Shown here in pieces: positions 1 through 64,000 of a stretch of DNA of 64,000 bases. Each line of letters begins with the position of its first letter. The first letter of the stretch is position 1. The translations under genes and the position numbers were made by a program. The notes under the pieces are model-generated. The model was not told the origin of the DNA. It did not search any database and saw only the letters and a program-made list of their open reading frames with translations. The DNA is taken from assembly GCA_028714675.1 (NCBI GenBank), contig JAQTLV010000001.1, positions 351,507-415,506 of the forward strand, read 5' to 3'. Origin of the DNA: Sulfurovaceae bacterium. GTDB lineage: Bacteria; Campylobacterota; Campylobacteria; Campylobacterales; Sulfurovaceae.

Positions 1-445
1 AGTTAGTTTAGTGCCTGTTGAATCTACTGCAAAAGCTGCTAAAATGGCATCAAGAGAGCCATATTCTGCTGCAATTTGTCCTGACATTGCAGCAAAAATG
101 TATAATCTTCCAATAAAATTTAACAATATAGAAGACAACAGCAACAATAAAACAAGATTTTTCATCATTAGTGATTTTGAAAATGCTCCATCTGGAAATG
201 ATAAAACATCTTTATTGGTTAAATTATTAAATAAACCAGGTTCTCTTGTAGAATTTCTAAATGACTTTGAAGAAGCGAAAATAAATTTAACAAAAATAAA
301 ATCACATATAGTTGGTGGCGAATCCATATTTTTTATAGAATTTAATGGTCATAAAGACGATCCCGTTATAAAAAGTATATTAGATAAACACAAAGAGAGC
401 ATAAAAATTTTAGGATCATATACAAAAGAGGTAGAGGATATATAA
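1..445 (+). CDS. pheA: Prephenate dehydratase (PheA), C-terminal part; 5' end outside the window
   Basis: Converts prephenate to phenylpyruvate in phenylalanine synthesis. The reading frame is already open at base 2, so the gene starts upstream; a GTG at base 11 is internal. The visible part holds the end of the catalytic domain (SAAIC, then NKTRFFII with the Thr-Arg-Phe catalytic motif) followed by a C-terminal ACT domain beginning KTSLLVKLLNKPGSL and ending near LGSY. The stop overlaps the hisC start (TAATG), so the two are translationally coupled. In the ACT domain the usual phenylalanine-binding ESRP motif reads KSHI, while GALV appears as GSLV, so feedback control may differ. In Campylobacterota the missing N-terminal part usually carries a chorismate mutase domain, which cannot be checked here. 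Confidence 0.9.
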   Translation, partial: VSLVPVESTAKAAKMASREPYSAAICPDIAAKMYNLPIKFNNIEDNSNNKTRFFIISDFENAPSGNDKTSLLVKLLNKPGSLVEFLNDFEEAKINLTKIKSHIVGGESIFFIEFNGHKDDPVIKSILDKHKESIKILGSYTKEVEDI

Positions 446-1542
446 TGAAATTTAATGAAACATTAAATGATATAACACTATATGAAGCAGGAAAGCCTAT
501 AGAGCTTGTTGTGAGGGAGTTTGGAATAGACCCATCCAAGGTTGTCAAACTAGCTTCAAATGAAAATCCATTGGGTACTGCTCCATCTGTTACAAAAATT
601 TTGAGTGAAAATGCTACAAAAGCACATCTTTATCCAGACGATAGTATGCATGAGCTAAAAGAGTCTTTGGCAAAAAAATATTCAGTTAATCCCAAAGAGA
701 TTATCATAGGTGCTGGGAGTGATCAAGTTTTAGAGTTTATATCAAGATCTTTGTTATCACAAAATGATACAGTTTTAATGAGTAAGGTAACATTTGCTAT
801 GTATGAGGTTTATGCAAAGCAAGTTGGGGCTAAGATTGTTAGAACACCTAGTTTTATCCACAAAGTAGATGAATTTATAACATATTACAAAGAGCATAAA
901 CCAAAAATTGTATATCTATGTATTCCAAATAATCCAATTGGAGATTGTTTGACAAAAAAAGAGGTATTCGAGATAATAGATACTATTGATAGTGATACAT
1001 TAGTTGTTGTTGATTGTGCTTATATGGAATACGCATCATATAAGAGCAATGATTATCTCATAACTCCAAAAGATACTTTGAAATATGATAATGTTATATA
1101 TCTTGGAACTTTTTCAAAAGCATATGGTCTTGGAGGAATGAGAGTAGGATATGGTATAGCAAGAAGTGAAATAATTGAGCAAATTGCAAAAATGAGACCA
1201 CCTTTTAATATATCTTCTCTTTCATTGGCAGCTGCTATAGAAGCTCTAAAAGCAGATGAGTTTTTGAAAGATTCACTAAAACTCCATAGCGAACAGATAG
1301 TTAGATATGAAGAGTTTGCTAAAATTAATGGCATAGAATATATAGATAGTTATACAAACTTTATAACATATATGCTTGATGATATTTATAATTCTAGTAT
1401 TATTGCTGATGCACTATTGAAGCAAGGAGTTATCATAAGAAATCTTGCTAGTTATGGTTTAAATGCTATTCGTATAACTATAGGTACTGCAAAACAAAAT
1501 GATAGATTTTTTGAAGCAATACAGCCTTTACTTAAGAGATAA
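445..1542 (+). CDS. hisC: Histidinol-phosphate aminotransferase
   Basis: PLP-dependent class I/II aminotransferase of 365 aa, the usual HisC size, transferring the amino group in histidine synthesis. Visible family features are NENPLG (about 39-44, substrate loop), NNP (about 162-164), VVDCAY (about 188-193, PLP-pyridine Asp and Tyr), and TFSKAYGLGG with Lys225 as the Schiff-base lysine, followed by RVGYG. It overlaps the pheA stop by one base. HisC-like enzymes can also act on aromatic keto acids, and the position directly after pheA makes a dual role in Phe/Tyr transamination possible; this is inference. hisA and hisH lie 55 kb further on. Confidence 0.93.
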   Translation: MKFNETLNDITLYEAGKPIELVVREFGIDPSKVVKLASNENPLGTAPSVTKILSENATKAHLYPDDSMHELKESLAKKYSVNPKEIIIGAGSDQVLEFISRSLLSQNDTVLMSKVTFAMYEVYAKQVGAKIVRTPSFIHKVDEFITYYKEHKPKIVYLCIPNNPIGDCLTKKEVFEIIDTIDSDTLVVVDCAYMEYASYKSNDYLITPKDTLKYDNVIYLGTFSKAYGLGGMRVGYGIARSEIIEQIAKMRPPFNISSLSLAAAIEALKADEFLKDSLKLHSEQIVRYEEFAKINGIEYIDSYTNFITYMLDDIYNSSIIADALLKQGVIIRNLASYGLNAIRITIGTAKQNDRFFEAIQPLLKR

Positions 1543-1543
1543 A

Positions 1544-3370
1544 ATGGAAATTAAAAACTTTACAGCACAAGAGCTTGAAGAGTTATCTGCCAAGATAAGA
1601 GATAGAATTTTAAGTGTTGTTAGTAAAAATGGCGGACACCTTAGCTCTACTTTAGGAGCCACCGATTTGATAATTGGTATGCATTATGTGTTTGATGTAA
1701 AAAAAGATCCATTTATTTTTGATGTTAGCCATCAGAGCTATGCACATAAACTTTTAACTGATAGATGGAATGACTTTGATACATTAAGACAGTTTAATGG
1801 CATCAGTGGATATACAAAACCAAAAGAGTCTAAATTTGATTATTATGTGGCAGGACATAGTTCAACATCTATATCTATTGCTACTGGGGCAGCAAAGGCC
1901 ATTGCTCTTAAAAACGAAGATAGAATTCCTGTTGTGTTGATTGGAGATGGCTCCATGAGTGCAGGAATGGTTTATGAGGCTTTAAATGAACTTGGAGATA
2001 TAAAATTACCAGTTGTTATAATATTAAATGACAATGAAATGAGTATTTCAAAACCAATAGGCGCTATAAGTAAAATTCTTTCTCAGGGTATGGCTAGTCC
2101 ATTTTATCAAAAGTTTAAAAAGTTTATTGATAAAACTTTAAGTGGCATGGATAGTGCAAAGTATTTAGCAAAAAGATTTGAAGAGTCTTTGAAGCTTATA
2201 ACCCCAGGTGTTATATTTGAAGAGATGGGATTAGAATACATTGGACCTATAAATGGGCACAATATTTCTGAAATAATACAAACTTTGCAAATTGCCAAAG
2301 AGCTTAAAAAGCCAGTAATTATTCACGCTCAAACAATAAAAGGGAAAGGCTATGAAATAGCTGAGGGCGTCGGAGCTGGTAAAGAACATTGGCATGGTGT
2401 CGGAGCTTTTGATTTAAAAAGTGGTGAAAATTTAAAAAAATCATCATCTAAAAGTGCTACTACAATTTTTGGAGAAACTTTACTTGAATTTGCAAAATCA
2501 GATGATAAGGTTGTTGGCATAACTGCGGCAATGCCAAGTGGTACTGGACTTGATATAGCAATGAAAGAATTTCCAAATAGATTTTGGGATGTAGCAATAG
2601 CTGAACAACATGCTGTCACCCAATGTGGCGCATTGGCGAAAGAGGGATTTAAACCTTTTTGTGCACTATATTCGACATTTCTACAAAGAGGTTATGATCA
2701 ACTAATCCACGATATTGCTCTCATGGATGTCCAAGTTGCTTTTGCTATTGACAGGGCTGGGATTGTTGGAGAAGATGGAGAAACACATCAAGGAGCCTTT
2801 GATATATCGTATCTTAGGGCTATCCCAAATATGACACTTTTTGCCCCATATAATGATACAACTATGAAGTTAGCTATGGAGTTTGCTAAAGAGATGCAAA
2901 CACCATGTGCTTTTAGATATCCAAGAGGTGCATTTATGGCTAGTGATTGTTCGGCAACCCCATTCGTTATGGGCAAGGCAGCAACTTTACAAAAAGGCAA
3001 GGAAGTTGCATTTATAGGATATGGTAATGCAGTTGGTAGGGCAATAGAAGTTGGGAAATTATGTGATTTTATTCCTACTATTGTTGATTTGAGGTTTGTT
3101 AAACCACTAGATAATGAGTTTTTGATGGATTTGAGTAAAACCCACAAACACTGGTTTATCTTTAGTGATAGTGCAAAAATAGGGGGAGTTGGGTCTGCTA
3201 TATTGGAATTTTTAAATGTTTCAAGAATTAATGATATAAATTTAGTAACTTTTGAGTATGATGATACTTTTATAACTCATGGAGCAACAAATGATGTTGA
3301 GTATGCCTTAGGACTAACTCCGCCACAGCTGTCGCAAAAGATTAAAAAAATTTTAGAAGGAAATATATGA
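1544..3370 (+). CDS. dxs: 1-deoxy-D-xylulose-5-phosphate synthase
   Basis: TPP-dependent transketolase-like enzyme making DXP from pyruvate and glyceraldehyde 3-phosphate, the first step of the MEP isoprenoid pathway. With the ATG at 1544 the protein is 608 aa. A longer in-frame start at 1499 would overlap hisC by 44 bp and add no conserved sequence, so I reject it. Visible are GGHLSS with the N-terminal active-site His (about 32), the TPP-binding GDGSMSAG (134-141) with its Asn about 28 residues later (LNDNEMSI), the AIAEQHAV catalytic Glu region, and [10 protein letters not shown] in the pyrimidine domain. Start lies 1 bp after the hisC stop; the end overlaps metK (ATGA). A second MEP-pathway gene, ispG, is at 19.8 kb. 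Confidence 0.95.
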
Positions 3371-4539
3371 GTACAAGATATATATTTACTAGTGAGTCCG
3401 TAACTGAGGGTCATCCTGATAAGATGGCAGATCAGATAAGCGACGCTATACTAGATGATATTTTATCAAAAGATACAAATGCCAGAGTTGCGTGTGAGAC
3501 ACTCGTAAGTAATGGATTTTGTGTAATTGCAGGCGAACTTAAAACTACTGCTTATTGCCCCATGCAAGAGATTGCAAGAGAAGTTGTTCGCGAAATAGGC
3601 TATACTGATGCAAGTTTTGGGTTTGATTATAGAAGCGCAGCAGTGCTTAATGGTATAGGTGAGCAAAGTCCTGATATAAATCAAGGCGTTGATAAGAGTT
3701 GTGGCGAAATTGGTGCTGGAGATCAAGGTCTTATGTTTGGATATGCATGTAATGAAACCAAAGAACTTATGCCACTTCCTATATCTTTGGCACATAAATT
3801 AACATCAAAATTAGCTGAAGTTAGGAAAAATGGCAGAGTACCATTTCTTAGACCTGATGGTAAAGCACAAGTGAGTGTAATTTATGAAGATGGGAAACCA
3901 GTTGGCATCGATACGATTGTAGTATCTGCTCAACATCACGATGATATTCCAGAAAATATCATAAAAGATGCTATTATGCAAGAAGTTATAAAAGAGGTAA
4001 TCCCAGCACATATGCTGAATGATGACATAAAGTATCACATAAATCCAACAGGTAGATTTGTTATAGGTGGTCCACAAGGCGATGCAGGGCTAACTGGCAG
4101 AAAGATTATAGTAGATACATATGGCGGAAGTTGTCCTCACGGGGGAGGAGCATTTAGCGGCAAAGATCCAACAAAAGTTGACAGATCTGCTGCTTATGCG
4201 GCAAGACATATTGCCAAAAATTTAGTTGCTGCTGGTATTTGTGATAAAGTAACCATACAATTAGCCTATGCGATAGGCGTTGTGCAGCCTGTTTCGATTT
4301 ATGTAAATACACACGGAACATCTAATATCAATGAGGCAGATATTACAAAATGTATAGAGGAGCTTTTTGATCTATCACCCAAAGGTATCATAAAGGCACT
4401 TGATTTACTTAAGCCAATTTATCGTAAAACGGCGGCTTATGGACATTTTGGAAGAGAGGATCAAGGTTTTGGCTGGGAGATGCTAAACAGAGTTAATGAC
4501 ATAAAAGATTACTTTAAAATCAATTATGCAAATCAATAA
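3367..4539 (+). CDS. metK: S-adenosylmethionine synthetase
   Basis: Makes S-adenosylmethionine from methionine and ATP. The 390-aa protein has the N-terminal [20 protein letters not shown] signature, the [15 protein letters not shown]-binding motif near residue 117, and the [19 protein letters not shown] loop near residue 260, all typical of MetK. The start overlaps the dxs stop as ATGA, so it is probably translated by coupling as the last member of the pheA-hisC-dxs-metK run. No SAM riboswitch-like structure is seen upstream, as expected for an internal operon gene. Confidence 0.96.
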
Positions 4540-4555
4540 AAAAGGAAAAAACAAT

Positions 4556-4846
4556 ATGCAAATTTATGTAGGAAATTTATCTTATGGAACAACAGACGAG
4601 TCACTAAAAAATCTATTTGAACAATATGGCGAAGTATCATCTGCTAAAATTATTACAGACAGAGAAACAGGAAGAGCAAAAGGTTTTGGATTTGTAACAA
4701 TGGATGATGATGCAGCTGCCCTTGAAGCAATTGAGGCTTTAAATGGAAAAGATTTTGATGGTAGAACGCTAAGAATAAATGAAGCAAAACCAAAAGAAGA
4801 CAATAGAGATCAAAAACCAAGAAGAAACTTCAATAATAGATATTAA
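4556..4846 (+). CDS. Single-RRM RNA-binding protein
   Basis: Small RNA-binding protein of 96 aa with one RRM domain. RNP2 is IYVGNLSY at residues 3-10 and RNP1 is KGFGFVTM at about 42-49, both intact with their aromatic residues. The C-terminal tail is short, basic and Asn/Arg-rich. The start is the ATG at 4556, preceded by AAGG; an in-frame ATG 30 bases earlier would overlap metK and precede the domain without homology. Such one-RRM proteins occur in cyanobacteria, where some are cold-induced, and in many Campylobacterota; the RNA targets are unknown. A strong nested hairpin begins at its stop codon. Confidence 0.88.
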   Translation: MQIYVGNLSYGTTDESLKNLFEQYGEVSSAKIITDRETGRAKGFGFVTMDDDAAALEAIEALNGKDFDGRTLRINEAKPKEDNRDQKPRRNFNNRY

Positions 4847-4915
4847 TATAATACTCACAGACTATGGTATGTGATCAAAATAGATTGCTTTAAATTCTAT
4901 TTAGAGTATTATATT
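4845..4915 (+). other. Nested inverted repeat downstream of the RRM gene
   Basis: A perfect 12-bp inverted repeat (AATATAATACTC at 4845-4856 and GAGTATTATATT at 4904-4915) encloses a second perfect 7-bp one (AAATAGA 4878-4884, TCTATTT 4896-4902). Outer and inner right arms are separated by a single base, so an RNA would stack coaxially. There is no T-run after it, so it is not a standard terminator. It starts within the RRM stop codon and could protect or mark the 3' end of that mRNA. Confidence 0.5.
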
Positions 4916-4982
4916 TAGATTTATATGCCAAGTTTGTAATTACACTAATTGCAAACTAATTCTCAAACATATTTTTATTTTA

Positions 4983-5024
4983 TTGATATCGGTCAATGAT
5001 TTAATCTTTCATAACAAATATAAT
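4983..5024 (+). promoter_or_regulatory. hcp promoter with FNR-like operator
   Basis: TTGATATCGGTCAA at 4983-4996 matches the FNR-type palindrome TTGATnnnnATCAA with one mismatch. TATAAT at 5019-5024 is a consensus -10. With a start of transcription about 7 bases further on (near 5031) the operator centre (4989.5) lies at -41.5, the class II activator position. The Crp/Fnr-family regulator encoded at 6518-7150 is the natural candidate to bind here. Confidence 0.7.
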
Positions 5025-5054
5025 AAACCTTATATTTCATATAAAGGAGCGAAA

Positions 5055-6485
5055 ATGTTTGATATGTTTAGTGGTAAAAAAGAGGATTCAGAGAGCAAAA
5101 ATGTTAATATGTTTTGTTATCAATGCGAGATGAGTATGGTCGGTGGCTGTGGTTCCAATGGTCAAGATATTGGCACTTGCGGCAAGAGTGCACTTGAGTC
5201 AAGATTGCAAGATATGATGATTTTTGGAGCAAAAGGATTAGCTGCTTATAGGTCACACGCAAGAGAACTTATTGATGGGGATTCCCAAGAAGATAGGAAT
5301 AGACTTTTAAAAATAGATGATGTTATATCAGAGAGTATGTACTTTACGCTCACAAATGTCAATTTCAACTTTGATGAACATATAGCACAACTCATGAAAC
5401 TTGGCCGTGCAGGAGTTGAAGTATTAGATTTGCTGAGCGATTCTCATACTAGACATTTCGGGATTCCCACACCTGTGAAAATTACACAAAATAGAGCCGA
5501 GGGACATGCCATCTTAGTAAGCGGACATAATCTTGATATGCTTAGTGGGCTTCTAAAAAGAATAAAAGAGAGAGGACTAGAGGATAAAATAAATGTTTAT
5601 ACTCATTCTGAGATGCTACCAGCACACGGATACCCATACCTAAGAGAATACAAAAATCTTAAGGGAAATATAGGTAAGGCATGGTTTGATCAAACGGACC
5701 TCTTTAGCAAATGGCAAGGGGCCATCGTAGTAAATACAAACTGCATTGTTCCTAGAGACAAATCTATAAAAGTTGATAACTACATAGATAGGATTTACAC
5801 ATATGACATAGTAGGCATAGAAGGGGCAAAAAAAATCGAAAACAACGATTATGATGCATTGATTGATCATGCACTGCAACTGCCCGAAGTAAGCGGTTTT
5901 GATAGTGATGAAACATTAACAACAGGACATCACTATAAAACTATTTTGACGCTTGCTCCACAAATTTTAGAAGCAGTAAGTGAAGGTAAGATAACAAAAT
6001 TCTTTGTCATTGCGGGCTGTGATGCACCAGGTAAGGGCGGTGAATATTTTAGAGAAATGGCAAAAGATTTGCCACCAAGTGCCATTATCATAACATCTAG
6101 TTGCGGAAAATTTAGATTCAATGATATAGATTTTGGAAATGTTCCAGGTACGCAAATTCCTAGATATTTAGATTTGGGTCAATGTAATGATTCTAATGGA
6201 GCCGTTCATATCGCAATAGCAGTCGCGAATGCTTTAGGAGTAAAAGATCTTAATGATTTACCAGTTGAGATAGTTTTGAGCTGGATGGAACAAAAGGCTG
6301 TCGTTATACTTTTGGCACTATTTAGTTTGGGGATTAAGAATATATATTTGGGACCAAAAGCACCACAATTTATCAATAGCGACATAGCAAATTTTTTAGT
6401 TGATACGTTCAATATCCATGTTATCAACAACCCAAAAGAGCCTCAAGTTCAAGCCAAAAAAGACCTAGAAGAATTACTCGCATAA
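5055..6485 (+). CDS. hcp: Hydroxylamine reductase / hybrid cluster protein
   Basis: Hybrid cluster protein, 476 aa, involved in nitrosative-stress defence (NO or hydroxylamine reduction in characterised homologues). The N-terminal cluster Cys are in CYQCEMSMVGGC and GTCGKS (spacing C-x2-C-x7-C-x9-C). Hybrid-cluster ligand regions are visible as IAGCDAPG, SSCGKFRF, GQCND and the Glu/Lys of LSWMEQKA. The start is the ATG at 5055, preceded by AAGGAG at 5043-5048; an upstream in-frame TTG at 4983 falls inside the operator and is rejected. It converges with a Crp/Fnr regulator gene. A hairpin with stem CCTCTT/AAGAGG lies at 6498-6515 between the two but lacks a T-run. Confidence 0.94.
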   Translation: MFDMFSGKKEDSESKNVNMFCYQCEMSMVGGCGSNGQDIGTCGKSALESRLQDMMIFGAKGLAAYRSHARELIDGDSQEDRNRLLKIDDVISESMYFTLTNVNFNFDEHIAQLMKLGRAGVEVLDLLSDSHTRHFGIPTPVKITQNRAEGHAILVSGHNLDMLSGLLKRIKERGLEDKINVYTHSEMLPAHGYPYLREYKNLKGNIGKAWFDQTDLFSKWQGAIVVNTNCIVPRDKSIKVDNYIDRIYTYDIVGIEGAKKIENNDYDALIDHALQLPEVSGFDSDETLTTGHHYKTILTLAPQILEAVSEGKITKFFVIAGCDAPGKGGEYFREMAKDLPPSAIIITSSCGKFRFNDIDFGNVPGTQIPRYLDLGQCNDSNGAVHIAIAVANALGVKDLNDLPVEIVLSWMEQKAVVILLALFSLGIKNIYLGPKAPQFINSDIANFLVDTFNIHVINNPKEPQVQAKKDLEELLA

Positions 6486-6517
6486 ACATACATAGTTCCT
6501 CTTTGAAATAAGAGGGG

Positions 6518-7150
6518 CTAAAAAAACTCTTTTAATTTTTCTCTATCTATTATGGTAAATTTATTTTTATTGTTTTCTAATATACCATAATCTTTGAATT
6601 TTTTTAGATTTCTTGAGAGTGTTTCTGGAGTTATAAATAGCATAGAGGCAACTTGATGTTGTTTTTGAGCGATAAATATATCTTCATTTTCATATATAAA
6701 ACTAGCTATTTTTGCTTGTGAGCTCAAAAGAAGATTTTGCTGGATGACAGTATCTAAAAATTTCATCTTTTTAGTTAATGAGCTGATAACTTTTACAGAT
6801 AATTGTGGGTTTCGTTGCATCAAATCTTGAAAATTTTGAAATCTAATCTTTGCTATATAGCCATCAGTTATCATCTTACAACTAGCAGGAAAATGCATAT
6901 TTTCCAAATTTGCAAGTTCGGCTATGAGAGATTGAGCTTTAAAATTATGAAGTAAAAGTTCATTACCCTTATTATCTACTCTATAAACTTTTGCTGTTCC
7001 ATTAAGCAATATATGCAAATAATCTGGTTTTTCTCCTTCTAAAAAAATAGTATCATTTTTATTTTTATAAAATATTTTTGTAAATTGTGTAATGTATATT
7101 AATTCATGTTCGGGCAATATTTTAAATAATTCAATATCATTAATTTTCAT
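6518..7150 (-). CDS. Crp/Fnr-family transcriptional regulator (probable hcp activator)
   Basis: A 210-aa regulator with an N-terminal cyclic-nucleotide-binding-like beta-roll (about 15-120), a dimerisation helix and a C-terminal winged helix. The recognition helix reads TPETLSRNLKKF with E176, S179 and R180, the same E-x-x-S-R pattern that makes FNR read TTGAT half sites. There is only one Cys (C91), so it is not a [4Fe-4S] oxygen sensor of the FNR type. It resembles NssR of Campylobacter or HcpR-type nitrosative-stress regulators, but I cannot assign it to either. The matching palindrome sits at -41.5 of hcp, which is convoyed tail to tail with this gene, so activation of hcp is inferred. 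Confidence 0.85.
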   Translation of the reverse strand: MKINDIELFKILPEHELIYITQFTKIFYKNKNDTIFLEGEKPDYLHILLNGTAKVYRVDNKGNELLLHNFKAQSLIAELANLENMHFPASCKMITDGYIAKIRFQNFQDLMQRNPQLSVKVISSLTKKMKFLDTVIQQNLLLSSQAKIASFIYENEDIFIAQKQHQVASMLFITPETLSRNLKKFKDYGILENNKNKFTIIDREKLKEFF

Positions 7151-7348
7151 CTATAATTACACCATGTTTATTAATAGATTAGTTTATATTACTAGTGTTA
7201 ATTATGCATTAAGTCTTGATTATTAATTTTATAAATTTATATTTATGGACAAACTTTTAAGAATTTAAAAACTTTGAGCAAATTAAAGAAAAGATTTAAA
7301 AAACTTTTGATATAGTGGTATTCGAAATTGATTTAAGGAGAAACAATA

Positions 7349-7621
7349 ATGGCTGTAATGATTACAGATACTTGTATTAATTGTGGTGCTTGCATAGATG
7401 AGTGTCCAGTTGAAGCAATAGTCGACGAGGATGAAAATCCAACTGGTGAAGAAACTTATTATGTTCATGCTGATAAATGTGTAGAGTGTGTTAGTTATCA
7501 TGATGCTCCAGCATGTGCAGAAGCATGCCCAACTGAAGGCTGTATCCAATGGAGTGATGTCGTTGATGGTATGCCTTCATCTGAAAACAGAAAATCAAAA
7601 GGTACTCCAGTAGCAGAGTAA
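7349..7621 (+). CDS. 2[4Fe-4S] ferredoxin
   Basis: Ferredoxin of 90 aa with two [4Fe-4S] motifs: CINCGACIDECP near the N-terminus, and a second, expanded motif starting CVECVSYHDAPACAEACP, where a loop separates the second and third Cys as in Chromatium/epsilonproteobacterial-type ferredoxins. It serves as a low-potential electron carrier, for example with pyruvate or 2-oxoglutarate:ferredoxin oxidoreductases. The ATG at 7349 follows AAGGAG. It is a single-gene unit closed by a hairpin terminator at 7627. It might feed electrons to Hcp, but only proximity supports that. Confidence 0.92.
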   Translation: MAVMITDTCINCGACIDECPVEAIVDEDENPTGEETYYVHADKCVECVSYHDAPACAEACPTEGCIQWSDVVDGMPSSENRKSKGTPVAE

Positions 7622-7626
7622 TATTG

Positions 7627-7647
7627 CTGCCACACTCGTGGCAGTTT
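7627..7647 (+). terminator. Intrinsic terminator after the ferredoxin gene
   Basis: CTGCCAC at 7627-7633 and GTGGCAG at 7638-7644 form a perfect 7-bp stem with a 4-base loop, followed by TTTCTCTT. It begins 5 bases after the ferredoxin stop. Confidence 0.8.
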
Positions 7648-7752
7648 CTCTTCATCTATTTTTAATCATCTTTTATGTATAATAACGCCTCTAAAAATTT
7701 CAAATGGTTATTTAAAATAAACATAGGAAAAACACACTAAGGATAAAGTAAA

Positions 7753-8166
7753 ATGGAACAAACATTGTCAATTATTAAACCTGACGCAGTTGCAAAAAAT
7801 GTTATAGGTAAAATTCTAAGTAGATTTGAAGATGCAGGACTCAGAATAGCTGCAACAAAGAAACTTCAACTCACTCGTGAACAAGCCGAAGATTTTTATG
7901 CAGTACACAAAGAGAGACCTTTTTATGGTGATTTAGTTAGCTTCATGATTTCTGGACCAGTAGTTGTTTCAGTATTAGAGGGCGAAGACGCAATGACTAA
8001 AAATAGAGATCTTATGGGAGCAACTAATCCAAAAGAAGCTGCAGCTGGCACTATAAGAGCTGACTTTGCTGATAGCATAGATGCAAACGCTGTTCACGGA
8101 AGTGACTCTTTGGAAAATGCAAAAATAGAAATAGCATTCTTTTTTAAACCAGAAGAAATTTGCTAA
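7753..8166 (+). CDS. ndk: Nucleoside diphosphate kinase
   Basis: Transfers the gamma phosphate between NTPs and NDPs through a phosphohistidine. The 137-aa length is standard. The N-terminus [10 protein letters not shown] and the catalytic NAVHGSDS with the active-site His near residue 115 are intact. Transcription probably starts just upstream, and the gene precedes the yceD-rpmF-plsX-fabH genes with only 12 bp to the next start. Confidence 0.96.
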
Positions 8167-8178
8167 ATAGGTTTTTTT

Positions 8179-8550
8179 GTGGAAATTTCTTTCGATAAAA
8201 TAGGCACAAGTCCAAAACCATTTAATTTAGTGTTAAATGATGTTACTTTTAGTGGCAAGCTAAGTAAAGTAGATTTTAATACAGTTAAACTAGATGGAGA
8301 GATAAATGGAGACTTGAAAGTGTGTTGTGATAGGTGTGGTAAGGATTTTGTAACCACAATAGGGCAACCCATAGGTCTAGATCTTAGTCGAAAAGAGATA
8401 CAAAACAAGGATAATTTAGATATAATAGAGTTTTTAGATGGAACTATAGATTTGGAGTATATACTTCAAAGTGAAATAGATTCCATAAAAAGTTTATACC
8501 ACTATTGTCAAAAATGTGATGGTATAGAAGATTTTGAAGTTGAAATATAA
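8179..8550 (+). CDS. YceD/DUF177-family protein
   Basis: A 123-aa protein of the YceD (DUF177) family, which nearly always sits immediately before rpmF; in plants and E. coli the family is linked to 23S rRNA metabolism. Visible are the central CCDRCGKDF pair of cysteines and a second Cys pair (CQKC) near the C-terminus, which could form a zinc or disulfide site. The start is GTG at 8179, only 12 bp after ndk, with no strong Shine-Dalgarno, so coupling to ndk is likely. The family assignment rests mainly on position and the Cys pattern. Confidence 0.75.
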   Translation: MEISFDKIGTSPKPFNLVLNDVTFSGKLSKVDFNTVKLDGEINGDLKVCCDRCGKDFVTTIGQPIGLDLSRKEIQNKDNLDIIEFLDGTIDLEYILQSEIDSIKSLYHYCQKCDGIEDFEVEI

Positions 8551-8564
8551 TAAAAGGATAACAA

Positions 8565-8720
8565 ATGGCAGTACCTAAGAGACGAGTTAGTAAAACTAGA
8601 GCAGCGAAAAGAAGAACACATTATAAGTTAACACTTCCTATGCCTGTTAAAGATAAAGATGGAACATGGAGAATGCCTCATCATATGAATATGACTACTG
8701 GCGAATATAAAGCAAACTAA
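8565..8720 (+). CDS. rpmF: 50S ribosomal protein L32
   Basis: A 51-aa protein beginning [17 protein letters not shown], the typical highly basic L32 N-terminus. Preceded by AAAAGGA and abutting plsX directly (stop TAA, then ATG). The yceD-rpmF-plsX-fabH order is widely conserved in bacteria and ties ribosome production to membrane lipid synthesis. Confidence 0.96.
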
Positions 8721-9713
8721 ATGATAAAAATAGCAATAGATGCTATGGGTGGGGACTTCGGTCCTGAGCCTATTATAGAAGGTGTGATACAGGCTCTTAA
8801 AGAGAAAAAATTTATTCCTATACTAGTTGGTGATAAATTTGCAATACTCTCATTTTTACCACAACACTATCATGATAAAGTTGAAATTGTTCATTCTAGT
8901 GATGTGATAAGTATGAGTGACTCATCAACGGATGTACTTAAAAGAAAAGAATCATCTATATACAAGGCAGTTGAACTTGTAAGAGAAAAAGAAGCACAAG
9001 CGGTCGTATCAGCAGGGCATAGCGGAGCAACTATGACTGCAGCAACTCTTAGAATTGGAAGGCTTCCTCATATTTCAAAGCCAGCACTTGCTACTCTTAT
9101 GCCAAGTCTAGGGAAAAACAAAACTTTAGTACTTGATGTTGGGGCAGTTGTTGAGTGTAAACCACAAAATCTTTATGAGTTTGCCATTATGGGCGAAGCT
9201 TATGCGAAAAGTGCTATGGGAGTAAAAAACCCAAGAGTTGGGCTTTTGGCAAATGGAGAAGAAGATAGCAAAGGAAATGATCTTACAAAAGAGACTTTTG
9301 TTATGCTTAAAAAGTTTGATTGGTTTATAGGTAATGTTGAGGGTCGTGATATATTTAATGGACATGTAGATGTTGTTGTTTGTGATGGATTTACTGGGAA
9401 TATATTACTTAAAACAAGTGAAGGTGTAGCATCTACAATTTTTGCATTTATGAAGAAATATATTAAAACATCTCTTCCCGCAACACTTGGTGCAATGCTT
9501 ATGAAAAGAAGAGTTTTTACTAATCTAAAAAAACAAATCGACTATGCAGAGTACGGCGGAGCTCCACTTTTGGGGGTTGATGGGTGTGCTATCATTGGGC
9601 ATGGAAGCTCAAATGCAAAGGCTATTAAAAATGCTATATTTCAAGCTATAAATTATTGTGATTCTAATGTAAATAGTGCAATAGAATCTCTTTTGACAAA
9701 TAGCGACAAATAA
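8721..9713 (+). CDS. plsX: Phosphate acyltransferase PlsX
   Basis: Makes acyl-phosphate from acyl-ACP for phospholipid synthesis; peripheral membrane enzyme. The 330-aa protein starts [13 protein letters not shown], the family signature, and carries [24 protein letters not shown] and a C-terminal GAPLLGVDG region, all typical. The start codon follows the rpmF stop with no gap. The partner acyltransferase PlsY is not in the window. Confidence 0.96.
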
Positions 9714-9729
9714 AAATAAGGATAAATCA

Positions 9730-10734
9730 ATGGCTGTATATGCTAGTTTTAGGTCTATTGGAGCATATGCACCTGAGAAAATTTTATCAAATAGTGATTT
9801 AGAAAAAATGGTAGATACTACCGATGAGTGGATTGTAAAAAGAACAGGCATAAAAGAGAGACGCATAGCTGAAAAGCACGTTTCGACAAGCGATATGGGC
9901 GCAATGGCAGCAAAAGTTGCGATAGAAAGATCTGGATTAGATAAATCAGATATTGATCTTATCATTTGTGCTACTGTAACACCAGATTATTTTAATATGC
10001 CGTCCACTGCTTGTGTTATAAGTGATAAAATTGGAATTTCCAATGTTCAAGCATTTGACATAAGTGCTGCTTGTAGTGGTTTTGTCTATTCTCTGACAAT
10101 AGCAAAGGCTTTTATAGAATCTGGAATGAAAAAAAATGTTCTTGTTGTTGGAGCTGAAAAATTTAGTTCAATTGTGGATTATACAGATAGAAGCACTTGT
10201 ATATTATTTGGAGATGGTGCAGGTGCGGCAGTAATATCTGCAACAAAAGATAAAAGCGAAGGTTTTGTAGATATTCATGCAAGTGCAGATGGTTCATATG
10301 CCGACTTTTTGGTTACCCCAGCTCCTGGATCTGTACATCCAGCAAATCAAAAAATGTTAGATGAAAAATTGAATTTTGTTCAAATGAAAGGCAATGAAAC
10401 ATTTAAACTTGCCGTTAAGACATTAACAAAAGATGTAATTGATATACTAGAAACAAATAATATAAAATCAGAAGACATAAAACACTTTATTCCACATCAA
10501 GCAAATTATCGTATTATAAAAGCTGTTGGAGATGCTCTTGGAATGAGAGAAGACCAAGTTGTTTTGACCGTTCAAAAATATGGAAATACATCAGCCGCTT
10601 CAATACCTATGGCGATAAATGATATATATGAATCAGGCAGACTAAAAGAGGGCGAATTGATGCTTCTTGATACATTTGGTGGTGGGCTTACTTGGGCAAG
10701 CGCACTTATTCCATTTGCTGGGAAAACTAAATAG
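9730..10734 (+). CDS. fabH: Beta-ketoacyl-ACP synthase III
   Basis: Condenses acetyl-CoA with malonyl-ACP to start fatty acid synthesis. The 334-aa protein has the Cys-His-Asn triad: [13 protein letters not shown] with the active-site Cys near 113, [10 protein letters not shown] with His, and [10 protein letters not shown] with Asn. Its N-terminus [12 protein letters not shown] is characteristic. It follows plsX by 16 bp with an AAGGA Shine-Dalgarno. fabG, the next enzyme of the cycle, is encoded at 48.7 kb. Confidence 0.96.
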
Positions 10735-10742
10735 GAAACTTG

Positions 10743-11552
10743 ATGAAAATTGGTTTTATCGGCGATATAGTCGGCAAGCCTGGAAGGGATATGATATCAT
10801 CAAACCTTTCGAACCTTAAGTCCGAGCTTGGTATTGATTTTGTCATAGCAAATTATGAAAATGCTAGTCATGGATTTGGGTTAAGTAGTAAAAATGCTGA
10901 TGAATTATTTCAAAGTGGCATTGATGTTATGACAGGTGGAAATCACAGTTTTGATAAAAAAGAAATCTTACCACTTTTTGATTCACTTCCCATTATTAGA
11001 CCATTGAATTACCCAGATGATACAGTTGGAAGTGGCATTTACGAAACAACGGTAAACGACATAAAAATAGCTATAATTAATTTGATGGGGTATTATTGTA
11101 TGCCAATGGTAGATAATCCATTTACAAAAGTAATAAAAACCATTGATGATTTAGAAAATAGCGGGTATAAGCATATAATCATAGATATGCATGCAGAAGC
11201 AACAAGTGAAAAAAATGCACTTTTGCATATGCTAAAGAATCGAGTTAGCTCCATTATGGGCACCCATACTCACATAGGAACAGATGATCTTATGGTTATG
11301 AATGGATGTTGTTATGTTACAGATGTTGGACTTACTGGTTGTATGGATGGCATCATAGGAATGGATGTAAAAGCACCGATAAAAAGATTCTTGAATGGCA
11401 TTAGTGAGTATTTTGATGTTCCAAAAGAGTGCAAAAGTATTTTGCAAATGATTATATTTGAGCTTGATGATGACGGGCGTACAATTGAAGCCAAAAAGGT
11501 TAAACTTTTTGATGATGGAGATATGATAATAACAAACGCTGTTTGTATCTGA
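10743..11552 (+). CDS. YmdB-family metallophosphoesterase
   Basis: A 269-aa protein of the YmdB (TIGR00282) family, dimetal phosphoesterases active on 2',3'-cyclic nucleotides. Metal-site motifs are visible: FIGDIVGKPGR (Asp), NYENASHG (Glu/Asn), GGNHSFDK (Asn-His), DMHAEATSEK, and GTHTHIGTDD, ending with DVGLTG. I place the start at the ATG at 10743 behind AGGAA; a TTG one codon earlier is possible. It follows fabH by 8 bp. The downstream space holds the palindromic element at 11591. Confidence 0.88.
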   Translation: MKIGFIGDIVGKPGRDMISSNLSNLKSELGIDFVIANYENASHGFGLSSKNADELFQSGIDVMTGGNHSFDKKEILPLFDSLPIIRPLNYPDDTVGSGIYETTVNDIKIAIINLMGYYCMPMVDNPFTKVIKTIDDLENSGYKHIIIDMHAEATSEKNALLHMLKNRVSSIMGTHTHIGTDDLMVMNGCCYVTDVGLTGCMDGIIGMDVKAPIKRFLNGISEYFDVPKECKSILQMIIFELDDDGRTIEAKKVKLFDDGDMIITNAVCI

Positions 11553-11590
11553 TTTATAACAAGCATTAATTTATCATATTGGTTAGTCTT

Positions 11591-11663
11591 TGTCATTCTG
11601 AATTTATTTCAGAGTATCTATTTGATATAAAGTTTTAGACCCTGAAACAAGTTCAGGGCGACA
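11591..11663. repeat. Two-hairpin palindromic element (diverged family member), intergenic
   Basis: The element begins TGTCATTCTGAA and ends TTCAGGGCGACA, near-complementary ends with two mismatches. Inside are two hairpins: TCTGAA/TTCAGA on the left and a perfect CCCTGAA/TTCAGGG (7 bp) on the right. Layout and end sequence match the elements at 17939 and 53114, although the inner sequence differs. It lies between the convergent ymdB-like gene and dnaX and may also help terminate both. Confidence 0.6.
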
Positions 11664-11680
11664 AGATTTATATAACAAAA

Positions 11681-13333
11681 TTATATTTTTTGTACAACTG
11701 TAACTTTTTTTGGATTAAAAAGATCAATCGCTTCTTTAACCATTGGTTCATCCATAAGCTCTTCAGGATTTTTTTCTTGTCCCGCAACATTAGCCGCTTC
11801 TGGCATTATGCAAGAACTTGGCATTTCAATATCTTCTATCATTGATCCAACATCATTTTTACATTCGTCTTGTTCTTTTTTGATGTTTTCTTGTTTGTCT
11901 GCTTCAACTTTTTGTTTTGATGGAGTATTTTTTATTTGTGTTTTATCACCAAATATATCTTGAACAAATTTTCTAATAATCCCAAAACCAGCCTTTAGTT
12001 TCTCTTTATCTTCATCATTTGCACTAGATATCCAATAAAGCGTATCATTTTCAAACTTGTCAAAAATAGTAGTTCTTTCAAAACAACTGCCAAGGACAAA
12101 ATCTCTATCAAAAATCTTTGTTTTAAGATTCTCAAAAAGTTTTTGATTAGATGTGTTTTTTGTGGGTGTGAGTGTGTGGACAACATCGTTATTCTCGCGT
12201 ATGCTGGAATCCACTTTTTTAGATTCCACATCAGCCATAGAATGTTGAGGTTTAGGCGTATCTTTTTGAGCATTTATATCATTTTGCAATTCTTTTATAA
12301 GCGAATCTATATCTCTAAGCTCAAGTGATTCCATCATTTTAAATAGGGTTAAATATAAAACAAAATCACCGTCTGAACCAAGTTTTAAAAGCTCTTTGGA
12401 ATTCGCAATTACTCTAAAAAACCTTTCTATTATAAGAGGAGAGAGAAGTTTATCATGTGCAAACATAATATCTTTGATAAATAGTGTAAGCTCATCTAAA
12501 ATCATTTCGCATTCATATTCTGAAGCCATTTTTATAAATTCATTTATCTTGTCTAAATCTTTTGCCAAAATTGAAGAGATAAGGTTTTTTAGATGATTTG
12601 GCTCTATGATGCCAAGCATATTTGTAACCGTAGTAACATCAACAAAATTTTTACTATATACTATAGCTTGATCTAAAAGTGTCAAAGAGTCCCTAAGGCT
12701 TCCAGCACCACTTCTAGCTATTATCTCAATAGCATCATTTTCATACTCAATACCTTCTAAGTTTAAAATATATTCAAGATGATTTACTACAAGTTTGTGT
12801 GGTATTTTTTTAAATCTAAAATGTTGAGTACGGGAAAGTATAGTTGCCGGAAGTTTGAGTGGATCTGTTGTTGCTAGTATAAATTTAACAAATGGCGGTG
12901 GCTCTTCAAGTGTTTTTAGAAGTGCATTAAATGCTTGAGGTGTAAGCATATGAACTTCATCTATAATAAATATTTTGTATCTAGCGCTTGACGGTCTATA
13001 TTTAGAGTGCTCTATCAACTCTTTTATATCATCAATTCCTCTATTACTAGCAGCATCCATCTCAATTATATCCATATGGCGATTTTCATTTGCCATATTA
13101 CAATTTGGGCATTCATTACACGGTGTTGAAGTTTCACCTTTGTCACAGATAAGTGCTTTTGCAAAAATTCTTGCAGTTGAAGTTTTACCGCTTCCTCTTA
13201 ACCCTGAAAATAGATATGCATGAGATAGTCTTTTGGAATCAAGAGCAAGAGAGAGTGTACTCGAAATAGAATCTTGTCCGATTAAGTCGGCAAAGAGATT
13301 TGGACGATATTTTCTAGCTAATACTAATGACAA
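11681..13333 (-). CDS. dnaX: DNA polymerase III subunits gamma/tau
   Basis: Clamp-loader ATPase of 550 aa. The N-terminal AAA+ module has Walker A GLRGSGKTSTARIF, a zinc module with four Cys (from CDKGE to CPNC), DEVHML as Walker B and the SRT sensor motif. The C-terminal part (about 370-550) is low-complexity and charged, as usual for tau. The start is TTG at 13333, preceded by AAGGAGG at good spacing, and MSLVLARKYRP fits family N-termini. Residues about 369-382 are encoded by a palindromic element (12187-12228) inserted in-frame in the linker. A possible frameshift site at the A6 run was considered and rejected. Confidence 0.94.
   Translation of the reverse strand: MSLVLARKYRPNLFADLIGQDSISSTLSLALDSKRLSHAYLFSGLRGSGKTSTARIFAKALICDKGETSTPCNECPNCNMANENRHMDIIEMDAASNRGIDDIKELIEHSKYRPSSARYKIFIIDEVHMLTPQAFNALLKTLEEPPPFVKFILATTDPLKLPATILSRTQHFRFKKIPHKLVVNHLEYILNLEGIEYENDAIEIIARSGAGSLRDSLTLLDQAIVYSKNFVDVTTVTNMLGIIEPNHLKNLISSILAKDLDKINEFIKMASEYECEMILDELTLFIKDIMFAHDKLLSPLIIERFFRVIANSKELLKLGSDGDFVLYLTLFKMMESLELRDIDSLIKELQNDINAQKDTPKPQHSMADVESKKVDSSIRENNDVVHTLTPTKNTSNQKLFENLKTKIFDRDFVLGSCFERTTIFDKFENDTLYWISSANDEDKEKLKAGFGIIRKFVQDIFGDKTQIKNTPSKQKVEADKQENIKKEQDECKNDVGSMIEDIEMPSSCIMPEAANVAGQEKNPEELMDEPMVKEAIDLFNPKKVTVVQKI
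12187..12228 (-). repeat. Palindromic element half-copy inside dnaX
   Basis: CGTTATTCTCGCGTATGC followed by TGGAATCC at 12187-12212 matches the left hairpin of the elements at 17939 and 53114. A GATTCCA at 12222-12228 pairs with TGGAATC. Read on the dnaX strand it encodes SSIRENND without a stop or frameshift, in the tau linker. In an antisense frame it gives VILAYAGIH, close to the VIPAYAGI peptide well known from this type of repeat in other Proteobacteria. Confidence 0.65.
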
Positions 13334-13378
13334 AATATCCTCCTTATTTATATAAAATTATAGTCAATTTTTACTAAG

Positions 13379-15358
13379 TTATAGATTTTTAATTTTTGCA
13401 ATTTGATCTCTAAGTCTAGCCGCTTCTTCAAACTCTAAATTCTTTGCAGCGGCAAGCATTCTGGCTTTTAACTCATTAACTAATTTTTGTCTCTCACTCT
13501 TTGGCATTTTGTCAAGTTTACTTTTTTTATCATATATCTCATCATGCTCTTCAAGTTTTAGATTAGTATCAAGCTCTCTTATAGTAGTTGTTGGTGTTAT
13601 GTTGTGTAGTTTGTTGTATTCTATCTGTTTTTCTCTTCTTTTCGATGTTACTTCTATTGTCTCTTTAATGGCATTTGTCATACGGTTTGCATACATTATT
13701 ACTTTCCCATTACTATTTCTAGCAGCTCTACCTGAGGTTTGTATTAGCGAAGTAAGAGACCTTAAAAATCCTTCTTTGTCAGCATCTAAAATTGCTACTA
13801 AACTAACCTCTGGTAAATCAAGTCCTTCTCTAAGTAAATTAATACCTATAAGTATATCAAACTCGCCAAGACGCAAAGATCTTATGATTTGATTTCTCTC
13901 GATTGCATCTAAATCTGAATGCATATATTTGGCTTTTAGTCCTAAATCATTATAGTATCTTGTAAGTTCTTCTGCCATTTTTTTGGTTAATACAGTTACC
14001 AAAACCCTTTCACCCCTAGTAATTACACCCTTCATTTCATCATATAGATGTTCTACTTGATTTGTACTTGGCACTACTTCTATTGGCGGATCTAAAAGTC
14101 CAGTAGGTCTTACAACTTGCTCGGCAACTACGCTGGAGTGCTCTATCTCCCAAGCACTAGGAGTGGCTGATACAAACAGATAATGTGGAGCTTTATTTAT
14201 AAACTCATCAAACATCAAAGGACGATTATCGAGTGCCGATGGAAGCCTAAATCCATACTCTACAAGCACCTCTTTTCTGCTTCTATCTCCTGCATACATT
14301 CCTCGAAATTGAGGTAAGCTTACATGTGATTCATCAACTATCAACAGATAGTCTTCACCCATAGCTTCAAAATAGTCTTGCAATGAATATGGAGTTTCAC
14401 CTTCTTTTTTGCCAGTTAAATGTCTAGAGTAATTTTCTATCCCTTTACAAATTCCTGTTGCTTCAAGCATCTCGAGATCAAATTCTGTTCTCTGTTTAAG
14501 TCTTGTGTATTCTAGCAAGCGAGCCTCTTTTTCATAAAATGCAAGCCTAGAGCCTAATTCTTCTTCTATATTCTTCATAGCAATTGCCAATTTTTCTTTA
14601 CCAACTATAAATTGATTTGCTGCATATAGTGTAAACTCTTTTACTTTTGTCCCTTTTTCACCAGTAAGCGTATCAAAGTAGTACATTTCTTCTATCTCAT
14701 TGCCAAAAAACTCAACTCTCAAAGCCAGCTCTTCACTATAAGCTGGGTAAATATCTACTATATCTCCATTGACTCTAAAATCTCCTCTGTCAAAAAAGTT
14801 GTCATTTCTACTATACCCCATTTCAACAAGTTTCAATAACAATTCTTTTTGGGTATAAGACGCCCCAACTTCTAAATTTTGCACTATAGAGCTGTATTCC
14901 TCAGGAGATCCCAGTCCATAGTTGGCAGAAACCGATGCGATTACAATTACATCCTTGTGGCTTAGAAGCGATGCCGTGGTACTTAGCCTAAGTCTCTCTA
15001 ACTCTTCATTTATGGAGCTATCTTTTTCTATAAAAAGATCAGTTCTCGGTATATAGGCTTCTGGTTGATAATAATCATAGTAGCTTATAAAATACTCTAC
15101 GCGGTTATTTGGAAAAAAACTTTTAAATTCACTATACAGTTGAGCAGCTAATGTTTTATTATGTGTCATTATGAGAGTTGGCTTTTGAGTAGTTTGTATG
15201 ATTTGTGCCATAGTGTATGTTTTACCAGACCCTGTAACTCCAAGTAGAGTTTGGTATCTATTGCCATCCATTATGGAATTTGTAAGTTTTTCTATGGCTT
15301 GTGGTTGGTCACCAGAAGGTGAATATGCACAGCTCAATTCAAATGGTTTTTGTTTCAT
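13379..15358 (-). CDS. uvrB: Excinuclease ABC subunit B
   Basis: Damage-verifying helicase-like subunit of nucleotide excision repair, 659 aa. Visible features are Walker [15 protein letters not shown], the beta-hairpin [12 protein letters not shown] that clamps DNA, the DESH box, motif [11 protein letters not shown], and a C-terminal UVR domain ([11 protein letters not shown]) that contacts UvrC. It is transcribed away from the small gene at 15427, with about 68 bp between the divergent starts. Confidence 0.97.
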
Positions 15359-15426
15359 ATACTTTTTATCTTTTTACCAAGTTTATGTTATTATATCAAA
15401 TAAACAGACCAAACAAAAGGCAAAAA

Positions 15427-15624
15427 ATGAATGCACTCGAAAAGCTTAGCCAAAAGATAAAAGCATTTCGCAATTCATATGATGATATAAATGCAAAAAA
15501 CATAGAACTTAAAGAAAAAGCAAAAATAATGCAAAAAGAGATAGATGCTCTTAAGGCAGACTTAATTGAAAAAGATCAAGAAATAGAGTCTATAGTAGCC
15601 AAAATAGAAGAGTTATTGGAGTAG
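15427..15624 (+). CDS. Small coiled-coil protein (ZapB-like size and shape)
   Basis: A 65-aa, highly charged and almost wholly helical protein with heptad-like hydrophobic spacing over its full length and no Cys or Trp. Size and composition resemble the cell-division protein ZapB or DUF904 proteins, but such short coiled coils are hard to assign. It precedes a 75-aa gene by 2 bp, and that gene starts like ZapA, which makes a Z-ring accessory pair plausible but unproven. Confidence 0.65.
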   Translation: MNALEKLSQKIKAFRNSYDDINAKNIELKEKAKIMQKEIDALKADLIEKDQEIESIVAKIEELLE

Positions 15625-15626
15625 AA

Positions 15627-15854
15627 ATGGAAAAAGAACTAAAAAAAGTATCTGTTACAATAGCAGGAACTAGATATGAGTTTGCACTTGAAGAAGATTT
15701 TGCTGATTTTATACTTGAAGAATTTAGAGAGAATGAAGTCTTATTAGACCAAGACAATCGTCCAGATAAACTACTAAAAGCCTTTTTAAAAGTATCTAAA
15801 CAATGTTTTGAGTATGATGAAGATATAAACGCACTTATAAGTGAACTCGAATAA
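15627..15854 (+). CDS. Small protein with ZapA-like N-terminus
   Basis: A 75-aa acidic protein. Its first residues KVSVTIAGTRYEF follow the V-T-I-x-G-x-x-Y pattern at the start of ZapA, the FtsZ-ring bundling protein, but the long C-terminal coiled coil of ZapA is absent. It is cotranscribed with the coiled-coil gene ending 2 bp upstream. I recognise no domain with certainty. The final residues sit just before a consensus promoter for the pilin genes. Confidence 0.6.
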   Translation: MEKELKKVSVTIAGTRYEFALEEDFADFILEEFRENEVLLDQDNRPDKLLKAFLKVSKQCFEYDEDINALISELE

Positions 15855-15899
15855 TAAACTTTATCAAATAAAAAAAATTCACAATTTTTCCACAAATGC

Positions 15900-15928
15900 T
15901 TGACATTGTATTTTAAAAGTATTATAAT
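15900..15928 (+). promoter_or_regulatory. Perfect consensus sigma-70 promoter for the first pilin gene
   Basis: TTGACA at 15900-15905 and TATAAT at 15923-15928 are separated by exactly 17 bp, a perfect match to the housekeeping consensus. The leader is about 57 nt to the ATG at 15992, with AAAGGAG before it. Campylobacterota promoters usually have no conserved -35, so this suggests very strong expression. Confidence 0.85.
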
Positions 15929-15991
15929 TTGATTTGAGAGTGCATAATTATATGTATTCTATAATTCAAATTAACAATTAAAGGAGTTATT

Positions 15992-16399
15992 ATGAGAAAA
16001 GGTTTTACGATGATCGAATTGATCTTTGTTATTGTAATTATAGGAATATTAGCAGCTATTGCTGTACCAAGAATGATGGCAACAAGGGACGACGCAAAAA
16101 TATCAGCTCAACTATCATCAGCCAAACAAACAGTTGACAATTTGGGTGCTGAGTATACTTCGCAAGGTGCATTTGGAGCCAATAGCATTACAGATGCAAA
16201 TAATGGTCTTGATTGTTTTACTGTTGCACCAACTGCTAATGCTGGAGAATTCACTATAGCTGTGGCAGCAAAAGACGCTACTAGATGCCCTGCTACTGTC
16301 GTTACAGCACTTCAAGCACAAGCAGCTGCTAATGGACTTACTGATGCACTTGGCGCAGCAAAAACATATACATTTGCTGGAAGCAATGTAGTTAGATAA
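15992..16399 (+). CDS. Type IV pilin/pseudopilin-like protein 1
   Basis: A 135-aa prepilin: MRKG followed by FTMIELIFVIVIIGILAAIA, i.e. a short positively charged leader, a Gly before the cleavage site, Phe +1, Glu +5 and a hydrophobic alpha-1 helix. The C-terminal globular part is small and Ala/Thr-rich with two cysteines (C75 and C99 region) that may form the usual pilin disulfide. It has its own consensus promoter and its own terminator, so it is likely a highly made fibre subunit. comEC lies 6 kb away, so a role in DNA uptake is possible; a type II secretion role cannot be excluded. Confidence 0.85.
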   Translation: MRKGFTMIELIFVIVIIGILAAIAVPRMMATRDDAKISAQLSSAKQTVDNLGAEYTSQGAFGANSITDANNGLDCFTVAPTANAGEFTIAVAAKDATRCPATVVTALQAQAAANGLTDALGAAKTYTFAGSNVVR

Positions 16400-16410
16400 A
16401 CTTTTATAAA

Positions 16411-16439
16411 ACAAAGGGTTACTCAACCCTTTGTTTTTC
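16411..16439 (+). terminator. Strong intrinsic terminator after pilin 1
   Basis: ACAAAGGGTT (16411-16420) and AACCCTTTGT (16425-16434) form a perfect 10-bp stem with a 4-base loop, followed by TTTTCT. It starts 11 bases after the stop of the first pilin gene and separates it from the second. Confidence 0.92.
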
Positions 16440-16556
16440 TATTACAACCAATATTTTATTCTTTTTATACATGTAACAAATTTAATCAAATCAAACAAAA
16501 TCCATCTAAAATTAGTTATAATTATCTCTTAAGGATTTTTATATAAGGAGTTACGC

Positions 16557-16964
16557 ATGAGAAAAGGTTTTACAATGATTGAATTGATCTTTGTTATTGT
16601 AATTATAGGAATATTAGCAGCTATTGCTGTACCAAGAATGATGGCAACGAGAGATGATGCTAAGATAAGCATGGAATTGTCATCAGCTAAACAAGCTATT
16701 GAAAATTTAGGCATGGAGTATACTTCAAAGAATGCATTTGCCGCTAATTCAGTAGCCACCGCAGATGCTTCTGCTAAATGTTTTGATATTGCAGCAACAG
16801 CCAATCCAGGGGAAGTAACTGTTGGAATTATAGCGACTGCAAGTGTAGATTGTCCAACATTAGTGCGTACAGCAGTTTTATCTGAGGCAACAGCAAATGG
16901 AACACTCGGGTTTGGTGGTTCTGATAAAACTTACAATTTTGCAGGACAAACAATATCAAGATAG
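16557..16964 (+). CDS. Type IV pilin/pseudopilin-like protein 2
   Basis: A 135-aa paralogue of pilin 1 with the same leader and helix (MRKG, then FTMIELIFVIVIIGILAAIA). A 68-bp stretch of the 5' half (16581-16648) is identical base for base to 16016-16083 in pilin 1, while the 3' half has diverged strongly. Two Cys remain in the C-terminal part. It has a TATAAT at 16517-16522 and an AAGGAG before the ATG. Probably a minor or alternative fibre subunit. Confidence 0.85.
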   Translation: MRKGFTMIELIFVIVIIGILAAIAVPRMMATRDDAKISMELSSAKQAIENLGMEYTSKNAFAANSVATADASAKCFDIAATANPGEVTVGIIATASVDCPTLVRTAVLSEATANGTLGFGGSDKTYNFAGQTISR

Positions 16965-17079
16965 GCAATTAATAAAAAACACTTTTTGTATTTTTAAAGC
17001 ACTTACAATTTTGATAAAATCATTCAGAAATAAGATATAATTATGAATATTATGTTAATAAACTTTTTAGGAGTTTGAA

Positions 17080-17559
17080 ATGAAAAAAGCATTTACATTA
17101 ATCGAACTTGTTTTCGTTATCGTAATAGTAGGAATACTTGCTGCAATAGCAGTTCCAAGATTTGCCGCAACGAGAGATGATGCAGAGATATCCAAAGCCA
17201 AAGCCACTATTGCTTCTGTTAAGGCAGCACTTTCTACCGAGAGACAGCTTAGAATATTAAGAGGTGATTTTACTGCTATTACATCACTTAATGCCGGAGG
17301 TGGCGCATTTTCTACATTTAGTGCAGATGGATCTGTTCCGTCAGTTAGTCGTCCAGTTTTAGAAAGTACAGTGATTGCCTGCAATGCAACAAAGACTACT
17401 GCATGTTGGAATGCAGCTGCACCAATATATACGTATGTTATGCCAAATGGAGTAGGCGGCAGCAGTGTAGCGTTTTCATTGGTTGATGCAGGCGGACAAT
17501 ATACTGGGCAGTTTAACTGTAATGTAGCCGATACAAATTGTCAATTATTAACACAATAG
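17080..17559 (+). CDS. Type IV pilin/pseudopilin-like protein 3
   Basis: A 159-aa prepilin (MKKA, then FTLIELVFVIVIVGILAAIA) with Ala rather than Gly before the cleavage site, Glu +5 and the usual helix. Codon choice differs from pilins 1 and 2, so it is an older paralogue. The C-terminal domain has four cysteines in two pairs (C-x6-C and C-x5-C spacing near the end), suggesting disulfides. TATAAT lies at 17036-17041. It is followed by the priA promoter, with no clear terminator between. Confidence 0.83.
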   Translation: MKKAFTLIELVFVIVIVGILAAIAVPRFAATRDDAEISKAKATIASVKAALSTERQLRILRGDFTAITSLNAGGGAFSTFSADGSVPSVSRPVLESTVIACNATKTTACWNAAAPIYTYVMPNGVGGSSVAFSLVDAGGQYTGQFNCNVADTNCQLLTQ

Positions 17560-17594
17560 ACAAATTGGTAGTGGGTAATTAGCAATATAGTTTG

Positions 17595-17632
17595 TGATAT
17601 AATACTCTTTTATCAAAATAAAAGAGTTAAGC
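17595..17632 (+). promoter_or_regulatory. priA promoter and ribosome binding site
   Basis: TGATATAAT at 17595-17603 is an extended -10 element. A transcript would begin near 17610 and has AAAAGAG (17620-17626) about 6 bases before the codon ATC at 17633. A perfect 9-bp inverted repeat, ACTCTTTTA/TAAAAGAGT (17604-17612, 17619-17627), overlaps the expected transcription start and the ribosome binding site. Confidence 0.6.
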
Positions 17633-19537
17633 ATCCATTACTACCAAGTAGCACTATCAAAATCATCGGCTCCATTGTTAACCTATACAAGTGAAGCTAA
17701 ACTTGAAATAGGTAGTATTGTAAAAGTTCCACTCAAATGTACCGCAAAAGATGCCATAATTCTTGAAGAGGTAGCAAAGCCTGATTTTGAAACCTCTGAG
17801 ATTTTGGAAATTACCTCATACTATTACACATCAAAACAACTTGAAATTGCTAAGTTTATAGCACTTTATTATTTTTCTTCTATTTCGGAAAGCTTGGCAC
17901 TTTTTGTTCCACATGAGAGAGTAGAAAGTAATGAGCATCGTTATTCCTGCGAAGGCAGGAATCTAATGGATCCCCGTAGCAAGCACGAGGATGACGGAAA
18001 ACTTAATCAAGATGAAGTAGCATTACCCATTCTAACTAACTCTCAACAAAATGCACTTCAGACAATAAAAACTCATCAAAAATCACTTCTTTTTGGTGTT
18101 ACAGGTTCTGGTAAAACAGAGATTTTTATACATCTTATAGCTGATACACTTCAAAGTGGTAAAAATGTAATTTTACTTATGCCTGAAATTTCTTTAACCC
18201 CACAAATGAAAAAAAGACTAACTAAATATTTTGGCGAAGCTATAGCTTTATGGCATTCAAAGCTTACTAAAAAACAAAAATATGATATTTTAGATAGAAT
18301 TTCTACTGGAGATATAAGAATAATAGCAGGTGCGAGATCTGCACTTTTTACACCACTAGACAATGTCGGATTAATCATCGTAGATGAAGAGCACGATGAT
18401 AGTTATAAAGCCATGACAACACCTAGGTATCATGCTAGAGATGTAGCTGTGATGATGTCAGAAAAACTAAAAGCAAAAATTTTACTAGCAAGCGCTACCC
18501 CGTCACTCGGCTCTTATACAAATTATCCTATTGTAAGACTTATGGATTCTTACAATAAAAGCGATAAAACATATAAGTTTATAGGAGGGGATAGCATAAA
18601 TAATCATATAATAAATGCTATAACTCAAACGCTAAAAAATGATGAACAGGCAATCGTATTTTTACCAACAAGAGGAAATTTCAAATATCTGCATTGCTCA
18701 TCATGTGGCGATACTCACAAGTGTCCATTCTGTTCAGTTGGAATGGCATTGCATAGGGATAATCGTCATTTGAGATGCCATTATTGTGGGTATAGCGAAC
18801 CGATAATAACAAAATGTATAAGTTGTGGATATGAGCCATTATCTCAAAGCAGAATAGGTACAAAAGAAGCAGTAGAAATCATAAGTGAAAATTTGCCAAA
18901 TGCAAAACTTGGGCAATTTGATAAAGATGCCATAACGACTCCTAAAAAACTTTCCAGCCTATTGGACAGTTTGTCAAAAAGAGAGATAGATGTGCTTGTA
19001 GGCACTCAGATGATAAGCAAGGGGCATGATTATCCTGATATTACATTATCAATTATTATGGGGCTTGATTATGTTTTAGGATTAGCGGATTTTAGAGCCA
19101 AAGAGAGAGCTATGAGCTTGATGTTTCAAATAGCAGGTAGAAGTGGAAGAGATAAAAACGCATCAGTTCTCATCCAAACACAACATGAAGAGTATTTTGC
19201 TCCATATTTGAATGATTATGAACTATTTATCAAAGATGAACTTGAGTTTAGAAAAATGGCTTTTTATCCACCATTTTCTAGAATGTCTAGAGTTATAATT
19301 GAAAACAGAGATTTAACAAAAGCTAAAAATTTAACAACTTTACTTAGTAAAAAACTACATGAGTTGAAAAATATTGAAATCATCGGAGAAGGCAAAGCTC
19401 CTGTTGAGAGAATTGCAAATAAGTATAGGTATCATATCATTGTCAAATCACATTCGCAAAAAGAGCTTTTAAAAGCTTTGCATAGTATTAATGGCGTTGG
19501 TATAAAAATAGATATGGATGCGATTGATTTTTCATAG
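17633..19537 (+). CDS. priA: Primosomal protein N' (replication restart helicase), apparent ATC start
   Basis: DNA helicase that restarts collapsed forks by reloading DnaB. Walker A is GVTGSGKTE, Walker B DEEH, and a zinc-binding insert has eight Cys (CSSC, CPFC, CHYC, CISC). The conserved PriA N-terminus (HYYQVALSKS, then LTYTSE) is encoded from about 17633, upstream of the first ordinary start codon (TTG 17675), so I begin the gene at ATC 17633, giving 634 aa. Residues about 103-122 are encoded by an in-frame palindromic element in the linker between the N-terminal and helicase domains. dnaB lies two genes downstream. Confidence 0.85.
   Translation: MHYYQVALSKSSAPLLTYTSEAKLEIGSIVKVPLKCTAKDAIILEEVAKPDFETSEILEITSYYYTSKQLEIAKFIALYYFSSISESLALFVPHERVESNEHRYSCEGRNLMDPRSKHEDDGKLNQDEVALPILTNSQQNALQTIKTHQKSLLFGVTGSGKTEIFIHLIADTLQSGKNVILLMPEISLTPQMKKRLTKYFGEAIALWHSKLTKKQKYDILDRISTGDIRIIAGARSALFTPLDNVGLIIVDEEHDDSYKAMTTPRYHARDVAVMMSEKLKAKILLASATPSLGSYTNYPIVRLMDSYNKSDKTYKFIGGDSINNHIINAITQTLKNDEQAIVFLPTRGNFKYLHCSSCGDTHKCPFCSVGMALHRDNRHLRCHYCGYSEPIITKCISCGYEPLSQSRIGTKEAVEIISENLPNAKLGQFDKDAITTPKKLSSLLDSLSKREIDVLVGTQMISKGHDYPDITLSIIMGLDYVLGLADFRAKERAMSLMFQIAGRSGRDKNASVLIQTQHEEYFAPYLNDYELFIKDELEFRKMAFYPPFSRMSRVIIENRDLTKAKNLTTLLSKKLHELKNIEIIGEGKAPVERIANKYRYHIIVKSHSQKELLKALHSINGVGIKIDMDAIDFS
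17939..17997 (+). repeat. Palindromic element inserted in-frame in priA
   Basis: A 59-bp element beginning CGTTATTCCTGCGAAGGCAG and ending GAGGATGACGG, same length as the intergenic copy at 53114. The left hairpin is ATTCCTGC/GCAGGAAT; GGATCC lies in the middle; the right half is a decayed hairpin. It encodes SCEGRN and MDPRSKHEDDG without a stop, the same frame as the copy in the gene at 59103. Insertion adds about 20 residues to PriA. Confidence 0.8.
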
Positions 19538-19552
19538 ATTTTTTCAAATTAA

Positions 19553-19664
19553 TTTTTTATTTACTACCTTTTTATAAAGGTAGCACCAAAAGCGTAAACA
19601 TTTAGAGTTCGCTTCGCTCGTAAGGTGCTTCGTGTTTACATTATTAAAAAAGTAGTGAAGAAAA
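19553..19664. repeat. Structured intergenic element with imperfect terminal inverted repeats
   Basis: In the 219-bp gap between priA and ispG. The left arm TTTATTTACTACCTTTTT (from about 19556) and the right arm ending AAAAAAGTAGTGAAGAAAA are imperfect inverted copies. Inside are a perfect CTACCTTT/AAAGGTAG hairpin at the left, and two crossing pairings, GCACC (19583) with GGTGC (19624) and GTAAAC (19594) with GTTTAC (19634), which could form a pseudoknot. No ORF. It could be a MITE-like remnant or a structured RNA. Confidence 0.45.
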
Positions 19665-19756
19665 TAGGATATATTGTTTTCTATTTTCTATTTATTACAA
19701 TGAAAAGTTATACTTTATTGTGATAAAATCATAATAATTTACAGTGAAAGCAATTA

Positions 19757-20824
19757 ATGAAAGATAGATATCCAACTAAAAAAATATACGTAGGTGGTGT
19801 TGCGATAGGTGGAGATGCGCCTATATCTGTACAGTCTATGACAAATAGTAAAACATCAGATATCAAAGCTACAGTAGAGCAGATAAATAGACTTCATTTT
19901 GCAGGTGCAGATATAGTTCGTGTTGCAGTTCCTACCATAGAAGATGCACTCGCCCTTAAGAGCATAAAAGAACAAGTAAGTTTACCCATTGTTGCTGATA
20001 TTCATTTCAATTATCGTCTTGCGCTTGAAGCTGCAAAGTGGGTTGATTGTATCAGATTTAATCCTGGCAATATAGGCGAGAAAAGTCGTATAAAAGAGAT
20101 TGTAAAAGCTTGCAAAGAGAGAGATTTACCTGTGAGAATAGGTGTAAATGCAGGTAGCTTGGAGAGCGAGTTTGAAGACAAATATGGCACAACTGCCAAG
20201 GGCATGGTTGAGAGTGCATTGTATAATATAAAATACCTAGAAGATTTGGATTTTACAAATATAAAAGTATCACTAAAAGCTAGTGATGTGGATAGAACGG
20301 TAGAGGCTTATCGCATGCTAAGACCACTAAATAACTATCCATTTCATTTAGGAGTTACTGAAGCTGGTACTATTTTTCATGCTACTATCAAATCAGCAAT
20401 TGGGATAGGTGCATTATTGCTTGATGGTATCGGAGATACTATGAGAGTGTCAATTACAGGAGAGCTTGAAGAGGAGATAAAAGTTGCTCGTGCAATACTA
20501 AAAGATAGTGGCAGAGCAAAAAGTGGAGTAAATATCATCTCATGTCCAACTTGCGGCAGGATAGAAGCTGATTTGGTAAGTGCAGTTAGTGAGGTCGAAA
20601 AGAGATTGGCGCACATAAAAACACCTCTTGATGTTTCTGTGATGGGTTGTGTGGTAAATGCTATAGGCGAAGCAAAACATGCTGATGTTGCAATAGCTTA
20701 TGGCAAAGGCAGTGGGCTTATAATGGTAAAAGGTGAAGTTGTAGCAAAATTGGAACAGAGTAAACTTGTAAATAGATTTATAGAGGAAGTAGAAAAAATG
20801 GCAAAAATGAAAGAGGCTAACTGA
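19757..20824 (+). CDS. ispG: 4-hydroxy-3-methylbut-2-en-1-yl diphosphate synthase
   Basis: Iron-sulfur enzyme converting MEcPP to HMBPP in the MEP isoprenoid pathway; 355 aa, the short bacterial form. N-terminal TIM barrel motifs [18 protein letters not shown] and VADIHFNYR are visible. The [4Fe-4S] ligands are in CPTCGR (about 264-267) and [10 protein letters not shown] (about 298). An extended -10, TGATAAAAT, lies at 19721-19729. The stop is followed one base later by dnaB. Confidence 0.96.
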
Positions 20825-20825
20825 T

Positions 20826-22259
20826 ATGGAAAATATGTATAATTTAAATATAGAAAGAGCAGTTTTGAGTGCGATTATATTTGATCCTGAGATTTTTGAA
20901 GATATAGCGACAAATATAAAGGTCAAAGATTTTTATCTGCCATTTCATCAATATATATTTAAAGCCATGGATGAACTTTCTAGAGAAGAAAAACCTATTA
21001 GTGAAGAGTTTTTGATATCTAAGCTTCAAGATGCTGGTAAATTTGATGAGACATTGATGTTGGAAATTTTATCATCAAATCCAATAACAGACACAAGAGC
21101 ATATTCTGCTGAAATAAAATCAAAATCTATAAAAAGAGCCATTGTTACACTTGCAACAGAGATAAAAAAAGTAACTGTTGAAGATAATTTACCAAGTGAT
21201 GAAGTTATGAATTTGGTAGAAAAAAAGCTTTATGAAATAACTCAAGAAAGTATAAATGATGACTTTAGGGATTCAAAAGATATAGTAGTATCAACACTAA
21301 AAGAGATAGAAGAGAGAAAAAAACAAGGCAATTCAAAACTTATCGGTGTTGATACAGGATTTTTAAATCTAAATGATAGAACTAGCGGTTTTGGCAAAGG
21401 AGATTTAGTTATCGTAGCAGCAAGACCTGCTATGGGTAAAACAGCATTAGTTTTAAATATGGCACTCAAGGCAATTGAAAGAGATGAAGGGGTAGCATTC
21501 TTTTCACTTGAAATGCCAGCAGAACAACTTATGCTTAGACTTTTGTCAGCCAAAACATCTATAATGTTACAAAATTTAAGACAAGGAAATCTTAGAGATG
21601 ATGAGTGGGCTAGAGTGGTAAGTGCCACAAATGAACTATCTAACAAAAAACTTTTTGTTGATGATGGTGGATATGTAACTATTCATCATGTAAGAAGTAA
21701 GTTGCGAAAACTAAAGACAAAACATCCAGAGATTAGCATGGCATTTATAGATTATCTTCAATTGATGAGTAGTGAAGGAGGCAATTCAACTAATCGTCAA
21801 CAAGAGATATCTGACATATCAAGAGGATTAAAACAACTCGCTCGTGAGCTTGAAATACCAATAGTTGCGCTTTCACAGCTAAACCGTGGTTTAGAGAGCA
21901 GAGAGAATAAAAGACCAATGCTAAGTGATTTGAGAGAATCTGGAGCCATAGAACAAGATGCTGATATAATTCTTTTTGTTTATCGTGATGATGTATATAG
22001 AGAAGCAAAAGAAAAAGAGAGAGAGATGAAAGCCAAGGCTGAGGGCAAAGAGTTTAAAAGTGACTATGTCAAAAAGTCAGAAGAAGAGACAGAGCTGATT
22101 ATAGGCAAGCAGAGAAATGGACCAACTGGCACAGTTGATTTGATATTTCAAAAGAACTTTACAAGATTTGTTGATGATTTGTCTAAAACTAAAAAGACAT
22201 TTCATGGTGTTGAAGTAGAGTTTCAAAAAGAAGGCACTATAAGTTTACCGCCAATTTAA
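20826..22259 (+). CDS. dnaB: Replicative DNA helicase
   Basis: Hexameric fork helicase, 477 aa. The N-terminal domain (about 5-105) binds primase and partners; the RecA-like C-terminal domain has Walker A ARPAMGKTALVLNMA, Walker B MAFIDYLQLM, and the conserved DLRESGAIEQDAD and QRNGPTG segments. No intein. It starts one base after ispG and ends 3 bp before comEC, so these form one operon with priA's function upstream. Confidence 0.97.
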   Translation: MENMYNLNIERAVLSAIIFDPEIFEDIATNIKVKDFYLPFHQYIFKAMDELSREEKPISEEFLISKLQDAGKFDETLMLEILSSNPITDTRAYSAEIKSKSIKRAIVTLATEIKKVTVEDNLPSDEVMNLVEKKLYEITQESINDDFRDSKDIVVSTLKEIEERKKQGNSKLIGVDTGFLNLNDRTSGFGKGDLVIVAARPAMGKTALVLNMALKAIERDEGVAFFSLEMPAEQLMLRLLSAKTSIMLQNLRQGNLRDDEWARVVSATNELSNKKLFVDDGGYVTIHHVRSKLRKLKTKHPEISMAFIDYLQLMSSEGGNSTNRQQEISDISRGLKQLARELEIPIVALSQLNRGLESRENKRPMLSDLRESGAIEQDADIILFVYRDDVYREAKEKEREMKAKAEGKEFKSDYVKKSEEETELIIGKQRNGPTGTVDLIFQKNFTRFVDDLSKTKKTFHGVEVEFQKEGTISLPPI

Positions 22260-22262
22260 TAT

Positions 22263-23534
22263 ATGAAAATAGCAAAGCCTCAACTTTTTTTAACACACAA
22301 GTCTTTTGTATTAACAATACTGTTTTTTACTTTTTTACTTTTTGTTCGTTTGGGGCTTATTTATAGTGACTATCAAGAATTTACAACTAAACCATTTTAT
22401 TTTACATATACTAATGTTATTAGTATAGAAGATAAACCAAAAGCTAAATACCCATATAAACTTTTAAAACTTCAAAGCGATGATGGATTGGAATTTTATA
22501 CAAAATCATATGAGCCTATGCCAATTGAAACAAAAAGAGTTAGAGTTGAAATTTTTCCAGATTCAAATATAACATTTTTTAGATTTTTAGGCGCATTTTT
22601 TGTTGACAGCAAACTAAAAGAGATTGTTCCAGTTGAGAATAGTTTCAAAGATAATATAATAGAAAATATCAAAAACCAACACAAAGATAATATAACCTCA
22701 AGTATATATCCAGCAATCTTTTTTAACACACCATTATCTAAAGATATAAGAGACAAGGTAATAGTTTTAGGAGCAAGTCATCTAATAGCTCTTAGTGGTT
22801 TTAATCTTAGTATTTTATGGGGTGTTGTTTTTGGAGTTTTGGCAATTATATACAAACCTTTACAAAGTAGATTTTTCCCCCATAGGTATTCTATAATAGA
22901 CTTGGGTCTTATATCGCTTTTGTTTTTAGGGGTTTATGTTTATTTTACTGACTTTTCGCCATCGCTTATTAGGGCCTATGCAATGGTTTTGTTTGGATGG
23001 ATGATATTAGTAATGGGGTTAGAGCTTGTTAGTTTTTCATTTTTAGCTTTTATAGTTAGTGTTCTCTTGGTGATTTATCCAAAATTTTTAGTATCAATTA
23101 GCTTTTGGTTTTCTGTTGCAGGAGTATTTTACGTTATGCTTGTGGCATACCATACAAAAAATATAAATAAATATTTAGTTGGATTTGTCATAATGCCGAT
23201 ATCTATGTTTTTACTTATGCAACCAATAGTTCATGCAATATTTGGGCAAACATCCCCATACCAACTTCTCTCAATTCCACTTGAACTCGTATATGTTTTG
23301 TTTTATCCAGTAATGATGTTTTTACATACAATTGGTTTTGGAGGATTGATAGATGGTTGGCTCATTTGGCTTTTAAACTTTGCTCCAAGCGAACTTAAAG
23401 ATAGTATATTTCCATTGTATTTATTGATTTTATATGTTTTTTTGTCTATAGCTTCCATATTTAATAGATATTTATTTTTAATTCTTTTGGTTTTGTCTTT
23501 TGGTTATTTAGTCTATATCTTCACCCTTATTTAG
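22263..23534 (+). CDS. comEC: ComEC/Rec2-type DNA-uptake channel, short form
   Basis: Inner-membrane channel for single-stranded DNA entry in natural transformation. The 423-aa protein has several transmembrane helices and the competence-domain signature SHLIALSGFNLSIL near residue 175. It lacks the C-terminal metallo-beta-lactamase domain of full ComEC, as is usual in Campylobacterota. The three pilin genes 5 kb upstream could supply the uptake fibre. The last 27 bp overlap tail to tail with the yihY-like gene. Confidence 0.88.
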   Translation: MKIAKPQLFLTHKSFVLTILFFTFLLFVRLGLIYSDYQEFTTKPFYFTYTNVISIEDKPKAKYPYKLLKLQSDDGLEFYTKSYEPMPIETKRVRVEIFPDSNITFFRFLGAFFVDSKLKEIVPVENSFKDNIIENIKNQHKDNITSSIYPAIFFNTPLSKDIRDKVIVLGASHLIALSGFNLSILWGVVFGVLAIIYKPLQSRFFPHRYSIIDLGLISLLFLGVYVYFTDFSPSLIRAYAMVLFGWMILVMGLELVSFSFLAFIVSVLLVIYPKFLVSISFWFSVAGVFYVMLVAYHTKNINKYLVGFVIMPISMFLLMQPIVHAIFGQTSPYQLLSIPLELVYVLFYPVMMFLHTIGFGGLIDGWLIWLLNFAPSELKDSIFPLYLLILYVFLSIASIFNRYLFLILLVLSFGYLVYIFTLI

Positions 23535-24314
23535 TAAATAGCAAAATCTCATACCGTGTAAAAATATAGCCCAAGATATATAAATCCACAGAAAGAAAAA
23601 CAATACTATACTGATACTTCCATATATAGTTGTATATGTTTGATTATAGTAAGCGTACAAGATAAAAGCTTTTTTGGATAAAAACCAAATAAATGATGCT
23701 ATAAAAGAGCTAGATATTGATGCTTTTAGTGATATTTTTGTATTTGGAGAGAGTTGATAAGAGAGGAAAAATATTCCCCATGTTATGATAAACGGTAAAG
23801 ATGAGCCAATAAAAAAATTAGATTCCATTTTTTCTTCAATAAAAAACGATATATATGTAGATAAACCTACAACTATAGATATTATAACTATAAACAAAAG
23901 ATAAATTTTAACAGCGCTCCAAATGCCTCTTTTGCCTGTTTCAAAGATGTCATTTACTATATAATCATAAGTTTTAAAAAATAATGTTACAGCAAAAATA
24001 ACATATATAAATCCAAGAATTCCAAGTTGGTCGGCATTGTTTAAAAACTGCTCCAAAAAGTCAGAAATATATTTTGAATTAGATGGTATGATAATGGAAA
24101 ATAGATAAATTTCAAATTTTTTAAATAGTAAGTCAAAGGAAGGCAAGGAAGTAAATATATAAACAAAGATTGCCATAAGAGGAATTATGGCAAAAATCGT
24201 ATCCCAGCTAAGACTAGATGCATAATAGCCAATCTTATCATCAAAAAGTTTATAAAAAAAATCTTTGACAAATATATAGTAGCTTTTAAGGAGTTTTTTT
24301 AGATTTTCATTCAT
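23508..24314 (-). CDS. YihY/BrkB-family membrane protein
   Basis: A 268-aa inner-membrane protein with about six predicted transmembrane helices, of the YihY/BrkB family (once misnamed RNase BN). Visible are SLSWDTIFAIIPLMAIFVY at the first helix and the YGSISIVLFFFLWIYISW region near the end, both typical. Function is unknown; some members are proposed transporters. It lies downstream of glcD on the - strand and overlaps the 3' end of comEC. Confidence 0.85.
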   Translation of the reverse strand: MNENLKKLLKSYYIFVKDFFYKLFDDKIGYYASSLSWDTIFAIIPLMAIFVYIFTSLPSFDLLFKKFEIYLFSIIIPSNSKYISDFLEQFLNNADQLGILGFIYVIFAVTLFFKTYDYIVNDIFETGKRGIWSAVKIYLLFIVIISIVVGLSTYISFFIEEKMESNFFIGSSLPFIITWGIFFLSYQLSPNTKISLKASISSSFIASFIWFLSKKAFILYAYYNQTYTTIYGSISIVLFFFLWIYISWAIFLHGMRFCYLLNKGEDID

Positions 24315-24334
24315 TGCAACTCCATATCTGGATT

Positions 24335-25717
24335 CTATAATCCCATTTTTCCTGGATTTAGTATTCCATTTGGGTCAAATGCTTTCTTGATAGATCTAAA
24401 CAAGTTTAATTCTTCTTCGTTAAAGGCAATTTTCATAAATGGTGCTTTGCTTAGCCCAATACCATGTTCACCACTTAGTGTTCCACCCATATCAACAACA
24501 AGTTTAAATATCTCTTCTATAGCCATGTGTCCTTTTTCTAGTTCTTTTTCATTATTCCCATCAACCATAACATTCACGTGTATATTGCCATCACCAGAAT
24601 GTCCAAAACATGGAACTTTAAAACCATATTTTTCCCCTACTGCATATATCTCTTTTAGAGCTTGTGGAAGTTTGCTCCTTGGGACAGAAATATCTTCATT
24701 TAGTTTTTTGGAACCATATATGGTTATCGATTGTGAGGCATTTTTTCTGGCATACCAAAGCTTATCCCTATCTTTGCCATCGTTTGCTATTACAAAACTA
24801 CTTGCACCATTTTCTTCAAATGATTTTTTGAGAGTATTTAGCTGAAATTCAACTTCTTGTTCTACATTGCCATCAACATCGCCAATCAGTAAAGCCCCAG
24901 CATTTTCAGGTAAATCAACACCAAGTTTTTCTTTTAGTGCTTTAACTACAAGAGAGTCTAAAAATTCCATTGCTACTGGATTTGCTCCAGATGCGAGAGA
25001 TTTGAAAACAGCATTCATTGCATTTTCGACACTAGGAAATATACCCATGTAAGCTTTTGTAAAACGAGGTTTTGGAATGAGTTTTAATGTAATTTCAGTA
25101 GTAACTGCGAGTGTTCCCTCGCTTGCTATAAGGATTCCAGCAGTATTATATCCCGCAACATCTTTAATAGTTTTTTTCCCAGCTCTTATGATATCACCAT
25201 TTGGTAGTACTGCCCTTAGAGCCATAACATAATCTTTTGTGATGCCATATTTTGCTGCTCTCATACCGCCAGCATTTTCATTTACATTGCCACCAATCGT
25301 TGAGTACTCTTCACTTGCAGGATCTGGCGGATAAAATAACCCTACTGCTTCAACGGCTTTTTGCAAATCTTTATTTATGACTCCTGGTTGAACAATGGCT
25401 ACAAGATTTTGCATATCTATTTCTAAAATCTTATTCATATATTTTTCAAGAGCTAGTATTATGCCTCCATTTGCCGGTAAAGCGCCACCAGTAAATCCAC
25501 TTCCTGCACCTCTCGGAGTAATTATGACTTTGTTTTCATTACAATATTTTAAAACTTTTGATACATCTTCTTCATTTTTTGGAAAAACTATCAATTCTGG
25601 TTCATATCTTGTTCTAGTAGCATCATAGCTATACGCAATTAAATGGGCTTTGTCGTTATAAACATTTTCATTACCAACAATATTTTTTAATGCATCTATA
25701 TGCTTGGCTTCTATCAA
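24335..25717 (-). CDS. glcD: FAD-linked glycolate/D-lactate oxidase subunit (GlcD family)
   Basis: FAD-dependent oxidoreductase of 460 aa in the VAO/PCMH fold. PRGAGSGFTGGALPANGG (about 70-87) and STIGGNVNENAGG form the FAD-binding domain; the C-terminal domain has FGHSGDGNIHVNV and GTLSGEHGIG with conserved His ligands. Substrate is a 2-hydroxy acid, glycolate or D-lactate, which sequence alone does not settle. The start is TTG at 25717, overlapping the stop of the preceding gene as TTGA. The same pairing with pgbA occurs in Helicobacter and Campylobacter as I recall. Confidence 0.88.
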   Translation of the reverse strand: MIEAKHIDALKNIVGNENVYNDKAHLIAYSYDATRTRYEPELIVFPKNEEDVSKVLKYCNENKVIITPRGAGSGFTGGALPANGGIILALEKYMNKILEIDMQNLVAIVQPGVINKDLQKAVEAVGLFYPPDPASEEYSTIGGNVNENAGGMRAAKYGITKDYVMALRAVLPNGDIIRAGKKTIKDVAGYNTAGILIASEGTLAVTTEITLKLIPKPRFTKAYMGIFPSVENAMNAVFKSLASGANPVAMEFLDSLVVKALKEKLGVDLPENAGALLIGDVDGNVEQEVEFQLNTLKKSFEENGASSFVIANDGKDRDKLWYARKNASQSITIYGSKKLNEDISVPRSKLPQALKEIYAVGEKYGFKVPCFGHSGDGNIHVNVMVDGNNEKELEKGHMAIEEIFKLVVDMGGTLSGEHGIGLSKAPFMKIAFNEEELNLFRSIKKAFDPNGILNPGKMGL

Positions 25718-26394
25718 TTTATTTGCTCCATCAAAGTATAATAGTCTTCATCTACTACGCCCCCAAACCAACCAGTTCTAACTTTTTCAAAATTACTAAA
25801 AAATGGTGTTTGTGTTTGTGCTTGCATACTAACTGGTTCTCTAGAGATTATTCTTTGACTTATTGGGTCATATACAACTATGCTATCTTTTTTTACAATT
25901 GCAATAAGTCCAACTTGATAAGATTTTGCAAAAGAAGTCAAGTTTTCTTTTGTTGGAATACCATCTCTTTTTTGAGAAATGAATGATGCATAGTTATCTG
26001 GGCTTACCCAATTTTTTTTGTATTTTGATGTTATCTCGTTGTATGTATTTTGATTTGGAGCCAAGAGTAGCACGTTGTTATATAAGTATCCACCGATTAC
26101 TTTATCTCCAGCAATTACTTTTGTAGCTATCTGAGGCAAATTACCATTTTCCATCAATGGCGCATCAATAATTGTCAAAACTCCGCTTTCATTCTGAACA
26201 GCAGCAGTTGTAGCAGCACTTGAGCCATCTTTGTAGGTATGGATTATTACCCCGCTCATTCCGTTTGCTGGAAAAGCTGGTGAAATTTGAATAATATTGT
26301 TATTTGTATTTAAAATCGTACTTTGTGTAGTTGCTGGGAACAAATCAGCGAACAGCGGTAAAGAGAGAAGTAAGCTCATAAGTATTTTTGACAT
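25714..26394 (-). CDS. PgbA-family exported protein
   Basis: A secreted or surface protein of about 226 aa. The N-terminus MSKILMSLLLSLPLFA is a signal peptide. The rest resembles the conserved N-terminal domain of Helicobacter PgbA, named for plasminogen binding; here the Lys-rich C-terminal extension is absent, so plasminogen binding should not be assumed. Two ATGs are close together; I prefer 26394 because AAGGA directly abuts the first one at 26400. It is the first gene of pgbA-glcD-yihY. Assignment rests on both sequence character and the neighbouring glcD and M23 genes. Confidence 0.7.
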   Translation of the reverse strand: MSKILMSLLLSLPLFADLFPATTQSTILNTNNNIIQISPAFPANGMSGVIIHTYKDGSSAATTAAVQNESGVLTIIDAPLMENGNLPQIATKVIAGDKVIGGYLYNNVLLLAPNQNTYNEITSKYKKNWVSPDNYASFISQKRDGIPTKENLTSFAKSYQVGLIAIVKKDSIVVYDPISQRIISREPVSMQAQTQTPFFSNFEKVRTGWFGGVVDEDYYTLMEQIN

Positions 26395-26522
26395 TAGCAT
26401 TCCTTGATTTTTGTTTTATAGTAAGATTATACTAATGAAATGTTAAAAATTACCATATTTATTGGTTGTTTACCTTTTTTGGTTATAATTTTATACTTTA
26501 GGATTTGAATATATGGATTTTT

Positions 26523-27806
26523 ATGACAAGAATTATTATTTTATTATTTTTAATTTCTGTGTCTATTTTTGGTAATACAGTCACAAAACAAAAATGGAAA
26601 CAAGGACAGAAATTTACAAATTATTTACAGTTAAATGGTATTTCACTTGATTTGCTCAAATCCTTAGATGAGCTTGAAAAACAAGTTGTAGGAGAGATAC
26701 AAGGTGGTCAAGTTTTTTATGAAATAAAAGACGATAATGGAAAAATAATAAAAGTTTATATACCTATAAGCTCAACACTACAAATAAAAATTGCAAAAAA
26801 TCAAGCGAATGAATTTAAATTTTCTATAATCCCTATAAACTTTAAAGAAGATATTTATTTTGGTAATGTAGCAGTTAAAAATAACATTTGGAGTGACATA
26901 AAAAGTCAAACTCACAATAGTAATTTAATCCAAAAACTTCAAAAAGCATTGAAAAGTTTTACCTCAAAAATTAGCAAGGGAGATAATGTAGCATTTTTGT
27001 ATTCACAAAAATCTTTAGCAGGCTTATTGTCTGGCAGCCCCCAAATTCTTATAATAAAAATAATAAAACCAGACAAGGAAATTTTTATATATATTGATGA
27101 AGATGGGAATGGGCACAATGAACCATTTGAAAGTGTATCTTATGTGGTATATGAACCTATAATAGGCAAGACTATAAAAAAAGAAAATCAAAAAAGTAAT
27201 ATAAATAAATCTAAATTGAGTTTTGCATACCCCATGAGAAGCACGATGATAACATCACCATTTTCAAATGGAAGGTATCATCCTGTACTTCATATATACA
27301 GACCACATTTTGGAACAGACTTTGGTACCAAAAGAGGAACACCAGTTATGTCAGTAGAAGATGGGATTGTTATATTTGCAGGCGTTGAAGGTGGGTATGG
27401 AAATGTAGTTAAGGTTAGGCATAGTGGCGGTTATATGTCTCTATATGCACATTTAGATGGCTTTAGGGCTAGTGTTGGAGATAGTGTCGGCAAAGGAGAA
27501 GTTATAGCCTATAGTGGCAATACGGGCACCAGTAGTGGTCCTCATTTACATTTGGGTATTTATTTAAATAATACTCCAATAGACCCAATGAGTGTTATAG
27601 GAGAAGAGACATCATCTGTTGGATCAATTTTAAATAGTGTAGTAGATGCTGTAAGCACAAAAACTTATGAAACTAAAAAAATACCAATCGCAAATGCCTT
27701 GAAACATCGTGAAATGATAAATTATCGTTTAAGTACAAGTGTAAAAACATATGATTGGATAGATGATGCCAGCAAAAGAAAATTATCAGAAGATGATTTT
27801 GAATGA
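26523..27806 (+). CDS. M23 metallopeptidase, Csd3/Pgp3-like cell-shape endopeptidase
   Basis: Periplasmic peptidoglycan hydrolase of about 427 aa. A signal peptide (MTRIIILLFLISVSIFG) is followed by an N-terminal inhibitory-like region, then the LytM/M23 domain with zinc ligands in HFGTDFG and HLHLG and the YAHL motif. Size and architecture fit Helicobacter Csd3/HdpA and Campylobacter Pgp3, which trim peptide crosslinks and set helical shape. I start at ATG 26523, where the signal peptide begins; a TTG six codons upstream is less likely. The end overlaps the Nudix gene as ATGA. Confidence 0.85.
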   Translation: MTRIIILLFLISVSIFGNTVTKQKWKQGQKFTNYLQLNGISLDLLKSLDELEKQVVGEIQGGQVFYEIKDDNGKIIKVYIPISSTLQIKIAKNQANEFKFSIIPINFKEDIYFGNVAVKNNIWSDIKSQTHNSNLIQKLQKALKSFTSKISKGDNVAFLYSQKSLAGLLSGSPQILIIKIIKPDKEIFIYIDEDGNGHNEPFESVSYVVYEPIIGKTIKKENQKSNINKSKLSFAYPMRSTMITSPFSNGRYHPVLHIYRPHFGTDFGTKRGTPVMSVEDGIVIFAGVEGGYGNVVKVRHSGGYMSLYAHLDGFRASVGDSVGKGEVIAYSGNTGTSSGPHLHLGIYLNNTPIDPMSVIGEETSSVGSILNSVVDAVSTKTYETKKIPIANALKHREMINYRLSTSVKTYDWIDDASKRKLSEDDFE

Positions 27807-28381
27807 ATATATTAAATTTTTCTCTCAAGCCTCTTGTTGATCCAAAATTTATTTTTACATCACTTGCCACATATGAGCAAAATGGCGTAATGAAGAGTTG
27901 GGAAATAGTAAAAGCTCATGATAGCGTAGCAATACTTTTGTACCACGCAGGCAAAGATAGTTTTGTTTTGGTAAAACAATTTCGTCCCGCAACTTATGCT
28001 AATGGGCATAATAGTGGGATTAGCTTGGAGCTTTGCGCAGGGATATTGGATAAAAATTTAACATTGCTAGAAATCATAAAAGAAGAGATAGAAGAAGAGT
28101 GTGGTTATAATGTGCCATTGCATGTAATAGAAAAAATAGCATCTTTTTATACCTCTGTAGGATTTTCTGGAAGTAAGCAAACATTGTATTATGCGGAAAT
28201 AAACGATAGTATGAAAGTTGGCAATGGCGGCGGTGTTGATGATGAGTTTATAGAGATAGTTTATATAGATGTAAGTGAGGCAAAAAGAGTTATATATGAT
28301 GATGATATCATAAAAACTCCAGGGCTTATGTTTGCTTTTTGCTGGTGGTATGAAAACAAGAAAACAATTAAACCAATTTGA
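27803..28381 (+). CDS. Nudix hydrolase (nucleoside-diphosphate-sugar type)
   Basis: A 192-aa Nudix protein. The Nudix box region reads ELCAGILDK, then EIIKEEIEEECGY, with the catalytic EExxEE core intact, and the segment closely recalls UDP-sugar/ADP-ribose pyrophosphatases of the NUDT14/NUDT5 type. Likely substrate is an ADP- or UDP-sugar, inferred only. It is coupled to the M23 peptidase (ATGA overlap), and its last 14 bp overlap the convergent kinase gene cprS. Confidence 0.82.
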   Translation: MNILNFSLKPLVDPKFIFTSLATYEQNGVMKSWEIVKAHDSVAILLYHAGKDSFVLVKQFRPATYANGHNSGISLELCAGILDKNLTLLEIIKEEIEEECGYNVPLHVIEKIASFYTSVGFSGSKQTLYYAEINDSMKVGNGGGVDDEFIEIVYIDVSEAKRVIYDDDIIKTPGLMFAFCWWYENKKTIKPI

Positions 28382-29585
28382 TTATAAAAATATTGTATCC
28401 ATCTTCATGTCTATATTTTAGTTTTAAATTTATTTTATCAAGTATATTTTTGACTATATAAAGTCCCAAGCCAAAACCACTATTCCTCTTTTCGCCTTGA
28501 GAAAATGGCTCAGTATAATATTTTAATGGGTGGTTTAATTCTGCCCCTTTTGAGACGATTTCTATCGCCTCAGGAGTTGTTTGAAGTTTTACAGTTTTAT
28601 CAGTACCATATTTGATGCCATTGTCCAAAAGATTTTTAATAGCAATACTTAAAAGTTTAATATCTGTAAAAATAGGGCGATTGTCTATATTTTCTATTTT
28701 GCAATTTTTTTCATTTAGAAGTAAATTTTGAGCTATTTTTATTACATTATCTATAGTTGTCATTTCGAAATCTGGTTTAAAGTTTTGAGCTGTTAGTTTT
28801 TCTACCGTGGCAATTTCTGCTATAAGCTCATTCATTCTATCAAATGATTTTATAAGCATATTTTTTGTGCTTTCATCATCTATAGATTCGACCAATATTC
28901 TACCTTTTGTTATTGGTGTTTTAAGTTCATGCATAATATTTCTCATAAACAGATTTTTTGAATCACTCAAATCATTTATACTTACAATTGCATTATCAAA
29001 ACTTTTGGCAATTTTCCCTATTTCATCATCATTTTTATATCTTATCCTTTTTTTTAGATTGCCATTGGCAAACTCTTCAATATCACGATGTAGTTTTTTG
29101 AGTGGTTTTAATTTTTTCAATACTGCGTAGTAGAGTAGGATAAATATTCCTATTACAATCAAAGATAAGCTTACTACTATGGTAGATATATAATTTTTTG
29201 ATCTATTATCTTTTAGCATTAAATTAAATCCAAGTCTTTGGATATAGATATATTGACCAGAGGGGGTATCAAATATTTTGATAGTACCAATGGCAGATTC
29301 CCCGCCAAAAATAGTAGTGCCAAATTCTTCTACCTCTTTCTTCACGCTTTGTAAATCAACATTTTGTACGTCAAACTTATCATAAAGTTTGTTTAGTTGT
29401 TCTTGGCTCATGTCTAATTCTATGTTAGATAAAAATGAATCAGCAATAAGTTTATGATGGTACATTTCATCCATTTTTATTTTATTTTTGTTCCATGATA
29501 AAAAAAGAAAAATTGTAGCTATAGTAATAGCAATTGCCAATGAAAATAAAATATGTACAAAAGTAGTAACGGAGAGATTTTTCAT
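28368..29585 (-). CDS. cprS: Sensor histidine kinase, CprS-like
   Basis: Membrane sensor kinase of 405 aa: N-terminal transmembrane helix (about 12-30), periplasmic domain, second helix (about 133-155), HAMP, then HisKA with the phospho-acceptor in MHELKTPITKGR and an ATPase domain with DNGIKYG and GFGLGLYIVK. Gene order htrA-RR-HK is that of Campylobacter jejuni htrA-cprR-cprS, where the system affects envelope and biofilm. The start overlaps the regulator stop by 4 bp. Confidence 0.87.
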   Translation of the reverse strand: MKNLSVTTFVHILFSLAIAITIATIFLFLSWNKNKIKMDEMYHHKLIADSFLSNIELDMSQEQLNKLYDKFDVQNVDLQSVKKEVEEFGTTIFGGESAIGTIKIFDTPSGQYIYIQRLGFNLMLKDNRSKNYISTIVVSLSLIVIGIFILLYYAVLKKLKPLKKLHRDIEEFANGNLKKRIRYKNDDEIGKIAKSFDNAIVSINDLSDSKNLFMRNIMHELKTPITKGRILVESIDDESTKNMLIKSFDRMNELIAEIATVEKLTAQNFKPDFEMTTIDNVIKIAQNLLLNEKNCKIENIDNRPIFTDIKLLSIAIKNLLDNGIKYGTDKTVKLQTTPEAIEIVSKGAELNHPLKYYTEPFSQGEKRNSGFGLGLYIVKNILDKINLKLKYRHEDGYNIFIIKLV

Positions 29586-30259
29586 TGACGAGTTGAGAGC
29601 ATATAGCCTATACCTCTTACCGGTTTTATATAAGAGTGTTCATCGTCAATTTTAGACAATTTATGACGGATCCTTGAAATTATAACATCTATATTTTTTA
29701 TAGAGCTCTCATCATCTATGTGTTCACTTTCATACAGAAGCTGTTCTCTTGAAACTGGAGAGTTTTTATTTTGAAATAAAATAGATAATAAATCAAATTC
29801 AGCTGCAGTAAGCTCAAGTGGCTCATCTTTAAACATAACCATTCTTGTGGTTATATTAATTTCAAATATTGGTGCAGCTTCTTTTGATGTGGAGACTGTA
29901 TGTGTTCTTCTGAGTATAGTTTTTATTCTAGTTACTAACTCTCTAGGGTCATATGGTTTTGGCATATAATCATCAGCTCCACGCTCAAGCCCTATAACCT
30001 TATCCGTTATGTCATCTCTCGCTGAAGATATAATGATAGGAGTGTTTGATACTTCTCTAATTTTTGGAATTATTTCCAATCCATCTATTTCTGGGAGAGT
30101 AAGATCTAATATAATTAAGTCAAATTCATCTTGAGTAATCAAAGAAAGTCCCATAAAAGGCTCTTCGGCGATTGTTACTTTCATATCATGCTTTGAAAGA
30201 TAGTTACTTAAAATTTGAGCCAATTCTAAATCATCTTCTATTAGTAATATGTTGATTAT
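29582..30259 (-). CDS. cprR: OmpR-family response regulator, CprR-like, apparent ATA start
   Basis: Receiver domain plus OmpR winged helix. The canonical N-terminus of the receiver, INILLIEDD with the acidic pair, is encoded between 30259 and 30233, upstream of the first ordinary start (TTG 30223). AAGGAG at 30265-30270 is exactly 5 nt from ATA at 30259, and an in-frame stop lies just upstream, so I start at ATA, giving 225 aa. The phospho-acceptor is in ILDLTLPEIDG, and the Lys in MPKPYDP; the winged helix ends VRGIGYML. Starting at TTG would delete beta-1 and the acidic pocket. It resembles CprR of Campylobacter. Confidence 0.82.
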   Translation of the reverse strand: MINILLIEDDLELAQILSNYLSKHDMKVTIAEEPFMGLSLITQDEFDLIILDLTLPEIDGLEIIPKIREVSNTPIIISSARDDITDKVIGLERGADDYMPKPYDPRELVTRIKTILRRTHTVSTSKEAAPIFEINITTRMVMFKDEPLELTAAEFDLLSILFQNKNSPVSREQLLYESEHIDDESSIKNIDVIISRIRHKLSKIDDEHSYIKPVRGIGYMLSTRQ

Positions 30260-30276
30260 GGGAACTCCTTTTTATG

Positions 30277-31710
30277 TTATAGTACAATTATACCAATAAC
30301 ACCTTGACGATTTACATAAACTCTTTTTTTAACATTTGAGTTCAGCATTTTTTTGGCATCATTTGGTGACATTATAGGCGTATTTTCGATTTGCACTATA
30401 ATATCTCCTTTTTGAAACCCAGCATTTGCTGCATCACTTGTCGGGTTAATATCTGTAATTATAGCACCTTTTTTAGACATTAAACCAAGTTTTTCTTGCA
30501 GTTCAGGAGTAATAGAGTTAAGTTTCAAGCCTTTTATTTCTATTATAGATTGTGCTATTGCCTTTGCCCTATCGCTTAATGTTAAATATATAATTTGATT
30601 TTTCTTGCCTCTCTCAATAGAGATGTTTATTTTCTCGTTCGGTTTTTTGTCTCCTATAATTCTTTGAAGTGTTGATGGAGAATCTATGGATATTCCATTA
30701 ATAGCCGTTATTAGGTCTCCTCTTTGTAAGCCAGCTTTTGATGCAGGGCTATTTATCTCTACATCAGCTACTATTGCTCCTTGTGATGAGGTGTAAAATT
30801 GTGATGATTTTTCATCTAATTCAGATAAATTTATACCCATATATCCTCGACTTACCTTACCATTTTTGGCAATTTGTGTTACCGTGTTTTTAACCATATC
30901 AACAGGTATTGTAAAACCTATACCATCATTCCCCCCACCTTTGGAAAATATTGCTGAGTTTATCCCTATGAGATAACCTCTACTATCTACCAAAGCCCCT
31001 CCTGAGTTTCCAGGATTTATAGAGGCATCAGTTTGGATAAAATTCTCATATTGATTAATCCCAAGTCCATGTTTGTTTAATGCAGAGATAATTCCTTGAG
31101 TTACTGTTTCGCCGACACCAAATGGATTACCAATTGCAAATACAATATCTCCTACTTTTACATCTTGAATATTTGCCATTCTTATAGGATTTAGATTTTG
31201 AGCTTCTATTTTGATTACAGCCAAGTCTGTTCCTTTGTCAACTCCTATAATTTTGGCAACATATTCTTTTTTACTGTTCGGTAGTGTTACTTTGATTTCA
31301 TCTGCTCCATCAACTACATGATTATTTGTAACTATAAGTCCATCTTTTGTTAACACCACGCCAGATCCTAGCCCTCTTTCAATCTTTTCTTTTGGAATAG
31401 AGCCATATCTTTGTCCAAAAAAATGTCTAAAGAGAGGATCGTTTAGCATCATTTGAAGTTGGTTATTTGCAACTTTTGTTTTTACAGAAATATTGACTAC
31501 CGAATTCATAGGCTCTTTTAGTATATCATTAAAAGATATTATTTGATTGGAATTTGGAATTATTCTTGTTAGTGTTGTTGTTGGGGCTTCCAAGAAAACA
31601 GGTTCATTTGCATTTGCTTTATTGCCAAAATACAAACCAATGCCACTAAGAATTATCAATATGCTAAAAAATGTTATTATGGTTGTTTTTGATATTTTAA
31701 AAAGTTTCAT
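30277..31710 (-). CDS. htrA: Periplasmic serine protease/chaperone HtrA (DegQ/DegP type)
   Basis: A 477-aa envelope protease with an N-terminal membrane anchor or signal (about 10-28), a trypsin-like domain with His in VTNNHVVDG, Asp in TDLAVIKIE and Ser in GNSGGALVD, then two PDZ domains (about 280-375 and 390-475). It degrades and refolds misfolded periplasmic proteins. Start ATG behind AAAGGAG. The cprR-cprS pair follows directly on the same strand. The divergent space to lgt (about 98 bp) holds promoters for both. Confidence 0.95.
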   Translation of the reverse strand: MKLFKISKTTIITFFSILIILSGIGLYFGNKANANEPVFLEAPTTTLTRIIPNSNQIISFNDILKEPMNSVVNISVKTKVANNQLQMMLNDPLFRHFFGQRYGSIPKEKIERGLGSGVVLTKDGLIVTNNHVVDGADEIKVTLPNSKKEYVAKIIGVDKGTDLAVIKIEAQNLNPIRMANIQDVKVGDIVFAIGNPFGVGETVTQGIISALNKHGLGINQYENFIQTDASINPGNSGGALVDSRGYLIGINSAIFSKGGGNDGIGFTIPVDMVKNTVTQIAKNGKVSRGYMGINLSELDEKSSQFYTSSQGAIVADVEINSPASKAGLQRGDLITAINGISIDSPSTLQRIIGDKKPNEKINISIERGKKNQIIYLTLSDRAKAIAQSIIEIKGLKLNSITPELQEKLGLMSKKGAIITDINPTSDAANAGFQKGDIIVQIENTPIMSPNDAKKMLNSNVKKRVYVNRQGVIGIIVL

Positions 31711-31773
31711 TTTGACTCCTTTTATTTTTTATAAGTATAAAATGAAAAGGTTAATTAAATGTAAACACCAAAA

Positions 31774-31782
31774 TGATATAAT
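31774..31782 (+). promoter_or_regulatory. Extended -10 promoter element for lgt
   Basis: TGATATAAT at 31774-31782 matches the extended -10 form seen also before priA, gpmI and the MBL-fold gene. The leader would be about 20 nt. Confidence 0.6.
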
Positions 31783-31808
31783 CTACCAAATTTTAATAGG
31801 GAACAAGA

Positions 31809-32624
31809 ATGGAATTTTGGCAATCTATATATGAACATTTTAATCCTGTCGCATTAGATCTTGGGTTTGTGAAAGTTCATTGGTATGGAATTATGTATGT
31901 TCTTGCTCTCATCTCGGCACTTTGGTTTGCAAAATGGATTAACAGAAATGACAAAATAGGTGTTCCTGAAAATATAATTGATAACTATTTTATATGGGTT
32001 GAAATTGGAGTTATTTTGGGTGCAAGGCTTGGATTTGTACTTTTTTATGATCCATCGCACTACTATATTTCCCATCCTCTTAGCATTTTTAGTCCATTTG
32101 ATGAGAATGGAAATTTTATCGGAATTAGAGGGATGAGTTATCACGGGGCTGTTATTGGAGCATTGATAGCTACTATTCTTTATGGAATGAAAAATGAAAA
32201 ATATTTATACAAGCTTTTAGATATTTCAGCACTTGGAATCCCTGTGGGATATGTGTTTGGCAGAATTGGCAACTTTTTAAATCAAGAGTTAGTTGGCAAT
32301 GTAACAACTGTACCATGGGGCATATATGTTGATGGTGTGCTTCGTCATCCATCACAACTTTATGAAGCATTTTTAGAAGGGATTGTTATTGCTATTATTT
32401 TATACTTAATTAGAAATAAAAAACCATTTGATGGTTCATTAATAGCATTGTATGGAATATTATATGGATTGATGAGATTTATTGTTGAATTTTATAGAAT
32501 GCCAGATGTTCAACTTGGAATCGTTTGTTGTGGTATGAGCATGGGGCAAATTATGAGTTTTTCCATGATTGGTTTATTTGTGATACTGTATTTTGTACTA
32601 CAAAAATTTTCACAAAAAGTGTGA
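31809..32624 (+). CDS. lgt: Prolipoprotein diacylglyceryl transferase
   Basis: Integral membrane enzyme attaching diacylglycerol to the lipobox Cys of lipoproteins. The 271-aa protein has about seven transmembrane helices, the Lgt signature GRIGNFLNQELVG (about 152-164) and HPSQLYEAF (about 178-186). It is a single-gene unit that ends in front of a long convergent hairpin. A substrate, the lipoprotein peroxidase, is encoded at 36.6 kb. Confidence 0.95.
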   Translation: MEFWQSIYEHFNPVALDLGFVKVHWYGIMYVLALISALWFAKWINRNDKIGVPENIIDNYFIWVEIGVILGARLGFVLFYDPSHYYISHPLSIFSPFDENGNFIGIRGMSYHGAVIGALIATILYGMKNEKYLYKLLDISALGIPVGYVFGRIGNFLNQELVGNVTTVPWGIYVDGVLRHPSQLYEAFLEGIVIAIILYLIRNKKPFDGSLIALYGILYGLMRFIVEFYRMPDVQLGIVCCGMSMGQIMSFSMIGLFVILYFVLQKFSQKV

Positions 32625-32627
32625 GGA

Positions 32628-32658
32628 GTATTTGGTAGTTTATAAAACTACCAAATAC
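32628..32658. terminator. 14-bp hairpin between convergent lgt and rsfS
   Basis: GTATTTGGTAGTTT (32628-32641) and AAACTACCAAATAC (32645-32658) form a perfect 14-bp stem with a 3-base loop. It starts 3 bases after the lgt stop and lies just before the rsfS stop on the other strand. No clear T-run on either side, so termination is inferred from position and stem strength. Confidence 0.65.
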
Positions 32659-32667
32659 ACTATTCTG

Positions 32668-33006
32668 TTAATCTTGTTTTTTATTTGCTAGTTCGCTCAA
32701 AAATTCTTCGAGAGAGTATCTTTGGCGGTATTGAGGTATCATTATGTGAATTAGGATATCTCCCAAGTCAGTCACTACCCATTCATCACTTGCATCTGAG
32801 CTTAAAAAATGTTCACCCTTTGGCTTTAATTCGTTTTTTAGATGATCAAAAAGTGCTTGTGTATGTTTTCCACCAAGTGAATTGGCAATGACCACTTTTT
32901 TTGCTATATAATCTACATCGTCAAGATTAAATACTTCTATGTCCTCAGCTTTTTTATCATCCAATACTTTTACTATTTGTTCAACTCTAGTTTGTAAATC
33001 CGTCAA
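32668..33006 (-). CDS. rsfS: Ribosome silencing factor RsfS
   Basis: A 112-aa RsfS/Iojap protein that binds L14 and blocks subunit joining in starvation. Family features are the segment after residue 20 (AEDIEVFNLDD) and the C-terminal WVVTDLGDILIHIM. The start is TTG at 33006, one base after the nadD stop and preceded by AAGGA. The nadD-rsfS pairing is common across bacteria. Confidence 0.92.
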   Translation of the reverse strand: MTDLQTRVEQIVKVLDDKKAEDIEVFNLDDVDYIAKKVVIANSLGGKHTQALFDHLKNELKPKGEHFLSSDASDEWVVTDLGDILIHIMIPQYRQRYSLEEFLSELANKKQD

Positions 33007-33007
33007 T

Positions 33008-33556
33008 CTATTTTCCTTCTAATATGTTTTTTACACTTTGTTTTATTTTGTCATCAATATGTTTTAAATTACCACTCTGTCTAATCTCTGTTGAGTTGAT
33101 AGGCAAATCAAACTTTATGATTTTATATCTTTTTAGTAAGCTAGTATCTACTGCAATATCATCTCTAGTAAATACAATCCATGCAATTGTATCATTAATC
33201 CACTCAAAATTTCGCCATTTGGTTAAATCCTTGATGTTATCTGAGCCAATAATAAGGTATTTTACTTCATATAACTCATTAAAATACTCTATTGATTCAT
33301 AAGTATAGTGAATTTTATTGTCAATTTCATATGAGCTGACAAGCATTTTTTTATCATCAAATATTTTTTTACACCAATTTAGTCTAACTTTACTAGGCGA
33401 TGGAGATATATTTTTGAGTGGATTTTGATATGCTGGCAATATTATTAGCAAGTCTATGTCAAGTTCATCTAGTGCTTTTTGTGCAATAAGTTGATGTGCT
33501 AAGTGTGGTGGATTGAAACTACCGCCAAATATTCCAGCCCTAAGCTTTTTAATCAA
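33008..33556 (-). CDS. nadD: Nicotinate-nucleotide adenylyltransferase
   Basis: Makes deamido-NAD from NaMN and ATP. The 182-aa protein has the nucleotidyltransferase motif GIFGGSFNPPHLAHQ with the HxGH-like His pair and the C-terminal STEIRQSG (the ISSTxIR equivalent). The start is TTG at 33556. It diverges from gapA with about 60 bp between starts, an arrangement also known from Campylobacter. Confidence 0.93.
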   Translation of the reverse strand: MIKKLRAGIFGGSFNPPHLAHQLIAQKALDELDIDLLIILPAYQNPLKNISPSPSKVRLNWCKKIFDDKKMLVSSYEIDNKIHYTYESIEYFNELYEVKYLIIGSDNIKDLTKWRNFEWINDTIAWIVFTRDDIAVDTSLLKRYKIIKFDLPINSTEIRQSGNLKHIDDKIKQSVKNILEGK

Positions 33557-33617
33557 AAAATAACCTCATTTATTGTAGAATAATATAATTTTATCACAAT
33601 ATTAATTAGGAGATACT

Positions 33618-34616
33618 ATGGCTGTAAAAGTCGCGATTAACGGACTTGGAAGAATAGGCAAGTGCGTAGCTAAAATCATATCTGATAGAGATGATATAGA
33701 ATTGGTTGCAGTCAATGTAAGTGGGACAGAAGAGACTATAGAGTATGGTCTTAAATATGATAGTGTACATGGCACGAGAGATGATGTAAAAGTTAAAGAT
33801 GGTCATATATACATGGGCAATACAAAAGCCAAAATATTAGAAAGTAGAGATCCTGCCCAGCTTGATTTCGCAGGATATGGAGCCGAGATAGTGCTTGAGT
33901 GTACAGGTGTATTTTTGACAGCCGAGAGCGTACAGCCATATTTAGATAATGGCATTAAAAAAGTAATATTTTCTGCTCCAGCAAAAGATGATACAGCAAC
34001 TTATGTTATCGGGGCAAATGAAAAAGAGTATAAAGGCGAGAGTGTCATTTCAAATGCAAGTTGTACAACAAACGGCTTAGCCCCACTTGTGAAAGTACTT
34101 GATGATAATTTTGGTATCAAAAAAGGACTCATGACAACAATTCATAGCTATACTAGTTCACAGCCAATACTTGACAATAAAGCTAGCAAAAAAGATATGA
34201 GAAAAGGTAGATCTGGTGCAACAAATCTAATTCCGACTACAACAGGAGCAGCAAAAGCTATAGGCAAAGTACTGCCAAAACTAAATGGTAAACTAAATGG
34301 ACAATCCATTAGAGTTCCAACCGCTGATGTTTCTATCGTTGATTTAACTGTAACTCTAGAAAAAAACATCACCCTTGATGAGGTTAAGAATGCCTTTGAG
34401 GTAGCAAGCAATACTACCCATAAAGGAATTTTAGGGGTAGATAATGATTATAGAGTTTCTACGGATTTTATAGGTGAAGCTACAAGTAGTGTTGTTGCTA
34501 TGGATACCATACAAGTAATTGGTGATAATATGGTAAAAGTGCTTAGCTGGTATGACAATGAGTGGGGATACTCTTGTAGATTGGTTGATATGGCTGTGCT
34601 AGTTAGCAAGAAATAA
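33618..34616 (+). CDS. gapA: Glyceraldehyde-3-phosphate dehydrogenase
   Basis: Glycolytic/gluconeogenic NAD(P)-dependent enzyme, 332 aa. N-terminal INGLGRIGK is the dinucleotide fold, SNASCTTNGLAPL carries the catalytic Cys, and SWYDNEWGYS lies near the end. TATAAT at 33584-33589 and AGGAG before the ATG. First gene of gapA-pgk-tpiA, with 15 bp to pgk. Confidence 0.97.
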   Translation: MAVKVAINGLGRIGKCVAKIISDRDDIELVAVNVSGTEETIEYGLKYDSVHGTRDDVKVKDGHIYMGNTKAKILESRDPAQLDFAGYGAEIVLECTGVFLTAESVQPYLDNGIKKVIFSAPAKDDTATYVIGANEKEYKGESVISNASCTTNGLAPLVKVLDDNFGIKKGLMTTIHSYTSSQPILDNKASKKDMRKGRSGATNLIPTTTGAAKAIGKVLPKLNGKLNGQSIRVPTADVSIVDLTVTLEKNITLDEVKNAFEVASNTTHKGILGVDNDYRVSTDFIGEATSSVVAMDTIQVIGDNMVKVLSWYDNEWGYSCRLVDMAVLVSKK

Positions 34617-34631
34617 TGAAGGAGAATTTTT

Positions 34632-35828
34632 ATGCCAAAAACCATAAAAGATATTGATATAGAAGGCAAAAGAGTTTTTATTAGATGTGATTTTAATGTT
34701 CCAAAAGATGATGAGGGAAATATCACAGATGATAGGAGAATAAGAGAAGCTCTACCTACTATTAGATATTGTTTAGATAGGGACTGCAAAATTATCCTTG
34801 CATCACATTATGAAAGACCAACTCCAGGTATTTACGAAGAGAAGTATTCACTAAAGCCTATTAAATTGAGACTGCGAAAACTGTTGAAGCTCGATGATGA
34901 GATACAAATAGCAGATGATGTTATAGGTCCAGATGCTAAAGAAAAAGCAGCGAATCTAAAAGCCGGAGAGATATTACTTTTAGAGAACTTAAGATATGAA
35001 GCAGGTGAAACTACTAATGATGAAGCTTTTGCAAAAGAGTTGGCAAAATTTGCTGATATTTATATCAATGATGCGTTTGGGGCTTGTCACAGAAAACACG
35101 CTTCTATATATGCATTAGCTCAACAATTTGCACCTGAAAATAGAGCCGTTGGCTTTTTGATGAATAAAGAGATAATTTTCTTCCATAAAGTTATAGAAAA
35201 TCCAACTAGACCTTTTGTGGCAGTTGTTGGAGGAAGTAAAGTTTCAGGTAAACTCCAAGCACTTATAAATCTGGTTGAAAAGGTTGATAAAATTATAATT
35301 GGTGGTGGAATGGCATTTACTTTCTTAAAAGCAAATGGTTTTGAAATTGGCAACTCATTAGTTGAAGACGATTTGATAAAAGATGCTAAGCGTATCATGA
35401 AAAGAGCAGAAGAGAGAGATGTAAAAGTATATTTGCCAGTTGATCTGGTTGTGGCTGATAAATTTAGTAGTGAAGCTACAATCAAATATTTACCTATACA
35501 AGAGATTCCAGAAGATTGGATGGGGCTTGACATTGGACCCGCGACAAGTAAATTATTTGGTGAAGCATTAAATGATGCACAAACAATTATATGGAATGGA
35601 CCAATGGGTGTTTATGAGATAGATAAGTTTTCAAAAGGAAGTATTGAGATGTCTCATAATATAGCTCAAAGCCATGCTGTTACAATTGTTGGTGGTGGTG
35701 ATACGGCCGATGTTACAGCAAGAGCTGGAGATATAGAAGAGATGAGTTTTGTAAGTACTGGCGGAGGTGCAAGTTTAGAACTTATCGAAGGTAAAAAACT
35801 TCCAGGAATAGCGGTACTACTTAAATGA
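34632..35828 (+). CDS. pgk: Phosphoglycerate kinase
   Basis: Interconverts 1,3-bisphosphoglycerate and 3-phosphoglycerate with ADP/ATP. The 398-aa protein shows [12 protein letters not shown] (substrate site), [24 protein letters not shown] and the C-terminal [10 protein letters not shown] nucleotide loop. AAGGAG precedes the ATG. Its stop overlaps the tpiA start as ATGA. Confidence 0.97.
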
Positions 35829-36505
35829 TATTTGCGGCAAATTTTAAAACTAACCACACTAGAACTTCTACCAAAGAGTATATTTTAAAACTTGAAAATT
35901 TGGTTAAAAATAGTAGCGATGAGTTTTATATTTTTCCTCCTACAAGTGCTTTGCAGTCCTCTTTTGGTAAAGTTATAATTGGTACACAAAATGCTTATCC
36001 AACAAAGAATGGAGCATTTACCGGCGAGATAGGGTTGGAGCAACTTGAAGAATTTAGCATTAAAACTATTTTAATTGGGCATAGTGAAAGAAGAACAATA
36101 TTAGGTGAATCGCAAGAATTTATAGCTCAAAAGTTTGATTTCTTTAAAAATAATGGCTTTAAAATAATTTATTGTATAGGTGAGCCACTTGAAGTTAGAG
36201 AATCTGGAGAATCAAAAGTAATAGAATTTTTAGCTGAACAGTTTAATGGGATTGATATAAATTATGAGAATCTAATCATTGCGTATGAGCCTATATGGGC
36301 TATAGGAACTGGTGTAAGTGCAACAAATATTCAGATAGCATCAACACATAAAGCCGTCAAACAGATATGCAACCAACCTCTTTTATATGGAGGAAGCGTA
36401 AATAGTTCAAACATAAAAGAAGTACTTTCGACAGCAAATGTAGATGGTGTGCTTGTAGGCTCTGCATCACTAGAAGTTGAAAACTTTCATACCCTTTTCA
36501 ATTAG
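35825..36505 (+). CDS. tpiA: Triosephosphate isomerase (short form)
   Basis: Interconverts DHAP and GAP. At 226 aa it is shorter than the usual 250, as in other Campylobacterota. The catalytic residues are present: Lys in ANFKTNH, His in IGHSERR and Glu in [15 protein letters not shown] overlap with pgk indicates coupling. Last gene of the glycolytic operon. Confidence 0.95.
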
Positions 36506-36602
36506 AAATAAAGTATCATTTAATAATTTTTATTAATAAATTTTATTTATTATTAAGTTTAATTATACTATCATACACTCAACTTATAAATAAGGAGAAG
36601 TG

Positions 36603-37700
36603 ATGAAAATTAACAAAAAAATATTTTTTATAGGCTTTATGTCTATATTTGCACTAACTGGCTGTAATAAAAATGAGGATAATAATAAATTAGCAAATGA
36701 GTCAAATCAGGCAAATACCAAAATTATAACATTAGACCCTTTGGCACAAAAAGTTTTAAGCTTTGGTATAAAGGCTATACCAGCAGATGAGGAAGAGTTA
36801 AAAAAACTGATTGAGAATTCTAAAAATCCTATAACAGAAGCCAAGGTCGAATTAGGCAAAAAACTATATTTTGATCCAAGATTATCAAAAAGTGAACTTA
36901 TTAGTTGTAATACTTGTCATAATCTCGCAACAGGTGGTGTTGATGGAGTGGAAGCTGCTATAGGCGATGGCTGGAAAGCAAATCCTCATAATTTAAATTC
37001 GCCAACTGTTTATAACTCTGTATTTAATAAAGTTCAGTTTTGGGATGGTAGAAGTCCCCACTTGGAAGATCAAGCACAAGGACCAATACAGGCTGTTCCC
37101 GAGATGGCTGCTTCAAAAGAATTAGTAGTACAAAGAGTTACATCAATTCCAGAATATGTTGAAGAGTTTAAAAAAGCATATGGGAATGATGTAAAAATAA
37201 CATTTGAATTGGTTGCTGATACCATTGCATTATTTGAAAGAACACTTGTTACGCCATCAAGATTTGATGATTTTTTAAACGGTGATTCAAAAGCATTGAG
37301 TGATGAAGAAAAAGAAGGATTAACATTATTTGTAGATAAAGGTTGTATTAATTGCCATACCGGTATTGGTATCGGAGGAGGCATGCAAGTTTTTGATGCA
37401 AGAGGTGTATATCAATATAAAAATGTAGGCGATTTTGTAGGCGATAAAATGAAAATGGTAAAAGTGCCAACTCTTAGAAATATTTCAGAAACCGCACCAT
37501 ATTTCCATAACGGACAGATTTGGACATTAAAAGAAGCCATCCAAACTATGGGTAAAGTTCAGCTTAATACAGCAATCAATGATGCAGATGTCGCTAAAAT
37601 AGAAATATTTTTAAAATCTTTAACAGGAAGAAAACCTGAAATTAAATATCCTATGCTTCCTGCAAGCACAGAGAATACTCCAAAACCAATAATTAATTAA
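36603..37700 (+). CDS. Diheme cytochrome c peroxidase, lipoprotein
   Basis: Periplasmic H2O2-reducing enzyme of the bacterial CCP/MauG family, 365 aa. The leader ends in a lipobox (FALTGC, Cys21), so it is anchored as a lipoprotein. Two c-type heme sites are visible, CNTCH (about 101-105) and CINCH (about 249-253), with FWDGRSP and VPTLRN as family segments. Start at ATG 36603 behind AAGGAG; a GTG lies one codon earlier. A TATACT is at 36564-36569. It stands alone, followed by a hairpin. Confidence 0.93.
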   Translation: MKINKKIFFIGFMSIFALTGCNKNEDNNKLANESNQANTKIITLDPLAQKVLSFGIKAIPADEEELKKLIENSKNPITEAKVELGKKLYFDPRLSKSELISCNTCHNLATGGVDGVEAAIGDGWKANPHNLNSPTVYNSVFNKVQFWDGRSPHLEDQAQGPIQAVPEMAASKELVVQRVTSIPEYVEEFKKAYGNDVKITFELVADTIALFERTLVTPSRFDDFLNGDSKALSDEEKEGLTLFVDKGCINCHTGIGIGGGMQVFDARGVYQYKNVGDFVGDKMKMVKVPTLRNISETAPYFHNGQIWTLKEAIQTMGKVQLNTAINDADVAKIEIFLKSLTGRKPEIKYPMLPASTENTPKPIIN

Positions 37701-37709
37701 CCATAAAAC

Positions 37710-37736
37710 CAACATTCGGTATTAATCCGGATGTTG
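37710..37736 (-). terminator. Intrinsic terminator for murD
   Basis: CAACATTCGG (37710-37719) and CCGGATGTTG (37727-37736) form a 10-bp stem with one G-T pair. Read on the - strand it is followed by TTTTA, so it terminates mraY-murD; on the + strand it has an A-rich tail and would be weak for the peroxidase gene. Confidence 0.72.
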
Positions 37737-37757
37737 AAAATTAAAATAAAAATAAAA

Positions 37758-38984
37758 TCAAGAAAGTGTTTTTACGCAATTCATAAAGACTTCACCCCTC
37801 TCTTTATAAGAGCTAAATTGATCTAAACTCGCAGCTGCTGGAGCTAGCAGTGCTACAGAATTTAAGTTGTGATTTTTGTCAATCTCTTTGACTGCATTAG
37901 CAATGTTATGACATTCGACTGTTTTAAGTCCAAATTTTTTTGATAATTTTAGTAATTTTTCTTCATTGGCACCAATAGTATAAATAATAGGATTATAAGG
38001 TTTAACGGAAACAAAAAACTCATCTAACTCAACACCCTTGTCATCCCCGCCCAATATGAGATGTAGTGGTTTGTCGCCAAAAACTTTTATAGCTTGAAGG
38101 GCAGCATCAACATTTGTAGCCTTAGAATCATTTACCCAAAGCCTTCCTTTACTGTCTTTAAACTCTTCTTGACGATGACCCTCTATGACAAAACTATTAA
38201 TTAAATCATAATCAATTTCGTCAAACAGAGCTTTTATGACTGCCATAGCAAGAAGTGCATCTTGTAAAAATGCACCTTTGAATTTTATTTTAGATATATC
38301 AATGTCAAAATATTCACATAAAAATTCATTAGTATCATACTCAACTATAAAAGCATCTGTTTGTGGCAAAGGTAGTCCTTTTGGGACAAGAGCCATTTCG
38401 CCTTCTTTCATAGTAAGTAAAGGTTTTAATTTGTCTTCTATATAACCTTGGGCATTTCCATGCCAGTCAAGATGATCTGGTGTTATTGGCAAAAGAAGAT
38501 AGATATTTGGTGTTGCAGAGTGAGTGTAATGCAGAGTAAAAGAGCTTGTCTCTAAAATCCAAATAGGAGCATTAAAATCAAGTTCAGCCAAAGGAGTTCC
38601 TATATTTCCACCGTTTAATGCACCTTTTTTTTCAAGTAAATGCGTAAGCATTTGTGTAGTTGTGGTTTTACCATTCGTTCCACTTATCCATATATTGAAT
38701 GGTTTCTTATCCCCAAAACCTAAAAAATAGTCATACTCACTAAGTAGATTTTTAGCATTGGCTACAAGTGGATGTGTTGGTTTGAAACTAGGAGTCATAA
38801 CTTCTAATTTGCTTTCGCTTGGATCAAATAGATGAGATGGAAGTATCTGATTTCCCATATCATCTATAAAAGACTCTTTTGTGTTGTCATCAAAAAATAT
38901 ACAACCACCACTATGAAGTTTAGCAATTGCTTTTGTTGTTTTTCCATAACCAAAAAGAGTCGGCTTAATATTATTTTTGTACAT
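37758..38984 (-). CDS. murD: UDP-N-acetylmuramoyl-L-alanine--D-glutamate ligase
   Basis: Cytoplasmic Mur ligase adding D-Glu to UDP-MurNAc-L-Ala, 408 aa. The ATP site is WISGTNGKTTTTQML (about 94-108), with VIEGHRQEEF, NDSKATN and LILGGDDKG later, all typical. The N-terminal UDP-binding domain is short, as in other epsilonproteobacterial MurD. Nine bp downstream of mraY on the same strand. Confidence 0.94.
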   Translation of the reverse strand: MYKNNIKPTLFGYGKTTKAIAKLHSGGCIFFDDNTKESFIDDMGNQILPSHLFDPSESKLEVMTPSFKPTHPLVANAKNLLSEYDYFLGFGDKKPFNIWISGTNGKTTTTQMLTHLLEKKGALNGGNIGTPLAELDFNAPIWILETSSFTLHYTHSATPNIYLLLPITPDHLDWHGNAQGYIEDKLKPLLTMKEGEMALVPKGLPLPQTDAFIVEYDTNEFLCEYFDIDISKIKFKGAFLQDALLAMAVIKALFDEIDYDLINSFVIEGHRQEEFKDSKGRLWVNDSKATNVDAALQAIKVFGDKPLHLILGGDDKGVELDEFFVSVKPYNPIIYTIGANEEKLLKLSKKFGLKTVECHNIANAVKEIDKNHNLNSVALLAPAAASLDQFSSYKERGEVFMNCVKTLS

Positions 38985-38993
38985 CTGTATCCA

Positions 38994-40052
38994 TTAACGA
39001 ATTTTTAGAGTAATAAGAGCAAGTACATTTGCTAGGAATGCAACCATCCAAAATCTTACAATTATTTTATTTTCAGCCCATTTTTTTAATTCAAAATGAT
39101 GATGAATTGGAGCCATCAAAAAAACTCTCTGACCCCTTAGTTTATAACTTCCGACTTGCAATATAACAGATACTGTCTCAGCTACAAATACAGCACCAAT
39201 TAATATAAGCAAAACCTCGCTTTTTGCAATAATAGCAAGATAGGCTATAAGACCACCAGTTGCTAGGCTACCAGTATCTCCCATAAAAATTTCGGCAGGA
39301 TAACAGTTGTAATAAAGAAACCCAATCAATGCACCGATGTAAGCACCAATTAGTATTGAAACCTCCCCAACATCACTAATATGTGGTATTAGTAGATATT
39401 TACTCATTTCTGCATGTCCTGTTGCATATATAATGAATCCAAGTGTTGTAAGTGCTATAGCTGATGGAACAGTTGCAAGACCATCCAAGCCATCTGTCAG
39501 ATTTACGGCATTAGAGGTAGCTATAAACACTAAAATCCAAAAAGGAATTGCCATAAAATGCATATCAAAAAGAGGAGTTTTAAGAAAAGGTATATAAAGA
39601 GTGGTTGGAAAATGTTTATAATATAAAATTCCAACAACAATCAATGATATAAGAATTAAAAGTCCCATTTTCCCCTTAGGGGTCAAACCTTCTAAATTAT
39701 TACCAGAGGCAACTTTGCCATAATCATCTTTAAATCCTACAAATGCAAAACCAATAATTGTTATAAGACCACCAATTAGATATATGTTGGTAAAATTGCC
39801 AGCTATTAATGTTGCTATAACGGCAGATAAAACAAAGATTGCACCACCCATAGTTGGAGTGTGTTTTTTACCATCATGTGCAGGAACAAATTTATTTATA
39901 GGTTGATTGGCTTTTTTTGCCATAGCCCAGCGTATATATCTTGGCATAAGGAAAAGCGAAAGAGAGAGTGAGATAAAAAAGGCAATCCCAACCCTTACTG
40001 TAATATAACCAAAAAGCTTGAAAGACAGAAATTGTGACAACAAATAAAGCAT
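38994..40052 (-). CDS. mraY: Phospho-N-acetylmuramoyl-pentapeptide transferase
   Basis: Membrane enzyme making lipid I, 352 aa with about ten transmembrane helices. Motifs: [16 protein letters not shown] (catalytic Asp pair), [10 protein letters not shown] and the C-terminal APIHHHFE loop. The mraY-murD pair stands apart from a full dcw cluster, as in Campylobacter. The upstream space contains a promoter for the divergent MBL-fold gene. Confidence 0.97.
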
Positions 40053-40124
40053 CTTATATCTTTGTTTTAAAATTAATGGCTTATTTTACTATGTTTCTTT
40101 TGAAGAATAAGCATTTGAAAATAA

Positions 40125-40148
40125 ATATCAACTAAATATTGATATAAT
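40125..40148 (+). promoter_or_regulatory. Extended -10 with overlapping dyad before the MBL-fold gene
   Basis: TGATATAAT at 40140-40148 is an extended -10. A perfect 7-bp inverted repeat, ATATCAA (40125-40131) and TTGATAT (40139-40145), overlaps it, so a repressor could occlude the promoter. The leader to the ATG is about 80 nt of very AT-rich sequence. Confidence 0.45.
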
Positions 40149-40234
40149 TTAACTATAAAATTAAGTTTGTTTATTTTGTACTTAATTAAAAGTCTTTATG
40201 ATAAAAATTTTAAAATATATAAATATGGATTTTA

Positions 40235-41146
40235 ATGAAAAACAATATCTATACATCCAGCAGGATATCTTTTTTTAGTCTATTAAAATGGGGGTTTTAT
40301 AAATATTTCATAAATCCAAAAATCAATAATTGTGATAAAATCAAAATTATTAAACAAGATAAACTTCCAAAAGAAAATTATGCAATATGGCTGGGTCATG
40401 CTACTGTTTGGACAAATATAGATAATTTAAATATTATTGTAGATCCTGTTTTGGATAATATACCATTTTATAAAAGAGTTACCGAGCTTCCTATTGATAA
40501 AGACAAACTTATACCAGATATCATACTAATTACACATGCCCATTATGATCATTTTGATATGCCATCAATAAAATTTTTTATTAAAAAAAATCCAAATGTT
40601 AAAATTATTGCTCCAAAGGGCTTCAAAAGATATTTGGGCAAATATAATCAACTAATTGAATTAGATTGGTGGGAGAATATAAAAATAAAAGACACTACCA
40701 TCACATTTGTTCCATCATTGCACTGGAGTAATAGATTGGGTATTGATAAAAATAAAGCTCTTTGGGGAGGGTTTATAATAAACAGTAAAGCACATAACAT
40801 ATATTATGCAGGCGATAGTGGATATGGTGAACATTTTGCTAAAATTGGCGAAAAATTTAATATAGATAGTGCCTTTTTGCCAATCGGTGCTTATAAGCCA
40901 GAATATATAATGAAACATGATCATATCAATCCACAAGAAGCACTTGCGGCATGTGCAGATTTGAATGCTAAAAGATTAATACCTGTACATTATGGAACAT
41001 TTAGATTGTCAGACGAAGCTCTACATGAACCACTAGAGTGGTTAGAAAATATACTCCGACAGCAAACTTATCTATTTGAAACAACGATAGTCGATATCGG
41101 AGAAATTATCTATTTCAGTAACACATCAACACTTAAATCTATTTGA
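40235..41146 (+). CDS. MBL-fold metallo-hydrolase, NAPE-PLD/UlaG-like
   Basis: A 303-aa metallo-beta-lactamase-fold hydrolase. HAHYDHFD (about 101-108) is the metal-binding HxHxDH motif, YAGDSGYG gives the bridging Asp, and IPVHYGTF near the end the last His. The arrangement IWLGHATVWTN near the N-terminus is typical of the NAPE-PLD-like phospholipase D/YtnP group. Substrate unknown; a phospholipid or cyclic phosphate is possible. No signal peptide. The last 37 bp overlap the convergent yceI gene. Confidence 0.8.
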   Translation: MKNNIYTSSRISFFSLLKWGFYKYFINPKINNCDKIKIIKQDKLPKENYAIWLGHATVWTNIDNLNIIVDPVLDNIPFYKRVTELPIDKDKLIPDIILITHAHYDHFDMPSIKFFIKKNPNVKIIAPKGFKRYLGKYNQLIELDWWENIKIKDTTITFVPSLHWSNRLGIDKNKALWGGFIINSKAHNIYYAGDSGYGEHFAKIGEKFNIDSAFLPIGAYKPEYIMKHDHINPQEALAACADLNAKRLIPVHYGTFRLSDEALHEPLEWLENILRQQTYLFETTIVDIGEIIYFSNTSTLKSI

Positions 41147-41634
41147 TTTCTGACAGTAAGTAAAAGCAGTTTTGGTGGTGTTATGCCAAAATCTGTCAAT
41201 TTAATTTTGCTTTTTGCTTTTATGTGTACATATTTGCCTTCATTCGTAATGGTACCATTAAATGAAAGAGGTTTAGATATGCCATGTAAATTTAAAGTAC
41301 CGTTTAGTGTGTATTTGTCTCCACCGGTTGAAGTTATACTTGATATACTATATATTGCTTTTGGGAAAGAAGAAGATTCCATTACGCTCTGCATATGTTC
41401 ATCTCTTTCGCTGTTATCGCTTATAAAATCTTTAATAGATACTTCAATGGTGCCTTTTATTGTATCTGGATTGTTTACAATAGTTAATTTTGATGTGGCT
41501 TTGTGAGATACTGGATCTATTGTGCTGTCACCAAAAACTTCAGTATGACCTTTTATATATCCAGATTGGAATTTTAGATTGCCACCATACATTAAGACAC
41601 TCAAAAGTGTAAGTGAAACTAATATTTTTTTCAT
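41110..41634 (-). CDS. YceI-family periplasmic protein
   Basis: A 174-aa exported protein with signal peptide MKKILVSLTLLSVLMYGG and the YceI lipocalin-like fold, which binds polyprenoid or other lipidic ligands. Family segments are SIKDFISDNSERDEHM, SSSFPKAIYSI and LNGTLNLHGISKPL. Last gene of a five-gene - strand operon with a heme-copper-oxidase-like protein; it may hold a quinone- or isoprenoid-like cofactor, which is inference. Confidence 0.85.
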   Translation of the reverse strand: MKKILVSLTLLSVLMYGGNLKFQSGYIKGHTEVFGDSTIDPVSHKATSKLTIVNNPDTIKGTIEVSIKDFISDNSERDEHMQSVMESSSFPKAIYSISSITSTGGDKYTLNGTLNLHGISKPLSFNGTITNEGKYVHIKAKSKIKLTDFGITPPKLLLLTVRNQIDLSVDVLLK

Positions 41635-42581
41635 ATTTTTCTCCTATTTAAAATTAAAAATGTTGCACTTGAAAGTGCTAAGATTGTATATGCAACCCAA
41701 AGTTGCTTTTCAAGAGCTACGGCATTTGCCATACTTGTTGCTAACCACCCAATGGCAATCATTGAAAATGCAATATAACGTATATTATTTAATTTAATTA
41801 TATAACTAAATAATGAGAAATTATAATATGAAATGGTAAATGGATAGATAATAGCCAATAATATTGGTATTTTTATTGCAAATAAAATATAAGATAAAAT
41901 AAAAAGAGGCAAAATGATATTATTTTTTGTAACAACATTTATTGGGTATTTATATGCCGCAATTACTCCAATAATATGAAAAATGATAATATATAAAGTA
42001 TATTTACTCCAGATATCCATATCATTTGATCTGCTAAGAGTTTCAAAAAGAGTTGAGTCTGCAAATATCCATAAAATTAAAATTAAAATTATTTTAAAAT
42101 CTACTTTTGTAAAAATATCCTTTTGCGATTTTATATCTAAAAACCAAAGTGCAATGATAGAAACTGATGATAAAACAAAAGCTATAATACCTCTTTGGTC
42201 AAATGGATATGTATAAAATATGGTCCCTATGACATATGATAGACATAGTCCTATAGCTAAACCTATTCTCTCTTGAGTTTCAAAAATAAAGAAAAGTAGT
42301 GGGGCAGTATATCCAACTACAAATCCTAGTATAAATATTTCTATCAACGAGTAATGTGGATAAAAGAATGAAAGTATAAATTGAGAAAAAAACATTATAT
42401 AAAGTTGTATTTTTATATGTTTATGTGCCGTAAATGCTGCTAATAAGCCACCAGTTATACCACCTAGTGGCAAAGTATACAAATTGTGTATATCAGAATT
42501 AAAGGCTCCAACTATACCAGTTTGTGCAATAAGAAGATAATATAAAAGTTGAGCACTTAGAATTAAAACAAATAAATTCAT
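41631..42581 (-). CDS. Polytopic membrane protein of unknown function
   Basis: A 316-aa, very hydrophobic protein with about ten transmembrane helices and no soluble domain. I recognise no family signature; the layout is loosely transporter-like. It overlaps the start of yceI and the end of the oxidase-like gene by 4 bp each, so it is translated with them and probably works with one of them. Confidence 0.7.
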   Translation of the reverse strand: MNLFVLILSAQLLYYLLIAQTGIVGAFNSDIHNLYTLPLGGITGGLLAAFTAHKHIKIQLYIMFFSQFILSFFYPHYSLIEIFILGFVVGYTAPLLFFIFETQERIGLAIGLCLSYVIGTIFYTYPFDQRGIIAFVLSSVSIIALWFLDIKSQKDIFTKVDFKIILILILWIFADSTLFETLSRSNDMDIWSKYTLYIIIFHIIGVIAAYKYPINVVTKNNIILPLFILSYILFAIKIPILLAIIYPFTISYYNFSLFSYIIKLNNIRYIAFSMIAIGWLATSMANAVALEKQLWVAYTILALSSATFLILNRRKI

Positions 42582-44125
42582 TTTCTATCTTTTAAAAATA
42601 ATAAATAAATAAAAGCAAATGATGCATCATATGTGCCAACAAGCACTCCTATGCCATCTATGAGTTTTGTTGTAAACAGTGCTATGAACATAGAAGCAAC
42701 AAGCAATCTAATGACAGCACTAACATTTGCTAGTGTTTCACCTTCCTCAAAAAGTCCAAAATAGTGAATCGTTCCAGTACCAATCATAAAAGCAAAAACT
42801 ACATATTCCCAACCACCTATAAATTTAAAACCAAACTGTGTAAAAAGTAAATTACCTATCAAGATAAGCAAAACACCACCAATGGCATCACTTGCAAATC
42901 CGATTAAATGATATAGTTTCATTTTAGAGTCTATTTTAATATCAAGATTTTTAAACAGCATAAAACATATCAAGCATATAATCAAAAATCCAAAAAATGC
43001 TCTCGCCATCCAAAAATATTTGATATTTACATCTATAATTCCTGCTTCGCTTAGTCCTGATAGACTTAAAACTAACCCTATAAAACTGATTAAAATAGTC
43101 CAAAGTATAGCTACTTTTTTATCAAATAATTTTGGCAAAATATAGTGTAAAATAGACATTGCCATAAATGCAACACCAATTCCCATAGCGATATGTGCAT
43201 GAGCAATTATCAAGTCATTTCTGTGAACTGGCCATCTTATTTGCGGGACAAATAGTATATTACCTTCAATGTCTACAAAAACAAATGCAAAAATTGATAT
43301 GATAAGATAAGGATTTATTTTAAAATTAACACTAGAATCTTTGAGCCAAAAATATAAAAGCGGAATATATAGCAATGTTAGATATTGGAAAAACCATTCT
43401 TCATTATAAGTAAGAGTATGAAAAAAATTGCGGATAATAAGTGAGATAATATATCCAGTAAAAGGAATAATCCATAAAATATTTTTTTTCGGGACAAAAT
43501 TCTTTGTACTGTTTAATTTGATAAGTAGATAGTATAATGGGATAAGTGCAAAACTCATACCTAAAGTATTATCTCCATGAGGACCGACAAGTGTTTTTTC
43601 TACCTGACCATACGATGGATTCATGAGAAATACCAATAAAAGCGGTGCTGTAATTACAACAATTAATGAGATATTTACCCATAGTGGTCTATCGTTTTTA
43701 TAATTTTTCAAAGCCAAGAATATAGCTATTATATAGAAAATACCGCTAAAGGCAAGTATAAAATTTAACCAATATGCAAAATCATAAAATGGCAATCCTC
43801 TCATATTACCAAACAAAATAGTAACACTCATAAATAGTAAAAATATATTCCAAACTATAAAATATCTTTTGAGGTTTGTCATGATTGATACATCTAAAAT
43901 TTTATCTTTATCAAAAAGAGCAAATGGCAAAATAGACAGTACAAGAGGAAAAAATCCATATAACATTTGTGAAATATGTAAAGATCTCATGCGACTAGCA
44001 ACCAAGAGTGAATTAAAATCACTTATACCAAGAAGCTCTATAGAATAGATAAAACCAGCAAAAAATCCAATTAATAGCCATAATAATAAAAGATTAAGTT
44101 CTTTGGCTAGAAATGTTTTTAACAT
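42578..44125 (-). CDS. Divergent heme-copper oxidase/NO reductase-like membrane protein
   Basis: A 515-aa protein with about twelve transmembrane helices. Helix 2 has RSLH (His50) where C-type oxidases and NorB carry the low-spin heme ligand. IIAHAHIAMGIG (His309, His311), followed by HYILPKL, aligns with the helix-10 heme ligands of the superfamily. Helix 6 reads HGDNTLG where cbb3 enzymes have GHNAVG, placing Asp185 at a CuB His; helix 7 has a single His236 instead of His-His. No cytochrome c subunit is adjacent. I prefer ATG 44125, behind GGAGG, over the ATG two codons earlier. Candidate NO reductase or a new HCO branch. Confidence 0.65.
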   Translation of the reverse strand: MLKTFLAKELNLLLLWLLIGFFAGFIYSIELLGISDFNSLLVASRMRSLHISQMLYGFFPLVLSILPFALFDKDKILDVSIMTNLKRYFIVWNIFLLFMSVTILFGNMRGLPFYDFAYWLNFILAFSGIFYIIAIFLALKNYKNDRPLWVNISLIVVITAPLLLVFLMNPSYGQVEKTLVGPHGDNTLGMSFALIPLYYLLIKLNSTKNFVPKKNILWIIPFTGYIISLIIRNFFHTLTYNEEWFFQYLTLLYIPLLYFWLKDSSVNFKINPYLIISIFAFVFVDIEGNILFVPQIRWPVHRNDLIIAHAHIAMGIGVAFMAMSILHYILPKLFDKKVAILWTILISFIGLVLSLSGLSEAGIIDVNIKYFWMARAFFGFLIICLICFMLFKNLDIKIDSKMKLYHLIGFASDAIGGVLLILIGNLLFTQFGFKFIGGWEYVVFAFMIGTGTIHYFGLFEEGETLANVSAVIRLLVASMFIALFTTKLIDGIGVLVGTYDASFAFIYLLFLKDRK

Positions 44126-44732
44126 AACCATCCTCCATTTCTATAATAATATCAGCATAGTCTATAATCTTTTTATCGTGAGTTGCCACAATAAAGCTAG
44201 TATCTTTAAAATTTCTAAATAGTTCAAAAACTCCTATAGCATTTTTTGTATCAAGGTTACCAGTTGGTTCATCCGCAAAAACAAAAGATGGACTATTTAC
44301 AAGAGCTCTAGCAATTGCTGCTCTTTGTCTTTCGCCTCCTGAAACTTCATTACCATATCTATTTGCTAAATTTGATATGCCAAGAGTTTTTATTAACTCT
44401 TCTATATTATCAGATTCTTTTAATGCTCCCAAAGCAATATTCTCTTTTAATGTAAGATAATCAATAAGATAATGAAATTGAAACACAAAACCAATATTTT
44501 TCTTACGAAATAGATCAATATTTTTTATATTGCTAAGCAAGATATCGTCATAATAGATAGTTCCCCTAGTCGGTTTAAGTAAGGATGAAAGAATGGCGAG
44601 TAGTGTTGTTTTGCCACTACCGCTCTCACCTATGATAGCCGTTATTTTCTTTGGCATAATTTCTAAACTAATATTATGCAAAATATGTTCAGATCCATAA
44701 AAATGTTCTATATTGTTTGCTCTTAGTGTCAA
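44094..44732 (-). CDS. ABC transporter ATP-binding protein (LolD/MacB type)
   Basis: A 212-aa ABC ATPase: Walker A GESGSGKTTLLAIL, signature VSGGERQRAAIARAL, Walker B FVFADEPTGNLD and the switch His in VATHDKK. The FADEPTGNLD form is typical of LolD/MacB/FtsE-like ATPases that drive mechanotransmission by FtsX-type permeases, such as the one encoded just upstream (4-bp overlap). Its 3' end overlaps the oxidase-like gene by about 30 bp. Confidence 0.9.
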   Translation of the reverse strand: MTLRANNIEHFYGSEHILHNISLEIMPKKITAIIGESGSGKTTLLAILSSLLKPTRGTIYYDDILLSNIKNIDLFRKKNIGFVFQFHYLIDYLTLKENIALGALKESDNIEELIKTLGISNLANRYGNEVSGGERQRAAIARALVNSPSFVFADEPTGNLDTKNAIGVFELFRNFKDTSFIVATHDKKIIDYADIIIEMEDGYVKNISSQRT

Positions 44733-45805
44733 TATGCACCTCTTAGTATTAAACTCATAGGATCAACTCTAGATGCCCATATCGCTGGGAGTAGCGTTCC
44801 CACAATTGCCATTAACACAGAAGTAAAAAATATCAAAGCTCCTAAAGAAAATGTAATTTCACCATTGATATAGCCTTGGAATTTTTGTGTATTTTGTATA
44901 ATTTCCAATACAATATACGACAACGCAAGTGCAAAAATATATGCGAATATAGCTATTATTATGGTTTCTGCTACTAATTTGATTATAATGGTTTTGCTTG
45001 GCAGCCCAACTGAACGCATTATTCCAAATTCAACTTTACGATCATTAACAACCATACTCATCATACTTACAATTCCAAGTACTCCCATTAGAAATGCAAG
45101 GGCAGATATGACATCAGAACTTGTTTTTATAATTTTGAATTGATTGTAATTATCTATGAAGTTATCTGTTGTTTTCGCTTCAATATCACTATTCAAATGA
45201 TTTATATCAGTTATTGTATTTTTGGATTCTATATCTTTAAGAGATACCAAAAATATTGATGTGCTTTTATGAAAAATTTTAGACCCATCATCAAGTCTCA
45301 TTACTACCCCGCCATCTTCAAAGCCTATTTTGCTTTTAAAAACGCCACTAACATTAAATTCTTTTTTTGAAATTACTATTTTTTTGGGAGAATTTAACAT
45401 CTTATATATTTTTTGTCCCATTATAACTTCATTTGATTTTGGATAAATTCCGCTAATTAATTTATAGCTATCAAATCTATTTTCACTAACTCCATATATC
45501 CCAACAATTGGCAGATTATCTACAGGAGCAGCACCTAAAATAAGCGCATTTACTTCTTTTACATTACTTATTTTTTCAATTCGTTTTTTTATTGTATAGT
45601 TTATATCGCTAAAAAATGTATCTGCAATACCTCTTTGGGTTACTATGATATCGCCATCTGTTTTAAGCATCGTACTATACATCCCTACAATGCCATTTGA
45701 TATAGCACTAATAAGGAAAATGGCACTAATTGCAACAACCATACTAAAAAAAATTAATGCAGTTTTAAATTTATTTTTTCTGAGGGCTTTTAAGGGTGTA
45801 ATCAT
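44729..45805 (-). CDS. FtsX/MacB-type ABC transporter permease
   Basis: A 358-aa permease with one N-terminal helix (about 13-35), a periplasmic domain of about 190 residues, and three C-terminal helices, the MacB/LolC topology. RSVGLPSKTIIIKLVAE near residue 260 is the cytoplasmic coupling segment. Together with the ATPase it forms a complete type VII ABC system without a MacA-like adaptor. Cargo unknown; lipoprotein or cofactor handling for the downstream oxidase-like protein is a guess. Confidence 0.85.
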   Translation of the reverse strand: MITPLKALRKNKFKTALIFFSMVVAISAIFLISAISNGIVGMYSTMLKTDGDIIVTQRGIADTFFSDINYTIKKRIEKISNVKEVNALILGAAPVDNLPIVGIYGVSENRFDSYKLISGIYPKSNEVIMGQKIYKMLNSPKKIVISKKEFNVSGVFKSKIGFEDGGVVMRLDDGSKIFHKSTSIFLVSLKDIESKNTITDINHLNSDIEAKTTDNFIDNYNQFKIIKTSSDVISALAFLMGVLGIVSMMSMVVNDRKVEFGIMRSVGLPSKTIIIKLVAETIIIAIFAYIFALALSYIVLEIIQNTQKFQGYINGEITFSLGALIFFTSVLMAIVGTLLPAIWASRVDPMSLILRGAY

Positions 45806-45998
45806 TAACTACCTTATATGTTATAATAAAATAGAATTATATATTTATATAATTAATACTTTATTAATAACAAATCAATAATTATTTATAATAGTATTCG
45901 AAATTTTTCTAAAATCGAAATATATATTTGTAGTTTAGTATAAGTTGTAAATTATTATTTTTTGATACGATTGTAAAAACTAGGTATAGGGATTAGAA

Positions 45999-46619
45999 AT
46001 GATTAAAAAGATAGATAATTCATTGATTTTAAACTACATATCAAAAATTAGAAATATTAATTTAGAAAGTTTTTTATTTCGTAAATATATAAGTGAAATA
46101 GCAAAAATATTAGTCATAAGTGCTTTTGAAAAAGAAGAGATGATATGCAAAAAAATACCAACTTGGATGGGTGAACAAGAGTTTTTGTTTTTAGACGAAG
46201 AAAAATATGTTTTTATCCCAATTTTAAGAGCTGCACTCCCTATGCTTGATGGAGCATTAGAAATTATGCCAAATGCAAAGGCAGGTTTTTTAGCACTCAA
46301 AAGAGATGATGAAACATTCGAGAGTAAATTGTTTTATGATAGAGTTCCAGATCTTGATGGTAAAATAGCCATATTACTTGATCCTATGGTTGCAACAGGA
46401 GGATCATTGGATTATGCAATTGAAATTATAAAAAAGAAAAATCCATCCAAAATACTCAGTTTTAATATTATAGGTTCACCTGAAGGTTTAGATTTTGTTA
46501 GTTCTAGGCATCAAGATGTTGATATATACATAGCACAGATTGATAAAGAACTGAATAATAAAAAATATATACTACCTGGTATCGGCGATGCTGGAGATAG
46601 ATCTTATAATACATTGTAG
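45999..46619 (+). CDS. upp: Uracil phosphoribosyltransferase
   Basis: Salvages uracil to UMP with PRPP. The 206-aa protein has the PRPP loop LLDPMVATGGS (about 128-138) and the uracil-binding C-terminus PGIGDAGDRSYNT. It starts about 190 bp from the divergent permease gene in a very AT-rich space. A YTNF-like N-terminus typical of longer enzymes is not obvious, but the catalytic parts are intact. Confidence 0.92.
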   Translation: MIKKIDNSLILNYISKIRNINLESFLFRKYISEIAKILVISAFEKEEMICKKIPTWMGEQEFLFLDEEKYVFIPILRAALPMLDGALEIMPNAKAGFLALKRDDETFESKLFYDRVPDLDGKIAILLDPMVATGGSLDYAIEIIKKKNPSKILSFNIIGSPEGLDFVSSRHQDVDIYIAQIDKELNNKKYILPGIGDAGDRSYNTL

Positions 46620-46638
46620 GTTTTAGTTATTGAAAATT

Positions 46639-46647
46639 TGATATAAT
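46639..46647 (+). promoter_or_regulatory. Extended -10 promoter element for gpmI
   Basis: TGATATAAT, identical to the elements before priA, lgt and the MBL-fold gene. The leader is about 39 nt and includes AAAAGAGAG near the start codon. Confidence 0.6.
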
Positions 46648-46692
46648 AAAAACAATTATTATATATTTATTTGGAAAAGAAAAAGAGAGATA

Positions 46693-48183
46693 ATGAACGG
46701 ACAAAAAACAATTCTTGTAATTACAGATGGCATAGGACATAAGCCAAACTCTAGCTGTAATGCATTTTTGGGCGCAAAAAAAATAGCTTATAACTATCTT
46801 TTTAAAAATGTACCACATACCCTAATTTCTACACATGGTTTGAGTGTAGGTTTGCCTGAGGGGCAGATGGGAAATAGTGAAGTAGGGCATATGACGATAG
46901 GTAGTGGAAGAGTTTTGTATCAGGATTTAGTTAAAATTTCAAAGGCATTAGCTGATGGCGGTTTAGAGAAAAATGTTGTCCTAAACCAGTTGCTATCAAA
47001 AAGTGATACACTACATTTAATTGGTCTTATGAGCGATGGCGGTGTGCATTCACATATAGACCATATAGTAGGAGTTGCACTAATAGCAAAAAATCAAGGC
47101 AAAAAAGTATGGCTTCATCTTATAACAGATGGCAGAGATGTTGGTCCGACAAGTGCAAAAGACTTTTTGGCTAAAGTCGAAGAAATTTGCGACAATGATA
47201 TAAATATAGCAACTATTGGTGGTAGATTCTACACTATGGATAGAGACAACAGATGGGAGAGGGTACAAAAAGGATACGATGCAATCTCTTTTGCAAAACC
47301 AAAAACAAATCTAACTCCTTTTAAATATATTGAGCAAAGTTACAAAAAGGGTGAAAATGATGAATTTATAGAGCCTGTTGCTTTTGATATATTTGATGGT
47401 ATTGCTAATAATGATTCTGTTTTGATGGTAAATTTTAGATCTGATAGAGCAAGAGAGATAACAATGGCTCTTGGCGATAAACAGTTTAATCACTTTGAAA
47501 CAAAAAAGTGCAATTTAAACATTGCAACAATGACTCTTTATGATGTAAATTTTAATTATCCTGTTTTATTTCCAAAAGATAATCCAATCAATACTTTGGC
47601 AGAAGTTATAAGCAAAGCTGGGCTTAAACAGTTTCATACAGCAGAAACTGAAAAATATGCACATGTAACATTTTTTTTAAATGGTGGCATAGAAGAGCCT
47701 TTTAGTGGAGAAGATAGAGTTTTGATACCAAGTCCAGACGTTAGAACATATGACATGAAGCCAGAAATGTCAGCACCAAGAGTTGGCAAGATGGCAAGGG
47801 ATGCTATAAAAAAAGAATATGATTTTATCGTTGTTAATTTTGCCAATGGAGATATGGTAGGGCATACTGGTAACTACGGAGCAGCAGTAAAAGCAGTAGA
47901 GGCAGTAGATAATGAAATATTAAAGATTCTTGATGTTGCACGAGAAAAAAGTTATGCTATAATTATTACAAGTGATCATGGAAATTGTGAAGAGATGTGT
48001 GATTCAGCTGGGCACACACTCACTAATCATACTGTAGGGGATGTTTGGTGTTTTGTTGTAGCTGATAAGGTTAATAAGCTAAAAAGTAATTGTGGCTTAA
48101 ATAATATTGCTCCAACCGTTTTAGAACTTATGGGAATTGATAAGCCAAAAGAGATGGACGAATCTCTTATAGGCATTGATTAA
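46693..48183 (+). CDS. gpmI: 2,3-bisphosphoglycerate-independent phosphoglycerate mutase
   Basis: Manganese-dependent mutase of the alkaline phosphatase superfamily, 496 aa. ITDGIGHKPNS provides the first metal ligand, MGNSEVGHMTIGSGR the catalytic Ser, DGRDVGPTSA, FRSDRARE, and the C-terminal TSDHGNCEEM and HTVGDVW metal ligands. It completes lower glycolysis with gapA-pgk-tpiA encoded 10 kb upstream. In C. jejuni the gene lies next to mraY, as I recall; here a 6-kb block separates them. Confidence 0.96.
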   Translation: MNGQKTILVITDGIGHKPNSSCNAFLGAKKIAYNYLFKNVPHTLISTHGLSVGLPEGQMGNSEVGHMTIGSGRVLYQDLVKISKALADGGLEKNVVLNQLLSKSDTLHLIGLMSDGGVHSHIDHIVGVALIAKNQGKKVWLHLITDGRDVGPTSAKDFLAKVEEICDNDINIATIGGRFYTMDRDNRWERVQKGYDAISFAKPKTNLTPFKYIEQSYKKGENDEFIEPVAFDIFDGIANNDSVLMVNFRSDRAREITMALGDKQFNHFETKKCNLNIATMTLYDVNFNYPVLFPKDNPINTLAEVISKAGLKQFHTAETEKYAHVTFFLNGGIEEPFSGEDRVLIPSPDVRTYDMKPEMSAPRVGKMARDAIKKEYDFIVVNFANGDMVGHTGNYGAAVKAVEAVDNEILKILDVAREKSYAIIITSDHGNCEEMCDSAGHTLTNHTVGDVWCFVVADKVNKLKSNCGLNNIAPTVLELMGIDKPKEMDESLIGID

Positions 48184-48285
48184 AGTTATTTTAAAAAAAA
48201 TTTATAAATTTTTATTTTAACCTATTTACAAAACAAATATTTTTATGATATTATTTTGCAAACTATTTTTATATTAGGAAAGCCT

Positions 48286-48636
48286 ATGCAAGAAAAAATA
48301 AAAAAATCAGTTGCGTATCTTTTGGCTTATATAGCTAAAAAAGAAAAAAGAAACATAAAAAGAGAAGCACGTCTTTTTTGTGAGATTCTAGGGGCAGACT
48401 TTAATTGTGACAATGAAGAAGCGATGGAGCTTTTGGAGTCAATACAAGGCGATATAGATATAGAAAAACATTTAGATACAATAAATGAAGCATTGTATAA
48501 CGATAGATTGTGTAAGATGCATATATTGGATCAATTAAATCATATGATATATAGTGATAAAATAACAAAAGATGATTATGAAGAGTTTGAATACATAAAA
48601 AATAGATTATGTACTACTTGTGATGCAAAAATATAA
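48286..48636 (+). CDS. Small helical protein, possibly TerB-like
   Basis: A 116-aa acidic helical protein. The start YLLAYIAKKEKRNIKREARLF recalls TerB-like domains, which begin with a helix, then an acidic metal-binding loop, but I see no clear TerB metal motif, so this is weak. It has two Cys near the C-terminus (CTTC). Start ATG 48286 with GGAAAG before it. It is 18 bp upstream of fabG and probably cotranscribed. Confidence 0.65.
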   Translation: MQEKIKKSVAYLLAYIAKKEKRNIKREARLFCEILGADFNCDNEEAMELLESIQGDIDIEKHLDTINEALYNDRLCKMHILDQLNHMIYSDKITKDDYEEFEYIKNRLCTTCDAKI

Positions 48637-48654
48637 ATAAGTAAAAGGATAACA

Positions 48655-49398
48655 ATGGAATTTACCGGAAAGAATGTATTAGTTACTGGCTCGAGTAGAG
48701 GCATAGGAGCTGAAATTGCCAAAGTAATGGCAAGCTATGGACTTAAAGTTTGGGTAAATTATAGAAGCGGAGAAGCTCAAGCTTTGGATGTAAAAAAAAC
48801 TATTAAAGAGGCAGGCGGCGAAGCGGAAATCATAGGTTTTGATGTTAGTGACGAAAGTGCTTTTGTAGATGCGGTAAAAAAAATAGTTGAAGTTGATGGC
48901 GGTCTTAGCTATGTGGTTAATAATGCAGGAATAACAAATGACAAATTAGCTCTTCGTATGAGTAGTGATGATTTTATGGGTGTTATAGAAGCAAATCTAA
49001 AGTCAGCTTTTATAGGTTGCAGAGAAGCACTTAAAACTATGAGCAAAGCAAGATTTGGTGCAGTTGTAAATGTTGCTTCTATAGTTGGTGAGAGTGGAAA
49101 TGTTGGTCAGGCTAATTATGCTGCAAGCAAAGGCGGTATGATTGCTATGAACAAAAGTTTTGCACTAGAAGGTGCGAGCAGGGGGATAAGATTTAATACA
49201 ATAACTCCAGGTTTTATAGCTACAGAAATGACAGAAATATTAAAAGATGAGATAAAAGCAGCATTTACTTCTAAAATCCCTCTTGCAAGATTTGGAGAAG
49301 CAAAAGAGGTTGCCCAAAGCGTAGCATTCTTACTTAGTGATCACGCTAGTTATATAACAGGCGAGACATTAAAAGTAAATGGTGGCATGTACCTTTAA
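48655..49398 (+). CDS. fabG: 3-oxoacyl-ACP reductase
   Basis: NADPH-dependent SDR of 247 aa in fatty acid elongation. TGSSRGIG cofactor loop, NNAG, catalytic Ser in NVASIVG, and YAASKGG with Tyr and Lys; ends GETLKVNGGMYL as in true FabG. In many relatives acpP follows fabG; here a response regulator gene follows 24 bp on, so the local order is rearranged. Confidence 0.93.
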   Translation: MEFTGKNVLVTGSSRGIGAEIAKVMASYGLKVWVNYRSGEAQALDVKKTIKEAGGEAEIIGFDVSDESAFVDAVKKIVEVDGGLSYVVNNAGITNDKLALRMSSDDFMGVIEANLKSAFIGCREALKTMSKARFGAVVNVASIVGESGNVGQANYAASKGGMIAMNKSFALEGASRGIRFNTITPGFIATEMTEILKDEIKAAFTSKIPLARFGEAKEVAQSVAFLLSDHASYITGETLKVNGGMYL

Positions 49399-49422
49399 GA
49401 TATATGTAGATTAAGGAAAAAT

Positions 49423-50076
49423 ATGGGAGTACGATTATTACTATTAGAGGATGATAAGGCGTTAAACGCCACTCTAAAAGATTTTCTTGAAGATGATGGG
49501 TATAGTGTTGATAGCGTATATGATCCATATAGTGCTTTTGAGATGAGTTATAAAAAGAGATATGATTGTTATCTTTTTGATGTAAAATTGCCATATGAAA
49601 GTGGATTTGAAATATTAACTAAACTTAGAGCAAGCGGAGATAAAACTCCAGCAATGTTTATAACTTCAAAAAGTGATACTGCTTCTTTGAAACAGGGATT
49701 TGAAGTTGGAGCAGATGACTATCTGAAAAAACCTATTGACTTAGATGAGCTTAGTTGTCGTGTAAATGCACTTTTAAAAAGACAAACAAGAGATGATAAA
49801 GTGCTCATACATGGATTTACTTTTGATATACACAGCAAAAAGTTATTTTTAGAAGAAAATGAACAAGAGTTAAGTACCAAAGCAGGACAATTGTTGCAAG
49901 TTCTTATTGAGGCAAATGGCAGGGTAGTTTCAGCCGAAGAGATAAAGACATACATTTGGAGTAGCGCAAGTGAGGCTAGCGATGGTTCAATCAGGGTTTA
50001 TGTAACACAATTAAAAAAATATTTTGGCGATCATTTAGAAAATATTAGAGGCATTGGGTATTGTTTAAAGAGATAA
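49423..50076 (+). CDS. OmpR-family response regulator
   Basis: A 217-aa regulator: receiver domain with LLEDDKALN acidic pair, phospho-acceptor Asp in FDVKLPYESG, Lys in LKKPIDL; winged helix from about 125 with GSIRVYVTQLKKYF and ending IRGIGYCLKR. It overlaps the kinase gene and lies just upstream of a copper-receptor-like gene with three direct repeats in its promoter, the expected type of binding site. So local control of the receptor is inferred. Confidence 0.88.
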   Translation: MGVRLLLLEDDKALNATLKDFLEDDGYSVDSVYDPYSAFEMSYKKRYDCYLFDVKLPYESGFEILTKLRASGDKTPAMFITSKSDTASLKQGFEVGADDYLKKPIDLDELSCRVNALLKRQTRDDKVLIHGFTFDIHSKKLFLEENEQELSTKAGQLLQVLIEANGRVVSAEEIKTYIWSSASEASDGSIRVYVTQLKKYFGDHLENIRGIGYCLKR

Positions 50077-50909
50077 AAAAAGAGATAATAATAGCAGTTA
50101 TAACTTTAGAGATATTGCTAATACTGCTATGGATGGCCCCATATTTTTTTGGCAAATATTATGGCTTTGATAATCTTTCTTTTTTTGTTTCACTGGGGCT
50201 TATGGTTATAGTTTCAACAGGTTTTGTTTATATTCTTGTTTCATATTTACTTGAATCAAAATATAAAATAGAAAAAAATTTACTACATATTACAGATGAA
50301 ATTATCCATGAATTAAATATACCACTTACAACAATAACGGCAAATTCAAAAATGCTCTCTCGTAATCTTTCCTCTCCAAAAGATATAACTAGAGCCGAGA
50401 GAATAGAACATGCAAGTTCTAGACTAAAAAGACTATATGAAACATTGGTTTACAATATTATAAAAGAGATACAACCTATAAAAAAAGAAAAATTTTATGC
50501 AGATATTATCGTCAAGGAATGCTGTGAGCCTTTTATAGATCAAGATAGAAATGAATTTATTTTTGAATTGGAAAATGTAGAGCTTATCGCAGATAAAATT
50601 GGATTTGAGCAAATGATTGAAAATATAGTATCAAATGCCATGAAATATTCTCCCAAAGATGAGCCAATAACTATAAAAATAGCAAACAATGTTATAGAAA
50701 TTATAGATAGAGGAATGGGCATGGATGATACACAGATTATAAAAATATATGATAGATATTATCAAGGAGATGTTGAAAATGATGGTAAGGGTATAGGGCT
50801 TGCAATAGTTAAAGATTATTGCAATAAAGAAGGAATCAGCATAACAATAAATTCTAAAAAAAATCAAGGAACAAGAGTAATTTTAGATATTTCAAAAATA
50901 ATTATTTGA
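50061..50909 (+). CDS. Sensor histidine kinase
   Basis: A compact 282-aa membrane kinase with two N-terminal transmembrane helices (about 8-30 and 40-62), no periplasmic sensor domain of size, no HAMP, then HisKA with IIHELNIPLTTI and an ATPase domain with NAMKYS, DRGMGM and GKGIGLAIVK. The start is TTG at 50061, overlapping the regulator by 16 bp; AGAGG lies 9 bases upstream. The signal is probably sensed in or at the membrane. Pairs with the preceding regulator. Confidence 0.85.
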   Translation: MFKEIKKEIIIAVITLEILLILLWMAPYFFGKYYGFDNLSFFVSLGLMVIVSTGFVYILVSYLLESKYKIEKNLLHITDEIIHELNIPLTTITANSKMLSRNLSSPKDITRAERIEHASSRLKRLYETLVYNIIKEIQPIKKEKFYADIIVKECCEPFIDQDRNEFIFELENVELIADKIGFEQMIENIVSNAMKYSPKDEPITIKIANNVIEIIDRGMGMDDTQIIKIYDRYYQGDVENDGKGIGLAIVKDYCNKEGISITINSKKNQGTRVILDISKIII

Positions 50910-50965
50910 CTTAATATCCACTTAACAAAATAATGGCATATTTTCAATACCCCCTTTGTAAAACA

Positions 50966-51004
50966 AAAAACAAGTATATTTTTTGACTTTTTATACTTGT
51001 TTTT
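50966..51004 (+). terminator. Intrinsic terminator after the kinase gene
   Basis: ACAAGTATA and TATACTTGT form a perfect 9-bp stem around a T-rich loop, flanked by an A-run before and TTTTT after, so it can act in both directions. It separates the two-component genes from the receptor promoter. Confidence 0.75.
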
Positions 51005-51029
51005 GGTTACTACTCCTTTTTGACGATAA

Positions 51030-51079
51030 TTTAACACTATTTTAACATTCATTTAACAATTTCTTGATATTTTTATATT
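51030..51079 (+). promoter_or_regulatory. Triple TTTAACA direct repeat and promoter of the copper receptor gene
   Basis: TTTAACA occurs at 51030-51036, 51041-51047 and 51052-51058, exactly 11 bp apart. The third copy overlaps the -35 position for a TATATT -10 at 51074-51079. Head-to-tail repeats with 11-bp phasing at -35 are the hallmark of OmpR-family binding sites; the gene for such a regulator is next door. Confidence 0.7.
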
Positions 51080-51102
51080 TTAATTTTCAAAAAGGGGTAT
51101 AG

Positions 51103-53103
51103 ATGATATTTAGGATGTTAGGATTGTCGCTAGTTTGTATAACAGCAATCAATGCGAGTGAGAGTTTAGGAACAATTGATGTAGAAGAAAAGATTGATAC
51201 AACAATAGTAAAAGATGTAAGAGGCGAGGATATAAGATCAGCCGACCTTGGTGAAGCACTATCTAAGAAAAAAGCAAGTATAAATATTTCTAGAAGAAGT
51301 GGTATAGCTAACGATATACTTATAAGAGGACAAAAGAAAGACAATATTACCGTAACAATTGATGGAGCAAAAGTTTGTGGAGCATGTCCAAATCGTATGG
51401 ATCCTCCTATTTCTCATGTTCTTACAAACAATATAGATTTTATAGAAGTAAATGAAGGACCATTTAATGTATCTGATTTCGGTTCACTTTCTGCTGATGT
51501 AAAAGTACATACACTTCAACCTACCAAAGAAACTCATGGCGAAGTTAGTATAAATGCTGGAAGTTGGGATTATTTAAAAGGTGCATTTATGCTTAGCGGA
51601 GGTACTGAAAAGCTTAGATTTTTGCTTAGTGGATCAGCGGAAAAAGGTGGACAATATAAAGATGGCAATGGTGATGATTTTGTAGACCAAATCGCAAATG
51701 CTATAGCAGCTGGACATGCTGTATCTGGGAATCAGTATCAAACCGCCTATCAAGATTTGGATGCATTTTCTAAAAAAACCCTTATGGGCAAGGTATATTG
51801 GAACATAACAGATAATCAAGAGTTGATGTTAAGTTATACAATGAATAGGAGCGATAATGTACTTTATCCAAACACTCCTATGGATGCCCTCTATGATAAT
51901 TCTAATATTTTTAATGTTAACTATACAGCTAAGAATCTTGGAGAGTTTTCAAAAAAATTAACTTTTGAAGCATTTAGATCAACAGTAGATCATCCAATGA
52001 ACACACAATACAGAAATGCAGGCGCAACTATGTATATGACATCGCATCTAGAGACAGAAGTAGAGGGTGCTAAACTAACAAATAAATTTGACATAGGTAA
52101 CCATGAGATAACAGCTGGGATTGATGCAAACAATAGAAATTGGGATGGTAGATATTATAGAACAACTGTTGCAACAGGCGTTATAACACCAATAGCAACT
52201 AAAAGCATAAACGATGTTGATACACTAAATAGAGCAATATTTGCCAAAGATAAAATAAAAATTAGTGATAATCTATCAGTTGAAGTTGGCGCTAGATATG
52301 ACAATACTGATATAGAAAGAGCAAGTATAAAAACAAGAGATTTTAATGATGTTAGTGCATATACACTTGCTACTTATGATATAGATAAAACATTAAAAGT
52401 TTTTGCTGGTCTTGGAAGATCTAATCGTGTTCCCGATGCAAAAGAGCTTTACTTTACTTCAAATACAGGAACTGTTATAGGAAATCCTAATTTAGACAAT
52501 GTAACAAATAATGAAATTGATTTAGGGTTTGAAAAGAAATTTGATAATTTTGATTTTAAATCAAAAGTTTTTTATAGTAAATTAAATAACTTTATAGCAT
52601 ACAATGCTACGACTAATCAATATGAAAACGTAGATGCATCTCTTTATGGTATAGAGATGAGTGGTGCATATTATGTTGGTGAAAGCTTGATTATAGATGC
52701 TTCCGTGGCCTATCAAAGAGGCACAAAAGATGATCCATTGACAGGACAAACAGATACAAATCTACCAGATATCCCACCATTTAAAGCGATATTGGGAGCT
52801 ACTTATAATTATAGTGATACTCTTAAAGTTGAAGGCAATTTAATAGTAGCTGCTCCATGGAGTAGAATTGATGATGCAAATGGTGAGCAAAAACTTGATG
52901 GATATAATGTTGTTAATTTAAAAGCAACTAAAAATCTAGGTAATGGTTTAGAGCTTGCATTTGGGGTTGATAATCTTTTTGATAGTGATTATGCGGTATC
53001 AAACAGTTATAAAGATTTGACACTTCTTACTGGAGCGACAGATACAATGGTTCTTAATGAGCCAGGAAGATATGTTTATACACAGTTGAAATATAAGTTT
53101 TAA
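51103..53103 (+). CDS. TonB-dependent outer-membrane receptor, OprC/NosA-type copper receptor
   Basis: A 666-aa outer-membrane receptor with signal peptide, plug (about 35-150, with DILIRGQKKDNITVTIDGAK) and 22-strand barrel ending in KYKF. It carries CPNRM (Cys95, Met99) followed by DPP, and HPM (His297, Met299), which correspond to the C-x3-M and H-x-M copper ligands of Pseudomonas OprC. The TonB box is not obvious. Copper import would fit cofactor supply to copper enzymes such as nitrous oxide reductase, not seen here. Preceded by a two-component system. Confidence 0.88.
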   Translation: MIFRMLGLSLVCITAINASESLGTIDVEEKIDTTIVKDVRGEDIRSADLGEALSKKKASINISRRSGIANDILIRGQKKDNITVTIDGAKVCGACPNRMDPPISHVLTNNIDFIEVNEGPFNVSDFGSLSADVKVHTLQPTKETHGEVSINAGSWDYLKGAFMLSGGTEKLRFLLSGSAEKGGQYKDGNGDDFVDQIANAIAAGHAVSGNQYQTAYQDLDAFSKKTLMGKVYWNITDNQELMLSYTMNRSDNVLYPNTPMDALYDNSNIFNVNYTAKNLGEFSKKLTFEAFRSTVDHPMNTQYRNAGATMYMTSHLETEVEGAKLTNKFDIGNHEITAGIDANNRNWDGRYYRTTVATGVITPIATKSINDVDTLNRAIFAKDKIKISDNLSVEVGARYDNTDIERASIKTRDFNDVSAYTLATYDIDKTLKVFAGLGRSNRVPDAKELYFTSNTGTVIGNPNLDNVTNNEIDLGFEKKFDNFDFKSKVFYSKLNNFIAYNATTNQYENVDASLYGIEMSGAYYVGESLIIDASVAYQRGTKDDPLTGQTDTNLPDIPPFKAILGATYNYSDTLKVEGNLIVAAPWSRIDDANGEQKLDGYNVVNLKATKNLGNGLELAFGVDNLFDSDYAVSNSYKDLTLLTGATDTMVLNEPGRYVYTQLKYKF

Positions 53104-53113
53104 TACTTTTTCT

Positions 53114-53172
53114 GTCATTCCTGCGAAAGCAGGAATCTATCTGGATCCACGGGTCAAGCCCGAGGATGACGG
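53114..53172 (+). repeat. Palindromic element, intergenic full copy
   Basis: Best-preserved copy, 59 bp: GTCATTCCTGCGAAAGCAGG at the left, GGATCC in the middle, and CGGGTCAAGCCCG with GAGGATGACGG at the right. Ends GTCATTCC/GGATGAC are inverted repeats. It lies between the convergent receptor and pssA genes and could also terminate transcription. Confidence 0.85.
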
Positions 53173-53206
53173 ACTTTTCTCACACTCACACCCACACACA
53201 AAAAAA

Positions 53207-53917
53207 CTAAACCCTTCTTTTACTTTTTATCAAATAGTAAGTAGCTCTAATTGGACCAAATATCACATAACCCAATACTACTATTGCCAACCCTTCTATG
53301 CTATAAATATATATAATGGAAGATACGATAGTAAAAACTACAAATAGTTTATAAAAAAATGCATTGTCAACATTTATTTTTTTTAAAGATGGATATCTTA
53401 TGTGACTAACCATAAGTACGCTTATCATCAATACTATAATTAAAAAAAGTATGTTTAGATTTTTAAATTTATAATCCAATAAAAAAAGAATTCCCATAGT
53501 AACTGCAGATGCTGCTGCTGGTATAGGAAGACCTATAAATACAGATGGTTCTTTGTTTTGTGATGCGGAATTAAATCTAGCTAATCTAATAGCCCCGAAT
53601 ATAACAAAAAGTGCAGATACTAAAATTCCAAATCTTCCATAATCATGACCTATATAAAAAAATAGAAGCATAGCGGGGGCTACGCCAAAAGCAACAACAT
53701 CGGCAAGTGAATCAAACTCTCCCCCAAAACTACTCATAGTATTTGTAAGTCTTGCTATTCTGCCATCTAGCCCATCAAAAATAGTAGCAATCATAATGAG
53801 CCAAGCCGAAGTTTCAAAATCACCAATACTAGCCTTTACGATACTGAGTATCCCTAAAAAAATTGAGACTGCAGTAAAAAAATTTGGTAGTAAAAAAGCT
53901 ATTTTATTTGGCTTCAT
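53207..53917 (-). CDS. pssA: CDP-diacylglycerol--serine O-phosphatidyltransferase
   Basis: Membrane enzyme making phosphatidylserine, 236 aa, about seven helices. The CDP-alcohol phosphotransferase motif is complete: DGLDGRIAR, then GGEFDSLAD. I use the ATG at 53917, where the conserved N-terminus [19 protein letters not shown] starts; it overlaps the ftsH end by 14 bp. A longer frame from 53959 lacks support. Confidence 0.93.
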   Translation of the reverse strand: MKPNKIAFLLPNFFTAVSIFLGILSIVKASIGDFETSAWLIMIATIFDGLDGRIARLTNTMSSFGGEFDSLADVVAFGVAPAMLLFFYIGHDYGRFGILVSALFVIFGAIRLARFNSASQNKEPSVFIGLPIPAAASAVTMGILFLLDYKFKNLNILFLIIVLMISVLMVSHIRYPSLKKINVDNAFFYKLFVVFTIVSSIIYIYSIEGLAIVVLGYVIFGPIRATYYLIKSKRRV

Positions 53918-55898
53918 CTCGTTTTCTTTTATCAGCTTTTTCTTTTGCCACTTTTTCACTGTGAGCTAAGCGACTTGTTAAATTATTTTCTTTTTCAAAA
54001 GTATCAATAATTTCGCGTACCTTTACTCCCTCGATAACTTCTACATCTAGTAATATAGCAACGGTATTTTCTATAGCACCACTATACTCTTTTAGTGTTG
54101 TTTTAACAAATTCATAACGACTGTTAAGCGTTTTTATTATGTGTTCATCCATCTTTTCAGCGATTTTTTCACTATAAGATGAGGTTACGCCTCCGCCACC
54201 AAGAAAGCTATTATTGTTTCTTGACAATACCATCAGTCCAGCTACATCACTCATTCCATAATTCATAATCATTTTTTCTAATATATTTGTGGCTCTATCC
54301 AAGTCATTTGATGCACCAGTACTAATTTCTCCTAAAAATACTTCTTCAGCAGCTCTTCCAGCGAGCAACACATCAATTTCTGCTAAAAGTTCATGTTTTT
54401 GTGATAAAAATCTATTTTCTTCATCAGGTAGGTGCAAAGTATATCCTAACGCACCAAGCCCTCTTGGGATGATAGAAACCTTGGTTACTCTTGTAGCACC
54501 CTTTGTTAGTTCAGCAATGAGTGCATGACCACTTTCATGGTAAGCAACTATTTTTTTCTCTAACTCATTTATTTTTCTATTTTTTTTCTCTAACCCTACA
54601 AAGGCTCTCTCTATTGCTTCCATAAGATCACTTTGCTCTATCTCTTTTTTGTCATTTCTTCCTGCTAAAAGAGCAGCCTCGTTGATGATATTTGCAAGAT
54701 CTGCTCCAGCTAGTCCGGCTGTTCCTTTTGCTACTTCTTCTAAATCAACATTTTTACCAAGTTTAACGTCTTTTATATGAACTTGTAGTATTGCAAGTCT
54801 GCCTTCATAGTCAGGTTTATCAACTAGAACTTGTCTATCAAATCTACCTGCTCTTAAAAGTGCAGCATCTAGTATCTCTGGTCTATTTGTAGCTGCCAAT
54901 ACAATAACAGGAGTGGTTGTAGTTCCAAAACCATCCATCTCTGCTAAAAGTTGATTTAGAGTTTGTTCTCTTTCGTCATTTCCACCAAAGTTTCCACCAC
55001 TTGCTCTACTTTTCCCTATAGCATCAATTTCGTCTATAAAAATTATAGATGGAGATTCTTTTTTTGCTTGTGCAAATAAGTCTCTAACTCTACTAGCTCC
55101 CACACCCACAAACATCTCTATAAAGCTTGAACCACTAACCGAGAAAAATGGTACACTAGCTTCACCAGCTACAGCTTTCGCCAATAGTGTTTTACCAGTT
55201 CCAGGAGGGCCCACCAAAAGTACACCTTTTGGAATTTTAGCTCCAAGTTCTATGTATCTTTCTGGATATTTAAGAAAATCAACAATCTCTTTTACCTCTT
55301 CTTTGGCTTCTTCTGCTCCTGCAACATCACTAAATCTTGTATTTGGTTTTTCGGCATTTATGAGTTTATCGGATTTACCAACACCAAGTATTCCGCCACC
55401 CATACTCTTACTCATTCGTTTAGCTATAAACATCCAGATTGCAAAAAATATAAGTATAGGGATAAGCATACTTATGAGTTCGGAAAAAAATCCTCCACCC
55501 ATTATTCCTTCATAAACTACTTTTTTCTCTTCAAGTAAGTTTGTTAGCTCTTTGTCACCAGTTGGTATCATTGAGGCAACATATCTTATTTGTTTGCCTT
55601 TTTCATTTGCAATTACTTCTATGGTTGTAGGAGTAATTTTTGCACTTTTGGCATTGCCAGATTTTATTACATTTTTAACTTCAGAATATTTAACTTGTTT
55701 TGTTTGAGTAGCACCATCATTTATAAGTTTACTCATAGGACTTGTGCCAGCGTCATCCCCAACAAAAGCTTTAAATACAAGTATTAAAATAATAGAAAAT
55801 ATCGCAAAAGCTAAAAGTGGATTTTCGTTGAAAAAATTATTCTTTTTGTTTTTATTATCGTTATCGTTTTTATTGTTATTTTGATTATCGTCAGCCAT
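53904..55898 (-). CDS. ftsH: ATP-dependent zinc metalloprotease FtsH
   Basis: Membrane-anchored AAA+ protease for quality control of membrane and regulatory proteins, 664 aa. Two N-terminal helices (about 24-42 and 140-160) flank a periplasmic domain. Walker [14 protein letters not shown], second region of homology, and zinc site HESGHA with the later Asp in [12 protein letters not shown] 55898 follows AAGGA; a longer frame from 55931 overlaps prmA. A low-complexity Asn/Asp/Lys-rich start of about 20 residues precedes the first helix. Confidence 0.97.
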
Positions 55899-56719
55899 TA
55901 TCTTCCTTTTTTGTAAACCAATGTCATCCATTCGTCTTTTAGTATTTTATCTAATAATTGTAAATCTTTAAATGCATCAAGCACTAAGTCTGATTTTTTA
56001 TCTAAAATTCCTGAAAGAACTATTAAACCATCATCTTTAGTTATTTTTTTTAAGTCATTTGAAATCATTACTAAAACATCAGCTATGATGTTTGCTAGTA
56101 CAAAATCATATTGTTTTTCTGTTTTTCCAGCACTGCCTTCCCAGATGTTATCGAAAGTTTCATTGTTTAGGGCAAAATTTTCTTTTGCACTCTGAACGGC
56201 TTGCAAATCAGTATCGCACAAGTCAACACTTTTTGCACCTTTTTTCTTAGCTGCAAGAGCAAGTATTCCGCTTCCACATCCTACATCAATTACACTAAAC
56301 TCTGGGTTTAGATATTTGCTTATCATGTTTAAACAACTAAATGTTGTTGCATGGTGACCAGAACCAAATGCCAATGCAGGATCAATTTTGATATTTATTT
56401 TATTATCTAAGCTTTCGTACCAGCTTGGATGTATATAAAACTCTCCAGCATCGATAGGCTCAACAGAGTTTTTATATGCCCGAACCCAATCACTATTTTC
56501 TTTTTTTTCTAATTTAAAAGTTATATTTTTTAGTTCTGTATCACTCAATATCTCTTTTAATTGTTCATTCAATGATGAAAGGTCATTTTCGCTTCTAACT
56601 ATTATTTTTTCTTTGTCAACTTCTACGCCATCATCACTTATGCCACAAACTATATCAGATATAAAATCTGTATATTTTTCATCAGTAGTAATGGTTAGTT
56701 CAAAATACTCATCGTTCAA
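55898..56719 (-). CDS. prmA: Ribosomal protein L11 methyltransferase
   Basis: SAM-dependent methyltransferase trimethylating L11, 273 aa. N-terminal ferredoxin-like substrate domain, then motif [16 protein letters not shown] and NIIADVL (the NPPY-like post-motif). The start overlaps the hisA end (4 bp); the stop overlaps ftsH (TAATG). Gene order prmA-ftsH-pssA is conserved in Campylobacterota as I recall it. Confidence 0.93.
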
Positions 56720-57441
56720 TTTTTTTCCTTTTGGTTTGATACCAATTCAAATGCATCTTTTAAATCAAGCGTTCCCTCGTAAAATGCCTTTCCGACAATA
56801 GTCCCATCTATATTTGTTTCAAGAAGTTTTTTTATATCTTCTATATCCCTAAGTCCGCCACTGGCTATTGTTTCTAGAGAGCAAGCTTCTTTTATGGATT
56901 TTGTGAAGTCTAGATTTAATCCACTCATCATGCCATCTCTGCCAACATCTGTACAAATGATAGCTTCAACTCCAACATCTCTAAAATCACGCGCCAAATC
57001 AGTTGCAGCAATTTTGCTAACTTCCGCCCAGCCTTCGACTGCAACCATACCGTCAATTGCATCAATTCCTACAACAACTCTATATTTGTTTGCCATATCT
57101 TTGACAAATGATGGATTTTTAAGAGCAATTGATCCAAGTATTACTCTATCAACCCCAATATCAAGGTACATTTTTATAGTATCTTCATCTCTTATGCCAC
57201 CACCAAGCTCCAAATTTAGATTGCAGTTTTGTCTTATTTTTTTGATTTGTTCAAGATTTTGTGGAGTTCCTGCAAATGCACCATTTAAATCAACTAGATG
57301 TACCCACTTACTTCCAAGTTCTTCAAATCTTTTTGCCACTTGCCATGGTTCATCACTATAAATTTTGGCACTATCCATAAGTCCTTTTGTAAGCCTTACT
57401 GCTTTACCATCTTTTAAATCTATCGCTGGTAGTATTGTCAT
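56716..57441 (-). CDS. hisA: ProFAR isomerase
   Basis: TIM-barrel enzyme of 241 aa isomerising ProFAR in histidine synthesis. Asp8 in [14 protein letters not shown] and the second catalytic Asp in [10 protein letters not shown] are present, plus ELGGGIRD and SGGLRD phosphate loops. Twenty bp downstream of hisH. The subunit HisF, expected nearby, is not in the window. Confidence 0.96.
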
Positions 57442-57460
57442 TTTTTGTTATTCCTAAAAA

Positions 57461-58072
57461 TTATATTTTTGCAAAGTTTTCTAATATCTTGAGCCCATTA
57501 TCATGGCTTTTTTCTGGGTGAGGCTGTATACCATATATGTTATCTTTTTGAACCGCACTTACAAACTTATACCCATAATGAGTTTTACCAATAGTATATT
57601 TATCATCACACACAACATGATAAGAGTGAACAAAATAGAGATAAAAATCTTTTGGTAATCCATCAAAAATAGGACTATTTTTTTCTGTAAATATTTCATT
57701 CCAGCCCATATGTGGAATTTTGAGTTTATGGTCAAATTTTGTTTCATCAAATTTGACTATTTCACCATCTATTAACCCCAAACCATCATTGGAGCCAAAC
57801 TCTTCACTACTTTCAAAAAGTAGTTGCATTCCTAAGCAAATTCCTAAAAGAGGCTTACCCGAAGCTGCAAAATCTTTTATAGCTTCATCCATGCCATTGC
57901 TTTTTAGATGAGTCATAGCATCACCAAAAGCACCAACACCAGGAAGTAAAAGCTTGTCATAATTTTGTATATTTTTTGGATCATTTTCTATTTCTGTTTT
58001 AATGCCAAGCTTAGTAAATGCATTTGAAACAGAGGCTAAATTGCCCATATTATAATTAACGATTCCTATCAT
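57461..58072 (-). CDS. hisH: Imidazole glycerol phosphate synthase glutaminase subunit
   Basis: Class I glutamine amidotransferase of 203 aa, supplying ammonia to HisF. The triad is visible: Cys in GICLGMQLLF, His and Glu in IQPHPEKS; PGVGAFGDAM is the oxyanion strand region. First gene of hisH-hisA-prmA-ftsH-pssA. The upstream 125 bp before the divergent acyltransferase gene are AT-rich with no clear structure. Confidence 0.95.
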   Translation of the reverse strand: MIGIVNYNMGNLASVSNAFTKLGIKTEIENDPKNIQNYDKLLLPGVGAFGDAMTHLKSNGMDEAIKDFAASGKPLLGICLGMQLLFESSEEFGSNDGLGLIDGEIVKFDETKFDHKLKIPHMGWNEIFTEKNSPIFDGLPKDFYLYFVHSYHVVCDDKYTIGKTHYGYKFVSAVQKDNIYGIQPHPEKSHDNGLKILENFAKI

Positions 58073-58197
58073 TACTCTATCTTTATTTAAATTATTTCAG
58101 ATTATACCTAATTTTGTTAAACCTAATTTGTGAGTAAACTAAACTATTATAAACAATAGAGTAAAATATCAGTAGTAATGTACTTAAGGAATTATGC

Positions 58198-59109
58198 TTG
58201 TCAAATAAAAAATTACGCAGAAATATAGTTATACAACAAATACAATATTACTTTGTTAGATTCTTTTTATTGATAGCAAAAGTCTTGCCAAAAAGTTTGA
58301 TATATTTAAAAATAAAAGTTTTCTCTCTCATAGGATTTTATTGTCTCAAAAGCAGAAGAGAATTAACTATATCTAACCTACAAAAAATTTATAATCTAAA
58401 TGACAAAGAAGCTTTTGTTATGGCAAAAAAAGTTTATTTGGGACTTTCGGAAACTATAGCAGAGATTTTATTTATGTTTGTAGATAGATTTGATATTGAT
58501 GAAGCCATAGAAAATATTAATGAAGCAAAAGAAAAACTAACCAAAATTTCTTCAAATTCTTCAAGCGGTGTAATAGTTATAACTGCACATTATTCTAATT
58601 GGGAACTTGCTGCTCAATTTTTGGCTAAAAATGGTTTACCTATGCTCGCTATTGGTAGAATAGGAAGTAATAAAATTATTGAGAGAAAAATTACTACGCC
58701 ATTTCGTGGGAAGTATGGTAACCGTGCAATTAACAAAAATCACTCCATGGTAGCAATGGCGAAAACACTTAAAAGTGGCGGAAATGTTGGTATGCTAATA
58801 GATCAAAAAACTAGTGGAACACATAGTGCCCAAATACCGTTTTTTGGTTTTGATGCAGCTACGACTCTATCCGCTGCTTCTTTAAAATTAAAATTTGATC
58901 CATTGGTAGTACCTATAAGTATAGTTAGAAAATCTCGTGGAAAATATGAGATCTATATAGATGAGCCGATAGAGTATAAAGCTGGGGAGATAAAAGATGA
59001 AAAAGAAAAATTACTTGCTATGACAGCTAGATATAATCAAGCTATAGAACATATCATTTCTAGAGATCCAAATCAATGGTTTTGGATGCACAATAGGTGG
59101 AAATGGTGA
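58198..59109 (+). CDS. Lipid A biosynthesis acyltransferase (LpxL/HtrB family)
   Basis: Inner-membrane lysophospholipid acyltransferase-like enzyme, 303 aa, adding secondary acyl chains to lipid A. One N-terminal helix, then HYSNWE (about 131-136), the HX4E catalytic motif, with GMLIDQKT and PFFGFDAAT later, as in LpxL. The start is TTG at 58198 with TTAAGGA 7 bases before it; the ATG at 58194 reads into a stop after four codons. First gene of a surface-glycan run; the stop overlaps the next gene. Confidence 0.88.
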   Translation: MSNKKLRRNIVIQQIQYYFVRFFLLIAKVLPKSLIYLKIKVFSLIGFYCLKSRRELTISNLQKIYNLNDKEAFVMAKKVYLGLSETIAEILFMFVDRFDIDEAIENINEAKEKLTKISSNSSSGVIVITAHYSNWELAAQFLAKNGLPMLAIGRIGSNKIIERKITTPFRGKYGNRAINKNHSMVAMAKTLKSGGNVGMLIDQKTSGTHSAQIPFFGFDAATTLSAASLKLKFDPLVVPISIVRKSRGKYEIYIDEPIEYKAGEIKDEKEKLLAMTARYNQAIEHIISRDPNQWFWMHNRWKW

Positions 59110-60098
59110 GTAAAGCACTCATATTTAGTGATGGCAAAAAAGGTCATCTAAATCAATCTATCGCATTTTGTAAATTTTTGAATTTGGAATATGACATTGT
59201 TGATGTGAAGTTTAAAAATAGATTTTTTAAACTATTGTCTTATCTGTTTGATAGGGTAGGTTTTTATAATATGTCTATTTTAGATATGAGTATGGATACC
59301 CAGGTCAAGCCTGAGTATGACGAATTTTGTCATTCCTGCGAAGGCAGGAATCCAGAAATAACGATAGATAATCAGTGGATCCAATCATCACTAAAAAATA
59401 AGAAATATAACCTTGCAGTGTGTGCTGGTTCAGGCACTTACTATGCCTCAAAAGTTATAGCAAAAAAGTTTAAAATAAAATCAGTTTCTATGATGTTGCC
59501 TCGTGGTTATAAGTATGATTTTGATGTGATTTTTGCTCAGTCTCATGACAACCCTCCAGTACGCCCAAATATTATAGAAATTCCTGCTAATTTTTCATAT
59601 ATTCAACCATCAAATATATATAAGCCAAAGAAACAATCTGTGGGCATTGTCATAGGTGGAAATAATAGTTATTTGTATATGGATAAAGATAAGCTAAAAT
59701 TCCAATTAGATTTTATACAAAAACAATTTAAAGATTACGAAATTGCTGTAACTACATCCCCAAGAACACCAAGAGAAATAGAGGATTTTATAAAAAGTTA
59801 TAAATTTGGCTATGAAATTATATACTCAAAAAATCCTATTAATCCAATACCAGACTTTTTGGAAAATTGTAAAACTGTTTTTATAACAAGTGATAGTACA
59901 TCCATGATAAGCGAAAGTATATCTTTTGGGAAAGCAAATATTGTTATCTTGCCTCTTGTGTCAAAAAAAGAAAATAAGTTTAACAGCTTTATATCAAAAC
60001 TGGAAAATGACGGGTATTTGCATATATTTAATGGTAAAATAGAGAATAAAAATAAAAAAATAGATTTTAGAAAATTTGTTAAAGGCATAAAAATATGA
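59103..60098 (+). CDS. ELM1/DUF1022-family protein, copy 1, with inserted palindromic element
   Basis: A 331-aa protein of the ELM1-like family (mitochondrial fission ELM1), a GT-B-like fold found next to LPS genes. Segments: IFSDGKKGHLNQ at the start, LAVCAGSGTYYASK, VGIVIGGNNS, TTSPRTPREIEDF and FITSDSTSMISES, the family's donor-site-like end. Residues about 64-84 are encoded by the palindromic element at 59294. It starts at ATG 59103, overlapping the acyltransferase stop, and ends overlapping the glycosyltransferase gene (ATGA). Function is unproven; a sugar transfer onto the lipid A core is likely. Confidence 0.8.
   Translation: MVSKALIFSDGKKGHLNQSIAFCKFLNLEYDIVDVKFKNRFFKLLSYLFDRVGFYNMSILDMSMDTQVKPEYDEFCHSCEGRNPEITIDNQWIQSSLKNKKYNLAVCAGSGTYYASKVIAKKFKIKSVSMMLPRGYKYDFDVIFAQSHDNPPVRPNIIEIPANFSYIQPSNIYKPKKQSVGIVIGGNNSYLYMDKDKLKFQLDFIQKQFKDYEIAVTTSPRTPREIEDFIKSYKFGYEIIYSKNPINPIPDFLENCKTVFITSDSTSMISESISFGKANIVILPLVSKKENKFNSFISKLENDGYLHIFNGKIENKNKKIDFRKFVKGIKI
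59294..59353 (+). repeat. Palindromic element, halves in reversed order, inside the ELM1-like gene
   Basis: The right half comes first (GGATACCCAGGTCAAGCCTG, then AGTATGACG, 59294-59322), the left half second (GTCATTCCTGCGAAGGCAGG, then AATCC, 59329-59353). GGATCC follows at 59378. The frame gives MDTQVKPEYDE then CHSCEGRNPE, the same reading frame of both halves as in priA. Confidence 0.75.
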
Positions 60099-61204
60099 AG
60101 ATAGTGCAACTCTTACCAGAACTAAATGAAGGTGGAGTAGAAAGAGGAACGGTTGAGTTAAACCGAGAATTTGTAAAACTAGGACATGAAAGTGTAGTCA
60201 TAAGTAATGGCGGGAAACAGGTAGAAGCAATAAATCTTGACGGGGGGAAATACATCAAGTTTGATATTGCAAGCAAAAATCCTTTTACTGCTATAAGTAG
60301 AGTTTATGGATTAAGAAAACTATTAAAAGAGTTAAATCCAGATGTTATCCATGCCAGAAGTAGAGTCCCTGCGTGGCTCACATATTTAGCAAACAAAACA
60401 CTTCATATACCATTTGTCACCACAGTTCATGGACTAAATAGTGTAAATAAGTATAGCCAGATAATGACAAAAGGGGATAAGGTTATATGTGTAAGTGAGG
60501 TTGTAAGAGATTATATCATTAAGAATTACAATGTTGACAAAAGAAAAATAACTGTTATTCAAAGAGGTGTTGATACTGATTTATTCAACTCTAGCAATGT
60601 AGATTTCGATTTTATACATAAGTTTAAAAAACAATTCAATCTTGATGGAAAATTTATCGTTTCTAGTATCGGAAGAATTACATGGCTAAAAGACTATGAA
60701 ACATTTATTAAATCAATCGCCATTGCAAAGAAAGATATACCCAATATCGTTGGGTTGATAGTAGGAGGCTATAGAGACGATAAAAAAGAATATTTTGAAT
60801 CTTTAAAAGAATTGGCAATTAAAGAAAATGTAGAAAATAACATTATTTTTACAGGAAGCATAAGCAAGATAGCAGAAATTTATTATTTGAGTGATATTTT
60901 GGTTAATGCATCATTGAAAATGGGTAATGTTGGTAGAACTGTTAGTGAATCATTAGCTATGGGCACGCCAGTAATAGCAACAACATTTGAAGGTTTAAAT
61001 AATATTATAAAAGATGGCATAAATGGTTATGTTATAGAAAATAAAAATATAGATGATTTAAGTTCTAAAATCATAAAACTTTTTAAAAATATGCCTTCTA
61101 ATATTCAAGATACATTGCCAACAGATTTTACACTTAAAGCAATGACCCAAAGTACTATATCGGTATATGAAAATCTTTTAAATTCTAAAAAGAGTCTTTC
61201 GTGA
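60095..61204 (+). CDS. GT4-family glycosyltransferase
   Basis: A 369-aa GT-B glycosyltransferase of family 4. N-terminal PELNEGGVERGTVELN is the acceptor-side glycine loop (GGVER), with VTTVHGLNSVN; the C-terminal donor domain has SIGRITWLKDYETFIK and ESLAMGTPVIATTFEG with the E-x7-E pattern. Sugar and acceptor cannot be told. ATGA overlap with the preceding gene. Confidence 0.9.
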   Translation: MKIVQLLPELNEGGVERGTVELNREFVKLGHESVVISNGGKQVEAINLDGGKYIKFDIASKNPFTAISRVYGLRKLLKELNPDVIHARSRVPAWLTYLANKTLHIPFVTTVHGLNSVNKYSQIMTKGDKVICVSEVVRDYIIKNYNVDKRKITVIQRGVDTDLFNSSNVDFDFIHKFKKQFNLDGKFIVSSIGRITWLKDYETFIKSIAIAKKDIPNIVGLIVGGYRDDKKEYFESLKELAIKENVENNIIFTGSISKIAEIYYLSDILVNASLKMGNVGRTVSESLAMGTPVIATTFEGLNNIIKDGINGYVIENKNIDDLSSKIIKLFKNMPSNIQDTLPTDFTLKAMTQSTISVYENLLNSKKSLS

Positions 61205-61247
61205 ATATATATATTATTTTAAAAGCATTTTATAAAAAGAGAATTTT

Positions 61248-62291
61248 ATGACATTAAAAGTGTTGAAAATCACAGATGGCAGGGCTGGTCATATTACTAT
61301 AACCGATGGTATTATAAGTGCAATTCAAAAAACACATGAAGTAGAAACTACAACTATTGATATATCGATAAGAACAAAATTTTTTTTGAGAATTTTTAGA
61401 TTTATTCTTAGATATAATTTTCTAAATAATAGATTTATATTGAATGATTTTTTTATAAAACTGTTTTATAAAAATTACAATAAACCATATGAAAATATAG
61501 ACTTGATTGTCTCAACTGGTGGTGACACTTTGTTTATAAATATATGGCTATCTCATGTGCTAAATGTGAAAAATATATTTTCTGGCTCATTGAGAGGGAT
61601 AAATCCAAAATATTTTTTTCTTATACTTAGTAATTTAAATACAAATAATTGTATAAATTTGAGCATTGCGCCAACTCGAATGATTGACACAAATGGTTTA
61701 CACCAACAAGTTAAATATTTTTGTAATGAAAAAAATATTGACAAAAATGCTAAATATTTTGTGTTATTGATTGGAGGAGATGGCGGTGGATATAAATATG
61801 ACGGAGATGATTACTATGAATTAGTAAATAATTTTATGTCCTTAGTTAAGAGGCATAAAGCAAAAGCTCTTATAACTACATCGCGTAGGACTGGTGCAAA
61901 ATATGAAAATCTATTAAAGGGATTATTTTCAAAATATAGTGATGATGTAGTTTATGGTGTATATTTTGGGCAAAATCCAGAAAAAATTGTTGCTGTGTAT
62001 CTAGAACTTGGTTCTACTGTTTTTGTGACAGAAGAGAGTGGATCAATGATAACAGAATCATTGCTTTGCAAAAAACCTGTTTTCACATTGTTCCCAAAAA
62101 GCGTTAAAGAGCAAAAGCAGTATAAATTATTTTTAGATGATTTAGTAGAAAAGAAAAGGATTATTAGACTCAACATGAGAGACAATTTGCTTAATTTAGA
62201 TTTAGATAATTTTGATTTTAATTATATTGAAAAACTTCCAATTGAAGAACTCTCCGAAAAACTACAACCATTTTTAAAGGAAATTATATGA
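61248..62291 (+). CDS. ELM1/DUF1022-family protein, copy 2
   Basis: A 347-aa paralogue of the gene at 59103, without the repeat insertion. LKITDGRAGHITITDG matches the N-terminal motif; IGGDGGGYKYDG, TTSRRTGAKYENL and TEESGSMITESLL match the later ones. It may transfer a different sugar. The stop overlaps the next gene (ATGA). AAAGAG lies before the ATG. Confidence 0.8.
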   Translation: MTLKVLKITDGRAGHITITDGIISAIQKTHEVETTTIDISIRTKFFLRIFRFILRYNFLNNRFILNDFFIKLFYKNYNKPYENIDLIVSTGGDTLFINIWLSHVLNVKNIFSGSLRGINPKYFFLILSNLNTNNCINLSIAPTRMIDTNGLHQQVKYFCNEKNIDKNAKYFVLLIGGDGGGYKYDGDDYYELVNNFMSLVKRHKAKALITTSRRTGAKYENLLKGLFSKYSDDVVYGVYFGQNPEKIVAVYLELGSTVFVTEESGSMITESLLCKKPVFTLFPKSVKEQKQYKLFLDDLVEKKRIIRLNMRDNLLNLDLDNFDFNYIEKLPIEELSEKLQPFLKEII

Positions 62292-63370
62292 TGAAAATCG
62301 CTTATTTTGTAAACTCATTTAATGCAATTAATTGGGGAGGGCAGGCAACTTCAAATGGTATAAAATATATGTTAAATAGAGAATATCCTGATGCAGAATT
62401 TATTCCACTTGATGTGCCAAAATTACCTTTTAATAAAATAAAGATCTTAAGAAGTTATTATGAATGGAAATTGCAAAATGCAATTTTAAAAGACGATAAA
62501 GATACTGCCACTAAAATGCTTAAAAAAATGAATATTAAAGAGAATTTTTTTGATAATTTTACACATGTTTGTTTTAATGGAGAAGGAGCAATACACACAA
62601 AATCTGGTCACTTGATTAGACTTATGGGAATGCTTTATTTGGCTAAAATGAAAGGTAAAATAATAGCATCCATAAATCAATCGATAGATTTGAGTAATAA
62701 TCATAGTTTAGAAGCTTTGGTTTCAAAAGTTTATAATTTGTGCGATTTTGTATCAGCAAGAGAGCCTATATCATTTGAATATGCAAAGTCTATAGGCATA
62801 CAAAAAATTCAACTTATACCAGATGCCGCATATGGAGTTCCAAAATTATCAGAAGAAGAAATTGAAACAAGGGTAGAAAAATATAATTTACCTAAAAATT
62901 TTATATCAATTACTGGATCATCTTTTCTTAAAAAAGATAAAAAATCTATTTTAAGAGTTGCTAGAATCATAGATATATTAAAAGATATATTAGATGAGCC
63001 AATAGTATTTTTAGCAAATGCAAAAACTGATATTTGGATAGCACATAAGTTACAAAATAAATATAATTATCAAATAATAGAACCACCAGTTAAGTATCAA
63101 GATGCAATGGCGATAATATCAAAATCCAAACTAGTTGTTGGTGGAAGGCAGCACCCAAATATTTTTGCATACGAGTATCATGTCCCTTATGTGCCATTTG
63201 GTGCAAATACTATAAAAAATTTAGGTGTAGGTAAGTTGCAAAAATATCCTATGAATCCACTTGGTTGGGATAGTCCTAAAGAGCAAATCAAAGATGCAGT
63301 AAAAACTATACTCAATAGTAAGATTGAGTTTGGGAATGTAGTAATTAATAATTTTAAAATATTTGGGTAA
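62288..63370 (+). CDS. Polysaccharide pyruvyl transferase family protein
   Basis: A 360-aa protein of the pyruvyl transferase (CsaB/WcaK) superfamily. N-terminal YFVNSFNAINWGGQAT is the first nucleotide-fold strand and loop; the C-terminal VVGGRQHPNIFAYEYHVP corresponds to the family GxRxH segment with a conserved Arg and His. It would decorate a sugar with pyruvate or act as a related sugar transferase. Start ATG 62288 with AAAGG seven bases upstream. Confidence 0.82.
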   Translation: MMKIAYFVNSFNAINWGGQATSNGIKYMLNREYPDAEFIPLDVPKLPFNKIKILRSYYEWKLQNAILKDDKDTATKMLKKMNIKENFFDNFTHVCFNGEGAIHTKSGHLIRLMGMLYLAKMKGKIIASINQSIDLSNNHSLEALVSKVYNLCDFVSAREPISFEYAKSIGIQKIQLIPDAAYGVPKLSEEEIETRVEKYNLPKNFISITGSSFLKKDKKSILRVARIIDILKDILDEPIVFLANAKTDIWIAHKLQNKYNYQIIEPPVKYQDAMAIISKSKLVVGGRQHPNIFAYEYHVPYVPFGANTIKNLGVGKLQKYPMNPLGWDSPKEQIKDAVKTILNSKIEFGNVVINNFKIFG

Positions 63371-63380
63371 GGATATAATT

Positions 63381-64000
63381 ATGTGTGGTTTTTTTCAGGT
63401 TATACAAAAAAGTAAACCTATACAGCAAGATAGATTTATGAAAGCACTAAATAGCATGAAACATCGAGGACCAGATGCAAGTGGATACTATTTTAAAGAA
63501 TTAAAAGAACAAAATTCATCAATTTTTATAGGTTTTGGTCATCAGAGATTGTCTATATTGGATTTAGATCCTAGATCAAATCAGCCTTTTCTTGACAATG
63601 AAGATGTATTGCTTTTTAATGGTGAGATATATAATTTTAAAGATATTAGAAACGCATATAAAAATAATGGCGTTATTTTTAAAACAGATGGAGATACAGA
63701 AGTTGTTATGAAGTGTCTTGCCCATAATCAAACAAAAGATATTGAACTTTTTAATGGAATGTGGGCTTTTAGTTACTATAATAGTGCAAATAATAATATT
63801 ATATTGTCACGCGATAGATATGGCAAAAAGCCACTTTTTTATTATATGGATGAAAATATTTTTTGTGCATCGTCAACTATCAAAGCATTGCAAATATATC
63901 TCGATTTGCATATCAACTTTGAAGAAAAAGAATTATTAAATTATATTTTATATGGAGATATGTGGCCAACGGATAATAGTTCTACTCATTTTAAAAAAAT
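63381..64000 (+). CDS. asnB: Asparagine synthase-type glutamine amidotransferase, N-terminal part; 3' end outside the window
   Basis: Opens MCGFFQVIQ, with the class II amidotransferase catalytic Cys2, then MKHRGPDASGYY, GHQRLSILDL, FNGEIYNF and DGDTEV, all of the AsnB/AsnO N-terminal glutaminase. The frame stays open to the window end (206 codons). In glycan clusters such proteins often amidate sugar acids in surface polysaccharides rather than make free asparagine; the position here favours that but the synthetase domain is not visible. GGATAT precedes the ATG. Confidence 0.88.
   Translation, partial: MCGFFQVIQKSKPIQQDRFMKALNSMKHRGPDASGYYFKELKEQNSSIFIGFGHQRLSILDLDPRSNQPFLDNEDVLLFNGEIYNFKDIRNAYKNNGVIFKTDGDTEVVMKCLAHNQTKDIELFNGMWAFSYYNSANNNIILSRDRYGKKPLFYYMDENIFCASSTIKALQIYLDLHINFEEKELLNYILYGDMWPTDNSSTHFKK

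Follow-up and report, generated by a model that had tools for sequence, protein, structure and literature searches.

The closest described relatives of the element analysed here are the CGTC-1 REPs. Their unit consists of an 8-bp stem that opens with AT, a loop of 4 nt and a CCA tail, and they correspond to the dRS3 repeats of Neisseria and to RPE-6 of R. conorii (Di Nocera et al. 2013, PMC3733652). CGTC and GTAG REPs are both known from Sulfurovum sp. NBC37-1, and no transposase associated with the CGTC repeats has been found (PMC3733652). Intragenic REPs often lie in replication and repair genes, whose function the authors suspected to be altered; in two Xanthomonas species, for instance, recB is hit at roughly one position (PMC3733652). 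The main text of that study does not mention priA. RPE and WPE elements are likewise in-frame palindromic inserts, found in solvent-exposed parts of conserved proteins and at insertion places common to orthologues; RPE-1-type elements measure 100-150 bp. For biotin ligase, one case of different palindromic elements in the same region has been reported (PMC3767692).

The window, that is the whole stretch of 64,000 nucleotides analysed here, belongs to a Sulfurovum-like genus of the Campylobacterota, as placed by the relatives of its PriA, and holds the only full-length priA of its genome. As the original prediction had it, a 59-bp palindromic element (17939-17997) lies in-frame inside this gene, and a copy is found between genes near 53114. 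The features of the priA locus are the following.

17675 to 19537, forward strand: priA, replication restart helicase, carrying the element in-frame (Pfam PriA_3primeBD, DEAD, Zn_ribbon_PriA, PriA_C).
17924 to 18028, forward strand: coding region of the PriA linker, including the element (AlphaFold pLDDT, alignment).
17939 to 17965, forward strand: unit A, a CGTC-1-like REP with tag CGTT, 8-bp stem ATTCCTGC, loop GAAG and tail CTA (sequence, fold, family).
17967 to 17996, reverse strand: unit B, an inverted CGTC REP with a 9-bp stem and a 5-nt loop, consensus CGTCATCCTCGTGCTTGACACGGGGATCCA (sequence, heterodimer family).

The priA element thus consists of two unlike CGTC-tagged REP units, inverted relative to each other and with their GTC tags outward, one with an 8-bp stem and 4-nt loop, the other with a 9-bp stem and 5-nt loop. 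Unit A follows the consensus [C/T]GTC-ATTCCTGC-GAAR-GCAGGAAT-CCA, and inverted unit B follows CGTC-ATCCTCGTG-CTTGA-CACGGGGAT-CCA. Stem and loop of unit A (ATTCCTGC/GAAR/GCAGGAAT, 8 bp starting with AT, 4-nt loop) are those of CGTC-1, as is its 3-nt tail, CCA or CTA. The tag is CGTT in priA, one change from CGTC, and TGTC at 53113 and 59328, with GTC or GTT across the family. The likeness to CGTC-1 REPs extends to the CGTC/TGTC tag, the arrangement in inverted pairs, the mostly intergenic position with some in-frame copies, and the lack of a dedicated transposase; what differs is that two CGTC classes (8/4 and 9/5) are paired here, and that the host is another Sulfurovum-like genus. In all, 12 full heterodimer pairs were read, each 56-65 bp long and with a short spacer; they come from the window genome, from congeners and from a single genome of a sister genus. 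The window element is ordinary for the CGTC class, whose members are already known to insert in-frame into linkers. The kinship with Rickettsia RPEs and similar repeats that had been proposed holds, in that the element is palindromic, dispersed and of the RPE-6/dRS3 kind; judged by its sequence, it would also qualify as an RPE in the general sense, as an in-frame insert in a conserved gene that is absent from relatives.

Further copies in the window lie at three loci, as listed here.

53113 to 53172, forward strand: intergenic copy of the priA-type heterodimer, 3' of a TonB-dependent receptor gene (sequence, fold).
59097 to 60098, forward strand: ELM1-like gene (Mito_fiss_Elm1, Pfam PF06258) with intragenic CGTC units; the segment is absent or variable in relatives.
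59293 to 59322, reverse strand: inverted unit B-like REP within the ELM1-like gene (sequence; same DNA in the orthologues of G003 and G004).
59328 to 59354, forward strand: unit A (CGTC-1-like) within the ELM1-like gene, frame HSCEGRNP (sequence, orthologue comparison).
11681 to 13333, reverse strand: dnaX, whose linker holds a decayed CGTC-1-like unit.
12187 to 12213, forward strand: that decayed unit (21 of 27 bases as in the consensus; no hairpin above shuffles).

The exact core occurs three times in the window (17944, 53118 and 59333) against 0.01 expected by chance, and the priA, intergenic and ELM1 copies fold into hairpins whose energy lies beyond that of every one of 200 shuffles. The ELM1-like gene had been thought to carry the same element; it does contain related CGTC units in an open frame, but in the arrangement opposite to that of priA, with the inverted unit first and the tags facing inward, and hence not the same 59-bp element. 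The dnaX sequence, put forward as a further copy, proved to be a single decayed unit (hairpin z 0.16 against shuffles), and was rejected as a third full copy; a clear CGTC-type insert is present in the same linker of the G001 dnaX. As for the reading frame supposedly shared by the priA and ELM1 copies, it is stop-free and gives HxSCEGRN/L-P in both, but this is a coincidence and not a common rule: copies elsewhere translate as VIPAKAGI, SFLRRQES or DSCLRRND, several frames being in use because the unit is stop-free in five of the six.

When the whole genome (1.75 Mb) was searched, the core was found 13 times, versus none in the reversed control. Congeners carry 0-23 copies each, in a patchy manner, with nearly all of them positive; outside the genus, the core is numerous in a single further genome of the family and almost absent from the rest of the order. 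A pattern match in G038 was set aside as chance, as it resembles, by eye, ispE coding sequence. About 9 of 94 distinct core copies (about 10%) lie well inside long reading frames, including those of priA, the ELM1-like gene, a DNA methylase-like gene, a GDP-fucose-synthase-like gene and others, with names other than priA and ELM1 assigned by eye. Within the ELM1-like gene, the insert DNA is common to G000, G003 and G004, and absent in G001, while G010 and further congeners have other material in its place.

A tyrosine or REP transposase whose ends match the element had also been anticipated. Among the Y1_Tnp genes read in G000 and its congeners, none is flanked by CGTC units: they either lack such units or are flanked by GTAG REPs, apart from one single-sided CGTC neighbour of a Y1 gene in G003, located outside a GTAG-flanked pair. 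The Y1 pair lying near a core copy in G003, at first a candidate CGTC REPtron, is in fact flanked by GTAG REPs. It consists of two Y1 transposase (RAYT-like) genes in tandem, of 157 aa each (L120 1987-3077, G003:C46), between CCGTAGGGTGGGTTTGCTAACCCACC and GGTGTGTTGGCAAACACACCCTACGC, and constitutes a GTAG REPtron in Sulfurovum. The window element, CGTC-tagged and without a matching transposase, thereby differs from REPINs, in which the tag is GTAG or GGAG and the REP in question also flanks a RAYT gene, as is the case for other GTAG elements of the genus. Since no transposase with CGTC ends was found, we infer the mobility of the element from its distribution; mobilisation in trans and neutrality are inferences as well, whereas the identity of the element, its in-frame insertion, the predicted disorder, the repeated occupation of the linker by unrelated families and their turnover are shown by the data.

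At the site orthologous to 53114, G001 carries a two-unit CGTC element (L369, G001:C18) and G003 a collapsed one (L370, G003:C81), while a G010 contig ends exactly in a CGTC element. None of the three could thus serve as a clean empty site, and consequently no target-site duplication can be read. That different CGTC elements occupy one intergenic place in congeners is a hint that REPs, once in place, become targets or are exchanged for others. A degenerate GTGTGAGTGTGGGTGTG-like tract (53176-53200 in the window) adjoins many CGTC copies, and is also seen in dnaX linkers (L315, L316 and L320, where it encodes THTHTHT) and in the G003 PriA linker.

In the protein, the 3'BD domain covers residues 3-79 and the helicase begins at about residue 120 (Pfam). 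Between the motifs '..LF.P' and '..PTL', the linker of the window PriA counts 40 residues, against 16-20 in most insert-free relatives and 27-72 in nearly all PriAs with a palindromic insert. Alignments bear out the in-frame insertion into protein linkers that had been suggested, as the residues are missing at the linker in relatives; the converse situation, relatives keeping these residues without the palindrome, was checked and not borne out. An AlphaFold2 model built with 26 homologues has a mean pLDDT of 86 and falls below 50 only at residues 84-112. These residues are the insert, which hence fills a linker predicted to be disordered. Matches to solved gamma-proteobacterial PriAs start only at query residue 132.

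Unrelated repeat families fill this same linker in other species, an aspect absent from the original prediction. Across Sulfurovaceae, 44 of 81 PriAs have repeats in the linker, palindromic in 33 of these and belonging to at least eight palindromic families. The occupants comprise GTAG pairs (GTAGGGTGCG.., GTAGGTCGG.., GTAGGGGC.. and GTAGCGTGGG..) with complementary arms of up to 25 bp, CTCGTTCCCAC.. pairs, three kinds of CGTC unit and simple tandem repeats. Like known GTAG REPs and REPINs, the GTAG repeats of PriA linkers in other Sulfurovaceae form inverted GTAG...CTAC pairs and recur across their genomes. More generally, when 16 linkers were compared with their own genomes, dispersed matches were found in 16 of 16, one element (L203) recurring at more than 20 places. 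Different REPs at about one site of a repair gene recall recB of Xanthomonas, but only two species are concerned there, whereas the PriA linker involves dozens of species and many families; in comparison with RPE-1-type elements, one linker is here taken by at least eight families across a mostly free-living bacterial family. To our knowledge, and within the literature searched, such a takeover of one replication-restart protein linker by many families is new.

On a tree of the 81 PriAs, built with the linker left out, the occupant must have changed at least 29 times if all families are counted and at least 24 times if only the palindromic ones are; gain or loss of a palindromic occupant alone requires at least 12 changes. 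These numbers bear on the view that a single old insertion was merely inherited and diverged in place. Six of six PriAs of one genus clade have linker material, of CGTC type in five, and three genomes share one ELM1 insert, identical as DNA, as descent would have it. Descent could hold for single clades. For Sulfurovaceae as a whole this view is contradicted by the 24 or more changes on the tree and by linker families that are unrelated in sequence and match dispersed repeats; we regard it as very improbable as the full account. Even less credible is that misjoined repeats created the in-gene copies during assembly: most of the genomes compared are metagenome assemblies and one G010 contig ends exactly at such an element, but the elements are shorter than ordinary reads, independent assemblies from different projects agree, and reading frames are intact throughout.

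Turnover is visible between close relatives. The L166 and L176 PriAs are 94.6% identical outside the linker and have different families inside; compared with the remainder of the gene, their DNA is more diverged 5' of and at the linker, a pattern suggestive of recombination at this end. L177, L180 and L181, with PriAs 87-92% identical, also have different occupants and show no such diverged patch. Several or nested units are present in the linkers of L141, L145, L170 and L184. In the CTCGTTCCCAC units of the L166, L177, L180, L190 and L199 linkers, paired changes affect both arms of the stem, and look as if units had been exchanged within the family or the hairpin had been kept.

Over 68 loci, the PriA linker has 4.99 tagged REP units per kb, against 0.50 in its control. 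The remainder of priA has 0.04 per kb, neighbouring ORFs have 0.05 (0.04 in their control) and intergenic DNA has 0.46 (0.13 in its control). The linker is about 10-fold above intergenic DNA and about 100-fold above neighbouring ORFs; as the loci are related by descent, these raw densities overstate the independent events, for which the tree count corrects. Counting inverted repeats with arms of at least 10 bp gives the same picture. The DnaX linker, which is longer and rich in low-complexity residues, has one unit in 18 REP-rich genomes; these genomes were picked for repeats in their PriA linkers, and the comparison therefore shows that a supply of REPs was present, rather than an unbiased contrast of PriA with DnaX.

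Tolerance together with a high supply of REPs explains the position and frame of the insert. It does not explain well why the linker is denser than intergenic DNA, and pure tolerance is weakened by both the intergenic and the DnaX comparisons, so that preference or retention must add to it. If the DNA of the priA linker, or REPs already there, attracted new REPs, the site would be a true insertion hot spot. The tenfold excess over intergenic DNA, the linkers with several or nested units, the different CGTC elements near 53114 in congeners and the nearly empty DnaX linker are all consistent with this possibility, which we nonetheless consider rather unlikely: no common target sequence was identified, and GTAG, CTCG and CGTC families, presumably served by different enzymes, gather there together with simple tandem repeats. 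Retention by selection, whereby a longer or hairpin-coding linker would be advantageous, through changed restart activity or through an mRNA or DNA hairpin regulating priA, agrees with the high occupancy in a maintained frame and with the published bias of intragenic REPs to replication and repair genes (PMC3733652). We deem it improbable, as close relatives can differ entirely in what the linker holds, a linker of about 18 residues suffices for many relatives, and no peptide or hairpin is conserved in all linkers. That the PriA linker is a genuine hot spot, which REPs of several superfamilies using different machineries prefer or in which selection retains them, is put forward tentatively, at somewhat below an even chance.

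Overall, we consider it probable that the CGTC REP pair spread in trans, survives in a disordered linker, and is one of several families that repeatedly entered the PriA linker. The pair would be a short non-autonomous palindromic DNA mobilised by an enzyme acting in trans. Most copies land intergenically. Intragenic copies would persist where their length is a multiple of three, the frame read is free of stops and the insertion falls in a disordered linker. The linker between 3'BD and helicase of Sulfurovaceae PriA is such a place in this reading, and CGTC, GTAG and other families have entered it repeatedly, with new elements displacing old ones through insertion and deletion, and probably also through recombination with priA alleles of other species.

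One protein linker would then be a landing place for selfish DNA and, if the hot spot is true, a replication-restart helicase would be continually remodelled by it. The suspected bias of REPs to replication and repair genes has so far been without explanation; dozens of hits on one linker by unrelated families, in comparable species, make preference, selection and tolerance testable. The case also illustrates how disordered linkers acquire new sequence from hairpin DNA, and its natural REP-for-REP replacements may offer a way to learn how CGTC REPs move, for which no transposase is known.

Three other observations concern the priA region. Non-palindromic tandem repeats (GTGAATAGT.., GTTCAGC.. 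and GGAATGAG..) lie in-frame in several PriA linkers (L144, L148, L158, L149, L153, L164 and L173). In two species, a GTAGGGTGCGTACTCACGCACC unit lies inside another ORF adjoining priA (L173 4908, L178 3819). Finally, at G001/G048:C28:20606-23663, the 5' part of priA, including a 216-bp linker repeat, is tandemly duplicated with 100% identity.
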